This document shows, in pieces, positions 1-54,021 of a stretch of 54,021 nucleotides of DNA. The position numbers were made by a program, and so were the translations under genes. The notes below the pieces were generated by a model, which saw only the letters and a list, made by a program, of their open reading frames with translations, was not told the origin of the DNA and searched no databases. The stretch covers positions 1 to 54,021 of the forward strand of contig JAJFIJ010000372.1 of assembly GCA_021775105.1 (NCBI GenBank), in the 5' to 3' direction. The DNA comes from Rhodospirillales bacterium (lineage in GTDB: Bacteria; Pseudomonadota; Alphaproteobacteria; Rhodospirillales; Casp-alpha2). Each line of letters begins with the position of its first letter. The stretch's first letter is position 1.

Positions 1-364
1 GACAGAACGTACAGGTCAGCGAGCAACCGACTTGCGACGATATACAAACCGCGCCGCGATCTTCTTCCGGAATAAACACCGATTCGGCTTCCTGACCATC
101 ATCAAAACGGGTCAGCCATTTGCGGGTACCGTCTTCGGAGGTCTGGAGGTTCGAGACACCGGGGCGCGAAACCCTGTAGAGCTCGGCCAGCTTCTGGCGA
201 AACGGTTTTGCCAGCGTCGACATTTCAGCAAAATCGGTAGATCCCTGATGATATATCCAGTGCCAGAGCTGCTTGGCACGAAACGGTTTCTCGCCAATTG
301 AAGCGAGCTCGTCCTTGAGCTCGTCCCGGCTGAGGCCTATCAGATTTTTGCGTTCATCGGTCAT
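1..364 (-). CDS. rlmN: 23S rRNA (adenine(2503)-C2)-methyltransferase RlmN, N-terminal part (runs off window start)
   Basis: Minus-strand translation from ATG at 364: [41 protein letters not shown]...[17 protein letters not shown], including the radical-SAM cysteine motif. Open at the window edge, so absent from the ORF track. Confidence 0.9.
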
Positions 365-419
365 GGTGAGGGTGATATGGCACTTCTGGGGCGAATCCAA
401 AAGCAAAAATGAAATCTGT

Positions 420-923
420 TCAGACCTTGCAGGCGGCACTAATCGCTTTATAGGCGGCTGTAAAACCTTTCAGGGAATAGGTATCTGTCGTCAGCGTGCC
501 CTTCGACGAGGTACCCTTGACCGTCATCACCGCTCCGCGAATCATCGCTTTGACCAGGTCATTGTCGGCTTTGGCATCAAAGGCAAAGGCGTGACGTCCA
601 TCGACAAACAGTCTGGTTGTTGTTTTGCCAATAATGATCTCTGTTTCGCTGCCTTTCTTGTAGGTATACCCGGCCTGAACACTGACCACATTAGTGCTTT
701 TTTCAGCCGGACGATGGGTCACCAGCATAAAGGATTTGCCGCGCGCCTTATATTTTCCCCGCATTTTGGTAGGTTCTGAACCCATATAACAAATCAGCTT
801 TCCGCCTTCGCGTTCAGTAAAAGCCTCCCAGTCACCGAACGCACCAAGAGAGGTCGCGGCTTCAGCAACCGTCGCGGTGCTGAATGCAAAAAGTGCAGGA
901 AGCAGGAAAAATCGTTTCAACAT
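420..923 (-). CDS. Invasion-associated locus B (IalB)-family secreted protein
   Basis: 167 aa with signal peptide; [25 protein letters not shown] and C-terminal [43 protein letters not shown] pattern of the IalB family. Confidence 0.75.
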
Positions 924-986
924 ATTCTTTATCTAACGCCAGATTGTGGCCTTGCCAAGGCAGTTTGGTGATGGCACTGATACACC

Positions 987-2000
987 ATGATTGATAAAAA
1001 TCCGTTAACCGTTGAAGTGACCCGGGGCGATATGGTCGAAAGCCAGCATCTGGGATCGGCTATTGTTGTTGATGCCAAAGGCAACGTGCTTCACGCTTGG
1101 GGAGATACAGACCGGCTGATCTATCCGCGCTCGTCGATCAAACCGTTGCAGGCGATCCCGTTTGTTGAAAGCGGGGCCGCCGATGCCTGTAACGCCTGCC
1201 CGGCCGAAGTCGCCTTTGCCTGTGCATCGCACAACGGCGAACACCATCATATTGACGGTGTGACTACCTGGCTGACACGCATGGGCCTGACGCCGGGGCA
1301 TCTTGAATGCGCGGCCCACTGGCCGCATGAAGACCAGACCCTGTTTGAACGCATTGCCGAACAGCCAACGCTTGATGAAACGTCGAACAACTGTTCGGGC
1401 AAACACGCCGGTTTTCTGGCGACCGCCAAACATCTCGGCGAAGACCTCAAGGGATATATTGAATACGATCATCCGGTTCAGCAGCGCATGAAGGCGGTCT
1501 TGTCGGAACTCGGCAGTGTAAACCTTGACGGCGCGCCGGGCGGTATTGATGGCTGTGGTATTCCGGTTATGGGCATGCCCCTGTCGACAATGGCGCTGGC
1601 GCTGGCCCGAATGGCTGATCCGTCCGGGCTCGAGGCAAAACGCCGTGATGCTTCCGAGCGGATATTAAAAGCCATTATGGCGCATCCCTATAACGTCGCC
1701 GGGCAGAACCGTTTCGATACCATCGCCATGACATCGGCACCCGGACGCTTCGTCGTCAAATCTGGGGCCGAGGCCGTTCATGCCGGCATCATCCCCGAAA
1801 TGGGCGTCGGATTTGCGCTGAAGATCAATGACGGCAACAATCGTGCGTCAGACGTGCTGGCCGCCAATCTGCTGAATTTGCTCGGCCAGCTTGACGAAAC
1901 CGCACAAGCCAAAATGGCGCACCTACTCGAAGCCCCAGTCAAAAACGCTGCGGGTCGCCTTGCAGGGTCAATCCGGATGGCGGATGGCTGGGCGGGTTAA
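987..2000 (+). CDS. Asparaginase II family protein
   Basis: 337 aa; VEVTRGDMVESQHLGSAIVVDAKGNVLHAWGDTDRLIYPRSSIKPLQAIPFVESGAAD and NNCSGKHAGFLA motifs. Confidence 0.85.
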   Translation: MIDKNPLTVEVTRGDMVESQHLGSAIVVDAKGNVLHAWGDTDRLIYPRSSIKPLQAIPFVESGAADACNACPAEVAFACASHNGEHHHIDGVTTWLTRMGLTPGHLECAAHWPHEDQTLFERIAEQPTLDETSNNCSGKHAGFLATAKHLGEDLKGYIEYDHPVQQRMKAVLSELGSVNLDGAPGGIDGCGIPVMGMPLSTMALALARMADPSGLEAKRRDASERILKAIMAHPYNVAGQNRFDTIAMTSAPGRFVVKSGAEAVHAGIIPEMGVGFALKINDGNNRASDVLAANLLNLLGQLDETAQAKMAHLLEAPVKNAAGRLAGSIRMADGWAG

Positions 2001-2590
2001 CTCTCGACCTTCCCCAGCTCCACTTCACCCAGCGGCGGGGTATCCCTGTATTTTTCCATTTGAGTTCTGAGGACCGGACCGCCGTGGTGGTGATCGGGCA
2101 GATCTTCTGTCGGGCCGCCAGCACGCACCGGGCGGGGTGGGAATTTGCCCAGCGTTGTGATCCGGTCATACATCACCACAGCGCCAGCGATGCCGACATT
2201 GACGCAAAACTTTGTCGGTATCTTGATCACATGATCGCAGCGCGCGGTCAGTTCCGGCGACAGCGACGCGCGTTCCGGCCCCAGCACGTAGGCTGCACAG
2301 GACGGATGGCGGAAGCTCGGCAACTCGACGGCATCGTCCGTCAATTCAATCCCGACCAGCGCGCAGCCTTCCGGTAATACGGTCGAGGCAAGATCGGGGA
2401 AGCTGTAGAACGGCAGATGACCAAGGCTGTCTGAGGTATCCGAACGCCCGCCCTCAACGCGGGTATAGGCGGCATCAATGGTGAAGACGAAGCTTGCTCC
2501 GAAGGCGTGGGCCGAGCGGAACAGGTTACCGACGTTCATCGGTTTTGAAATTCGTTCGACGCCGAGGCCAAAATATCCGCGCATAGTCAC
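1997..2590 (-). CDS. TrmH/SpoU-family RNA methyltransferase
   Basis: KPMNVGNLFRSAHAFGASFVFTI...YVLGPERASLSPELTARCDHVIKIPTKFCVNVGIAGAVVMYDR SPOUT signature. Confidence 0.85.
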   Translation of the reverse strand: MTMRGYFGLGVERISKPMNVGNLFRSAHAFGASFVFTIDAAYTRVEGGRSDTSDSLGHLPFYSFPDLASTVLPEGCALVGIELTDDAVELPSFRHPSCAAYVLGPERASLSPELTARCDHVIKIPTKFCVNVGIAGAVVMYDRITTLGKFPPRPVRAGGPTEDLPDHHHGGPVLRTQMEKYRDTPPLGEVELGKVES

Positions 2591-2715
2591 ACCAAAGGCC
2601 TTGGGAAGTTGTCTCGATGAGTCATTATCATGGTCCTTTGGTGTAATTCTTTCTGGAAGCTTCCGGGATCAGGCCCTAACCTCACGCAAAAGACGGACTT
2701 TTTCAAGGAGGTGTC

Positions 2716-3690
2716 ATGTGGGCTCAACTGTGCCGTAACTGGGGTGATGAGGGCGATCTGGAATTTGATGAAGCGCCCGAGCCGGAAATGGTTGAGGGCG
2801 GGGTCAGGATCAACGTCAAGGCATCTGGGTTGAACTTTGCCGATACCCTGATGATCAAGGGCGAATATCAGATCAAACCCCGCCACCCCTTCAGCCCCGG
2901 GCTTGAAGTTTCCGGTGTGGTGATTGAATGCGCTGCCGATGTCACCCGTGTTAAGGAAGGCGACCGGGTGATGGCGATTGTTCACTATGGCGGATTTGCG
3001 GAACAGGTCGTGGCCGACGAAAACGATGTCTTTGTGATCCCCTATAATATGGACTTTGTAAATGCCGCCGCCTTTCCTGTGGTGTACGGCACGTCTCATA
3101 TCGGCCTCAAATACAAACTGAAACTGATGGCCGGAGAGACGTTGCTGGTGAACGGGGCTGCCGGCGGCGTTGGTCTGACGGCCGTGGAACTTGGTAAAAA
3201 AATGGGCGCGATCGTTATTGCTTCCGCAGGCGGGCCGGAGAAACTGAAAGTTGCCAAGGATATGGGAGCGGACCACCTGATCGATTATAAATCCGAAGAC
3301 ATCCGCAATCAGTCCAAAATTTTTACTGATGGGCGCGGTGTTGATGCGGTTTATGACCCGGTTGGCGGCGCCGCCTTCGATTCATCACTTCGCGCCGCCG
3401 TACAGGGCGGACGGGTTCTGGTTGTCGGCTTTGCCAGTGGCACCGTGCCTCAGGTTCCGGCCAATATCCTGCTGGTCAAGAATTTGTCGGTCATCGGGTA
3501 TTACTGGGGTGCACACCGAATTCTTGCGCCGGAACTGATCGCCAACTCATTCGATGAACTGCTGAGCTGGTATGAGGCAGGCGAGCTTAAACCCCATGTT
3601 TCACATACTTACGATCTGGCCGACGCCGGCAAGGCATTGAAAAAACTGACCAGTCGGGAGGCAACCGGGAAAATTGTGCTGGTCATGTAA
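2716..3690 (+). CDS. NADPH:quinone oxidoreductase family protein (MDR superfamily)
   Basis: 324 aa; NGAAGGVGLTAVELGKKMGA nucleotide-binding motif and overall MDR pattern. Confidence 0.85.
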   Translation: MWAQLCRNWGDEGDLEFDEAPEPEMVEGGVRINVKASGLNFADTLMIKGEYQIKPRHPFSPGLEVSGVVIECAADVTRVKEGDRVMAIVHYGGFAEQVVADENDVFVIPYNMDFVNAAAFPVVYGTSHIGLKYKLKLMAGETLLVNGAAGGVGLTAVELGKKMGAIVIASAGGPEKLKVAKDMGADHLIDYKSEDIRNQSKIFTDGRGVDAVYDPVGGAAFDSSLRAAVQGGRVLVVGFASGTVPQVPANILLVKNLSVIGYYWGAHRILAPELIANSFDELLSWYEAGELKPHVSHTYDLADAGKALKKLTSREATGKIVLVM

Positions 3691-4836
3691 TCAGGTATCC
3701 GGGACGAGGACGGCGCCTTCCATCATTGCCCGCGCGGTACGATAGACGGTGACCTTGTCGACAACCCATTCGCCGGAACGGTCCGTTACCTCAGCCTTGA
3801 CCGGCAGCACCCCGGACGGATTGGCAAGCGCGAGATCGCCGTCTGCGGCGCGACAAAGGGATGCGGCGACGGTCCCGCTGATTTTGCACGCCGTCCCCAG
3901 ACACATGGCACCGGTCAGCGGCAGCACCCGATGCACCTGCCCCATCGAAAGAAACCGCGCGGCGACATGCGCATCATTGGCCGATTTGGTTTCTCCGGCC
4001 AGCGTCTGATAATCAGCCGGTTCTGCGACCAGGCAGATTTTCGGTGTGCCCAGAGGAATATCATCAGTGCTGTTGGCCATTCCCATCAGGACGCCGGCTT
4101 TGCGCCGGAGCTTGTCGAGGGTCTCCATGATTGCCGGATTTTCCTCAATTTCTGTTACAGTTTCAGCCCCCGTAAGCCCGAACCGAGAGGCCGCAACAAA
4201 AACCCCGGCAGTGCTGGAATCAACGCATGATACCTGAAATTCGCCTGAAAAATCTCCGCTGTCGTCAAGGGTTATGACGTCGACAACGCTGCCCGTCGGC
4301 AGCAACCGTCCGGTCGATGCGCCACCCGGCGACAGATAATCCAGACCAATTTTCGATCCGGTTCCGGAGACGCCGGGAATCGAAAAATCGCCGGACTCGT
4401 CAAACCTCCCGTTTCGGGTCGGAATATGGGCATGATAAACACTTTTGAGGTTGGTGTTGAAAACCCGGACCAGAGTCATCTCGCCATCGGCCCTGACCAT
4501 GCCGGTATCTATGGCGAAAGGGCCAACAGCGGACGACAGGTTTCCGCAGGTTGTTGAAAAATCGACAACCGGCTGATCAATCGCGACCTGGGCGAAGGTG
4601 TAATCGACGTCGGCATCATCGCGAGCTGACGGATTGATGAACACAGCTTTCGAGACCGAAGACACACCACCGCCCATACCGTTCAACTGGCGCCCGTACC
4701 TATCCGGACTGCCGAGCGCGTGAAGCAAAATACGGTCACGTTCTTCGCCATCAACGCGCATGTCTTCGGTTTTGAAAAAAACACCTTTTGAAGAGCCGCC
4801 CCTCATGAAGACGGCGGGAATGCGTTTCTGGGTCAT
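3691..4836 (-). CDS. PrpF-family isomerase / 4-oxalomesaconate tautomerase-like
   Basis: 381 aa; IPAVFMRGGSSKGVFFKTEDM...GSPDRYGRQLNGMGGGVSSVSKAVF is the PrpF-family N-terminus. Confidence 0.85.
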   Translation of the reverse strand: MTQKRIPAVFMRGGSSKGVFFKTEDMRVDGEERDRILLHALGSPDRYGRQLNGMGGGVSSVSKAVFINPSARDDADVDYTFAQVAIDQPVVDFSTTCGNLSSAVGPFAIDTGMVRADGEMTLVRVFNTNLKSVYHAHIPTRNGRFDESGDFSIPGVSGTGSKIGLDYLSPGGASTGRLLPTGSVVDVITLDDSGDFSGEFQVSCVDSSTAGVFVAASRFGLTGAETVTEIEENPAIMETLDKLRRKAGVLMGMANSTDDIPLGTPKICLVAEPADYQTLAGETKSANDAHVAARFLSMGQVHRVLPLTGAMCLGTACKISGTVAASLCRAADGDLALANPSGVLPVKAEVTDRSGEWVVDKVTVYRTARAMMEGAVLVPDT

Positions 4837-4838
4837 GG

Positions 4839-5921
4839 TTAAACCTTCAGGTTAAAGGAACCGGATGCAACAGGGGTTCCATTAATCACAATCTCGATCC
4901 TGTGGTCACCGGAATAATGCTTCCGTGTTGTGAAATCTGCAAACGTCTGGGATTTTTTGATCTCTTGTTTCGCCCCTGCTGGCAACACCAGCTCCCTGAG
5001 TTTGAACACTTTGGTCGTCGTTTTCCCGCTCTTTTTGACATAGTGGACGATGTAATCAATGGCGAGCTTTTGTGCCGTTTTTTTATTCGACGTGATGGAG
5101 AAATTGAATGACAATGCCTCACCAAGCGAGAGAACCGGGGGCGTGAGAGAAAAGTCCGAAACACTCACATCCGGGCTGGCCTCAAACCCGAACAGTGCAA
5201 ATGCCCGTGGATGGCCCTGTTTCAGCAGGCTCCGTGATGCGTGTTTGGTGATCCAGGCGGTTTCTTCAACACCCTGGTCCCACGCATTAACCCAGTCCAG
5301 CATAAGCTCCGGGTGATCTTTCGAGATATCATTGAGATGATTGGCAACTGATTTCCTGACATACAGTTCCGGATCCGCGCTTAACGCATCAAGAACAGGT
5401 TTGACGGGAGCCGGGTCTTCGATCAGCGGCCTGATCTGAAACGACCAGGGCAGGCGCGGGCGACTGCCTTCGCTGGCAAGGCGGCGGACATGATGATCTT
5501 CGTCACCCGCCCAGTCGGTCATGACATCAAGGGTCCGTTCAAGATCGAGTCTCAGAAATTCCCGAATGGCAAATTCCGATGATGAATAGCGGGTGAAATA
5601 TTTAAGGGCATCAAGCGAACGATCAAAATGATCGCGTCCATAAACACCGACAAAATCGGGGAAAAACATGCCCTTGAACGTGCCCTGATAGACCGGCGCG
5701 ACAGGCGCCAGAATCTCGAGTGCACGGTCAAAATCTGACGGCAGTTGTTGTGCCACAAGTTCGGTTGTCCGGCGCAGGCGCTGCATCAGCGACAGCATGT
5801 CGAGCCCGTCCATTGCCGAAATGACGAACGCTTTGCGGTCGAATTTTGAATATTGCTGATGAAAATGTTCCGCCAGTTCGCGAAAAAAAGCTTCATCAAA
5901 CCAGTTCTTCAGTTCATCCAC
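4839..5921 (-). CDS. DNA alkylation repair (AlkD-like HEAT repeat) protein
   Basis: 360 aa; LDVMTDWAGDEDHHVRRLASEGSRPRLPWSFQIRPL and ELYVRKSVANHLNDISKDHPELMLDW HEAT-like motifs. Confidence 0.75.
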   Translation of the reverse strand: MDELKNWFDEAFFRELAEHFHQQYSKFDRKAFVISAMDGLDMLSLMQRLRRTTELVAQQLPSDFDRALEILAPVAPVYQGTFKGMFFPDFVGVYGRDHFDRSLDALKYFTRYSSSEFAIREFLRLDLERTLDVMTDWAGDEDHHVRRLASEGSRPRLPWSFQIRPLIEDPAPVKPVLDALSADPELYVRKSVANHLNDISKDHPELMLDWVNAWDQGVEETAWITKHASRSLLKQGHPRAFALFGFEASPDVSVSDFSLTPPVLSLGEALSFNFSITSNKKTAQKLAIDYIVHYVKKSGKTTTKVFKLRELVLPAGAKQEIKKSQTFADFTTRKHYSGDHRIEIVINGTPVASGSFNLKV

Positions 5922-5933
5922 GATATTATCGTC

Positions 5934-6821
5934 CTAGGCGGTCGGGTCGGGCTTTGGTTTCAGCAGTATAAAGACGTTACCGACCAGCACCAGTGCGACT
6001 CCACTGAGGCTGAACGTCGTCCATTCGAACCCCTCAAACAGGGTTGAAAGCGTGAGGGCAACAACCGGGAACAGTACGGTTGCATAGCCGGCGCGTTCAG
6101 GCCCGATCCGCCCCAGCAGGGTCAGATAACAGCCAAATCCAACCACCGACGCAAAAATCGCCAGAAACAGGAGGGAGCTGACATAAGGAAGACCGGGATC
6201 AAAGGCAAATGGCTCACCGGTTGCCAGATTAAGCACCGTCATGAACAACGCCCCGTAAAACATTGCCAGCGTCGTTGTCTCAAATATCGGCAGGCCACGT
6301 TTCTGGAATTTACTTGAAATCAACATGCCGGCGGACGCCGACAAAGTTCCTGCCAGCCCCAGAAGCAACCCGCCTGACGTGTCGCTGGAGAGATCAAACG
6401 CCCTGAGTTCGGGCCAGAACACAACCGTAATCCCGCTCAGGCCCAGCGCGGCACCCATCAGGACACGCGCGGGAATTTGAGCGCGAAACAGGACTGCCGA
6501 ACCCAGAATATTCCAGACAACAAGGGTTGAAAAAATCACCGATACCAGACCACTGGTCAGATAGTTTGTACATTTATAAAGCAGGAAAAAGTTCGTGCAA
6601 AACAGCAACAATCCCTGAAGCGCGATACGCGGATGATCGCTCAACGGAAACCGAATGCGCCGCCCGGTAACCCGGCAAAAGATGTAGAGGATCAGCGATG
6701 CCAGAAAAAATCGGTAGGCGACGGAAACCTGTACGGGAACCTCACCCAGTTGGAATGTCAGGGCGATCCAACTGGACCCCCAGACAAGAACAGTGACGGT
6801 GTAGAGAATGAGATTAGTCAT
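5934..6821 (-). CDS. EamA/DMT-superfamily transporter
   Basis: 295 aa, about 10 hydrophobic segments, DMT-type repeats. Confidence 0.8.
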   Translation of the reverse strand: MTNLILYTVTVLVWGSSWIALTFQLGEVPVQVSVAYRFFLASLILYIFCRVTGRRIRFPLSDHPRIALQGLLLFCTNFFLLYKCTNYLTSGLVSVIFSTLVVWNILGSAVLFRAQIPARVLMGAALGLSGITVVFWPELRAFDLSSDTSGGLLLGLAGTLSASAGMLISSKFQKRGLPIFETTTLAMFYGALFMTVLNLATGEPFAFDPGLPYVSSLLFLAIFASVVGFGCYLTLLGRIGPERAGYATVLFPVVALTLSTLFEGFEWTTFSLSGVALVLVGNVFILLKPKPDPTA

Positions 6822-6861
6822 CTCCGTTGCTTACCCCCGTCGGGCGTTCAAGGCAAACAGA

Positions 6862-6895
6862 CAAAAAAAACGGGACCGGTTGGGGACCGGTCCCG
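6862..6895 (-). terminator. Rho-independent terminator of the DUF1127 gene
   Basis: Perfect 10-bp stem CGGGACCGGT/ACCGGTCCCG (6871-6880/6886-6895), followed on the minus strand by a run of 8 T. Confidence 0.8.
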
Positions 6896-6924
6896 AAAGT
6901 TTTTTGGTGCGGTTAACACCGGGC

Positions 6925-7170
6925 TCAGGGGAGCCAGAATGGCTTGGTATATTCCCGACGAGCGGCTTCACGGCTAATTCCCATATCGCGAAGCTGGTGA
7001 TCGGTGATTTCACTCAACTGGCGGCGCTGGTCTGCACGGTGTTGCCAGATGTAACCCTGTTTGAGCAGATTGACCGGCAACTCACCGACTGAGCGCAGCA
7101 GCTTGGCAACTGTGCTGGTGAAGGTATCTGCGTGCAGACTGTTCAGTGATTGGCATTCAGTTCTGGTCAT
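6925..7170 (-). CDS. DUF1127 domain-containing protein
   Basis: 81 aa; RRQLSEITDHQLRDMGISREAARREYTKPFW. Confidence 0.8.
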   Translation of the reverse strand: MTRTECQSLNSLHADTFTSTVAKLLRSVGELPVNLLKQGYIWQHRADQRRQLSEITDHQLRDMGISREAARREYTKPFWLP

Positions 7171-7411
7171 CTCTCAATTCCTCTTCCTTAACGTCCCCGT
7201 CATCCGGATTGATGTTTTGGGGTGGCTGTTCTGTGAGAAGAGAAATAGTCGCAATTTTGCCTGTCGACAAACGATATTTTTTCATAAAATCATTAATAAA
7301 ACTAATCCGAATGTATCGATACAATTTTTAACCTATTGTAAAATAATGATTAATAAAATTTTAATGCTATATCCTCTTGTTTTTCACATAGATTTTTATT
7401 ATCTATTTTTT

Positions 7412-8398
7412 ATGCCTCGTCGTCTGCCTCCCCTGAACGCCCTCAAGGTCTTTGAAGCTGCCGCCCGCCATTTGAGTTTCACCAAGGCCGCCGACGAACT
7501 GCATGTCACCCAGGCTGCCATCAGTCATCAGATAAAGGCGCTTGAGGGGTCTCTGGGAATGAAGCTGTTCAGGCGGATGAACCGCGCCCTGTTGCTGACC
7601 GACGAAGGACAGATACTCTATCCAGGCATCAGTGAAGCGCTTGATTTGATTTCGCAGACGACGGATCGACTGCACCGGTATGAACACAGCGGCCTGCTGA
7701 CCGTCGGCACCATGGATACGCTGGCCGCAACCTGGCTGGTGCCGAAACTTGGGCGGTTTCGTAAACTGCATCCCGATATCGATGTCCGCATTTCCACAGC
7801 CGACCACATTGTCGATTATGTGCGTGACGGCATTGATATCGGATTGCGCTACGGGCAGGGCAACTGGCATGCCGGCCTTGAAACCGATTTTCTTATGGCC
7901 GAAGAAGTATTTCCCGTTTGCAGTCCGTCAATGCTGGAAGACGGGCCGCCGCTGAAAACACCTGACGACCTTCGCCATTACCCGCTTCTTCATGACGACA
8001 TGCGCATCGACTGGCGAATGTGGTTAATGGCGGCAGGTGCGACCAGGGTTGACCCCGACCGGGGACCCGGATTTCAGCATTCCTATCTGGTCTACCAGAC
8101 CGCCGTCGCCGGTGGCGGGGTGGCATTGGCAAGAAGTGCACTGGTTAGTCACGAGCTGGACGATGGCCGGTTGATCAAGCCCTTTGATTTCGCCCTGCCT
8201 GCGACCTATGCGTACTATGTCGTCACGCCCAAAACCAACGCCAGCAAACCCAAGGTCCAGGCGTTCCGCGAGTGGGTTCTGGAAGAAGCCCGTGAAGAGC
8301 GGGAAAAAAATCTGTCGGCGATGGACATCGACGTGCTGAAAGATTATCAATCAGGCCCGGCGCCGCGTGGCTGGCCGAGTGGGCAGAATCTGACATGA
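7412..8398 (+). CDS. LysR-family transcriptional regulator (GcvA-like)
   Basis: MPRRLPPLNALKVFEAAARHLSFTKAADELHVTQAAISHQIKALEGSLGMKLFRR HTH. The ORF-track start at 7061 adds an improbable N-terminus. Confidence 0.85.
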   Translation: MPRRLPPLNALKVFEAAARHLSFTKAADELHVTQAAISHQIKALEGSLGMKLFRRMNRALLLTDEGQILYPGISEALDLISQTTDRLHRYEHSGLLTVGTMDTLAATWLVPKLGRFRKLHPDIDVRISTADHIVDYVRDGIDIGLRYGQGNWHAGLETDFLMAEEVFPVCSPSMLEDGPPLKTPDDLRHYPLLHDDMRIDWRMWLMAAGATRVDPDRGPGFQHSYLVYQTAVAGGGVALARSALVSHELDDGRLIKPFDFALPATYAYYVVTPKTNASKPKVQAFREWVLEEAREEREKNLSAMDIDVLKDYQSGPAPRGWPSGQNLT

Positions 8399-9345
8399 TC
8401 GACTGGTGGACCAAATTACGTATCGCTTTGCTGGGCGGTCTTGTTATCGCAACACTGGCGAGCTTCTTTCAGGGGCATTTCTGGTGGCTTGACCTGTTCG
8501 CTCATTTTCGCTGGCAGTACGTTCTGGCTTCGCTGTTTGTTCTGGCTTTCAGCTTCGATAGCCGACGCCAGCTGTATGTCGCGTCGCTTGTCCTTGTCGG
8601 CAATCTTTGGGGGGTTTCTCAATCCGGACACGCGATGACAGCTAGCGATCCCGCAAACATTAACGAATTACCCCCGATATCTGTCGTTTTCCTGAATACA
8701 AACCTTTACAACATGCGTTACGGCGAAATTAAGTCGTTCATCAAATCGACCGGCGCCGACATCGTTGTATTGAGTGAGATGCGGGTCAACTGGAAACAGT
8801 CGTTTGACCCGCTTTTGCAGATCTACCCCTATTATCATCAGGTCATGGGACAGGCCGTTGAAGACGACATACCAAGCGGAATCGTATTGCTGTCACGCTA
8901 TCCACTTGAAAATCTTAGTTCTGTGGTCAATCCCGTCAGAAATCATGCCTATATGCTGGCGGCAAATGTCCTTCACCCTTCCGGAACATTCACAGCTGTC
9001 GGTGTGCACCTGACCAATTCCATAACCCCTTACAGAGCGGCCAATCAGAAGGCCGAGGTTAGTGCCCTTGCCGACTGGGCAAGCAAGCAATCCCGGCTGG
9101 CTTTCATTGTTGGTGACCTCAATCTGACACCCTTTGCAAACCAGTATCAGAAATTACTGACAGAGGCCCGATTGAGCCAGTCAAAACAGAATTATTTCCC
9201 GACCTGGCCCAGTTCCCTGATGCCGGGCGGAATTCCGATTGATCATGTCCTGGCGGGGTCACGCGGCAATATTATCGAGATGGCGGTTGGTCCGGATGTC
9301 GGCTCGGACCATCGCCCGGTAATTGCAAAAATCTCTCTCAATTAA
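8395..9345 (+). CDS. Endonuclease/exonuclease/phosphatase family membrane protein
   Basis: N-terminal TM segments then VVFLNTNLYNMRYGEIKSFIKSTGADIVVLSEMR ... VGDLNLTPFANQYQKLL ... IDHVLAG ... GSDHRPVIAKI. Confidence 0.85.
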   Translation: MIDWWTKLRIALLGGLVIATLASFFQGHFWWLDLFAHFRWQYVLASLFVLAFSFDSRRQLYVASLVLVGNLWGVSQSGHAMTASDPANINELPPISVVFLNTNLYNMRYGEIKSFIKSTGADIVVLSEMRVNWKQSFDPLLQIYPYYHQVMGQAVEDDIPSGIVLLSRYPLENLSSVVNPVRNHAYMLAANVLHPSGTFTAVGVHLTNSITPYRAANQKAEVSALADWASKQSRLAFIVGDLNLTPFANQYQKLLTEARLSQSKQNYFPTWPSSLMPGGIPIDHVLAGSRGNIIEMAVGPDVGSDHRPVIAKISLN

Positions 9346-9349
9346 CCGT

Positions 9350-11338
9350 TCAGATCTGTAACTCGGCAAGATTCTGAAACAGTTCGAGCGCTTCGGCATT
9401 GGCCAAAGCTTCCTTGTTTTTCACTTCCCGACCGTGAATGACGTCGCGGACCGCAAGCTCGGTAATCTTGCCGGATTTGGTGCGCGGGATATCGGCAACC
9501 TGAATGACTTTTGCCGGAACATGACGGGGCGTGCAGTTGTCACGGACCTGCTTTTTGATTTTTTCCGTCAGCTGCTCGTCAAGGGTCAGGCCGTCGACCA
9601 GAACGACAAACAGAATCACCCGGGTATCAAAATTCCAGTCCTGACCAATAACGATACTCTCCTCGACTTCTTCCAGACGCTCGACCTGACGATAGATTTC
9701 CGCCGTGCCGATACGCACACCACCCGGATTAAGCGTCGCATCCGAACGCCCGTAGACAACATAACCGCCGTGTTCCGTCCGCTCGATAAAATCGCCATGA
9801 CACCAGATGTTGGGAAACACATCAAAATAGGCGCTGTGATAGCGCGACCCGTCCGGGTCGTTGAGGAAGCCGGGCGGTACCGACGGAAAAGGGGTTTTGC
9901 AAACCAGTTCACCCTTTTCGCCAATCAGCGAATGTCCGTCATCGTCAAAAATATCAACATCCATCCCATAGACGGCCTGTTGCAACTCGCCACGCCAGAC
10001 CGGTTTGGTCGGATCTCCGGCAAGAAAACAGCCCATGATGTCCGTGCCCCCCGTCATCGAAACCAGATGAACGTCACTCTTGATCGCTTCATAGACAAAA
10101 TCAAAGCGTTCCGGTGCCAGCGCAGACCCGGTCGAGCAGATCATTCTGAGCGACCTCATCGGGTGGCTGTCAATCGGTCGTGTCCCGCTGTTATCAAGCG
10201 CTTCGAGAAACTTCGCCGAGGTGCCGAACAGGGTCGCTTTTTCTTCTTCTGCGTAATCAAACAGCGCCAGTGGCGATGGATAAAAGGGTGAGCCGTCATA
10301 CAGCAGAATGGTCGCGCCCCAGGTGATATTGGGAACCAGCCAGTTCCACATCATCCAGCCACAGGTGGTAAAGAAAAAGACCCGGTCTTCGGCCTTGATA
10401 TCGAAATGCAACGGTTGTTCGGACGCGTACTTCAGCAATGAGCCGCCGCAGGTGTGAACAATACATTTGGGCGCACCCGTGGTGCCTGACGAAAACATGA
10501 TATACAGCGGGTGGTCGAAGGGTAGCTGGACGTATGCAATGTCCTGCGGCTGCCAGGGTGATGTCAGACGGTCCCAGTGAACCCCGTGAGGGATTGCAGA
10601 GACATCCATCTTTTCGCCGATGTAATCAAACACAACGACTTTCTCAAGGGTCGGCAACTGAGCGGCAATCTCAGCCAGCTTTCCGAGACTGTCGTGGGTT
10701 TTGCCATTGTAATGATAACCATCAGCCGCGAACAAAACTCTGGGTTCGATCTGCTCAAACCTGTCGAGCACGCCGCGCACGCCGAAATCAGGTGAACAGG
10801 ACGACCACACCGCACCAAGGCTGGTTGCCGCCAGCATGGCGATAATGGTTTCAGGCATGTTAGGGACAAACCCTGCAACCTTGTCGCCTGCCTTGAGTCC
10901 CATCTCCTGAAGGGCCTGAGCCATGCGGGAGACTTCATCATGAAGCTGATCATGCGTCAGATGACGGACAACCTTGTCTTCGCCATGAAAAACGATTGCG
11001 TCCCGCTTTCCGCGATGACGAAGAAGGTTTTCTGCAAAATTGAAGCGGGCTTCGGGAAACCATCTGGCTCCCGGCATTTTTTCAGCATCCTCCAGAACCG
11101 GTCCCTCCCAGCCCTCGCCGATCAGTCCGAGATCGTTGACCAGACTGGGCCAGAATTTGTCGGGCTGCTCAACCGAAAATTGCCACAGCGCATCGGAATC
11201 AGGAATCGGGATGCCCCAGTCCCGTTCGACCTTACCCATAAATTGCGCGACATTGGTCTCTGCAATACGGTCTGCACCTGGCTGCCAAAGCGGTTCACTC
11301 ACGCCCTGCTCCTCCCCTGATTTTTTCGAGCAGGTCAC
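9350..11338 (-). CDS. aacS: Acetoacetyl-CoA synthetase (start may be internal, near 11302)
   Basis: MFSSGTTGAPKCIVHTCGG, GRSDATLNPGGVRIGTAEIYRQVE and overall ANL-superfamily pattern. Confidence 0.9.
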   Translation of the reverse strand: MTCSKKSGEEQGVSEPLWQPGADRIAETNVAQFMGKVERDWGIPIPDSDALWQFSVEQPDKFWPSLVNDLGLIGEGWEGPVLEDAEKMPGARWFPEARFNFAENLLRHRGKRDAIVFHGEDKVVRHLTHDQLHDEVSRMAQALQEMGLKAGDKVAGFVPNMPETIIAMLAATSLGAVWSSCSPDFGVRGVLDRFEQIEPRVLFAADGYHYNGKTHDSLGKLAEIAAQLPTLEKVVVFDYIGEKMDVSAIPHGVHWDRLTSPWQPQDIAYVQLPFDHPLYIMFSSGTTGAPKCIVHTCGGSLLKYASEQPLHFDIKAEDRVFFFTTCGWMMWNWLVPNITWGATILLYDGSPFYPSPLALFDYAEEEKATLFGTSAKFLEALDNSGTRPIDSHPMRSLRMICSTGSALAPERFDFVYEAIKSDVHLVSMTGGTDIMGCFLAGDPTKPVWRGELQQAVYGMDVDIFDDDGHSLIGEKGELVCKTPFPSVPPGFLNDPDGSRYHSAYFDVFPNIWCHGDFIERTEHGGYVVYGRSDATLNPGGVRIGTAEIYRQVERLEEVEESIVIGQDWNFDTRVILFVVLVDGLTLDEQLTEKIKKQVRDNCTPRHVPAKVIQVADIPRTKSGKITELAVRDVIHGREVKNKEALANAEALELFQNLAELQI

Positions 11339-11363
11339 AGTATGTGGGGTAAGGCAGAGCGGT

Positions 11364-11696
11364 TCAAGCTGCGGGTTTGTCTAAAAACCGCCGCGCCATT
11401 TCACGATGTTCGTCGGTGATGTGAGCGGCCATGGTCCGCCACATGGCCCAGAAAACGGCGGCATCATCTGTATACCCGAAAGCCAGCAAAAAATCGGGGA
11501 TCGCATCTATCGGGGTGATAAAGTAGGCGAGGGCGGCGATGATTGCTGCCTTCACATGTTTTGGCGTTTTTGCATCGACGGCACAGCAATACGCTGCCGC
11601 CGCTTCTTCGGCAAACGGGATTTTGCCCATGGTCCTGGCGACCTTCGACTTGAAATCGCGGCGGACCAGACGTTCGTTATCATCGGTATCAACCAT
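11364..11696 (-). CDS. YkvA/DUF1232 family protein
   Basis: KAAIIAALAYFITPIDAIPDFLLAFGYTDDAAVFWAM. Confidence 0.85.
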   Translation of the reverse strand: MVDTDDNERLVRRDFKSKVARTMGKIPFAEEAAAAYCCAVDAKTPKHVKAAIIAALAYFITPIDAIPDFLLAFGYTDDAAVFWAMWRTMAAHITDEHREMARRFLDKPAA

Positions 11697-11775
11697 GCTC
11701 CGCTGATCATAACGATATCGAACCGGGCGCGACAACAATCCTTGTGTCCGGGACACCCCGTCACATGGCGTCACC

Positions 11776-12993
11776 TCAGGCGGTGCGCAGAACCTGCTCC
11801 GTGGTTTCCAGAATCCAGTCTATCTGGTCGCGGTTGATCATCAGCGGCGGTGCAAACCGAAGCGTATTCTGGTGTGTTTCCTTGCACAGCAATCCAGCCT
11901 TCTGAAAGGCCTCACTGAACCGTCGGGCGCCGCCTGCATCTTCGTGAAATTCGACGGCAATCATCAGGCCCCGACCGCGCACATCCTTGATCTGGTTGGT
12001 CCGCAGTTTTTCCAGCTCATTCAGAAAATAGTCGCCCTGTTCGGCCGCATTTTCAATCATGCCTTCATCGATGAGCGCTTTCAGTGCCGCGCGGGCGACT
12101 GCGCAGGCCAACGGGTTGCCGCCAAACGTCGAGCCATGCTGACCCGGTTTCAACACCCCCAGCACCTCGGTATTCGACAGCACTGCCGACATCGGGTAGA
12201 AGCCGCCGGTCAAAGCCTTGCCGATTAACGTCACGTCGGCTTCGATGCCCGCATGCTGTTCGGCAAAGAGCGTCCCGGTACGACCAAGGCCGGTCTGAAT
12301 TTCGTCGAGAATCAGCGTCACATTATGCAGGGTGCAAAGCTCTCTGGCGCGTTTCAGATAGCCTTCCGGCGGGATGATAACCCCGGCTTCGCCCTGAATC
12401 GGCTCGACCAGAAAACCGACCGTATTCGCCGTGATTGCCTTTTCAAGCGCATCCGCATCGCCATAGGGAACAACCTTGAAACCGGGCGTGAACGGCCCGA
12501 AACCGGTGCGTGCGGCGGGGTCCGTACTGAACCCGACAATTGTTATGGTGCGACCATGAAAGCCGTCGGCGCAGACAATGATTTCAGCCTGATCTTCGGC
12601 TACACCTTTGACTTCATACCCCCACTTGCGGACGGCCTTGATCGCCGTTTCGACAGCTTCTGCACCGCTGTTCATGGGCAGAACCTTGTGCGAATTTGTC
12701 AACGCACAGATCTCTTCATAAAACTTTGGCAGTTGGTCATTGCGAAAAGCTCTCGACGTCAGCGGCAGGCGGGCGGCCTGCTCAACCAGTGCGGCATGAA
12801 TTTTCGGGTGACAATGGCCCTGGTTGACGGCGGAATAGGCCGACAGGCAATCGAGATAACGCTTTCCGTCGACATCCCAGACATATACGCCCTCGCCGCG
12901 GGTCAGGACGACGTCAAGGGGATGATAGTTGTGTGCCCCCAGTCTGGATTCAACTTCAATCATTTGCTCGGCGGTTGGATGGATGGCGTTCAT
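11776..12993 (-). CDS. rocD: Ornithine--oxo-acid aminotransferase
   Basis: 405 aa class III aminotransferase; [39 protein letters not shown]; adjacent to arginase. Confidence 0.92.
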
Positions 12994-13010
12994 TGCTGTC
13001 TCCTGTCGGG

Positions 13011-13973
13011 TTAACTGGCTTCCAGAAAATGTGTATGGCGGCTGAGGATCTGTTCGCCGAACAGGCTTTTCACCAGATCGACAACCAGCTCAGCGCTTTG
13101 ATTGCGTTCGTCAAAGGCCGGATTAAGCTCCATGATATCGAGCGACCCCATGAGGCCCGATTCATAGATCATCTCCATGCAAAGCTGTGCTTCGCGGTAA
13201 GTCGGACCGCCCTTGACCGTGGTGCCGACGCCGGGCGCGATTGAGGGGTCGAGAAAATCAACATCGAAACTGACATGCAGATGACCGCCGCGCCGGTCGA
13301 GTTTTTTCAGCACATCTTCCATGCTCCGGCGCATGCCGCGCTCGTCGATACGGCGCATGTCATGAACCTCAAGCCCGCTTTCAACGATCATGCGCTTTTC
13401 AACCGCATCAACAGAGCGGATGCCAAGCTGAATGATGTGAGCCGGATCGAGCATCGGCCTGGACCGGCCAATATCCGTTAACAGGTCAGGGCCACAACCG
13501 GAGATGACGGCAACCGGCATGCCGTGAATATTGCCCGATGGCGAGGTTCCCGGTGTGTTGAAATCAGCGTGCGCATCAAGCCACAGAACGCTGAGTGGTC
13601 TGCCCTGATCGGCGCAATGATGTGCCGCAGCGGCGATTGACCCGATGGCGAGCGAATGGTCACCCCCCATCAGGATCGGGAAAGACCCCGAGCTGAGAGT
13701 TGAATAGCAGGCATCGCGGACAGACCGGCACCATTCAGATGTTTCCGCCAGGTGGCGGTAACCGTCTACGGGATGGGCATCAGGATTGCTCGGGCCGACA
13801 AGATTTCCCTGATCGTGAACCTCAAATCCCATAAGGCTCAGCGCCGCTTGCAACCCGGCCACGCGCAATGCTTCCGGCCCCATCGACCCGCCACGATGAC
13901 CCGCACCGATATCCGTTGGCGCACCAATCAGGGAAACGGAATGTGAGTTGGGGCGAAAAGTCATTACCAGCAC
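13011..13973 (-). CDS. rocF: Arginase
   Basis: [58 protein letters not shown] metal-binding motifs. Confidence 0.92.
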
Positions 13974-14075
13974 CTCAGAAAAATGATGCTGGAAAGTAAC
14001 CTGTAAACGATGAAATGTGTTCGCGTATTTGCCCCGGACGCACTACACTAATGCAAGATTCTTGCATGAAACGGG

Positions 14076-14579
14076 GTGTGCGCCACCATGTCTGCCAGGT
14101 TTGACTTCATGGACAAAAAGATTTTGCAGGCCTTGCAGACAGATGGGCGCATGTCGAATGCCAGGTTGGCTGAACAGGTCAATCTTTCACAAAGCCAGTG
14201 CCTCAGGAGATTGCGCGATCTGGAAGAGCGTGGTCTGATTGATGGCTATGCTGCACGCCTCAATCGCAAAAACATTGGACTCGGCGTCATGGCCATCGTT
14301 CTGGTAACGCTGGAAACCAACTCTGAGAAAGGCGGCGAATTGCTGCGTAAATTTGCCCGCGACAACGCCGAAGTTATTGAATGCCACGGCACAGCGGGAC
14401 CGGCCGATTACATTCTGCGGATCGTCAGCCCGGACATTGAAAGTTACAGTTATTTTCTGACCCAGCGCTTGAGTACCTGCGAAGGCGTTGTAAAAACGCA
14501 GTCCCACCTGTTGATGGAATACGTCAAGGAAGGTCAGGGTTATCCGCTGGACCAGATGCTGGACAGCAAACAATCGTAA
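14076..14579 (+). CDS. Lrp/AsnC-family transcriptional regulator
   Basis: MDKKILQALQTDGRMSNARLAEQVNLSQSQCLRRLRDLEERGLIDGYAARL; divergent from rocF/rocD. Confidence 0.9.
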   Translation: MCATMSARFDFMDKKILQALQTDGRMSNARLAEQVNLSQSQCLRRLRDLEERGLIDGYAARLNRKNIGLGVMAIVLVTLETNSEKGGELLRKFARDNAEVIECHGTAGPADYILRIVSPDIESYSYFLTQRLSTCEGVVKTQSHLLMEYVKEGQGYPLDQMLDSKQS

Positions 14580-14603
14580 ATCTCTAAAGTTGAGGATCGG
14601 AAT

Positions 14604-15365
14604 ATGGATGTAAACGGTGTAGCGGCAATCGTCACAGGCGCGGCATCAGGGTTGGGGGCGGCGACGGCACGCGCTCTCGCGGGTGCCGGTGCAAAGGTGG
14701 CGTTACTTGATATGAACGTTGCCGCCGCGGCCGAGGTGGCTGGTGAAATTGGCGGCATCGCCGTTCAATGTGATGTCGCAGATGTCATCAGTGCCGAAAC
14801 CGCCGTGCGCGACGCACGCGACATTCATGGCCCGGCGCGTATCGCCGTCAGTTGTGCCGGCATCGCCCCGCCGGCGAAAATTGTCGGTCGAGACGGGCCG
14901 CAGGAGCTGGCAACATTTGCCCAGACCATCAACATCAATCTGATTGGTACGTTCAATATCTTGCGCCTGGCAGCCGCCGACATGAAAGCGCTTGACCCGC
15001 TGGATGGTGGCGAGCGCGGACTGATCGTCAACACTGCCTCAATAGCCGCGTTTGAAGGCCAGATCGGGCAGGCGGCCTATTCGGCATCCAAGGGCGGCGT
15101 TGCCTCCATGACCTTGCCGGCGGCGCGCGAATTTTCGCGCTCCGGAATTCGCGTCATGACAATTGCCCCCGGTATTTTTGGCACACCGATGCTGTTCGGA
15201 TTGCCGGATGAGATACAGAACAGCCTGGGCCAGCAAGTTCCCTTTCCATCCCGCCTGGGTGATGCGGCGGAATATGCCAAGCTGGTTCTTCATATCGCCG
15301 ACAACATGATGCTCAATGGTGAAGTCATCCGTCTCGACGGCGCTTTGCGTTTGCCACCGATCTGA
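14604..15365 (+). CDS. SDR-family oxidoreductase (3-hydroxyacyl-CoA dehydrogenase-like)
   Basis: VTGAASGLGAATARALAGAGAKVALLDMN; YSASKGGVASM. Confidence 0.88.
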   Translation: MDVNGVAAIVTGAASGLGAATARALAGAGAKVALLDMNVAAAAEVAGEIGGIAVQCDVADVISAETAVRDARDIHGPARIAVSCAGIAPPAKIVGRDGPQELATFAQTININLIGTFNILRLAAADMKALDPLDGGERGLIVNTASIAAFEGQIGQAAYSASKGGVASMTLPAAREFSRSGIRVMTIAPGIFGTPMLFGLPDEIQNSLGQQVPFPSRLGDAAEYAKLVLHIADNMMLNGEVIRLDGALRLPPI

Positions 15366-15371
15366 TTATCG

Positions 15372-16160
15372 ATGCACCTGCTGCTGATCCTCGCCGGGTT
15401 TGTTTTTGCGACTGCGGCCAATGGCGAGCCGGTTTCACTTTATCAACGCATAAAAGATAAAACACCGGTCGACGCAGAGCGGGTCATCGTCGATGCCCAA
15501 AAAGCACCCTGGCGGGCGGTTGGCCGGATTAACCGGACCACCGGCGGCCATTGCACGGCGACCGTGGTCGGCCCAAAACTGGTTTTGACGGTCGCTCATT
15601 GCCTGTGGATACAGAAACAGCAACGCCGACACAGGCTTGAGACGTTGAGGTTCGTTGCCGGATGGCAGCGCGGCAAATACCTGTTCGCCTCCCGGATCAA
15701 GGCGTTTTTCATCGCCCCGGGGTTTGTTGTCAAAAACCCCAAAATCAGAGGCCTGACAAATCGTGACTGGGCGCTGGTTGTTCTTGAAAATGACCCTGTT
15801 CCGATTACTGGTCTTGTGCAACCAGAACTTCTTGATCCCGTCAAGCTGGCTTCTCTTCTGAAAGCAAAAACAAAATTCATACAGGCCGGTTACAGTATCG
15901 ATAGCAAGGAAGTTCTGACAGCCCATCCCGATTGCGCGGTCTGGCGGTATGAACCCAAACGGCCGCTGATCACGCATGACTGCAAGGTATTACCCGGCGA
16001 TTCAGGTTCGCCCATTGTTTACGAAGCCGCCCCCGGCGATATACGCCTGATCGGCATCCATGCCGGATCGTTACATGATCGTCGGGTCGAGAAGGGTTTC
16101 ATGGTGCCGACGGCAAGTTTCCTGCCGAAAATGAAACAGATGCTCAAACAGTTGCGCTGA
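15372..16160 (+). CDS. Trypsin-like serine protease
   Basis: GGHCTATVVGPKLVLTVAHCLW (His), NRDWALVVLEND (Asp), LPGDSGSPIVYE (Ser). Confidence 0.85.
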   Translation: MHLLLILAGFVFATAANGEPVSLYQRIKDKTPVDAERVIVDAQKAPWRAVGRINRTTGGHCTATVVGPKLVLTVAHCLWIQKQQRRHRLETLRFVAGWQRGKYLFASRIKAFFIAPGFVVKNPKIRGLTNRDWALVVLENDPVPITGLVQPELLDPVKLASLLKAKTKFIQAGYSIDSKEVLTAHPDCAVWRYEPKRPLITHDCKVLPGDSGSPIVYEAAPGDIRLIGIHAGSLHDRRVEKGFMVPTASFLPKMKQMLKQLR

Positions 16161-16503
16161 TCACGCGCCCGAACAGGGTCAACAATTCAGCCATCCTGAA
16201 CGGTTTCAGTAAAGTGTGTGTGGCGCCGAGCTTGGAGCTGTTTTTCAGGTATTGCGGATTACCGGACATGGCGATTACCGGAATGGTCGGGGCCAGTTTT
16301 CGAATCTCCATAATCGCTTCGATTCCCTCGCCATCTTCCATGACGATATCCGTAAGCACGACATCGGGTTGCTCGGAATGGAACAGGGCAAGGCCGGTAT
16401 TTCCATTTTCCGCTTCCCTTACCTGATGACCCGCCGCAACAAGACCGTCGCGCAAATGTCTGCGCAGCAGTTCGTCATCCTCCATCACCAGCACCGATAT
16501 CAT
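16144..16503 (-). CDS. Single-domain response regulator (CheY-like)
   Basis: 119 aa; VLVMEDDELLRRHLRDGL...PDVVLTDIVMEDGEG...PVIAMSGN...LLKPF. Confidence 0.9.
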   Translation of the reverse strand: MISVLVMEDDELLRRHLRDGLVAAGHQVREAENGNTGLALFHSEQPDVVLTDIVMEDGEGIEAIMEIRKLAPTIPVIAMSGNPQYLKNSSKLGATHTLLKPFRMAELLTLFGRVISATV

Positions 16504-16629
16504 GGTCCAACCCTAGCCCTCAAAAGACAGAACCCAAATTCACCAATGATCAATTTATCGCGAGGACAGGTTTCCGGGCTCCTCAGGTTGATTTGCCGCG
16601 ATCCAGAGCCTGCATCAGGGTTGATACAA

Positions 16630-17480
16630 TCACATCCTGGCGCAGCCAGACTCCGGCCAGACCATTAACCCAACCAGAGCCCCACCAAAAATCGGCCAGC
16701 TCAGGCCGAAAACCTCGGCGGCCAGACCAAGAACAAACGCCCCGATCCCGGCACCACCGATATGGATAATCCCGTAAAGGCTGAGTACCCGACCCCGCAT
16801 TCCGGCAGGGGTAATGAGATGAAGGGTCGATTGCATGCCGATTCCGGCAATAACCATTCCGGCCCCGGCGAGAACCGTGAACGGCAGGGCGATACTGAAC
16901 GAAGACGTCGCGATCAGTCCGATATTGGCGATCACCGCCGTCAGCGTTCCCAGCAGTGCCACTCTTGACTGATCCCCCATGCTGCCCCGCCCGGCCATCC
17001 AGAACCCGCCCAACAGGGCGCCGATACCAAACGATGCGGTCAGAGCGGCAAACCCGTCGACACCTTTAAGAAACACGTCGGACGTCAGCCCCGGCAGCAA
17101 ATCGATGATCGGACGAAGACATAATGATCCGGTTGTCGTCACCGCAACAATCAGCCCGATTGTTCGGTCCTGACAGACAAACACCAGCCCTTCACGAATA
17201 TCCTGAAAAATTGAGCGGCGATTGCCGGTATTTTTGTTTGTCTGTTGTTCGGGTAGTTCAAGCGACAACAGGGCGGCAATCAGGGCCAGATAGGTAAGCC
17301 CGTTGATGGCAAACGAGGCATTGATGCTCCACAGACTTATGCTCAGGGTCGAGGCAACCGGCCCGAGAAAACGCGCTGCATCCAGGTGCCGGTCAACGAC
17401 ACCTCGTTGCCCGTTATATATTTTGCGAAGTTGGGCTCTTTCAGAGTCAGCCGGATGCCGTGAAGGCCTGTGTGCGTCAT
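16630..17480 (-). pseudogene. MFS transporter, internally deleted and frameshifted
   Basis: Minus frame from ATG at 17480 reads MTHTGLHGIRLTLKEPNFAKYITGNEVSLTGTWMQRV. Coherent MFS sequence resumes in another frame as AARFLGPVASTLSISLWSINASFAINGLTYLALIA; the intervening N-terminal TM helices are missing. Confidence 0.75.
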
Positions 17481-17703
17481 ATCCAATACCCGGTGCGATC
17501 ATTCGGAGGCGCGAGAATCAAGGCATTGTATACAATAATTCGAAACCGCCCCGAATAATTACTACACGCTGTCATCTGTCAACTGAGCCGCAGCGTCTGA
17601 CATACTCATTCACAGATAAAAAGGACCGGAATCTGGCTATATCTTCGTATTGAGGGTAGGCTTTCCGTCTCGTTATCCTGATCAACCGGAAAAGTAAATT
17701 TGC

Positions 17704-19383
17704 GTGTCTGAAGCCGCTGCCAGTCTCTCTAAAGATATCCAGCGCGCCCTCGGGCGGTTTGCTGCACTGGCGTTTTGCCGCGCCGACATGCTGTTCGAGC
17801 TGGATCACAATAACAAGATTGCATTTTCAGCCGGAGCCGTGGGTCCGTTGTTGGGGCATAGCGAGACCGAGCTGGCTGGCATGTCTTTTCTCGACCTGAT
17901 TGCTCCCGACAACCGCGATATGGTCAATATCCTGCTATCGAGCGGCGGATCTGATGCGCGCATCAATGATGTCGAAACACAATTGGTGATGAAAAATGAC
18001 GCCCGCGCCAAGGTCGCTATTGCCGGATACCGGGTTCCGGATTTCGACAACAATTTCTTTCTCGCCGTCAAGGTCACGCCGCGACCAGGCGGCAAACAGC
18101 GTGTCCGACTATCCGATCACGAAGAAGAATCCAATGTCCTGAACTCAAAAGCCTTCGCAACGGTCGCAGCCGACCGTATCCAGTCTCTGCAGGATGCCGG
18201 TGGCACGGCCAAGCTCAGCATGATCAAAATCGACAATATCGATGAAATCAAACAACGGATGTCGACGGACAACCAGAGTAAAATGTTTGAAGCCATTGGC
18301 GACGTGCTGAACGAAAGCTCGCTTGGCGGGGATACCGCCGGTCGTATTGATGAGGGCAACTTCACCGTCTTGCATTCTGATGACACGAGCGCCGAAAATA
18401 TTAGTGCCAAAATCGCCGAAGCAACCAAAGGCATCGGCTCGTCAGACATCAAGGCCAGCACTAAAACGACAACCCTTGAAGCGGATATGGGAGGCCTGAC
18501 AGAAGAACAGATGCAGAAGGCGATCATCCATACCATGAAGAAATTCTCGACGGGTGATGGCACGTTGGCGCAACCCAACTTTGCCGGCATGCTTGAAGAA
18601 AAAACTGCTGAAACGGTCAAGGCCGTCGAGGCGTTTCGCCGAGTTTGTGCAACCAAACATTTTGACCTTGTCTACATGCCGATCTGCCTGCTGAAAACCG
18701 GTACGGTTCACCACTTCGAGGCCCTGACCCGGTTTCGCGGCAACGCTGGCGGACTCGAAAGCTCTCCTTATGAATTGATCACGCTGGCCGAAGAAGTCGG
18801 GATCATTGCGGAATTTGATCTTGTTGTGGCGGAAAAAGCGATCGACATGATCAAGGCGAACATGGGCAATGAAAATTTCGCCTCTATAGCGGTGAATGTC
18901 TCCGGCCATTCCATATCTGATTCTGAATTTATTCAGAACATGCACAGGCTGCTGGATTCCGTGCCAGGCCTGAAGGGGTTTCTGTCCCTTGAAATTACCG
19001 AATCAGCCGAAATCAACGATCTTGAAAGTGTAAACGCAACCATCCAGACCTTCCGGGACAAGGGTTTTCATGTCTCGCTTGATGATTTTGGAGCCGGTGC
19101 TGCAAGTTTCGATTATCTCAACAGCTTCGATGTCGACACCGTCAAGTTCGATGGCCCCGTGGTCAAGCGCGCCTACCGGACCAAAAAAGGCAAAGCCTTC
19201 CTCGCCTCCATGGCCACCCTCTGTCGCCAAATCGGCATCGAAACCATTGCCGAAATGGTCGAAGACGCGGAACTCGCCAAGTTCCTCGACGAATGCGGCG
19301 TCAACCTTGGTCAGGGGTATTATTTTGGCAAACCCGACTTCGACATCAACTCATTTCCGTCGGTATTGCCGACCGAGAGATGA
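17704..19383 (+). CDS. PAS / degenerate GGDEF / EAL domain protein (putative c-di-GMP phosphodiesterase)
   Basis: HHFEALTRF (EAL), LEITESA, SLDDFGAGAASFDYL, GQGYYFGKP. Confidence 0.82.
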   Translation: MSEAAASLSKDIQRALGRFAALAFCRADMLFELDHNNKIAFSAGAVGPLLGHSETELAGMSFLDLIAPDNRDMVNILLSSGGSDARINDVETQLVMKNDARAKVAIAGYRVPDFDNNFFLAVKVTPRPGGKQRVRLSDHEEESNVLNSKAFATVAADRIQSLQDAGGTAKLSMIKIDNIDEIKQRMSTDNQSKMFEAIGDVLNESSLGGDTAGRIDEGNFTVLHSDDTSAENISAKIAEATKGIGSSDIKASTKTTTLEADMGGLTEEQMQKAIIHTMKKFSTGDGTLAQPNFAGMLEEKTAETVKAVEAFRRVCATKHFDLVYMPICLLKTGTVHHFEALTRFRGNAGGLESSPYELITLAEEVGIIAEFDLVVAEKAIDMIKANMGNENFASIAVNVSGHSISDSEFIQNMHRLLDSVPGLKGFLSLEITESAEINDLESVNATIQTFRDKGFHVSLDDFGAGAASFDYLNSFDVDTVKFDGPVVKRAYRTKKGKAFLASMATLCRQIGIETIAEMVEDAELAKFLDECGVNLGQGYYFGKPDFDINSFPSVLPTER

Positions 19384-19459
<76 letters not shown>

Positions 19460-19640
19460 GTCACCATGGGCACCCGTCATGAAAGCGCTTTACGTGCGTT
19501 CCGGCGGGTTGCCGGATAATGAATTTTGTGACGGTATTTTGTCAAGATGCCGGGCTTCGGAAAATCGTTCCCGCCCTTGCGCGGGGCTGACGTGGTCGCT
19601 AACTTATGGCCCAGTTCAAACCATCAGGATCATGTGTATT

Positions 19641-19940
19641 ATGGATATCGTTCTGGGACCGCTGCTCCAGGTTATCTTGATTGTTCTCGACCTCTACGTC
19701 TGGGTGATCCTGATCGGTGTGATCCTCAGTTGGCTGGTCGCGTTCAATGTCGTCAACACCCACAATCGTTTCGTTCATACCGTTGGTGACGTGATGCATC
19801 GCCTGACCGAACCGTTGCAGGCACCGATCCGGCGCGTTCTGCCTAATCTCGGCGGACTTGACCTGTCACCGATGGTGCTGATCCTCGGTGTCATATTCGC
19901 CCGCGGCGTCATCGAAAGATTACTCTATAACCTTGGCTGA
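19641..19940 (+). CDS. YggT family membrane protein
   Basis: MDIVLGPLLQVILIVLDLYVWVILIGVILSWLVAFNVVN...[31 protein letters not shown]. Confidence 0.9.
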   Translation: MDIVLGPLLQVILIVLDLYVWVILIGVILSWLVAFNVVNTHNRFVHTVGDVMHRLTEPLQAPIRRVLPNLGGLDLSPMVLILGVIFARGVIERLLYNLG

Positions 19941-20268
19941 CCTGCTGTCTCCTTTTGCAATAACCGACAGGGGGATCCGGGTTTCCATTCGCCTTACGCC
20001 GAACGCAGCAAAAGACCGGATTGTCGGCATCGTCGCCGACGCTCAAGGAAATGGCGTATTGCGGATAGCGGTCACCGCCGTTCCGGAACAAGGTCGCGCC
20101 AACAAGGCGATGATCCGGGTGCTTGCCAAACATTGGCGGTTTCAAAAATCATCGATGAGCGTTATTCAGGGGATCAGAGATCGCAACAAGGTGCTGAACA
20201 TCGAAGGGGACACAAGCGAGCGGTATGCTTTTCTGCTGGCCTGGTCCAGAGACCTATTTGAGGAGTAA
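19888..20268 (+). CDS. DUF167 (YggU) family protein; true start probably internal near 19930
   Basis: [18 protein letters not shown]...[44 protein letters not shown]; follows yggT as in many proteobacteria. Confidence 0.88.
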
Positions 20269-20276
20269 GTAACAGA

Positions 20277-21173
20277 ATGTCGGAATCCAATATCATTGAC
20301 GGCAAGGCCTTTGCCGCCAGACTGCGTGAACGGGTCGGTAACGAAGTCAAAACGCTGAAAGCGGACCATGGCCTGACGCCGGGTCTGGCCGTTGTCCTTG
20401 TCGGCGAAGATCCGGCCAGCCAGGTCTATGTCAGAAGCAAGGGCAAACAGACCGTCGAAACGGGCATGGAAAGTTTCGAGCACAAACTGGATGCCTCGAC
20501 AGCCGAAGCCGATCTGCTTGGGCTGATCGACACGCTTAATACCGATGATCGTGTACACGGCATTCTGGTGCAGTTGCCGTTGCCGGATCATATCGATGAG
20601 AGCAAGGTGCTGGCGGCGATCAACCCGGACAAGGACGTTGACGGTTTTCATGTGATCAATGTCGGGCGGTTGTGGACCGGTGCCGACGCAATGGTGCCCT
20701 GCACGCCATACGGCTGCATCCTGATGCTGAAAGATGCATTGGGTGATCTGTCGGGCAAACGTGCGCTGGTGCTCGGACGATCCAACATTGTTGGCAAACC
20801 GATGGCAGCGTTATTGCTGGCTGAAAGTTGCACGGTGACGATTGCGCACTCAAGAACCAAGGACCTCGAGACCCGTTGCCGCGAGGCAGATATTCTGGTC
20901 GCCGCCGTTGGCCGGCCGGAAATGGTCAAGGGCGACTGGATCAAACCGGGGGCAACAGTTATTGATGTCGGCATTAACCGCATCGACGCGCCAGAAAAAG
21001 GGGAAGGCAAAACCCGTCTGGTTGGCGACGTTGACTTCGCCGAAGCCCGTACCGTCGCCGGCGCAATCACGCCCGTTCCGGGAGGTGTCGGCCCGATGAC
21101 TATTGCCTGTCTGCTGCGCAATACTCTGGTCGCCGCGCGTCGCCAGAAAGGCATTCAGGCAACGGATATATAA
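20277..21173 (+). CDS. folD: Bifunctional methylenetetrahydrofolate dehydrogenase/cyclohydrolase
   Basis: [63 protein letters not shown]. Confidence 0.95.
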
Positions 21174-21193
21174 AACGCCAAGCCGTTGAAAAA

Positions 21194-21244
21194 CCTCATT
21201 TTGCTGCACTGATTTGATGCAGCATAAGGTGCAGCAATTTGAGG
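21194..21244. other. Imperfect 16-bp inverted repeat downstream of folD
   Basis: Left arm cctcattttgctgcac (21194-21209), right arm gtgcagcaatttgagg (21229-21244), 14/16 complementary. Confidence 0.55.
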
Positions 21245-21293
21245 CGGTGCAGGCGACCGCGCGGATCGCCACAAGCTTCAGTTTTGCAGATTT

Positions 21294-21671
21294 TCAGGCA
21301 GCGTCTGCCGGCGGCAACAGATTGCGCTCGGCGTTGACGCTCAGGGTTTTATCGTGGTCTCGCTGAAGGCGGGCATTACGTTCTTCCAGATGGCGAATTT
21401 CCATTTCCGCGGATTCGGCCCGACGGGTCATGTCACGCGCCCGCTTGCGTGCCCGTCCCGCTGCCAGCCATGCCGCCAGTCCGCCCCACAAAACACCGAT
21501 CATGACGGCGGCCAGGATAAGTGCGAACAGGGGTATCTCCATCGATACTGGAAACGGCCAGAAATCAACGGTCGCCGCATTCCGGTTGACAAGCGAAAAC
21601 ACAATGATCGCCAGTGCCAGGGGGACCGAGATGATCCAGGAAATGAATTTATTCAATGGTCTTGTCCACAT
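21294..21671 (-). CDS. LapA (DUF1049)-domain membrane protein
   Basis: FISWIISVPLALAIIVFSLVNRNAATVDFWPFPVSMEIPLFALILAAVMIGVLWGGLAAWL; next to ihfB. Confidence 0.82.
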   Translation of the reverse strand: MWTRPLNKFISWIISVPLALAIIVFSLVNRNAATVDFWPFPVSMEIPLFALILAAVMIGVLWGGLAAWLAAGRARKRARDMTRRAESAEMEIRHLEERNARLQRDHDKTLSVNAERNLLPPADAA

Positions 21672-21697
21672 TGGAAAAGGACAGGCTAATACGCAAT

Positions 21698-21982
21698 TCA
21701 GCTGCCCGCGTTCAGGCGTTCACGAAGCTGCTTTCCGGTTTTGAAATACGGTATATATTTTTCATCAACCTTGACGGCTTCACCGGTGCGTGGATTACGC
21801 CCCGTCCGGGCACCGCGTTCCTTTACTGAAAACGCACCAAAACCGCGTAACTCTACCCGGTCCCCATTTGCCAGCGCAGCCGTGATCTCCTCAAATATCG
21901 TCGTAACAATGCGTTCAACATCGCGTTGATACAAAAGCGGGTTCTCAGCAGCCAGAAGCGCAATCAGTTCAGATTTTGTCAT
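21698..21982 (-). CDS. ihfB: Integration host factor subunit beta
   Basis: [68 protein letters not shown]; adjacent to rpsA/sppA. Confidence 0.92.
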
Positions 21983-22056
21983 GCACGCCTCCCCTATCTT
22001 TCCCCAATGTGTTACGGCCCGTTAATCCGGGACCCGGATGAATCGTCAGTCGATTC

Positions 22057-22974
22057 CTAAAGTTTCAATGCAGGGTGCCAAACAGAAATCACCCCGTCAA
22101 GTGTAAGTCGTTCTGAAAGAAGCGTTTTTCCAATCAAACCACTGACAAGATCCCGCCAGGGTTCATCTTCGTGAGAGATTTCGACATCGACAACAGGCAC
22201 CTCACCGGAGATATCTTTCTCATCCGCCAGCCATTTCAGCGCCTCTTCAAGCGCTCCCATGTCGTCAACAAGCCCGTTGGCCTTGGCCTGTCGCCCGGAG
22301 AAGACACGGCCGTCAGCCAGCGCCAGAACATCGCTCCGCCCAAGATCACGACGGGCAGTTACCATGTCGACAAACTGCTCAAAGAAATCCTTGATGACCG
22401 CTTCAATCGCTGCCCGCGCATCATCGCCAAACGGTTCCATCGGGTTCGGCTGTGCCTTCAGAGGGCCGCTTTTGATCACCTCCGGCTTGATCCCAATCGT
22501 CTTCAAAAGCTCAGTAATATCAGCGGTTTGCAAGATGACCCCTATTGATCCGGTCAGGGTTCCGGCCCGTGCAAATATGCGATCCGCAGCGATCGCCGTC
22601 ATATAGGCAGCCGAAGTTGCCGTTCCGCCCATCAACGCGACTACGGGTTTTTTCGCAGCGACTTTACGCAGTTGACCATACAGCGATTCGCCGCCAACGA
22701 AAGTGCCGCCGGGACTGTCGATGGTGACGAGCAACGCCTTGACGTGTTCGTCTTCGGCGATTTCGGTAAGGACCTGATCACGGTATGGATCATCCAGAAT
22801 GATCCCCTCAACGGCAATTCTGGCAATCCGGTCACCTTTGCCGGGGAGGCCGCCAAACCGTCCGAAAGCGACGATGATAGCCAACGCCACCGCGCTGACA
22901 CCAAGAATCCGCCAAAAGATCAGGCGCCGCTTCAAGCGGCGCCTGTCAATAATTGCGTCTGACTGAATTGACAT
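22057..22974 (-). CDS. sppA: Signal peptide peptidase SppA
   Basis: VTIDSPGGTFVGGESLYGQLRKVAAKKPVVALMGGTATSAAYMTAIAADRIFARAGTLTGSIGVI. Confidence 0.9.
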   Translation of the reverse strand: MSIQSDAIIDRRRLKRRLIFWRILGVSAVALAIIVAFGRFGGLPGKGDRIARIAVEGIILDDPYRDQVLTEIAEDEHVKALLVTIDSPGGTFVGGESLYGQLRKVAAKKPVVALMGGTATSAAYMTAIAADRIFARAGTLTGSIGVILQTADITELLKTIGIKPEVIKSGPLKAQPNPMEPFGDDARAAIEAVIKDFFEQFVDMVTARRDLGRSDVLALADGRVFSGRQAKANGLVDDMGALEEALKWLADEKDISGEVPVVDVEISHEDEPWRDLVSGLIGKTLLSERLTLDGVISVWHPALKL

Positions 22975-23033
22975 ATTTACGGTCCCGCAGTTCCGTCCGG
23001 ACCAAAGGCCCGGCGGGACTGCGTTCCTCTAGT

Positions 23034-24959
23034 TCAGCCGTCTTCGCCATCAGCAGCTTCAGCCGCCGGGGCGTCATCGTCGGCTTTGGCCTTGGCTTTT
23101 TTCGGTGCCGCCTTCTTCTTGGCAGGCTTGGCTTCGGCGTCAGCCTCATCGCTGGCTTCTTCCTTGGCTTTCTTGGGAGCAGCTTTTTTAGCGGCTGCCT
23201 TTTTAGCCGGTTTTTTCTCTTCTTTCTCTTCCTTGACAACGGCTGAGTCGGCTTTTTCTGCCAGAGCGGCACCCAGAATATCACCAAGCGAGGCGCCGGA
23301 GTCGGATGACCCATAAGCCTGCATGGCCGCTTTTTCTTCCTGAGCTTCAAGAGCCTTGATGGAAAGTGTCAGACGGCGGCTGGATTTGTCGATCTGGGTG
23401 ATCTTGGCATCCAGTTTTTCACCGGCGGCAAAACGGTCGGGACGCTGTTCTGAACGCTCGCGACTCAGTTCGGATTTACGGATAAAACCCTGGGCCATAT
23501 CATTGACCGAAACTTCAATGCCATTGTCGACAATCGCCGTTACCGTGCAGGTCACAACAGCGCCCTTCTTCAGGCCGTCGGTGCTGGATTCAAACGGATC
23601 GGCACCAAGCTGTTTAACACCCAACGAAATCCGCTCTTTTTCAACATCAACGTCAAGAACCTTGGCCTTGACCGTATCGCCTTTGTTGTAATCGGCAAGG
23701 GCTTCTTCGCCGGTTTTTTCCCAGCTCAGATCGGACAGGTGAGCCATGCCGTCGATTTCACCTTCAAGACCGATGAACAGACCAAACTCGGTGATGTTCT
23801 TGACCTCGCCCTCGACTTCCGTGCCAACCGGGTGGCGCGCAGCAAAGGAATCCCACGGGTTGTCCATGCACTGCTTGAGGCCAAGCGAGATGCGGCGTTT
23901 TTCCGGATCGGCATCAAGGACCATGACTTCCACTTCCTGGGAAGTCGAAACGATCTTGCCCGGATGAACGTTCTTTTTGGTCCAGCTCATTTCAGAAACG
24001 TGGACAAGCCCTTCAACGCCAGCTTCCAGTTCAACAAATGCACCATAATCGGTGATGTTGGTGACGCGGCCTGTAAGGCGGGTCTCGGTCGGGTATTTGG
24101 CGCCAACGCCTTCCCACGGATCGGCTTCAAGCTGCTTCATGCCAAGCGAAATACGCTGGGTTTCGGCGTTGAAACGGATCACCTGAACCTTGATGGTCTC
24201 GCCAATCTGCAAAGCTTCCGACGGATGGTTGATGCGCTTCCAGGCAATGTCCGTGACATGCAGCAGGCCATCAACACCACCGAGATCAACAAAGGCACCG
24301 TAATCGGTGATGTTCTTGACCACACCTTCAAGGATCTGACCTTCAGTCAGCTGGGAAATCAGTTCCGAACGGGCTTCCGAGCGGCTTTCTTCCAGAACCG
24401 CACGGCGTGAGACAACGATGTTGTTGCGCTGGGCATCCATTTTCAGAATCTGGAATGGTTGCGGTGTACCCATAAGCGGGCCAATGTCGCGAACCGGACG
24501 GATATCAACCTGCGATCCCGGCAGGAAGGCAACAGCGCCCGCCAGATCAACAATAAAGCCGCCTTTGACGCGACCGAAGATAACACCGTTTACACGAACA
24601 TTGTCAGTGAAGGATTTTTCCAGTTCGATCCAGGCTTCTTCGCGACGCGCTTTTTCGCGGCTCAGGCGAATGATACCTTCGCGGTCTTCGTAGCGTTCGA
24701 CATAAACGTCAACATCGTCGCCAACGTTCAGTTCGAGATCCTGACCGGGGGTGCCAAATTCTTTCAGCGGCACGCGACCTTCTGATTTAAGTCCGACGTC
24801 GACAACGGCAACGTCGTTCTCAACGGCGAGGATGGTGCCTTTCAGCACACGGCCTTCAAAGCCCTGTTCACCGATACTTTCTTCAAGAAGATCTGCAAAA
24901 TTCTCTGTCATAGGGGGGAGTTCACTGCCGCCAGCGGCGGTCTGTTTGGCTGGAGCCAT
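23034..24959 (-). CDS. rpsA: 30S ribosomal protein S1 with Lys/Ala-rich C-terminal tail
   Basis: Multiple S1 repeats (GVVKNITDYGAFVDLGGVDGLLHVTDIAWKRI etc.); ATG at 24959 starts MAPAKQTAAGG...; unusual tail KKPAKKAAAKKAAPKKAK.... Confidence 0.95.
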   Translation of the reverse strand: MAPAKQTAAGGSELPPMTENFADLLEESIGEQGFEGRVLKGTILAVENDVAVVDVGLKSEGRVPLKEFGTPGQDLELNVGDDVDVYVERYEDREGIIRLSREKARREEAWIELEKSFTDNVRVNGVIFGRVKGGFIVDLAGAVAFLPGSQVDIRPVRDIGPLMGTPQPFQILKMDAQRNNIVVSRRAVLEESRSEARSELISQLTEGQILEGVVKNITDYGAFVDLGGVDGLLHVTDIAWKRINHPSEALQIGETIKVQVIRFNAETQRISLGMKQLEADPWEGVGAKYPTETRLTGRVTNITDYGAFVELEAGVEGLVHVSEMSWTKKNVHPGKIVSTSQEVEVMVLDADPEKRRISLGLKQCMDNPWDSFAARHPVGTEVEGEVKNITEFGLFIGLEGEIDGMAHLSDLSWEKTGEEALADYNKGDTVKAKVLDVDVEKERISLGVKQLGADPFESSTDGLKKGAVVTCTVTAIVDNGIEVSVNDMAQGFIRKSELSRERSEQRPDRFAAGEKLDAKITQIDKSSRRLTLSIKALEAQEEKAAMQAYGSSDSGASLGDILGAALAEKADSAVVKEEKEEKKPAKKAAAKKAAPKKAKEEASDEADAEAKPAKKKAAPKKAKAKADDDAPAAEAADGEDG

Positions 24960-25091
24960 CGGGTAGTCCTTTCGTTTAGTTTCTGGCCGACCGGTTGGTT
25001 CCGGTGGTCTCAAAAATGATCCAAATCCGCAAGTCCCGGCGTTTCGCCGATACGGGGTGAATAGCGACCCTCTCAGTTTTTAAGAGGGTTA

Positions 25092-25724
25092 TCAGGTCCT
25101 GGAATTTACGAACTCAAGAGCCTCGGCAAAAGCCTGCTCGGCATCCAGATCACTGGTATCAAGCAATCTGGCATCCGCCGCCGTTTCCAGTGGAGAGGTT
25201 ACGCGCGACGAATCGCGGGCATCACGCTCCTTCATATCTTCCAAAACGCGGGCATATATAGCTTCACTGCCCCGACCAAGCAACTCCTTTAATCGCCGTT
25301 CTGCGCGGACTTCCGCGCTTGCCGTTACAAACAGCTTGACCGGGGCATCGGGACAGACGACGGTTCCGATGTCGCGACCGTCAAGGACGGCGCCATTTGT
25401 GCCGCCTGGGGGCGTCGCGGCGAAGTCCCGCTGAAACTGCAAAAGGGCTGCACGCACACCAGGAATGGCAGAAACCTTGGACGCCGCCTGTCCGACATCT
25501 TCCGTCCGCAAGCCATCTGCGTTCAGGTCATCGGCTGTCAGGTTTTCCGCCACCCTGGTCGCAAATTCCACATCCTCCGCATCACCGCCCTGATCAAGAA
25601 CCCTTTTTCCGGTCGCCCGGTAAAGCAATCCGGTGTCGAGATAAGCGAGATTGAAGTGTTTGGCCATGCGCCGGGCCATCGTACCTTTTCCGGCCGCCGC
25701 CGGACCATCAATCGCAATGATCAT
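25092..25724 (-). CDS. cmk: Cytidylate kinase
   Basis: MIIAIDGPAAAGKGTMARRMAKHFNLAYLDTGLLYRATG. Confidence 0.95.
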   Translation of the reverse strand: MIIAIDGPAAAGKGTMARRMAKHFNLAYLDTGLLYRATGKRVLDQGGDAEDVEFATRVAENLTADDLNADGLRTEDVGQAASKVSAIPGVRAALLQFQRDFAATPPGGTNGAVLDGRDIGTVVCPDAPVKLFVTASAEVRAERRLKELLGRGSEAIYARVLEDMKERDARDSSRVTSPLETAADARLLDTSDLDAEQAFAEALEFVNSRT

Positions 25725-25761
25725 GTGTCATTCCTTATAAATCTCCGTTGGAGTGATATCG

Positions 25762-27087
25762 TCATACGCTACTCATTTTGCCGCCGAGACCGTTCATCAG
25801 GTCAGCAAAGCCGGGAAAACTGGTATCAATGGGAGAGCCGTCATCAATCATCATCGGCTGATCAGTGACCATGCCGAGAACCAGAAACGCCATGGCGATG
25901 CGATGATCAAGGTCGGCTTCGATCATGGCACCGCCTTTGGGGGGATGCCCGGTTCCATGAACGATCAGGGAATCCTCCGTTTCTTCAACCCCAACTCCGG
26001 CCAGGGTCAGTCCGTTGGCGACGGCGGCAAGCCGGTCGCTTTCCTTGACCCGAAGTTCGGCCAGCCCGTTCATCCGCGTTGTCCCGTTGGCGCAGGCCGC
26101 CGCAACGGCAAGGACCGGGTATTCATCAATCATTGATGGCGCGCGCCGGGCAGGCACATCTACACCTTTCAGCATACTCGCCGTTACCATCAGATCAGCC
26201 AGTTGATCACCCGCGCCACCCTGGCGGTTGTCGATCGATATCAACGCTCCCATTTCCTGCAAAGTCGTGATCAGGCCGGCGCGCAACGGATTAATGCCGA
26301 CGCCGCTCAACCTGATTTTCGATCCCTTGACCAGTAGCGCTGCAACCATCGGAAAGGCGGCTGAGGAAATATCACCGGGAACGACGATATCTGCCGCTTC
26401 CAGTTCGGGCTGCCCGGTCAGGGTAATCTGTCTTGAACCATCGTCCTGATCTTCAACAATGATTTCAGCGCCAAAGTGGCGCAGCATCAGTTCGGAGTGA
26501 TCGCGGGTCGGCTGGGGTTCGATCACGGTGGTTTTGCCGGGTGCATTCAGACCGGCCAGCAACACCGCCGATTTCACTTGGGCCGATGCCACAGGCAACG
26601 TATAACAGACAGGCAGAAGCGTTTTCGGGCCGGTTACGGTAATCGGTAAACGACCGCCTTCGCGCGACGTGAACTGAATGCCCATTTCGCCAAGTGGCGA
26701 CATGATCCGGTTCATCGGACGGCGACAAAGCGATGCATCGCCGGAAAATGTTGTGGCGAAAGCATGACCGCCTGCCAAACCCATCAACAAACGAACAGCC
26801 GTTCCGGAATTTCCCAAATCCAGAACCTCGGCGGGCTCACGTAAACCGCCGACACCGCGCCCGACGACCCGCCACGTGCCATCATCATCGCGACAAACAT
26901 CCGCGCCAAATGCGCGCATCGCATCGGCCGTTGCCAGTACGTCCTCACCTTCCAGAAGTCCAGTAATCCGGGTTTCGCCGATCGCCGACCCGCCCAACAT
27001 CAATGCCCTGTGGGATATTGATTTGTCTCCGGGAACCCGAACCTCGCCAGCGAGCGAAGAAGACTGTTGCGAACGAATTGCGCTCAA
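25762..27087 (-). CDS. aroA: 3-phosphoshikimate 1-carboxyvinyltransferase; probable TTG start near 27087
   Basis: [33 protein letters not shown]...[16 protein letters not shown]. The ORF-track upstream extension is not plausible. Confidence 0.9.
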
Positions 27088-27341
27088 CCGATTGCCCCTT
27101 GTTTTGACAGTCCGGCGCTGACCGCACGGACTCAGAAATTCATCTCGACTGCGCCGCTCTCTATCACGGATTTCGGGCGGTTTACAGGCTTTGTATGCTA
27201 TTGTGGCGTTGTCCCGATATTTACGGCGTAAAGGAAATTTGAAAAATACGTATTTTTGGTTTTGACAGATGCTTCTGAAAATGGCAATTGGCACATTATC
27301 AAGTAATGTCTTATGCAAAATGATCAGTCGGAGAATAGAGC

Positions 27342-27719
27342 GTGGCGAAAACGGATTTGGGAAAAAAGCACGTCTGCCAGAGCTGCGGTGCACCTTTTTA
27401 TGATCTTAACCGCAAGCCTGCCGTTTGCCCCAAGTGTGATACGGAAGTGGTGATCGCGGTTGCCAAGGCACGAAAAGCAGCCCCTGAGAAAGCCAAACCT
27501 GCGGACAAAAATCCTGCGGAAGATAAAGAAACTGAAGAAACCGAAGAAATTGAGGATATCGATGACATTGATGTTCTTGATGATGATGATGACGATCTCG
27601 CCGATGACGACGAAGATGACGATCTGATTGAGGACGCATCCGATCTCGGCGCGGACGACGATGACATGTCGGAAGTCAAGGAACACATCGATCTTGGCGT
27701 CGAAGACGATAAAGACTGA
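27342..27719 (+). CDS. TIGR02300 / FYDLN acid-domain protein
   Basis: [32 protein letters not shown] followed by a highly acidic tail. Confidence 0.9.
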
Positions 27720-27845
27720 GGTGACGCAACACCCGGAGCGGCTAACCTAAATTGCCGTCCGCTCCGGTTTTTGCTTGCCATCGAAGGGCAAGCAGCCGTA
27801 TTTTCCGCTCCGGCGAACCCAACGCCGTCAGTTTAATATACTTAA

Positions 27846-27921
27846 GGGGCCGTAGCTCAGTTGGGAGAGCGCAACACTGGCAGTGTTGAGGTCGTCGGTT
27901 CGATCCCGATCGGCTCCACCA
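27846..27921 (+). tRNA. tRNA-Ala (anticodon GGC), reconstituted by island integration
   Basis: ggggccgtagctcagttgggagagcgcaacactggcagtgttgaggtcgtcggttcgatcccgatcggctccacca; G3:U70; anticodon loop CTGGCAG. Confidence 0.96.
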
Positions 27922-28891
27922 TCAGAACCCCAAGGGAAACCTTGGGGTTTTGTCCGTTTGGGGTCTCGTCTTCTTTTGGGCTTTCTAGCCCCAGTGTGCC
28001 CAAATCGTGCCCATAGCTGTTAAGCGCAACAATAGCCCGCTCCTGAAACTCAGGTGCGAGATGCGAATAACGCTGAACCATGGTCAATGATTTGTGCCCG
28101 GTCATGTGCATCACGTCGTACAGGGGCAAGCCCTGCTGTACGAGGCGGGAGGCGAATGTATGGCGCAAATCATGAAAACGCACATCTTCCAAACCCGCTT
28201 TCTTGCGGGCGCGGTCATAAGCCGTTTTCACGTCTTTCAAGGGCCTTCCATTGTAGGTGAACACTGGTCCGCTATTCTTCGCCACCAGAATGTGCAGGGC
28301 ACGTTCTGTAAGCCTGACGGAACGGTCTTCACCATTCTTGGTTTCAATGAACGTGACCCGGCCATTGGGCAAATCCACATATCGCCAATCCAGTTTGAAC
28401 AGTTCCGAACGGCGTCCGCCCGTATCAAGGGCAAAAGCAATCAAAAGCCTTAACCTTTTCGGCGCGGCATTCAATAACCGCTGTTCCTCTGCCAAAGTCA
28501 GCCAGCGTGTGCGGCCTTTGGGTAACTTCACTTTTGGAAATACTGGCAATTTCACCAAGTCACCTTCGTTTTTAGCCTTGTTCAAGATTGCTTTAAGGAC
28601 TGCCAAGTCCCGGTGCAATGTCGCTTCTTTCACTTTCAGACGTCGTTTATCGGCAAAATCCCGAACCCGTTTTGCATCAATTTCGGTCAGCATATATGAG
28701 CCGAATTCATCCAAAATCATTTGCAACTGGTACTGATGGCTTCCTTTGTAACCATTAGGGCTTTCCCGTTTCTTCGCTTCCGCATATCCCGTACACTCTG
28801 TCACAAGTGCGGTAAGCGTTGGGGCGTGTTGCGGATTGACCGGGATTTCTGAATAGCTACACTTAGCCGTCACGCAATGGGAGGACGGCAC
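27857..28891 (-). CDS. Site-specific tyrosine recombinase/integrase; apparent 5' truncation/fusion with CRISPR array, 3' end extends into the tRNA
   Basis: Catalytic residues in context: TGGRRSEL (R), ETKNGED (K), FHDLRHTFASR (HxxR), TGHKS (H), VQRYSHL (Y). C-terminus MVEPIGIEPTTSTLPVLRSPN is antisense tRNA; N-terminal CSYSEIPVNPQ is translated CRISPR repeat. Confidence 0.88.
   Translation of the reverse strand: MPSSHCVTAKCSYSEIPVNPQHAPTLTALVTECTGYAEAKKRESPNGYKGSHQYQLQMILDEFGSYMLTEIDAKRVRDFADKRRLKVKEATLHRDLAVLKAILNKAKNEGDLVKLPVFPKVKLPKGRTRWLTLAEEQRLLNAAPKRLRLLIAFALDTGGRRSELFKLDWRYVDLPNGRVTFIETKNGEDRSVRLTERALHILVAKNSGPVFTYNGRPLKDVKTAYDRARKKAGLEDVRFHDLRHTFASRLVQQGLPLYDVMHMTGHKSLTMVQRYSHLAPEFQERAIVALNSYGHDLGTLGLESPKEDETPNGQNPKVSLGVLMVEPIGIEPTTSTLPVLRSPN
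27875..27921 (+). repeat. attL core (47-bp direct repeat, tRNA 3' part)
   Basis: cactggcagtgttgaggtcgtcggttcgatcccgatcggctccacca, identical to 34898-34944. Confidence 0.9.
27928..27951 (+). terminator. Island-borne terminator downstream of tRNA-Ala(GGC)
   Basis: ccccaagg-gaaa-ccttgggg followed by tttt. Confidence 0.8.
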
Positions 28892-30049
28892 CAGTTGCGG
28901 ATTGACCGGGATTTCTGAATAGCTACACTCTTCCTTGTCAGTACAAGTTCGTCGTCGGCGTTGCGGATTGACCGGGATTTCTGAATAGCTACACTTGTTG
29001 CCGTGGCGTTGAAAGCTTGCCCTAAGTTGCGGATTGACCGGGATTTCTGAATAGCTACACTATGGCCGCCGCGCCACTATATCCAACTGTCGTTGCGGAT
29101 TGACCGGGATTTCTGAATAGCTACACTCTCTATGGGAGCTTCTCGACAAACTACTCCGTTGCGGATTGACCGGGATTTCTGAATAGCTACACTTCGGTTG
29201 GCGCTACAAACACGGGCGCGGTGTTGCGGATTGACCGGGATTTCTGAATAGCTACACTTCACGGAAGTCTTCATGAGGTAGCCTGTATGTTGCGGATTGA
29301 CCGGGATTTCTGAATAGCTACACTTGTTGCAGTCGGCTAGGGCGTACATTCTAGGTTGCGGATTGACCGGGATTTCTGAATAGCTACACTGACACTGGGG
29401 TCTTCCATAACAAAGCCCCCGTTGCGGATTGACCGGGATTTCTGAATAGCTACACTATTGACGTTCCCGGTAACCCGTTTGCACTGTTGCGGATTGACCG
29501 GGATTTCTGAATAGCTACACTAAAATCCAAACTGATGGTTACGGTTCGGGAGTTGCGGATTGACCGGGATTTCTGAATAGCTACACTCCCGGCCATCGGT
29601 GCATGTTGTGACGCTGGGTTGCGGATTGACCGGGATTTCTGAATAGCTACACTGGCGCGATGACGGATCAGCAAGACCCTTGTGTTGCGGATTGACCGGG
29701 ATTTCTGAATAGCTACACTACCGGATGGCATGGTGCGGTTTCTGTTTGAGTTGCGGATTGACCGGGATTTCTGAATAGCTACACTTGCTGATGAACAATA
29801 CGCAATCATTGATTTGTTGCGGATTGACCGGGATTTCTGAATAGCTACACTCATCAGCGCCAAGTTGAGCATGACGCCTACGTTGCGGATTGACCGGGAT
29901 TTCTGAATAGCTACACTGGAGATTGTTTATCCACTCGTTCCATCGCTGTTGCGGATTGACCGGGATTTCTGAATAGCTACACTAGGATAGCTCGCTTCAC
30001 ACTCAATTCCCCTGTTGCGGATTGACCGGGATTTCTGAATAGCTACACT
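28828..30049 (+). CRISPR. CRISPR array, 19 identical 36-bp repeats, 18 spacers (sixteen 30 bp, two 29 bp)
   Basis: Repeat gttgcggattgaccgggatttctgaatagctacact starts at 28828, 28894, 28960, 29026, 29092, 29158, 29223, 29289, 29355, 29421, 29486, 29552, 29618, 29684, 29750, 29816, 29882, 29948 and 30014. Confidence 0.99.
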
Positions 30050-30053
30050 AGAT

Positions 30054-30091
30054 AGGCGCTAACCGATTGAAAAAAAGGTCGGTTAGCGCCT
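30054..30091. other. Strong inverted repeat between CRISPR array and cas2 (possible terminator between convergent units)
   Basis: aggcgctaaccga / tcggttagcgcct, 13-bp perfect stem, 12-nt A-rich loop. Confidence 0.75.
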
Positions 30092-30121
30092 TTCGTGATT
30101 CAAAAACTAATCTAGCCATGG

Positions 30122-30466
30122 TCAGAATAATACAAGTTGATGGGTTTTTTCGCGATCTTCACGCTGCTTGCCTTTGAGTAGTTTGATGTTTTCATACTGC
30201 TTGTCGGTTATAGCGACAATCTGGACTGACCCATATTCAGGCAAATTGTTACAAATCTTATTTTCCAGCGTTTGTCCGCTGTCCTTTCCCGATACCATAC
30301 GATAGTAGACCGAGAACTGGGCCATCGCAAATCCCTGATCAAGCAGGAAATTCCGAAATGCCGTCGCCGCCTTGCGGTCAGATCGCTCAACCACGGGCAG
30401 ATCAAACATCACAAGCATCCACATTATTTCATATCCGCTTAACCAGTTGTCCCGATCTCGCAGCAC
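30122..30466 (-). CDS. cas2: CRISPR-associated endonuclease Cas2 (type II)
   Basis: LSGYEIMWMLVMFDLPVVERSDRKAATAFRNFLLDQGFAMAQFSVYYR; GTG start. Confidence 0.95.
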   Translation of the reverse strand: MLRDRDNWLSGYEIMWMLVMFDLPVVERSDRKAATAFRNFLLDQGFAMAQFSVYYRMVSGKDSGQTLENKICNNLPEYGSVQIVAITDKQYENIKLLKGKQREDREKTHQLVLF

Positions 30467-30468
30467 AA

Positions 30469-31389
30469 TTAAATCAACTTTCCGGCTTGCCTTATAAGGG
30501 GGAATTCAAGCCGGTTTTCGTTGGCGCTCAAACTGCTAACCAGTGTCTGGGCCAAACGGTGGAGTGCGTTCATAACAGTGGAAACGCCTTTTTGAAGCTG
30601 AACATCCGTGTCCAGAACTTTTGACAGCGCCCGTTTCATATCCGGTGTCAGCGTTCCGGTTTCCGCTCCTTCCTTATCGATAATCTCTCGCACGATTTTA
30701 TCGACAAGCGGGCGAAATGGTTCCATCAAGTCGTCTACAAGGGCGAACGCATTTTTGCGATTGCGATGGTGAATGCCGAGCGCCGGTGTCAGGCCAGCGC
30801 CGCAAATCGCCCGCGCCGTTGCGGCCCGCACGATGGCGTAACCATAGTTCAACATTGAGTTTTCTATCCCGGTTTCGCGGTCGCGCCGAAAACTGCTTCC
30901 TAATAAGGCCGTCCAATAGTGCCGTGCGGCTTGGGCCTCCATGTTATCAGGATCGCCAGACTTGACTCGTTTAATCAGAACAGCAAGCTCGTCAATCACT
31001 GTCGATGAGCCTTCAAAATATCCCAAGATGGTTTTTTGGTTTGCAATTTTTTCCCGCACAATTGATTGCCAGAGGCGTTTCGCCAGTGGTTGACCGCAAT
31101 CGATTTGCGACCACAAAATGCCGGTCTGGTCGAAATGGCTGTCGTAAGGCAGTGAGAGGGCCAACGGGTGATAATTTTTCCCGCACGTTATGATCGGGGA
31201 TCTGCGTTCGGCCAGCTCCATAATTAATGTTTTTGATAAGATGATTTGATGCGCAGATAGGATGAGGGCAGTGATATCGTCGAGCGGAACGCGACCGACT
31301 TCACCGTTGTCGCGCTTGACGACCAGAAAACCTCTGTGCTTGGACAAATAGTGGCCGTCTTCGGCGATTTCGACAACCTGCGTAACCAT
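30469..31389 (-). CDS. cas1: CRISPR-associated endonuclease Cas1 (type II)
   Basis: 306 aa; NMEAQAARHYWTALLG ... GIENSMLNYGYAIVRAATARAICGAGLTPALGIHHRNRKNAFALVDDLMEPFRPLVD. Confidence 0.96.
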   Translation of the reverse strand: MVTQVVEIAEDGHYLSKHRGFLVVKRDNGEVGRVPLDDITALILSAHQIILSKTLIMELAERRSPIITCGKNYHPLALSLPYDSHFDQTGILWSQIDCGQPLAKRLWQSIVREKIANQKTILGYFEGSSTVIDELAVLIKRVKSGDPDNMEAQAARHYWTALLGSSFRRDRETGIENSMLNYGYAIVRAATARAICGAGLTPALGIHHRNRKNAFALVDDLMEPFRPLVDKIVREIIDKEGAETGTLTPDMKRALSKVLDTDVQLQKGVSTVMNALHRLAQTLVSSLSANENRLEFPLIRQAGKLI

Positions 31390-31392
31390 GAA

Positions 31393-34300
31393 TTAGCCTT
31401 TTCGACCACCGTCTTCGCGTATTGTCCATTTCCGTATGAAATTTTCTTTCAATACATTTATGGAGATGTGCCTTTGGTCTCCTTTGGTTTCATATTGAGG
31501 GCGAAGATCAATCTTATTAACTCGCGTGGCAAACCCAGCGACCCGAACGAATGTGGTTTTGCCGCTTCCAGAAATTTCAATCAGATCATTTTTAAATAAA
31601 CGGGCGATGAAGCTTGCCGCCGGGTGGATAGCTTGCCCATCGATTCGGCCCAGATTTTTGTCAGGGCTTTTTCCTTTGCAATTGGCATATGACCAAAACG
31701 CGCCCTTCCATTCAAATTCACCTTTCTTCCATTTTCCCGGCTTGCCTTTCGGCAGTTGCCAGATATCGACACAAACAAATGAATCCGGGGCGTATGCTTT
31801 GTACGGTGCGGACGGTATGGGTATTGCCGATTGGTTCGCGACCAGAATTCGGATCGTCTTTATGTTATTATTTTTGCCAAACTCGGCGAGAACTTTTGCC
31901 AACCCTGATTTATCCAGCTTTTTCCCGGCGGCTCTGGCCTGATCTAAATGCCTCTCAATCCGCGAACGCCAGCCGAGGTTGCGAATGGCGCCAACCTCTT
32001 TTTCAGACAGGCTTTCCAGTTTTTTCCGGGTGACAAGTTCGTGGCCCGGCAGGTCCGGGTCCTGCTTTTCTTTTGGCACAAGACCATAGGCGGTTTCCTT
32101 GTACATTTTCCCGTTCATGCCATGATCAGGCTTGTAGGACACGATTAGATCGTCCAACCGGCTCTTCAGTGCCGTCCGCAACGGGGTAATGTCCGGAAGC
32201 TCGATATGAACCCGATCATCGGCTCCCCGCTTGGTTTGATCGGACACCCGTTTTAACATGCTCCGGTCGGTCAACCCGACGACAAAGGCGTCGATTACAT
32301 GGTGGCGGTGATCGTTCCGTTCCTTGAAATTATGATCCCCCAGTAGGCTGTTCAGATGCCATTTGCCGCGCATCATCGCCGTCAGGCCGCCGGGGATCGT
32401 GACGATTTTGTTTTGGTCGCAAACATGGCTCAAATAGCGTTTGGTCAGGCGAGAAATATAAGCGTTGTCGGTTAGCTGCCGGGCCAAAAAGCCACCATCT
32501 TTTTCAAACCGCTCCATCGCATCGGCATCAAAGCGCCAGCGTTTGTTCTTCGGAAACGATTTTGCGCCCTCGGCTATCCGGCTCCATACCATACCCTTGT
32601 CGGAATGCTGGTCTCTGGCAAATGCTTCATAAGGGGTATTGTTGCCCTTTAACCGGTTTGCCTGACGAATGGCGATGGTCAGATTGGCTGTGCCGTTATC
32701 CAGCGTTCTTGAAAACGGCAAAATGTGCTCAATCTCGGCTTCGCCGTTAAACAGCATTGCAGCAGAAATGATTTTGCCAGAAAACGGGCAATGGCGCGTG
32801 AGTTGGTCGGGTCCCAGTTCTTCCCAAAGCCTGATTTTTTTCAAATCAAGCCCTGATGGCTCCTGACCGTGATTGAGTTCGCAAAACAATGCCGCTCTTT
32901 TGTCATTGGCTTTTGCAAACAGTGCATTCTGTTTGGAAATATCGTCACGGGCCTTGGCGGTCTTCTTCAGATCGCGGACCAGTTCAACGTGAATTTCGGC
33001 AGGCGGACCCAAGCGTTCGATCAGGCGATTGACGAGTTTGCGCAATTGGTTTAGCGCGACGTGAACCGTGGGATTGTTGATTTTGCCATAGTGCTGCTCT
33101 GGGCTGTCGTCCGCGCCGTAATCGGCGGGTTTGCCACCGATTACGCTGCCCCTTAACAGTTCCCCGTAATAGGGGAGCTGGTCCAGCAAATGATCGACCA
33201 CATATTTGCTATGATCCAGATAGACACCGTTGTCATCGTATACCTCGCGGACGGCAGCATCGTATCCCAGTTTTTTGGCGCGCATGATGGCGGCACAGCG
33301 GGTCATGAACTTGCGCGACAAATGCGCGGTCGCGGAGGACAGTTTAAATTTTGCAATCGCCCGACCCCGTGCGTCATCCAGCCCGAATCGTGCCATCAAG
33401 TCTTGGATTAACTGATTGTCGTCCTCTGCCTCGTGTAGCATTTCCACGACATCGTTTTGGTCGCCCGAAGAGAGCAGGTCCCACGCCGTGTCAAACAATT
33501 CCGGTTTTCGCATATCGATGGCGGTAGCATTGCCGTTTAGCTTGTCGCGCGGGCCATTTTCAAGATTGAATAAACACCCGCGCGGGAATACGGGGCTGCC
33601 ATCAGGAAATTTCAGTTTTCTCAACCCACCGAATGAAACCGTTTTCTGCGCATTCAGGCAATCAAGGACCGTTGCCCGCTGATCGTCATTTAGAGCGTAT
33701 TTTTTTTGATCTTCACCGTAATACTGAAGATTGGCGACTTCCTGCAAAATTCGAAATTCCTGGGCAATAGGTAAGTCTTTATGGGCACGGTATTCGTCGA
33801 TGAAAAACTCGCACCGGCCCCGCTCTACCGGTTTGAGTTTGCGCTGAAAGAAAATACCGTCAAACCCCTCCGACTTGTTACCATTACGTAAATGATCCCA
33901 ATCCTCTTTTGACAACGCATGATGAGGTTCTTGTAGGGTCCTTATTTGGTCAAATTCTTTCACATACATTGCGCGTTCGGCGTAAAGATCGCCGTCTTCG
34001 CCGCGGAACCGAACAGATTGGCCTGATAGAACCCTGTCGTTGAGCCATTGCCCCAATGTTCGATCACCTAGAGCGGCCCGCAATTCGGATATTTTCGGCT
34101 TGATTGTGCCGGTCTCCTCATCGTCGGCATCGCTCTTTCGGTTTGACAGAAATCCTCGCCGCTGACTGATATGAAACAAGGCCCGCCCAAGTTCGTTGGG
34201 TTCCAGTGTGCGCTCGATTGCAGCCGCCCTTAAACAATAAGGATCAAGCGCTTCAAGTTTTTTGCGATCAGCACGGTCCTTCGGCATCAATCCCAACTGA

Positions 34301-34548
34301 ACCAGACGCTCGATCAGTTGAGCTTTCCGGTGCAATCTGCGATCCCGGTTCCGCCGGGCACCACGGGCTAATCGGCGCTCTACAGCGAGGCTTTGACCTA
34401 CTCGGTCGTTACTAGAGGGTTCCCGGCCATCGGGGAAAATTCTGACCCCGGCATCAAGCAAACCCTCGATCTTGCCGGAATTGCCAAGCGAAAAAGCGGC
34501 CCATCCGAGCGAATTCGTTCCCATGTCCAACGCCAATCGCCACACCAT
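31393..34548 (-). CDS. cas9: CRISPR-associated endonuclease Cas9, type II-C (1051 aa)
   Basis: RuvC-I RLALDMGTNSLGWAAF; Arg-rich bridge RRLARGARRNRDRRLHRK; RuvC-II AEIHVELVRDLK; HNH EIEHILPFSRTLDNGTANLTIAIRQANRLKGN; RuvC-III HHVIDAFVVGL. No csn2 or cas4 nearby. Confidence 0.97.
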   Translation of the reverse strand: MVWRLALDMGTNSLGWAAFSLGNSGKIEGLLDAGVRIFPDGREPSSNDRVGQSLAVERRLARGARRNRDRRLHRKAQLIERLVQLGLMPKDRADRKKLEALDPYCLRAAAIERTLEPNELGRALFHISQRRGFLSNRKSDADDEETGTIKPKISELRAALGDRTLGQWLNDRVLSGQSVRFRGEDGDLYAERAMYVKEFDQIRTLQEPHHALSKEDWDHLRNGNKSEGFDGIFFQRKLKPVERGRCEFFIDEYRAHKDLPIAQEFRILQEVANLQYYGEDQKKYALNDDQRATVLDCLNAQKTVSFGGLRKLKFPDGSPVFPRGCLFNLENGPRDKLNGNATAIDMRKPELFDTAWDLLSSGDQNDVVEMLHEAEDDNQLIQDLMARFGLDDARGRAIAKFKLSSATAHLSRKFMTRCAAIMRAKKLGYDAAVREVYDDNGVYLDHSKYVVDHLLDQLPYYGELLRGSVIGGKPADYGADDSPEQHYGKINNPTVHVALNQLRKLVNRLIERLGPPAEIHVELVRDLKKTAKARDDISKQNALFAKANDKRAALFCELNHGQEPSGLDLKKIRLWEELGPDQLTRHCPFSGKIISAAMLFNGEAEIEHILPFSRTLDNGTANLTIAIRQANRLKGNNTPYEAFARDQHSDKGMVWSRIAEGAKSFPKNKRWRFDADAMERFEKDGGFLARQLTDNAYISRLTKRYLSHVCDQNKIVTIPGGLTAMMRGKWHLNSLLGDHNFKERNDHRHHVIDAFVVGLTDRSMLKRVSDQTKRGADDRVHIELPDITPLRTALKSRLDDLIVSYKPDHGMNGKMYKETAYGLVPKEKQDPDLPGHELVTRKKLESLSEKEVGAIRNLGWRSRIERHLDQARAAGKKLDKSGLAKVLAEFGKNNNIKTIRILVANQSAIPIPSAPYKAYAPDSFVCVDIWQLPKGKPGKWKKGEFEWKGAFWSYANCKGKSPDKNLGRIDGQAIHPAASFIARLFKNDLIEISGSGKTTFVRVAGFATRVNKIDLRPQYETKGDQRHISINVLKENFIRKWTIREDGGRKG

Positions 34549-34564
34549 ATCGGATACCTATCAA

Positions 34565-34622
34565 TTGACAACTAAATCAACGGTAATAGATTGACTTATG
34601 TGTTAAAGCGAAACAATATATA
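34565..34622 (+). promoter_or_regulatory. Candidate divergent cas9/tracrRNA promoter region
   Basis: AT-rich intergenic DNA with TTGACA (34565-34570) and TTGACT (34591-34596) upstream of aatatatat (34615-34623), placed to start transcription at the anti-repeat. Confidence 0.4.
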
Positions 34623-34626
34623 TCTT

Positions 34627-34712
34627 GAGTGTAGCTACTCAGAAATCTTGGCAATTTGTTAACACGACTTTTGTCATAAGATTGAAAAGACTGGGTTCGC
34701 CCAGTCTTTTTT
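34627..34712 (+). ncRNA. tracrRNA
   Basis: Anti-repeat agtgtagctactcagaaatcttggcaatttgttaac matches the reverse complement of the CRISPR repeat along its length with wobbles and small bulges, then a GACttttGTC mini-hairpin and a terminator hairpin. Confidence 0.88.
34685..34712 (+). terminator. Rho-independent terminator of tracrRNA
   Basis: aagactggg-ttcg-cccagtctt followed by tttt. Confidence 0.88.
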
Positions 34713-34897
34713 CATTGGAAACTATTCAAAATCTGCCCTGACCAGCAGTAGTTTCGGTGGTTCAGTAAATTCCACTGTGCCCAAAACGTGCCAATCTTAA
34801 TCCTCCTTAATCGATTTTATCCGGTTTTATCGGGCACAATGTGCGACAGCGCCCAAACAGCTAGTTGATATTAAATAGTTTTATTTTTTACTGAACC

Positions 34898-34944
34898 CAC
34901 TGGCAGTGTTGAGGTCGTCGGTTCGATCCCGATCGGCTCCACCA
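34898..34944 (+). repeat. attR core (47-bp direct repeat, orphan tRNA-Ala 3' fragment)
   Basis: Identical to 27875-27921; the tRNA 5' half is absent here. Confidence 0.9.
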
Positions 34945-34959
34945 AGTTTTTCGGCAAAA

Positions 34960-34983
34960 CCCCAAGGGAACCCTTGGGGTTTT
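34960..34983 (+). terminator. Original (host-side) tRNA-Ala(GGC) terminator, now separated from its gene
   Basis: ccccaaggg-aa-cccttgggg followed by tttt; near-identical to 27928-27951. Confidence 0.75.
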
Positions 34984-35127
34984 GTCCGTTGTGGGACATC
35001 TTTCATTTTCCGCCCTCAAACCGAACGGCACGAGCTGAATTCGGCTGAATTTAAATTTGCACCAGCGTGATGCCCATCACACCCAATGGTCTGATTTTCA
35101 TCTAAATATTCCGCTATCGAAACAATA

Positions 35128-35397
35128 ATGCTCTGGAGACGACCCATGCAAATACAACACCAAATCAGCTCAACAGTTTCGCGGCCCCGATTTTTATCGA
35201 AAATTGCCTGCGACATGATGCGGCATGCGGCGGTTTCAAAAGGTATCGACAATTGGTTGCACATTCATGGCGGTTCATCAAAAGCGCCCAGTCTGGTCAC
35301 CCGCCAGCTGGCCAGCGATCTGTACGGCGATACAGATGAGACTTTGTTATTCCACGCCGCCCTCGTTCTGGTAATTAACCGTCACATAAGGGCCTGA
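35128..35397 (+). CDS. Hypothetical protein
   Basis: 89 aa ORF; no family recognised. Confidence 0.4.
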   Translation: MLWRRPMQIQHQISSTVSRPRFLSKIACDMMRHAAVSKGIDNWLHIHGGSSKAPSLVTRQLASDLYGDTDETLLFHAALVLVINRHIRA

Positions 35398-35547
35398 ACA
35401 GGCTTCATCTGTGCCGCCCGATAAGCAACTGCCAAATATTATTTCTGGTATCACCGTGGTTCGTCGCCCATTATGGTATGCAGTTGAGCCGAATGTGCTT
35501 CAGCGGACATTCAGTGACAAAGCAGGGCTGAAATCATTCAGAAAATA

Positions 35548-38412
35548 ATGAAGATCATGCAGCCGTTCAGAAAATATATCGCGCTGATACCCTTGTTATC
35601 AGGGGGCATCGCACTTTCTGTATATGTCGCCAACACTGTTTATGATTCAGAAACCTTTCAGCGTCATCGCGCATTTGAAACCCAGGCGACCATCGTCGCT
35701 GACACCATTTCACAGGAACTTTCTTCCGGTCTCGGTCGCCTGCAATCTTTGAGCACCCACTTTGAATCGGGAATTACCATCAAGCAGCTTGGGTTCGAGC
35801 GGGCGTCCGCCCCCCTTTTACAGGGTTCCAAAAGCCTTCGTGCATTGGCCTGGGTCCCCTATGTTCCGGCAGGTCAGCGCCAGACGTATGAACAAATTCA
35901 GCGGTTCACAGGCTTCCAGGATTTTACATTTCTGGATGCGCTTGCAGATGGCGAGATGGCATCCGCTGTCGATCGTGAATCATATTTTCCGATCTACTTC
36001 ATCGAACCTTTCGCCGATTTTCAGTCCGTTTTCGGTTATGACCTCGGCTCCGACAAGACGTTGCGGACCGCACTGGAGAAATCCCGCGACGACGGCAGGG
36101 TAACCATCGCAATCCGCAAAAAGCAGGCTTTCGACGTTCTGGCGTTCCGACCCATCTACAAACGTGACGTTCGCCACGACGTTATCGACACCCGACGACG
36201 GGGCCTGATCGGCTTTGCCGTCGGCCTGTTTCAGCTCGACAGCATCGCCAACCGACTTTTTGGTGAAACCCTGACCACGCAGCACCTCATCCTGTCGATT
36301 TCGACAATGGCAAGACCGCCAACCGAACTCAGCGGTACCGGCGAGCAAATCACAAGGCGCAAGGGTGAACCATCCGGATATGAAAAAACGTCAGACCTGG
36401 TGTTCGGCGATCAGCTTTGGCGGATCACCGTTGGGACGGCACCGGGGCACCCCCTGCTTCAAACACCCCTGAACTACAGGCTGATCTTGCTGAGCGGTAT
36501 TCTGATTACCGGTCTTCTCGCAGGCATGCTCGGGTATGGCACGTATCGGGATGTTTTGACGAAGCAACTGATTGAGGAACGCACCCATCAACTGAGAGAG
36601 CGTGAACGGCAGTTTTTGCTGATCTTCAATGCCACCGCAGAAGCGATTGTTACGTTTGAACGTGACGGAACCATAACCAACGTTAACGACAAAACCGAAA
36701 ATCTGTTTGGCTATACACGCGAAGAACTGATTGGCTCCAACATGTCGAGCCTGATGCCGGAACAGGAATGGCTGACGCAACAAAAGCACATCACCTACAT
36801 TGATACAGATGCGCCAACTTCCTTCGGCCAGCGCCGGGAGTTAACAGCACGCCGCAAGGACAGAGCGCGGTTTTTCATGGATATGGCCGTTAACCGTTTC
36901 GAACATCAGGAAAAATCGGCATTTGTTGCCGTCATGCGCGACATTACGGAACGCAAGGAAACTGTTCGCAAACTGGAAGAAAACAAGATTGAAATGACAG
37001 ACTATATCCGTGAACTGGAGGCGTCTCGCCAAACGATGGAGATACAGGCGGCGGAAATTGTCACAATCGCTGAAGAACAGAATTATCTGCGGGCCAAAGC
37101 GGAAGCGGCTGACAACAGTAAATCGGACTTTCTCGCCACCATGAGCCACGAAATCCGTACCCCGCTGACCAGCATACTGGGCGTTTCGGATCTGATCCTG
37201 ACCGCGCTCAACGATCCCGCTCAACGCGAAAACGTTCTGATCATCAAGCGTGCCGGACAGGGCCTGCTCAGGATCATCAATGACATCCTTGACCATTCCA
37301 AACTGGAAGCCGGCAAACTGGAAATTGATGCCATTGATTTTCATCTGGAAAGTACAATCAAGAACACACTGGAGGTGCTTCTGCACCGGGCCGATGAACG
37401 CGATATTTTTCTCGACTATAAAATTTCCAAAGACCTGCCCGACGGCATCAACGCCGACCCCCTGCGCATTCACCAGATCCTTGTCAATCTGATCGGCAAT
37501 GCCATCAAATTCACGCAAAACGGCCGGGTCTCGTTGAAAATCTCCCCGACTGAAAACATTGGTGGCCTCGCCGGAAACGATGCCGGAAACAACGCCATAA
37601 ACAATAGCGGGCTCAAATTCACCATTACTGACACAGGTATCGGCATCTCGGAAGAAGCCCAGAAACGCCTGTTCGGAAAGTTCGAGCAGGAAGATGCCTC
37701 GACAACCCGAACTTATGGCGGATCGGGGCTCGGACTATCGATCTGTAAAATGCTGACTGAACTGATGGGAGGCGAGATCGGCGTCTCCAGCAAGCTTGGC
37801 GAAGGCAGCACGTTCTGGTTCACGCTACCCTGCAACGCCGCGACAAAAGATGTTGCACCGGGCAATCTTTCTGACCAGAAACTTGTTTATGGAACAAATC
37901 GTGCCCTGAATATCCTGCTGGCGGAAGACAACCGGGTTAACCGGATGCTGATTTCCAACATGCTGGTCAATATCGGGCACCGGGTCGATACCGCCGAGGA
38001 TGGAGAAATGGCCATCAATGCGATATCTGAAGGCGACTATGATCTGGTTCTGATGGATGTCCGCATGCCAAAACTGGGGGGACCGGAAGCAACCGGGATC
38101 ATTCGTGCACAAGAGGACGAAAACACCCATCTGCCGATCATTGCCGTTACCGCAGATGCAACAACCACCCATCGTGATCATTTTATCGAGGTCGGTATGG
38201 ATGCCGTGGTCGCCAAGCCCATTGATCTGGATATTTTGCTGAATGCAATTGATCGGGCGATGGATGAGAAAATCCATACATCGAAACTTGTCGCCGTTGA
38301 AGAGACTAGGCCCGCCCTTCAGGACAACGCCAGAGAAGAGCCGCCCGGCGAACCGGCAGAAGACAACGAAGCCCTCGGAGATCTTTTAAAACGCATGTCG
38401 GAATTTTCCTGA
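35548..38412 (+). CDS. Hybrid sensor histidine kinase/response regulator (CHASE-like sensor, PAS, HisKA, HATPase, REC)
   Basis: FLATMSHEIRTPLTSILGVSDLIL, LVNLIGNAIKFTQNG, GSGLGLSICKMLTELMGG, NILLAEDNRVNRMLISNML...DLVLMDVRMPKLGG. Confidence 0.92.
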   Translation: MKIMQPFRKYIALIPLLSGGIALSVYVANTVYDSETFQRHRAFETQATIVADTISQELSSGLGRLQSLSTHFESGITIKQLGFERASAPLLQGSKSLRALAWVPYVPAGQRQTYEQIQRFTGFQDFTFLDALADGEMASAVDRESYFPIYFIEPFADFQSVFGYDLGSDKTLRTALEKSRDDGRVTIAIRKKQAFDVLAFRPIYKRDVRHDVIDTRRRGLIGFAVGLFQLDSIANRLFGETLTTQHLILSISTMARPPTELSGTGEQITRRKGEPSGYEKTSDLVFGDQLWRITVGTAPGHPLLQTPLNYRLILLSGILITGLLAGMLGYGTYRDVLTKQLIEERTHQLRERERQFLLIFNATAEAIVTFERDGTITNVNDKTENLFGYTREELIGSNMSSLMPEQEWLTQQKHITYIDTDAPTSFGQRRELTARRKDRARFFMDMAVNRFEHQEKSAFVAVMRDITERKETVRKLEENKIEMTDYIRELEASRQTMEIQAAEIVTIAEEQNYLRAKAEAADNSKSDFLATMSHEIRTPLTSILGVSDLILTALNDPAQRENVLIIKRAGQGLLRIINDILDHSKLEAGKLEIDAIDFHLESTIKNTLEVLLHRADERDIFLDYKISKDLPDGINADPLRIHQILVNLIGNAIKFTQNGRVSLKISPTENIGGLAGNDAGNNAINNSGLKFTITDTGIGISEEAQKRLFGKFEQEDASTTRTYGGSGLGLSICKMLTELMGGEIGVSSKLGEGSTFWFTLPCNAATKDVAPGNLSDQKLVYGTNRALNILLAEDNRVNRMLISNMLVNIGHRVDTAEDGEMAINAISEGDYDLVLMDVRMPKLGGPEATGIIRAQEDENTHLPIIAVTADATTTHRDHFIEVGMDAVVAKPIDLDILLNAIDRAMDEKIHTSKLVAVEETRPALQDNAREEPPGEPAEDNEALGDLLKRMSEFS

Positions 38413-38719
38413 GATATCCTGAACCCAGCTATCTTCTTCAAACACGGGCAATCGGTATTGCAGACAGGAAACTGGCGAACAACTCTTTCAAGCAACACGC
38501 TGATCACCGGATTTTTCCATTTCATCAAACACCGCAACAATCCGCGGAATCAGCCTGAGATGTTTTTTGTTGAGATAGTGAAATAACTCGATCCGTGCCG
38601 AGGGCCAGATCCGGCAACAGAAGCAATACCGCAACAAGACAAAGAGCTGAAAGCTTCATTTGCGCGTATCCATCTGACAATTTCAGAATCATGAACCCGG
38701 TTCGATACCAGTTGAAGAA

Positions 38720-39487
38720 CTACACCTGCCGCCTGAGCATCCTGAGTACCATAAAGCATGCCATGGCGGCTGCCAGATGTTTCAATGAATGACCACTGAC
38801 GATGTGATTCGTTAACTCAAATACCAGATCATCAAAATGCTCCAGCACCTTGGCCACTGCGTACCACAGGACAACCGCCACCAGCCCGCCTTTCCCCGTA
38901 TACCTTGCCTTGGGGAACAATCTGCAAATGAACGGCATCAGCAAGATCGGCAGGAACTGCACCAGTGCATAGAAACGCAGATCACCCCTTCCCATCTGTT
39001 CCGAATATTCCCAGTAAAACAGGCTGGTGATGCCAAGGACAACAAGCACCGGCAAAACGATGGTTATACCAACCCGCCTGTCGATGCGATCCGCAATCAG
39101 CGCCGCGGTCAGGCCCATAAAACCGGCTGTCATTGGCAGCCGGTCCCAGAACAGGCGGGCGTTGGTCGGGGACTCATGATACCAGGCAGAGCCGACCCCG
39201 ACGGCGATGACACCGATGAAAAAGACAACGTAGGGGACGGCGTCGGATGGATAATCGAACAACCCGCCCGAACGACCTTTCAGGACAGCGATCATACCAA
39301 CAAACCCAGCCAGCAAAAACCCGGCACTGGAGACAACATCACCGAAGTTGGCAATTCCCAAAACGGCGCGCTGGTCGGCAAAATTGTGATAGGCCGGATC
39401 CTGCGGGATGGCATCGACAAACAATGTGCCGATGATGGCTGCCGCCGAAATACCGGCCAGCACGACGATCCGCAGCGTCAAACTCAT
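38720..39487 (-). CDS. Ceramidase-like (CREST superfamily) membrane protein
   Basis: GVGSAWYHESPTNARLFWDRLPMTAGFMGL and C-terminal SGHSLKHLAAAMACFMVLRML; multiple TM helices. Confidence 0.7.
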   Translation of the reverse strand: MSLTLRIVVLAGISAAAIIGTLFVDAIPQDPAYHNFADQRAVLGIANFGDVVSSAGFLLAGFVGMIAVLKGRSGGLFDYPSDAVPYVVFFIGVIAVGVGSAWYHESPTNARLFWDRLPMTAGFMGLTAALIADRIDRRVGITIVLPVLVVLGITSLFYWEYSEQMGRGDLRFYALVQFLPILLMPFICRLFPKARYTGKGGLVAVVLWYAVAKVLEHFDDLVFELTNHIVSGHSLKHLAAAMACFMVLRMLRRQV

Positions 39488-42400
39488 TCCGCGCCCTCGG
39501 CCATTTTCTGAACCCCGAGATAATCAGTCTTCCCGGTTCCGAGAACCGGCAACTGATCAACAATGCGGATATCTTTTGGCACCAGAAGTTCAGCAATGCC
39601 GGTTTCACGGGCAAAAGCGACAAGCGCACTACGATCGGCATGATCATTGTCGCTGAGCAGAATAACCTGCTCGCCTTTTTTCGGGTCCGGCAGGGCAACA
39701 GCGGCGTGCTGATGGTTGGGCCAGAGCTGATCGGCCATGGCCTCGACCGCACCCAGCGACACCATTTCCCCGGCGATTTTGGCAAACCGCCTGGCCCGTC
39801 CCTTGATGGTGACAAACCCCTCATCATCGATCTCGACAATATCACCGGTATCATATTCACCACCATCGGGGGGTTGCAGCTCTCCGGGACGGTCGCTCAG
39901 CAGATAGCCCTTCATGATGTTGGGGCCTTTAACGATCAACCGGCCGCCCTCATCAATGCCGGGGACCGGCTCAAGCCGGGTTTTTATGCCGGGCATCATG
40001 CGCCCGACACTGCCGGCCTTGAAATGCATCGGCGTATTGGCCGCCAGCACAGGCGACGTTTCCGTCGCTCCGTATCCTTCAAGAATACGCAGACCAAACC
40101 TGTCGGCCCAGACGCGACGGGTTTCATCCCTGACCTTCTCGGCCCCGGCGAACACATAACGCAGGCTGTAAAAATCATAGGCGTGGGCAACTCTGGCATA
40201 ACCCGACAGGAAGGTATCGGTGCCGAACATCACGGTCGCATTGGTGTCATAGACCAGAGCCGGAACAAGGCGGTAATGCAGCGGCGATGGATAGAGGAAT
40301 GTCCGCACCCCGGACAGCAACGGCAACAGCAGGCCGCCGGTCAATCCAAACGAATGGAAGACCGGCAAGGCATTGAAGACTATATCGGTCGGATTGAAAT
40401 CGATCACGCTGGCCAGCTGTTCACGGTTGGCAAGCAGGTTGTGATGCGACAGCACAACGCCTTTCGGCACCCCCTCAGAACCCGACGTAAACAGCACAAC
40501 ACCCGCATCATCCGGATCGACCCGTTGGCGGGCATGGAAGGAGCCGACGAAAGGACGCATAAACAGACCAAACAGCTTGTCGGCAATATTGATCCTGCTT
40601 TTGATATCTTCCATGTAGACGATGGTGGTATGTGCGCCAAGCGCGCTGATCTGATCCTCAAGTTTTGCCATTTCGACAAATCGTCGCGACGTCAGCACGG
40701 CTTTCAGTTTTGCCACTTCAATGGCCGAGATCATGTTCTTTGCCCCGGTCGAAAAATTAAGCATCGCCGGAACGCGTCCGAAGGCCTGCAAACCGAAGAA
40801 CGTGGCCGCCGTGGCGACAGCATTGGGCAGCATCACGCCAACATATTCGCCCTTGGCCGTGATCGTCGACAACCGGCGACCAAGAACAAGACAGCCCAGT
40901 ATCAGCCGGTCATAAGACATCGGCTTGCGTTCGACGTCTTCGACGGCAATCGCTTTTTTGCCGTGAATATGACGCGCATCCAGCAATGCCTGAAACAGCG
41001 TTTGATCGGTTTTCCGGGTTTCGAAAATCAGATTGGTCATGACATCATGCAATTTGTCACCGGCCCGTTTCCGCCGTTCCTTGCCGACCGTCCCGTCACC
41101 CAGATCAAACATCCGGGGTTGCTGGATGGTAATCGTGATCTTGGGGAAGCAGCGCAGGCGCACCTTGCCCTTGAGGCGCGAAAATGGTGTGTACTGCGCC
41201 CCGTCAATGCGGATCGGCACCAGTGGCGCACCGGCCTTGTCGGCGATCATGCCGGGGCCTTCGTATATTTTCATCAAGGCACCGGTAACCGTAATGCGCC
41301 CTTCCGGGAAAATGACACAGTGATGACCTTCACCAACAATCCTGATCAGCGACTTAATGGCCAGCGGATTGGCCGGGTCCATGGGGAAAGCGTTGACCAG
41401 CGTCAGGAACGGTCGTACCCACCATTGCCGGGCAATGTAGGTATCGATGGCGAAAGTCGGTTTTTTCGGCAGGTAGGTCGCCAGCAAAACCGCATCCAGA
41501 AAGGACACATGGTTGACGACGATGACCGCCTTGTCCCCGGCCTTCGCCATATTTTCCAGACCGCGAACCTCAACCCGGTAACAGAATTTCAGTACCGCAC
41601 GAAGCACCGCCTTGACCAGCGCGTCCGGCAGCAAGGCCGAGATATAGACAGCTGCACCAGCATTGACGACGGCCAGAACCAGAAAGACTTCCGGTACCGT
41701 CATTTCAAATGCCAGCATGAGGCTGGCGGCCAATGCGCCGGTCACCATAAAGGCGGCGTTGAGAATGTTGTTGGCGGCAATCACGCGCGAGCGCCGGTCT
41801 TCGGCACTACGGCTCTGCATGATCGCATAAAGCGGCACGATAAACAGGCCGCCACAGACAGATATGCCGAGCAGATCGCCAAGCAGACGCCAGGCCTGCG
41901 GATCACTCAGGAATTCTCGAAATCCGGCCAGCGGACCGGCTGGAACCGGCAACGATGAGCTGGCCCAGAACAGATCAAGGATGAAGGCGGTCATGCCAAG
42001 CGCGCCGAAAGGGACATATTGAGCCGAGATAACGCCCTTGAGAATGCGGTTACACAGCAGCGAGCCAAGCCCGATGCCAATGGAAAATACCGTCAGGAAC
42101 AGGGTGACGACGGTTTGATCGCCGCCAACAACATTCTTTGCAAAAGCCGGAAACTGCGAAAGAAACGTCGCACCCACCAGCCAGAACCAGGAGATCCCCA
42201 TAATCGAAAGAAAGACCCCCCGGTTGCCGCGCGCCAGTCCGACAACATTCCAGGTTTCGTTGAAAATATTGAAATTGACCTTGAGAGTCGGTGCCGGTGC
42301 CGGCGCGGCAGGGATAAGAAAGCTCGCTAACCAGCCCGTGACAGCAAGGCCGAGAATACATGCGGATATTGTCACTACACCGTTGGTGGTGAGGATCAGC

Positions 42401-42900
42401 AATCCTCCGGCAATGGTGCCGATCAGGATGGCAAGGAAGGTTCCGGCCTCAATCAGCGCGTTGCCGCCAATCAGTTCGTCTTCGTCCAGATGGTCCGGCA
42501 ATATTGAATATTTAAGAGGTCCGAAATAGGCAGACTGCACCCCCATCAGAAACAGCACACCGAGAAGAATATTGGTGTCATTTGTGTGCAGGCCGAAAAC
42601 CGCGCCACCCATGATGCAAATCTCACCAAACTTGATCCATCGAACCAACCGCGATTTTTCAAATTTGTCGGCCAGTTGTCCGGCGTTGGCAGAAAACAGG
42701 AAAAACGGCAGAATAAAAATCCCGGCGGCCATGGTGACCAGAATTTGCGGATTGATTGCCGTGCCGTCCGCCAATTTGTAGAGGATCAGGATAATCAGCG
42801 CATTCTTGAACAGGTTGTCGTTGGCGGCACCCAGAAACTGCGTGACAAACAGCGGCCAGAACCGCCGCGTCTGGAAAAGATGAAACTGGTTATCCTGCAT
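39484..42900 (-). CDS. MFS / PlsC acyltransferase / AMP-binding ligase fusion (Aas-like 2-acylglycerophosphoethanolamine acyltransferase/acyl-ACP synthetase)
   Basis: 1138 aa: MFS domain, VNHVSFLDAVLLA...FPEGRITVTG acyltransferase motifs, VLFTSGSEGVPKGVVLSHHNLLAN and LEGYGATETSPVLAANTP ligase motifs. Confidence 0.92.
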   Translation of the reverse strand: MQDNQFHLFQTRRFWPLFVTQFLGAANDNLFKNALIILILYKLADGTAINPQILVTMAAGIFILPFFLFSANAGQLADKFEKSRLVRWIKFGEICIMGGAVFGLHTNDTNILLGVLFLMGVQSAYFGPLKYSILPDHLDEDELIGGNALIEAGTFLAILIGTIAGGLLILTTNGVVTISACILGLAVTGWLASFLIPAAPAPAPTLKVNFNIFNETWNVVGLARGNRGVFLSIMGISWFWLVGATFLSQFPAFAKNVVGGDQTVVTLFLTVFSIGIGLGSLLCNRILKGVISAQYVPFGALGMTAFILDLFWASSSLPVPAGPLAGFREFLSDPQAWRLLGDLLGISVCGGLFIVPLYAIMQSRSAEDRRSRVIAANNILNAAFMVTGALAASLMLAFEMTVPEVFLVLAVVNAGAAVYISALLPDALVKAVLRAVLKFCYRVEVRGLENMAKAGDKAVIVVNHVSFLDAVLLATYLPKKPTFAIDTYIARQWWVRPFLTLVNAFPMDPANPLAIKSLIRIVGEGHHCVIFPEGRITVTGALMKIYEGPGMIADKAGAPLVPIRIDGAQYTPFSRLKGKVRLRCFPKITITIQQPRMFDLGDGTVGKERRKRAGDKLHDVMTNLIFETRKTDQTLFQALLDARHIHGKKAIAVEDVERKPMSYDRLILGCLVLGRRLSTITAKGEYVGVMLPNAVATAATFFGLQAFGRVPAMLNFSTGAKNMISAIEVAKLKAVLTSRRFVEMAKLEDQISALGAHTTIVYMEDIKSRINIADKLFGLFMRPFVGSFHARQRVDPDDAGVVLFTSGSEGVPKGVVLSHHNLLANREQLASVIDFNPTDIVFNALPVFHSFGLTGGLLLPLLSGVRTFLYPSPLHYRLVPALVYDTNATVMFGTDTFLSGYARVAHAYDFYSLRYVFAGAEKVRDETRRVWADRFGLRILEGYGATETSPVLAANTPMHFKAGSVGRMMPGIKTRLEPVPGIDEGGRLIVKGPNIMKGYLLSDRPGELQPPDGGEYDTGDIVEIDDEGFVTIKGRARRFAKIAGEMVSLGAVEAMADQLWPNHQHAAVALPDPKKGEQVILLSDNDHADRSALVAFARETGIAELLVPKDIRIVDQLPVLGTGKTDYLGVQKMAEGAE

Positions 42901-43867
42901 GATGGTCGCTCTTTTCTTCAGTTAAAGAGGTTGAATTCGCAAATTTTCCGGTCTTCAAGAAACGGAGCGTGGCCCGCACGGATACTGGATGGTTGGAAAT
43001 ATTAACGTGAAAGGAGTTGACCCTGATTACGTCCCGTGCGCCGGGCTGGTCCGTTTCGCTGACCCGGACTGTGCCGTCATTGTCACCCGTAATCCATGGA
43101 TTGATTCCGCGATCATTACCCGTTCCACCGATGATCATTCCGAACTCTTCACGCAAGGGCGCTATGGTCCGAACATGTTCTGGCACCAGTTGCTGTCCTG
43201 CAGACCCGTACAGCCACTTGTAGAGCCAGACATTTCTCAGCCGCTTTGCGACAACCGACCCCTGATTGGGTGGCGCGATCTGGACGATACGATGAATCGT
43301 AATGCGTTCCTGCCAGCGCTGGGGCGTAGACAACATCTGGCGCACAACCAACCCGCCCATCGAGTGCGCGACAAAAGAAACCGTCTTGATGCCGTCAAGG
43401 TTTTCAATCAGGCCAGATAGAGTTTCGGCATGATCTTCAATCCGCAGGCGCGTGCTCGCATAACTGACGTTGGCGACCGCATGGCCCTGATCCTTAAGGC
43501 GTTCGGCAAGATTGCTGAATGTCCCGGTCGAACGTCCAATTCCGTGCATAAGGATGACCAGATGATCGGATCGTTGCTGCAACCTGTCCAGGTTACGCCG
43601 GTCATCGAGCACCTCACGACAATGAATCCGGCCTCCCCAGGCCCTGCGGACGTTACCCGGGTCCAGCAGACGGTAATGGTCCGTCCAGACATTACGTTGA
43701 ATACGCCACCCGGCGAGGTGATGGACATCCGACCATAGCTGTTTTCCGCCGAGTGTTTTCGACGGTATATTGATCGGGCGTTTGGCATTTGCCACACCCA
43801 CGATCGATCCCGCCACCAACACCAGCCCGATAAGGCCAACCGCAAGCCAGCGCATAAATTCGCTCAT
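42890..43867 (-). CDS. Alpha/beta-hydrolase (lipase/esterase-like) protein
   Basis: VILMHGIGRSTGTFSNLAERLKDQGH and VSFVAHSMGGLVVRQML (GxSxG). Confidence 0.82.
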   Translation of the reverse strand: MSEFMRWLAVGLIGLVLVAGSIVGVANAKRPINIPSKTLGGKQLWSDVHHLAGWRIQRNVWTDHYRLLDPGNVRRAWGGRIHCREVLDDRRNLDRLQQRSDHLVILMHGIGRSTGTFSNLAERLKDQGHAVANVSYASTRLRIEDHAETLSGLIENLDGIKTVSFVAHSMGGLVVRQMLSTPQRWQERITIHRIVQIAPPNQGSVVAKRLRNVWLYKWLYGSAGQQLVPEHVRTIAPLREEFGMIIGGTGNDRGINPWITGDNDGTVRVSETDQPGARDVIRVNSFHVNISNHPVSVRATLRFLKTGKFANSTSLTEEKSDHHAG

Positions 43868-44484
43868 CGTTTTTCTCCCTGATTTTTATGTTGCAGACCC
43901 TGAAGAAACGTATGCGTCAGGGTTTTTGCCATATCCTTGAAATTGTCATCGCCAACCACACCCAATTTTCCGCTGGCTTCCAGCGCGTAGATACCATGCA
44001 GTCCCGCCCACAAAACGCGCGCGGTATGCGCTGTTTGATCCGGTTGTCCCTCCTCAAACAGAGGCGACAATGCATCGGCAAGAAGGTTCAGAACCCGGTC
44101 AATCTTGGCCTGGTACCAGTCCGGCAACTCTCCTGCGCCGTCAGGCCGAACATAGTCAAACAACGCGGCCCAAAGGCCGGGATGCTCCGGGAGAAACCGG
44201 AGATAGGAATCAAGCAGGGCATCGACATCGGCATTGGGGTCACCTGTTACAGGAACCGCACTCAAGGCATCAAACAACAATTCCAGCGTCAGGGCATTCA
44301 GATGCAGGATCATGTCATCAAGATTTTCAAATACATTATACAGGGTGCCCGGTGAATAGCCGATCGCATCGGCGACGTTGCGGGCCGTCAGGGCGTGAAG
44401 ACCACCAGTCTCGACAATCCGCTCCGCGGCGATAAGCGCAAGGATGTAAAGCTGTTCCCGACTATGTTCCGAGCGCCGTGCCAT
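43864..44484 (-). CDS. TetR-family transcriptional regulator
   Basis: MARRSEHSREQLYILALIAAERIVETGGLHALTARNVADAIGYSPGTLYNVFENLDDMILH. Confidence 0.9.
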   Translation of the reverse strand: MARRSEHSREQLYILALIAAERIVETGGLHALTARNVADAIGYSPGTLYNVFENLDDMILHLNALTLELLFDALSAVPVTGDPNADVDALLDSYLRFLPEHPGLWAALFDYVRPDGAGELPDWYQAKIDRVLNLLADALSPLFEEGQPDQTAHTARVLWAGLHGIYALEASGKLGVVGDDNFKDMAKTLTHTFLQGLQHKNQGEKR

Positions 44485-44502
44485 GTGAACTCCCTGCAAT
44501 TA

Positions 44503-44541
44503 TTGAACGCTGTTCAAAACAGTAATTGAACAACGTTCAAT
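44503..44541. promoter_or_regulatory. Twin TetR-type palindromic operators
   Basis: TTGAACGCTGTTCAA (44503-44517) and ATTGAACAACGTTCAAT (44525-44541), centres 23 bp apart, directly upstream of the TetR gene. Confidence 0.75.
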
Positions 44542-44666
44542 AAGCAATATCTAATTTCCATCTTAAATTTTGGAGAAATCGAATTTCAGGGACTTGCCTG
44601 ACAAAAATTGCTGAATATATGTTCCCGAGAAATACTTATTGCCGGACTGCAACGAGACAGGTACAC

Positions 44667-45635
44667 ATGCCGGAAATGATTGTCCTCAATGGTTTAACCA
44701 AACAGTTTGGCCCGCTTCTGGCCGTCGACAATGTCACGTTCAGCGTTGGCAAGGGTCAGGTGCTGGGGTTCCTCGGCCCCAATGGGGCGGGCAAATCAAC
44801 AACCATGAAAATGATCGCCGGTTTTCTTGAACCGAGCGCCGGAACCGCAGAAGTTGCCGGGTTCGAAATCAGCAAATCACCGGTCGAAGTCAAGAAGCGG
44901 ATCGGTTATCTGCCCGAAGGCGCGCCAACGTATGGCGACATGACACCCTCCAGCTTTCTTGAATTTATCGCCGAAATTCGCGGATTCGACGGCACCGACA
45001 AGGCCCGGCGGGTTGCCGAGGTCGTTGAAAAAGTCCACCTCAGGGAGGTTCTGAACCAGTCCATCGATACCCTGTCCAAGGGTTACAAACGCCGGGTCGG
45101 GCTGGCCCAGGCTATCCTGCATGATCCCGACGTTCTTCTTCTTGATGAACCGACCGACGGGCTGGACCCCAACCAGAAACATCATGTGCGCGGGCTGATC
45201 CAAGAAATGGCCGCAGATAAGGCGATTATCGTTTCGACCCATATTCTGGAAGAAGTTGAAGCCGTTTGTTCGCGCGCCATAATCATCGCTCACGGACGAA
45301 TTGTCGCCGACGGTACACCTGAAGAATTGCTGGCCCGCGATCCCAATCACAACGCCATCATGGTGCGCGTATCGAGCGAACATCGCGCCGAGGTCGAAGC
45401 CGGTCTTGAAGGCCTTGCACCCTTCAGCCAGATCGACGGACATCGCAACACAACCGACAATACCCTGTTGAGGGTCCTCAGTGACGGCGACCCGTCAGTT
45501 ATCGCCCGGATCAGCGACTGCATCCGTGAAAAAAATCTGCCCGTCGATGAAATCTATGTCGAAAAAGGGGCGCTTGATGATGTATTCCGTCAGATCACCG
45601 CAGAGGACAAACCGGGCGAGGTGACCGATGCGTAA
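44667..45635 (+). CDS. ABC transporter ATP-binding protein (GldA-like)
   Basis: GFLGPNGAGKSTTMKMIAGFL, LSKGYKRRVGLAQAILHDPDVLLLDEPTDGLDP. Confidence 0.9.
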   Translation: MPEMIVLNGLTKQFGPLLAVDNVTFSVGKGQVLGFLGPNGAGKSTTMKMIAGFLEPSAGTAEVAGFEISKSPVEVKKRIGYLPEGAPTYGDMTPSSFLEFIAEIRGFDGTDKARRVAEVVEKVHLREVLNQSIDTLSKGYKRRVGLAQAILHDPDVLLLDEPTDGLDPNQKHHVRGLIQEMAADKAIIVSTHILEEVEAVCSRAIIIAHGRIVADGTPEELLARDPNHNAIMVRVSSEHRAEVEAGLEGLAPFSQIDGHRNTTDNTLLRVLSDGDPSVIARISDCIREKNLPVDEIYVEKGALDDVFRQITAEDKPGEVTDA

Positions 45636-46362
45636 CATCTCGATCATCGCCAAACGTGAACTCAAGGGCTACTTCGCAACGCCTGTGGCCTATGTCTTCA
45701 TCGTTATCTTCCTCGCCATGACCGGCGCATTTGCCTTTTATATCGGCAATTTTTTTGACCGCGGGCGCGCCGATCTGGATGCATTTTTCCAGTTTCATCC
45801 CTGGCTGTATCTTCTTCTGATCCCGGCCATTTCCATGCGCTTATGGGCCGAAGAAAGAAAATCAGGCACCATCGAGATGCTGATGACGCTGCCGATTACC
45901 ACCACATCGGCAGTGTTGGGCAAATTTCTTGCGGCCTGGGGTTTCGCCGCCATTGCGCTGATCCTGACGGCGCCTATGTGGATCACGGTTAACGTGCTCG
46001 GCAATCCGGACAACGGCGTGATTTTCGCCAGTTATGTCGGCAGCTGGTTTATGGCCGGAGCTTTTCTCGCCATCGGATCGTGCGTGTCAGCGATTACCAA
46101 AAATCAGGTTGTCGCTTTTATTATTGCCGCGACCGTCTGCTTCCTGTTCACCATGAGCGGGCTTGAACTGGTGCTCAATTTCTTCCGACTGTGGGCGCCT
46201 GACCTGCTGGTCGAAACCATTGCATCAATGAGTTTCCTGACCCATTTCCGTGCCGTGATGAACGGTGTCATCGATATTCGTGACCTGATCTTTTTTTCAT
46301 CCCTGATCGCCTTCTGGCTATTTGCCAACGTGATCATTGTCGATCTCAAGAAGTCAGCCTGA
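45628..46362 (+). CDS. ABC transporter permease (GldF-like)
   Basis: 244 aa; IAKRELKGYFATPVAYVFIVIFLAMTGAFAFYIGNFFDRGRADL; overlaps the ATPase gene by 8 bp. Confidence 0.88.
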   Translation: MRNISIIAKRELKGYFATPVAYVFIVIFLAMTGAFAFYIGNFFDRGRADLDAFFQFHPWLYLLLIPAISMRLWAEERKSGTIEMLMTLPITTTSAVLGKFLAAWGFAAIALILTAPMWITVNVLGNPDNGVIFASYVGSWFMAGAFLAIGSCVSAITKNQVVAFIIAATVCFLFTMSGLELVLNFFRLWAPDLLVETIASMSFLTHFRAVMNGVIDIRDLIFFSSLIAFWLFANVIIVDLKKSA

Positions 46363-46372
46363 GGGGGGCGTG

Positions 46373-48232
46373 ATGAACACCACGGATCGCTCGAAACTGT
46401 CTGTCATGGGATTGCTGTTGGCCGCCGTACTGTTTCTGGCCGTTAATATCTTCTCCAATTCAACGTTCAAGGCCATCCAGTTGGACCTGACCGAGGAAAA
46501 TCTGTTTACCCTGTCGGACGGAACGCGGACGGCGTTATCGAAGATTGACGAGCCGATCAAGGTGAGATTGTTTTTCAGCAAGATCTTGAGTGAGCAGAGC
46601 CCCGCACATGCAACCTACTTCAAGCGGGTCAAGGAGCTGTTGGGCCAGTACGTCAATATTTCCGGCGGCAAGATTGAGCTAGAGCTGCATGACCCGGAAC
46701 CGTTCTCTGACGCCGAAGATCTTGCCGTATCATTCGGTTTGCAGGGCGTACCGGTAACTGCCGGTGGCGATCTCGGTTATTTCGGACTGGCCGCGACCAA
46801 TTCTACCGATGACCGGCAGGTGATTGCCTTTCTGACCCCGACCAGAGAGACCTTTCTTGAATATGACCTGACCAAAATGGTCCATTCGCTGGCCAACCCG
46901 ACACGAAAAACTGTTGGCCTGCTGAGTGCACTTCCCGTCAACGGACGACCGGGGCCACAGGTCGGCGGCAGCGGTCGCTGGACGATCATTGATCAGATTA
47001 ACGAGTTTTTCGACGTCACACCGATAACCCGTGAAGCAACCGAATTGCCCGCCGGTCTCGATATCCTGATGATCGTGCACCCCAAGGGCCTGAAAGATGA
47101 CATGTTATATGCCATTGATCAGTTTGTCCTCAACGGTGGGCGGGTCATGGCGTTCGTTGACACCAATGCGGAAACCGCCGCCCGCCCCGGTGCCGGACAG
47201 AAAAACGATCCGGTGTCAGAATTTGACAGGACACTTGAATCCTGGGGCGTGAAGCTGGTCAAGGACAAGGTCGCAGGCGACATAACCACAGCCCGACGGG
47301 TCAATGTCCAGCAGGGCGCAAAGCTGGCGGTTACCGACTATGTTGCCTGGTTATCGTTGAAACCCGGTAACTTTGATGCCGAAGATGTTGCCACGGCGGA
47401 CCTGCAAGTCGTCAATATCGGCACGTCGGGTATCCTTGAGCCGATTGACGGCAAGGGAACGACATTTTCGCCGTTGATGCAGACCAGCCGGCAATCGATG
47501 CAGATTGACCGTGACAAGGTGATGCTGCGCCCGCAGGTGGTCGATCTGTTCAAGAACTTCAAGGCGGAAAACAAAACCCTGACTTTGGCCGCACGGGTCA
47601 CCGGCAAAGCCAAATCGGCGTTTCCCGACAAGGCCAAATCCGGAAAAAATCATATCGATCAGGCGTCATCGCCGATTAACGTAATTGTTGTCGCCGACAC
47701 AGACATGTTGGCCGACGGCCTGTGGGTCGATGCGCAGGAAATGTCGGGCACGAAAATGCTGGTGCCGTTCGCCGGCAACGCCGATTTTGTCATCAACGCG
47801 CTGGAAAATCTGGCCGGCAGCGAGGACCTGATCGGGCTCCGTGCACGCACCCGCATCCCGCGCTCTTTCGATCTGGTCCATGAGATTCGTCAGGCTGCGG
47901 AAATCCGTTACCGGACCAAGGAGCAGGAGCTACAGGACAAGCTGGTGGCCGTCAGGAGCAAGCTGAACAAGCTCATGCGCCGCGAAGCAACAACCGGGGA
48001 ACTGGTGCTGAATTCCAAGGAAAAGCAGCTGATCGAGGAATTCCGGGGCGAGATGAGCGCCATTCGCCTGGAACTTCGTGATGTCCAGCATGCGCTCAGA
48101 AGCGACATCGAACAACTCGATTCGTGGCTCAAGTTTTTTAATATTGCTGCCCTCCCGCTGGTCCTCGGCTTCGCCGTTCTGATTATCGTGGTGTCGCGTC
48201 GCTTCCGGCGCAGACCCATCGCCCAGACCTGA
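46373..48232 (+). CDS. GldG-family ABC transporter-associated protein
   Basis: LDLTEENLFTLSDGTRTALSKIDEPIKVRLFFSKILSEQSPAHATYFKRVKELLGQY; C-terminal TM. Confidence 0.88.
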   Translation: MNTTDRSKLSVMGLLLAAVLFLAVNIFSNSTFKAIQLDLTEENLFTLSDGTRTALSKIDEPIKVRLFFSKILSEQSPAHATYFKRVKELLGQYVNISGGKIELELHDPEPFSDAEDLAVSFGLQGVPVTAGGDLGYFGLAATNSTDDRQVIAFLTPTRETFLEYDLTKMVHSLANPTRKTVGLLSALPVNGRPGPQVGGSGRWTIIDQINEFFDVTPITREATELPAGLDILMIVHPKGLKDDMLYAIDQFVLNGGRVMAFVDTNAETAARPGAGQKNDPVSEFDRTLESWGVKLVKDKVAGDITTARRVNVQQGAKLAVTDYVAWLSLKPGNFDAEDVATADLQVVNIGTSGILEPIDGKGTTFSPLMQTSRQSMQIDRDKVMLRPQVVDLFKNFKAENKTLTLAARVTGKAKSAFPDKAKSGKNHIDQASSPINVIVVADTDMLADGLWVDAQEMSGTKMLVPFAGNADFVINALENLAGSEDLIGLRARTRIPRSFDLVHEIRQAAEIRYRTKEQELQDKLVAVRSKLNKLMRREATTGELVLNSKEKQLIEEFRGEMSAIRLELRDVQHALRSDIEQLDSWLKFFNIAALPLVLGFAVLIIVVSRRFRRRPIAQT

Positions 48233-48255
48233 TTACAAGCGGGAAAAGGAGAAAC

Positions 48256-49320
48256 ATGACCATGACACCCCGGACACTCACCCTGCTGGCGATGGCAACG
48301 GCCCTGAGCGTTGCCGCAGCCGGTTATGCTGTCAGTCGGGAGGCCGGGTTCATGACCGCCAGCCGCGGCGAGGTGATATTCCCCGATCTCGGCAAACGCA
48401 TAGATGAGGTCAGCAAGATTGAAATTCGCACCGTTGACCGGACAATGACCATGAAACAGGGTAAAGGGGGCTGGATCATGGTCGAAAGCGGCGGTTATGC
48501 GCTGCAGTCAAAAATTGTCAAAGGCGCAATTCTTGGGGTTGCCAGCCTGACCTATGTGGAAGCAAAAACACGTCAGGCCGATAAATATCAGAAGCTTGAA
48601 CTGCGTGACCCGGAAACGGCGGAATCGCACGGGCGCGGGGTCCGGATATACACCAAAAACGGCGACAGGCTGGCCGATACGATCCTCGGCAAGGTGCGCT
48701 ACGATATGCCCGGCACGACCCGCGATGGCGTTTATATCCGCCAGCCCGGCAACCCGCAGACATGGCTGGCACTTGGTCAGGTCGATATTTCCAGACTGCC
48801 GTCTGACTGGCTGAAACAGGAAATTGTCAATATCAATTCCGATCGTGTCAAATCGGCTGAAACCCGTCATCCGGACGGAGAGGTCATCAGCGTCTCCAAA
48901 CAGGCACCAACGGATCGGAACTTCGTGATGGCCGGCATCCCGGAAAACAAAAAACTGAAATACGACCGCGACCCGGACAATATTGCTACGGTACTGGAAA
49001 ACTTCGAGCTTGATGATGCGCGGCGAGTATCGGATGTTTCATTCGATCCCGAACAGACCATCAGCACCCGGATCACGACTTTCGACGGTCTGAATGTCGC
49101 CATCAAAATGTTCACAGAGAAAAAAGGCGGTGCCAGCAAACCACAGTACTGGGTCACCCTGTCTGCCAGCGCAACCGACACCTCCCCTGAACGTCAGAAA
49201 GAAGTATCCGAGATAAACGCCCACACCACACCGTGGGTGTACCAGATCCCCGGATACAAGGCATCGCGCCTGAACAAGCGCATGTCGGAAATACTTAAAG
49301 ACAAGGAACCCGCCACCTAG
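48256..49320 (+). CDS. DUF4340 domain-containing protein
   Basis: 354 aa after a GldA/F/G-like cluster; IFPDLGKRIDEVSKIEIRTVDRTMTMKQGKGGWIMVESGGYAL. Confidence 0.85.
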   Translation: MTMTPRTLTLLAMATALSVAAAGYAVSREAGFMTASRGEVIFPDLGKRIDEVSKIEIRTVDRTMTMKQGKGGWIMVESGGYALQSKIVKGAILGVASLTYVEAKTRQADKYQKLELRDPETAESHGRGVRIYTKNGDRLADTILGKVRYDMPGTTRDGVYIRQPGNPQTWLALGQVDISRLPSDWLKQEIVNINSDRVKSAETRHPDGEVISVSKQAPTDRNFVMAGIPENKKLKYDRDPDNIATVLENFELDDARRVSDVSFDPEQTISTRITTFDGLNVAIKMFTEKKGGASKPQYWVTLSASATDTSPERQKEVSEINAHTTPWVYQIPGYKASRLNKRMSEILKDKEPAT

Positions 49321-49451
49321 GCGCGCTGTTTCGGGGATTTGCTGATCTTTCTATTTACCGCTGTTAACATCTGCACGTGACGGATCGTGGGACACACAAA
49401 CACGATATGATATAATTGTTGCCAACCAGAACAGCAAACTTGGCAGACGAG

Positions 49452-50000
49452 ATGACTGGATATCTTTGGTTTTTGACACGCCGTTTTGCCATTGCTGCGG
49501 TCTTCGTCACGGGGCTTGTCACCCTGGCCGCCTCGGTCACCGCATCAGAGAATAAGCCCAAGGATGAAGCCGCCTGGATTGTCCCGACCCATATCCAGCT
49601 GTCGCCCTTGATGGTGCCGGTAGCGGGTCGGCGTTCGGCTCCGATCACCATTTATCTGGAAGCCGCGGACAAAAAATTTGTCGGCAACATCTGCAATTAT
49701 GTTCCCCGTGTGCGCGATGCCATCCTCAAGGTACTGTCACGCAACCCGGTCCCGGTCAGGAAGCGCAAACTGATTTTGAGCGGATTGGCGCGTCAGCTTC
49801 TCAACCCGATGAACAAAGTCATCGGCAACAAAATCATCGGCGACCGGCAAATCAAGGAAGTCTATATTGTTGCCGGTGCGGTGCGAATGGGCGGCGGCAG
49901 TATTTCAAGGTTACCATTTGCACAGATCAATGGCTGCCAGAGCATCCGTCAGGCCGAAGCGGCGCGGATGAAGGCGGAGGCGGCTAAAGAAAATCAATGA
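49452..50000 (+). CDS. Hypothetical secreted/membrane-anchored protein
   Basis: N-terminal signal/TM segment; no family recognised with certainty. Confidence 0.55.
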   Translation: MTGYLWFLTRRFAIAAVFVTGLVTLAASVTASENKPKDEAAWIVPTHIQLSPLMVPVAGRRSAPITIYLEAADKKFVGNICNYVPRVRDAILKVLSRNPVPVRKRKLILSGLARQLLNPMNKVIGNKIIGDRQIKEVYIVAGAVRMGGGSISRLPFAQINGCQSIRQAEAARMKAEAAKENQ

Positions 50001-50149
50001 CCCCCCGTTCTATTGACACGGCGGGGTTTTCAGCCAAATTAACAGTATAACGTCCCCGTGCGTGAGAACGGTCTGCGCGCGGGACAGGTGCCTTTGTAAA
50101 AAGGGCCTGATTTAATCCGTACTCGCTCATATCCGGAGGAGCACGTCAG

Positions 50150-50614
50150 ATGTCAAGAATGTCTGCCTTTAACAGTCCGCTGTTGCTGGGTTTCGAGAAT
50201 TTCGAGCGTATGCTTGATCGCGCATCGAAGGCCTCTGCCGAAGGCTACCCGCCCTACAACATTGAACAAACGTCGGAACACGGTCTGCGCATCACGCTCG
50301 CGGTTGCCGGGTTTTCCATGGAAGACCTCAATGTCACGATGGAAGATAATGAACTGGTTATTCGCGGCCGTCATGCCGACGATGGCAAGGACCGGGTGTT
50401 TGTTCACCGCGGTATTGCCTCGCGCCAGTTTCAGAGAAGTTTTGTTCTGACCGAGGAGATAGAAGTTACCGGGGCAACCCTTGATAACGGTCTGCTGCAC
50501 ATAGAACTTGAGCGAATCCTGCCGGAACCGGAGATTCGCACCATCAAGATTGACGCGGCAAACGGAACAAAAAACAACGCCAAGCCGAAAATGATCAATG
50601 TCGAATCCGATTGA
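50150..50614 (+). CDS. Hsp20/alpha-crystallin family small heat-shock protein
   Basis: YPPYNIEQTSEHGLRITLAVAGFSMEDLNVTMEDNELVIRGRH...VFVHRGIASRQFQRSFVLTEEIEVTGATLDNGLLHIELERILPEP. Confidence 0.93.
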   Translation: MSRMSAFNSPLLLGFENFERMLDRASKASAEGYPPYNIEQTSEHGLRITLAVAGFSMEDLNVTMEDNELVIRGRHADDGKDRVFVHRGIASRQFQRSFVLTEEIEVTGATLDNGLLHIELERILPEPEIRTIKIDAANGTKNNAKPKMINVESD

Positions 50615-50679
50615 TCAACGCCTTCGAAATCCAGAGCAGTCCTGGCCATCTTCGGGAGGACTCAAAAAGGAGTTTCAAA

Positions 50680-50925
50680 ATGACCAAATACAATCAGATT
50701 AGAAAACGTGACGATCAGGACTCCCGGGCTCCTCTGATGAGCCGGGCCGATTTTGCCAATTGGGGTTCAGACCGGATCGCCTATGTCCGCCGGTCCCGGC
50801 AAGGAGGCATAAACGGTTATGCCGTACATACTGCTGACGGGCGCGAAGTCGGGTTCGCCGAAACCTTTGATCTGGCCGCCGCCGGGGTCCTGCAACACGA
50901 CCTGTATCCGCTCAGCGTTCACTAG
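50680..50925 (+). CDS. DUF1150 family protein
   Basis: RIAYVRRSRQGGINGYAVHTADGREVGFAETFDLAAAGVLQHDLYPLSVH; follows hsp20 as usual in alphaproteobacteria. Confidence 0.85.
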   Translation: MTKYNQIRKRDDQDSRAPLMSRADFANWGSDRIAYVRRSRQGGINGYAVHTADGREVGFAETFDLAAAGVLQHDLYPLSVH

Positions 50926-51062
50926 GATCAGGACCCATTAATTCCATCCATTCTGCGGAGGCGGTTTCCCCGCTCTCCCGACAGGAGAGGGCGCGTCGGC
51001 GATGTGGTTCGTCGGCAAGCGTTCTTGATGCAACGGAGGAGATGGAAGAAAATTTCGTGTTT

Positions 51063-51809
51063 TCACTCAGGCCCGGCGGAATTCAGCCGCTCAACCAGCC
51101 GTCCGAATGAGCCGTCTTTTTTCATACTATCGACCGCTCGGTCAAATTCGTTGATGAATTTTCCAAAGAATGGTGACTTGTTTGAAATCATGAGAGCAAA
51201 CTCGGGGCTCGGGTAAATTTTCGGTAAAATGCGTACCCGATCAACCAATCCAAGGCGTCGCACCGCCGCTGACGTAACGGCCGTTGGATGAATAACGACG
51301 TCACTTCGACCGCGAGCAACCATTTTCAGGCAATTATCGATGATAGGAACCCGATGGAAGGGAATTCTTCTGGGTTTATAGAATGTATCCACCCAGCCGT
51401 TTCCCAAAACGTCGCAAATTTTCATCATTTTCAAAGACGCATGATCCGGATCATTTTGCAGTTTGCCGACATTGGGACTATTTCCTGCAACAAAAGCCCG
51501 ATAGGCAAGTGAGTAGATATAATTTCTCGACCTTTCTGAAAATTTTAGCCGGGACTTTGTCGGCGTTGTAATAAACCCGTCGGCCTGTCCGGTTTGCATC
51601 ATCGATTGCGCACGCTTCCAGGGAACGCCAAGATGACGTATCTGGTGGCCCATCTTTTCTGCGACAACCGCGTCAACCAGACGCGGCAGGACTCCGGATA
51701 CAGCACCGCCATCTCCCGACGATATCGGCGCCCATTTGTTGGCATATACAATCGTGACGGGATCCCCGAACGCTCCGGACACAGATGTGATCACGAGAAT
51801 AAGGCCCAC
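51063..51809 (-). CDS. Periplasmic substrate-binding protein (SBP_bac_3-like)
   Basis: KWAPISSGDGGAVSGVLPRLVDAVVAEKMGHQIRHLGVPWKRAQSMMQTGQADGFITTPTKSR. Confidence 0.75.
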   Translation of the reverse strand: MGLILVITSVSGAFGDPVTIVYANKWAPISSGDGGAVSGVLPRLVDAVVAEKMGHQIRHLGVPWKRAQSMMQTGQADGFITTPTKSRLKFSERSRNYIYSLAYRAFVAGNSPNVGKLQNDPDHASLKMMKICDVLGNGWVDTFYKPRRIPFHRVPIIDNCLKMVARGRSDVVIHPTAVTSAAVRRLGLVDRVRILPKIYPSPEFALMISNKSPFFGKFINEFDRAVDSMKKDGSFGRLVERLNSAGPE

Positions 51810-51932
51810 AATTACGCGTGCGGTCTTTATTTCCCACTTCTGTCTAAAGCTCCAGCTTACAGGTTCTTTATTATGACAACTTTACGATTCTGCTGTTGAA
51901 TAATTTTTCGCGACCGGTACGTCAGACCCGTT

Positions 51933-52397
51933 TCAGGCCGCCCGGGTTTCCATGCTTTCGGTAAGGATGGCAAACAACCCGTCAGGGGTGTCGGTACCGC
52001 GCAGTTTTTTGCAGACTGATTTATCGCGAAGCAGGCGTGAGACGCGGGCCAGTGCCTTGAGGTGGTCCGCACCGGCCGATTCCGGGGCCAGCAGAAGAAA
52101 GATCAGATCAACCGGCTGATCATCAATCGCCTGAAATTCAACCGGCTGTTCAAGGCGCGCAAACAGGCCGTGAAGGCGCTCAAGGCTGGCCAGTTTGCCA
52201 TGAGGAATGGCGATGCCATTACCAACACCCGTTGTCCCCAGCCGTTCACGTTCCATCAGAACATCGAATACCGCACGTTCATGTTCGCCGGAAATTTCAG
52301 CGGCGCGGCGCGCCAGTTCCTGGAGCGCCTGTTTTTTACTGGTAACGCGCAAGCTGGCAACCACTTCTTCAGACGATATAAGATCGTTGATCTCCAT
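51933..52397 (-). CDS. ptsN: PTS IIA-like nitrogen regulatory protein PtsN
   Basis: GTTGVGNGIAIPHGKLASLERLHGLFARLEQPVEFQAIDDQPVDLIFLLLAPESAGADHLKALARVSRLLRD; located near hpf and rpoN. Confidence 0.92.
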   Translation of the reverse strand: MEINDLISSEEVVASLRVTSKKQALQELARRAAEISGEHERAVFDVLMERERLGTTGVGNGIAIPHGKLASLERLHGLFARLEQPVEFQAIDDQPVDLIFLLLAPESAGADHLKALARVSRLLRDKSVCKKLRGTDTPDGLFAILTESMETRAA

Positions 52398-52462
52398 GGG
52401 TCTTCCTTACATGTTGTTGCGCCGGAGCGCGCTATCGTTAAGCGTGGGCAATTGCGCCAGCC

Positions 52463-53035
52463 TCATTTACTAACGGCCGGATCAATCCACCCCACATTGC
52501 CGTCCGGACGCCTGTAAACGACATTCAGGCTGCCGCTGGCACTGTTGCGAAACATGATTACCGGCTGGTCGGCCAGGTCCATTCGCATAACCGCCTGACC
52601 GACAGTCAGCGATTCAATCTCCGTCGGCATTTCGGCAATAATCGCCGGCTGCCCGTCAACAGAGACTTCTTCCGTTTCCGATTCCGGCTCCATAACATAT
52701 TGCTGGGCCAGCACAATATCATCATGGTCACGATTTTTATGATGATCATTCATGCGTCGCTTGTAACGACGAAGCTGCTTGGCGATGCGCTCCAGCGCAC
52801 CATCAAACGCACCGTAAGCGTCCGTTGATTCACCGCCGCCTTGAATAACCAGTCCGCGCGGACCCGGATGCACCGAGATGTCGGCCCGCAGTCCATGCCC
52901 GGATTTCGAAAAATTGACGCTGGCATCAATGGCCTGACTGAAATATTTGGTGACAGCGGGAGCGAGGTGGTCCTGAACGTGGCTGGTCAACGACTCACCA
53001 ACGTTCATGTTTTTGCCAGTAACGGAAATGTCCAT
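52463..53035 (-). CDS. hpf: Ribosome hibernation-promoting factor (long HPF)
   Basis: MDISVTGKNMNVGESLTSHVQDHLAPAVTKYFSQAIDASVNFSKSGHGLRADISVH...GQAVMRMDLADQPVIMFRNSASGSLNVVYRRPDGNVGWIDP. Confidence 0.92.
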   Translation of the reverse strand: MDISVTGKNMNVGESLTSHVQDHLAPAVTKYFSQAIDASVNFSKSGHGLRADISVHPGPRGLVIQGGGESTDAYGAFDGALERIAKQLRRYKRRMNDHHKNRDHDDIVLAQQYVMEPESETEEVSVDGQPAIIAEMPTEIESLTVGQAVMRMDLADQPVIMFRNSASGSLNVVYRRPDGNVGWIDPAVSK

Positions 53036-53247
53036 GGGATTTTACGGTCCTGTTATTTTTTTGTCTCAGGCATCGAAAACATTCTTTCGTTTCGCCTTTA
53101 TACAGATCGTCTCCGCCTCCTGGGGTGGCCGCGGTCCGGTCATTCCAGATAGGCGGCGGGCGGGAAGGCCGGGAAAATAGTGTCCAGCCTCCCTAAAGTC
53201 AATACACCCGATTTTCTTACTTTTCCACCTTGAAAATTATAAAAAAA

Positions 53248-54021
53248 TCAGCTTGGCTCCGCCTTCTGCCGACGACGCTGAACAGATGAGCCAATACCCA
53301 GGGCTTCGCGGTATTTGGCGACCGTGCGCCGCGCAATATCCATACCTTCCGCCTTCAATATGGCGACCAGCTTGTCATCCGACAGAATCTTGTTCGCCCG
53401 CTCCTGATCAATAAGGGTCTTGATCCGGTCACGGACAGCGTGTGCCGAATGCGCTTCGCCACCGGCACTTGACTGGATTGCCGATGTGAAGAAGTACTTG
53501 AGTTCATAAATACCCCGCGGAGTCGCCATGTATTTGTTCGACGTTACCCGACTGACCGTGCTTTCATGCATTTCAATGACATCGGCAATGTCACGCAGCA
53601 CCAGCGGTTTCAGGTGTTGAACCCCGAGGGCGAAGAAGGTGTTTTGCTGGCGCACCAGTTCAGTAGCAACTTTCAGGATCGTCGTCGCCCGCTGATGCAG
53701 GGATTTGACCAGCCAGCTGGCCGACTGGAACTGTTCGGAAATGTAGTGTTTATCTTCCTTGCTGCTGGCTTGACCGGTGATCTGGGCATAATAGTGATTG
53801 TTGACCAGCACCTTGGGTAGAGTATCCTGATTGAGCTCAATCACCCAGCCACCGCCCGGTTTCACGCGCATCAACACATCAGGGACAATCGGCTGGCTGA
53901 CCGCCTGATCGAACCGTGTCGCCGGTTTTGGATCAAGCGCCTTCAGTTCCATGACCATCTCTGAAAGATCTTCCGCATCAACACCACAGGCCGTCGCCAA
54001 GCCGCTGAGATTGCGCTCAGC
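53248..54021 (-). CDS. rpoN: RNA polymerase sigma-54 factor, C-terminal part (runs off window end)
   Basis: LKPLVLRDIADVIEMHESTVSRVTSNKYMATPRGIYELKYFFTSAI and ARRTVAKYREALGIGSSVQRRR (RpoN box). The frame stays open to the window edge (AERNLSGLATACGVD). Confidence 0.95.
   Translation of the reverse strand, partial: AERNLSGLATACGVDAEDLSEMVMELKALDPKPATRFDQAVSQPIVPDVLMRVKPGGGWVIELNQDTLPKVLVNNHYYAQITGQASSKEDKHYISEQFQSASWLVKSLHQRATTILKVATELVRQQNTFFALGVQHLKPLVLRDIADVIEMHESTVSRVTSNKYMATPRGIYELKYFFTSAIQSSAGGEAHSAHAVRDRIKTLIDQERANKILSDDKLVAILKAEGMDIARRTVAKYREALGIGSSVQRRRQKAEPS

Follow-up and report, generated by a model that had tools for sequence, protein, structure and literature searches.

The window, i.e. 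the whole stretch of 54,021 nucleotides that was analysed, harbors an intact tRNA-Ala(GGC) gene whose 3' 47 bp recur downstream as an orphan tRNA fragment, and between the two copies lie a tyrosine integrase gene (int), a CRISPR array, cas2, cas1, cas9, and a tracrRNA (Table 1). The perfect 47-bp repeat reported in an initial annotation of this DNA was confirmed as an exact match, and the tRNA was found complete by both ARAGORN and Rfam. An exact match of 47 bp within 54 kb is far too unlikely to arise by chance. The duplicated block corresponds to positions 30-76 of the tRNA and begins two bases 5' of the anticodon loop, as had been recognized before; the crossover within this loop that was proposed on that occasion is plausible. 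Measured from core end to core end, the unit comprises 7,023 bp, which agrees with the ~7.0 kb inserted in tRNA-Ala(GGC) estimated earlier. Inspection of ORFs and Pfam matches revealed no other convincing gene besides int and the cas genes between the att copies, so that the absence of other evident cargo, likewise claimed before, was upheld. Relaxase or conjugation genes, as expected for an ICE or IME, are absent between the att copies, and the same applies to phage structural, satellite packaging, or replication genes, as expected for a prophage or a satellite.

Table 1. Features of the tRNA-Ala(GGC) unit in the window and of the loci compared with it (L numbers denote loci from other contigs or genomes).
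Feature	Position	Strand	Basis
tRNA-Ala(GGC), intact	27846-27921	+	ARAGORN; Rfam tRNA; 47-bp exact repeat
Tyrosine integrase, 5'-truncated	27866-28789	-	Pfam PF00589; sibling alignment from their residue 67
att core at the int-side junction, 3' 47 bp of tRNA-Ala(GGC)	27875-27921		exact repeat
Candidate arm-type site, int end	27991-28014	+	88% direct repeat of 34772-34795; function predicted
Proposed deletion junction, int codon ~67 joined to TACACT	28786-28797		sequence and sibling comparison
30-nt spacer from the repeat stump to the first complete repeat	28798-28827	+	
CRISPR array, 19 perfect 36-bp repeats (GTTGCGGATTGACCGGGATTTCTGAATAGCTACACT, crRNA sense), 18 spacers of 29-30 nt	28828-30049	+	
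Hairpin GGCGCTAACCGA / TCGGTTAGCGCC, gap between array and cas2, acquisition end	30055-30090		sequence; gap sequences of relatives
cas2	30122-30466	-	TIGR01573
cas1, type II	30469-31389	-	TIGR03639
cas9, 1051 aa, HNH and RuvC parts present	31393-34548	-	TIGR01865, HNH_4, RuvC_III
tracrRNA, anti-repeat 34628-34666, terminator hairpin ~34686-34713	34628-34713	+	inverted repeats to CRISPR repeats; transcript extent predicted
attR-side arm region, arm-type copy 34772-34795 and motif GCGACAGCGCCC 34843-34854	34772-34854		homologous right ends of L178, L048, L054; motif positions
Distal att core, orphan 3' part of tRNA-Ala	34898-34944	+	identical to 27875-27921
Sibling element spans	L178:9395-18535; L048:9603-18999; L219:804-11372; L213:847-10963; L211:690-10037		
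tRNAs beside Cas9 loci	L088:8623-8709; L092:15421-15497; L093:15388-15464; L099:14291-14380; L108:4103-4179; L128:6663-6739		

Int, Cas2, Cas1, and Cas9 were assigned via Pfam/NCBIfam profiles, and the placement of the cas genes and the tracrRNA, the latter recognizable 5' of cas9 by its anti-repeat and terminator, corresponds to that given in the initial annotation. Cas9, Cas1, and Cas2 look full length, with their defining domains present. The locus consists of cas9, cas1, and cas2 only (neither csn2 nor cas4 is found), an array and a tracrRNA, the composition of a type II-C system, and in relatives the anti-repeat and terminator are arranged likewise 5' of cas9. The array had been described as comprising 19 repeats; 19 perfect 36-bp repeats are indeed present, but it continues with one more spacer and a 6-nt stump of a 20th repeat. 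Protospacers for its spacers were found neither in phages and plasmids nor in the own genome. The hairpin in the gap between the array and cas2 may serve as a stop for crRNA transcription or as a mark of the integration end. Hairpins with varying but matching arms are also present in the cas2-array gap of L088, L090-L093, L096, L098, L099, and L108.

Integrases of the same family occur on other tRNA-located elements, denoted here as siblings. Six of them with both att copies (L054, L178, L048/L220, L211, L213, L219) range from 8.3 to 10.5 kb, and L218, which has a more distant integrase and also both att copies, measures 14.6 kb. Siblings are inserted in tRNA-Ala(GGC) (L178), tRNA-Thr (L048/L220, L211, and L213), or tRNA-Ala(CGC) (L219 and L054) and duplicate the equivalent 3' portion of their tRNA. 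L178, from a genome of the same family, duplicates the same 47-bp span of tRNA-Ala(GGC) and encodes an integrase 65% identical to that of the window. The attR-side region of the window aligns with the right ends of L178, L048, and L054. The 7.0-kb unit is therefore a genuine tRNA-Ala(GGC) integrative element: homology links its attR end to those of its siblings, and one sibling occupies this very tRNA and duplicates an identical span. Entry by site-specific integration into tRNA-Ala, with the CRISPR-Cas locus enclosed by the att sites, is thus supported. The motif GCGACAGCGCCC is conserved just 5' of the intact int in L047, L048, L178, and L219 and also inside attR; the attR copy is the only one kept in the window. 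It is possibly a site for an excisionase, the integrase, or a repressor.

The cargo of the siblings was assigned for L048, L178, L211, L213, and L219. It consists of type III restriction-modification plus a cytosine methylase (L048), of type I restriction-modification (L211, L213, and L219), or of a dCTP deaminase, a DUF6791-ThiF and DUF6527 pair, capH/capP-like regulators, and a HepT-nucleotidyltransferase pair (L178). The element family is made up of a tyrosine integrase, an overlapping excisionase-like gene and mostly one main defence module, and for this reason CRISPR-Cas9 is considered one interchangeable cargo among others. A suspected CRISPR array in L216 was rejected, as it lies within a long repetitive protein gene. 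With its siblings, the window element has in common the homologous integrase, the duplication of the tRNA 3' end and a cargo that is mostly concerned with defence. It differs from them in the nature of this cargo, which is restriction-modification, dCTP deaminase, or unassigned in the siblings and CRISPR-Cas9 in the window, and in lacking the full-length integrase and the excisionase-like gene which they keep.

The tyrosine integrase had been described as reading into the tRNA. Its 3' end does extend into tRNA-Ala and the catalytic domain is kept, but the gene is incomplete: the remainder corresponds to residues 67-376 of intact siblings, and the first ~66 sibling residues are missing. The first aligned residue is residue ~35 of the window ORF, matching residue ~67 of relatives from the same family and order, in which the missing N-terminal portion is ~66-67 residues long; the initial ~34 residues of the ORF are mainly CRISPR repeat and spacer translated in frame. 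The lost part (MRLYKRKxSxxWW...) lies N-terminal to the SAM-like core-binding domain and, by comparison with lambda-type integrases, would be expected to bind arm sites. On the + strand, int codon ~67 is followed by TACACT (28792-28797), the 30-nt spacer, and the complete repeat starting at 28828. TACACT equals the final 6 nt of a CRISPR repeat. Since six matching nucleotides at precisely one spacer length from the following repeat would arise by chance in ~1 of 4,000 cases, it is most likely the stump of a twentieth repeat. The fusion of int codon ~67 to a repeat remnant therefore indicates that a deletion has brought int and the old end of the array together.

All sibling-integrase loci examined (16/16, including two repeat retrievals of elements already in the set) harbor a full-length int and an overlapping upstream excisionase-like ORF. 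The latter has zero Pfam matches and is named for its size, its place, and its HTH-like sequence. No leftovers of this gene or of the integrase N-terminal domain were found in the window, and no ribosome-binding sequence comparable to the purine-rich one ahead of the siblings' int ATG was seen before the window int. A complete cognate integrase and an excisionase, the equipment for self-mobility, are hence not present, and the view of the present element as a self-contained working mobile unit is not supported, with the integrase start, the N-terminal domain, and the excisionase-like gene all gone.

The reading we favor, with a probability of about 0.8, is that a small tRNA element of this family with a type II-C cargo entered tRNA-Ala(GGC), later underwent a deletion between array and int, and is now probably immobilised. 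A complete type II-C CRISPR-Cas9 locus would have arrived as the cargo of the small integrative element. In a subsequent deletion, with one boundary at int codon ~67 and the other at the array's old end (the fusion is observed, the order of events is our reconstruction), the element would have lost the oldest repeat or repeats, the excisionase-like gene, and the 5' part of int with the start and the N-terminal domain. The element may formerly have held more DNA between array and int. The truncated integrase would hardly be able to bind arm sites or to be normally translated, and it is the loss of the integrase front end and of the excisionase-like gene that makes the element probably immobile. 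The cas genes, the tracrRNA, and the acquisition end beside cas2 are retained, and the immune module is probably still functional. In relatives, degenerate repeats, where present, are located mostly at the cas2-distal end, and the cas2-proximal repeats are perfect. Type II-C systems acquire spacers at the last (3') repeat and have promoters within the repeats (PMC12080349, PMC12638026). Because of this published 3' acquisition and the position of the degenerate repeats in relatives, the deletion is taken to have removed the old end of the array and spared the acquisition end beside cas2.

It is unlikely that the unit is still a currently mobile self-contained CRISPR-Cas9 element, with an integrase that works without its N-terminal domain, perhaps started from a GTG or TTG in the CRISPR-derived sequence, or with another integrase acting in trans. 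The remaining int frame is open as far as the tRNA without further damage, as could also be expected of a short integrase that was active until recently or still is; the catalytic domain is kept, the att cores are identical, and arm-type copies remain at both ends. Against mobility stand the retention of the N-terminal domain and the excisionase-like gene in 16/16 sibling loci and the ribosome-binding sequence that is obvious in siblings and not seen before the window int. As to help in trans, the own MAG provides just distant integrases and a short remnant from the window's integrase family. Among viral contigs, a single distant relative of the window integrase (33% identical) was found. The short remnant in the MAG adjoins a tRNA-Thr (L187:4840-5231, contig C144) and is a trace of another element of this family.

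A close Cas9 is absent from 47 other genomes of the same family, in which the only Cas9 sequences are a distant one in G008 and a short fragment at a contig edge in G080. The nearest Cas9 proteins, with 71-74% identity across most of the protein, stem from Kordiimonas, Emcibacter(aceae), and Magnetovibrio genomes, which belong to other families and orders. In a phylogenetic tree, the window Cas9 is placed among these proteins in a fully supported clade of eight members, which fits a horizontal acquisition of the Cas9 locus at a date left unset by the tree. Five Cas9 relatives were retrieved from viral contigs, none of them close. The window's integrase family is absent from 41/41 related Cas9 loci within the fetched DNA, in which many contigs end near the locus; one Palleronia Cas9 locus has a different, short integrase. 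Cas9 is in turn absent from every sibling inspected. The initial annotation had named a failure of int and cas to move together in relatives as a finding that would refute its reading, and this is what was encountered: the nearest Cas9 loci are without such an integrase, and the nearest integrases have other, mostly defence, cargo. Since the pair is seen only here, int and cas appear not to be a stable pair elsewhere among the loci examined.

Such a pair could also be an accidental composite, in which CRISPR-Cas9 was later inserted into, or joined by a deletion to, a different element and never travelled as its cargo. The lack of recurrence of the pair, with no Cas9 in the inspected siblings and the integrase family in 0/41 related Cas9 loci, favors this explanation. 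It is nevertheless considered unlikely, as the tracrRNA terminator and the attR-side arm site are only ~60 bp apart and the end is still of the sibling type, no traces of anything else were seen inside the element, and siblings usually carry a defence module.

The tRNA-Ala(GGC) gene of the window follows an FYDLN gene, and this site is an integration hot spot within the family. It is occupied, with the tRNA duplicated, in G018, G019, and G017, and an integrase is present at the FYDLN-tRNA-Ala site in G021. The same arrangement without integrase or duplication is found in L172, L175, L177, L182, and L183, which belong to the same family (none of the comparison genomes is of the same genus). In four of these loci (L175, L177, L182, and L183), a gene some 13-15 kb downstream encodes a protein with 58% identity to the product of 52463-53035, as would be expected if the right flank is native. 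Together, the FYDLN-adjacent tRNA-Ala(GGC) genes in L169, L171, L178, and L181 carry three or more distinct elements, 9-17 kb in size.

The source genome is a MAG of 389 contigs with 5.3% contamination. A second FYDLN copy, 88% identical, lies on another contig of the own genome (L186, contig C151) that ends inside tRNA-Ala, and therefore the MAG contains DNA binned from a second, related organism; a second allele of the right flank of the element was not found in it. This mixed composition is what could raise the suspicion that the int-array fusion is a false join of the assembly, a very remote prospect given that the joined sequences share no more than a few bases where they meet, which is not enough for an assembler to overlap them, that a random join would not be expected to leave a repeat stump precisely in spacer register, and that both ends fit one element.

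Related Cas9 loci are located beside tRNA genes unusually often. Six tRNA genes lie less than 1 kb from the ends of such loci and none elsewhere in the 551 kb fetched, the loci included; 52 ends have at least 800 bp of flank, and the tRNA count was taken over all loci. Bacterial genomes typically contain ~45 tRNA genes per 3.5 Mb, and at this density fewer than one adjacent tRNA would be expected, a comparison made post hoc. The tRNA 3' end points toward the Cas9 locus in all five cases read (L088, L092, L093, L099, and L108), with L092 and L093 representing one common site. No att duplication beyond a 9-nt chance-level match was detected at the four testable tRNA-adjacent relatives, and no integrase at any of the six. 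This suggests, without proving it, that the Cas9 clade repeatedly reached tRNA genes and then lost the mobility genes.

Similar small elements are the tycheposons of Prochlorococcus, which by description resemble the window element in targeting tRNA genes by a tyrosine recombinase and in their variable cargo. A description of the window's small element family with Cas9 was not found among the open-licence papers searched. As in the window, CRISPR-Cas is located between att sites together with an integrase on GI-24 of Vibrio cholerae; this island, however, encodes a type I-E system and a different integrase and excises, as shown by PCR (PMC6360697), whereas the window int is truncated. The type II-B islands of Salinivibrio and V. 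natriegens are integrase-bearing, reside at a tRNA, and carry a Cas9 system like the window, but include cas4, and that of V. natriegens comprises 30 kb with other cargo (PMC6360697). CampyICE1 combines a type II-C Cas9 with an integrase beside a tRNA (tRNA-Met); unlike the window element, it is conjugative, 70-129 kb in size, and harbors a degenerate system without cas1 and cas2 (PMC8743540). CRISPR systems on tRNA-integrated islands are accordingly already known, and what is new here is the small size without transfer genes, the membership in a family of small defence elements, and the integrase cut through from the array side.

The finding makes Cas9 one of several cargoes that a single family of small elements can exchange, and an entire CRISPR-Cas9 system would have a concrete way of passing between bacteria without a plasmid or a conjugative element. 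It would also be a snapshot of what comes next, when the genes for mobility disappear and the immune system turns resident. As a tentative generalization, for which the odds are held to be somewhat against, tRNA elements of 7-10 kb may serve as interchangeable defence cassettes in the alphaproteobacteria of this order, carrying type I/III restriction-modification, dCTP deaminase, or CRISPR-Cas9; the type II-C Cas9 clade might then have been spread repeatedly by them and fixed by the loss of mobility genes, leaving behind tRNA-adjacent loci without an integrase.
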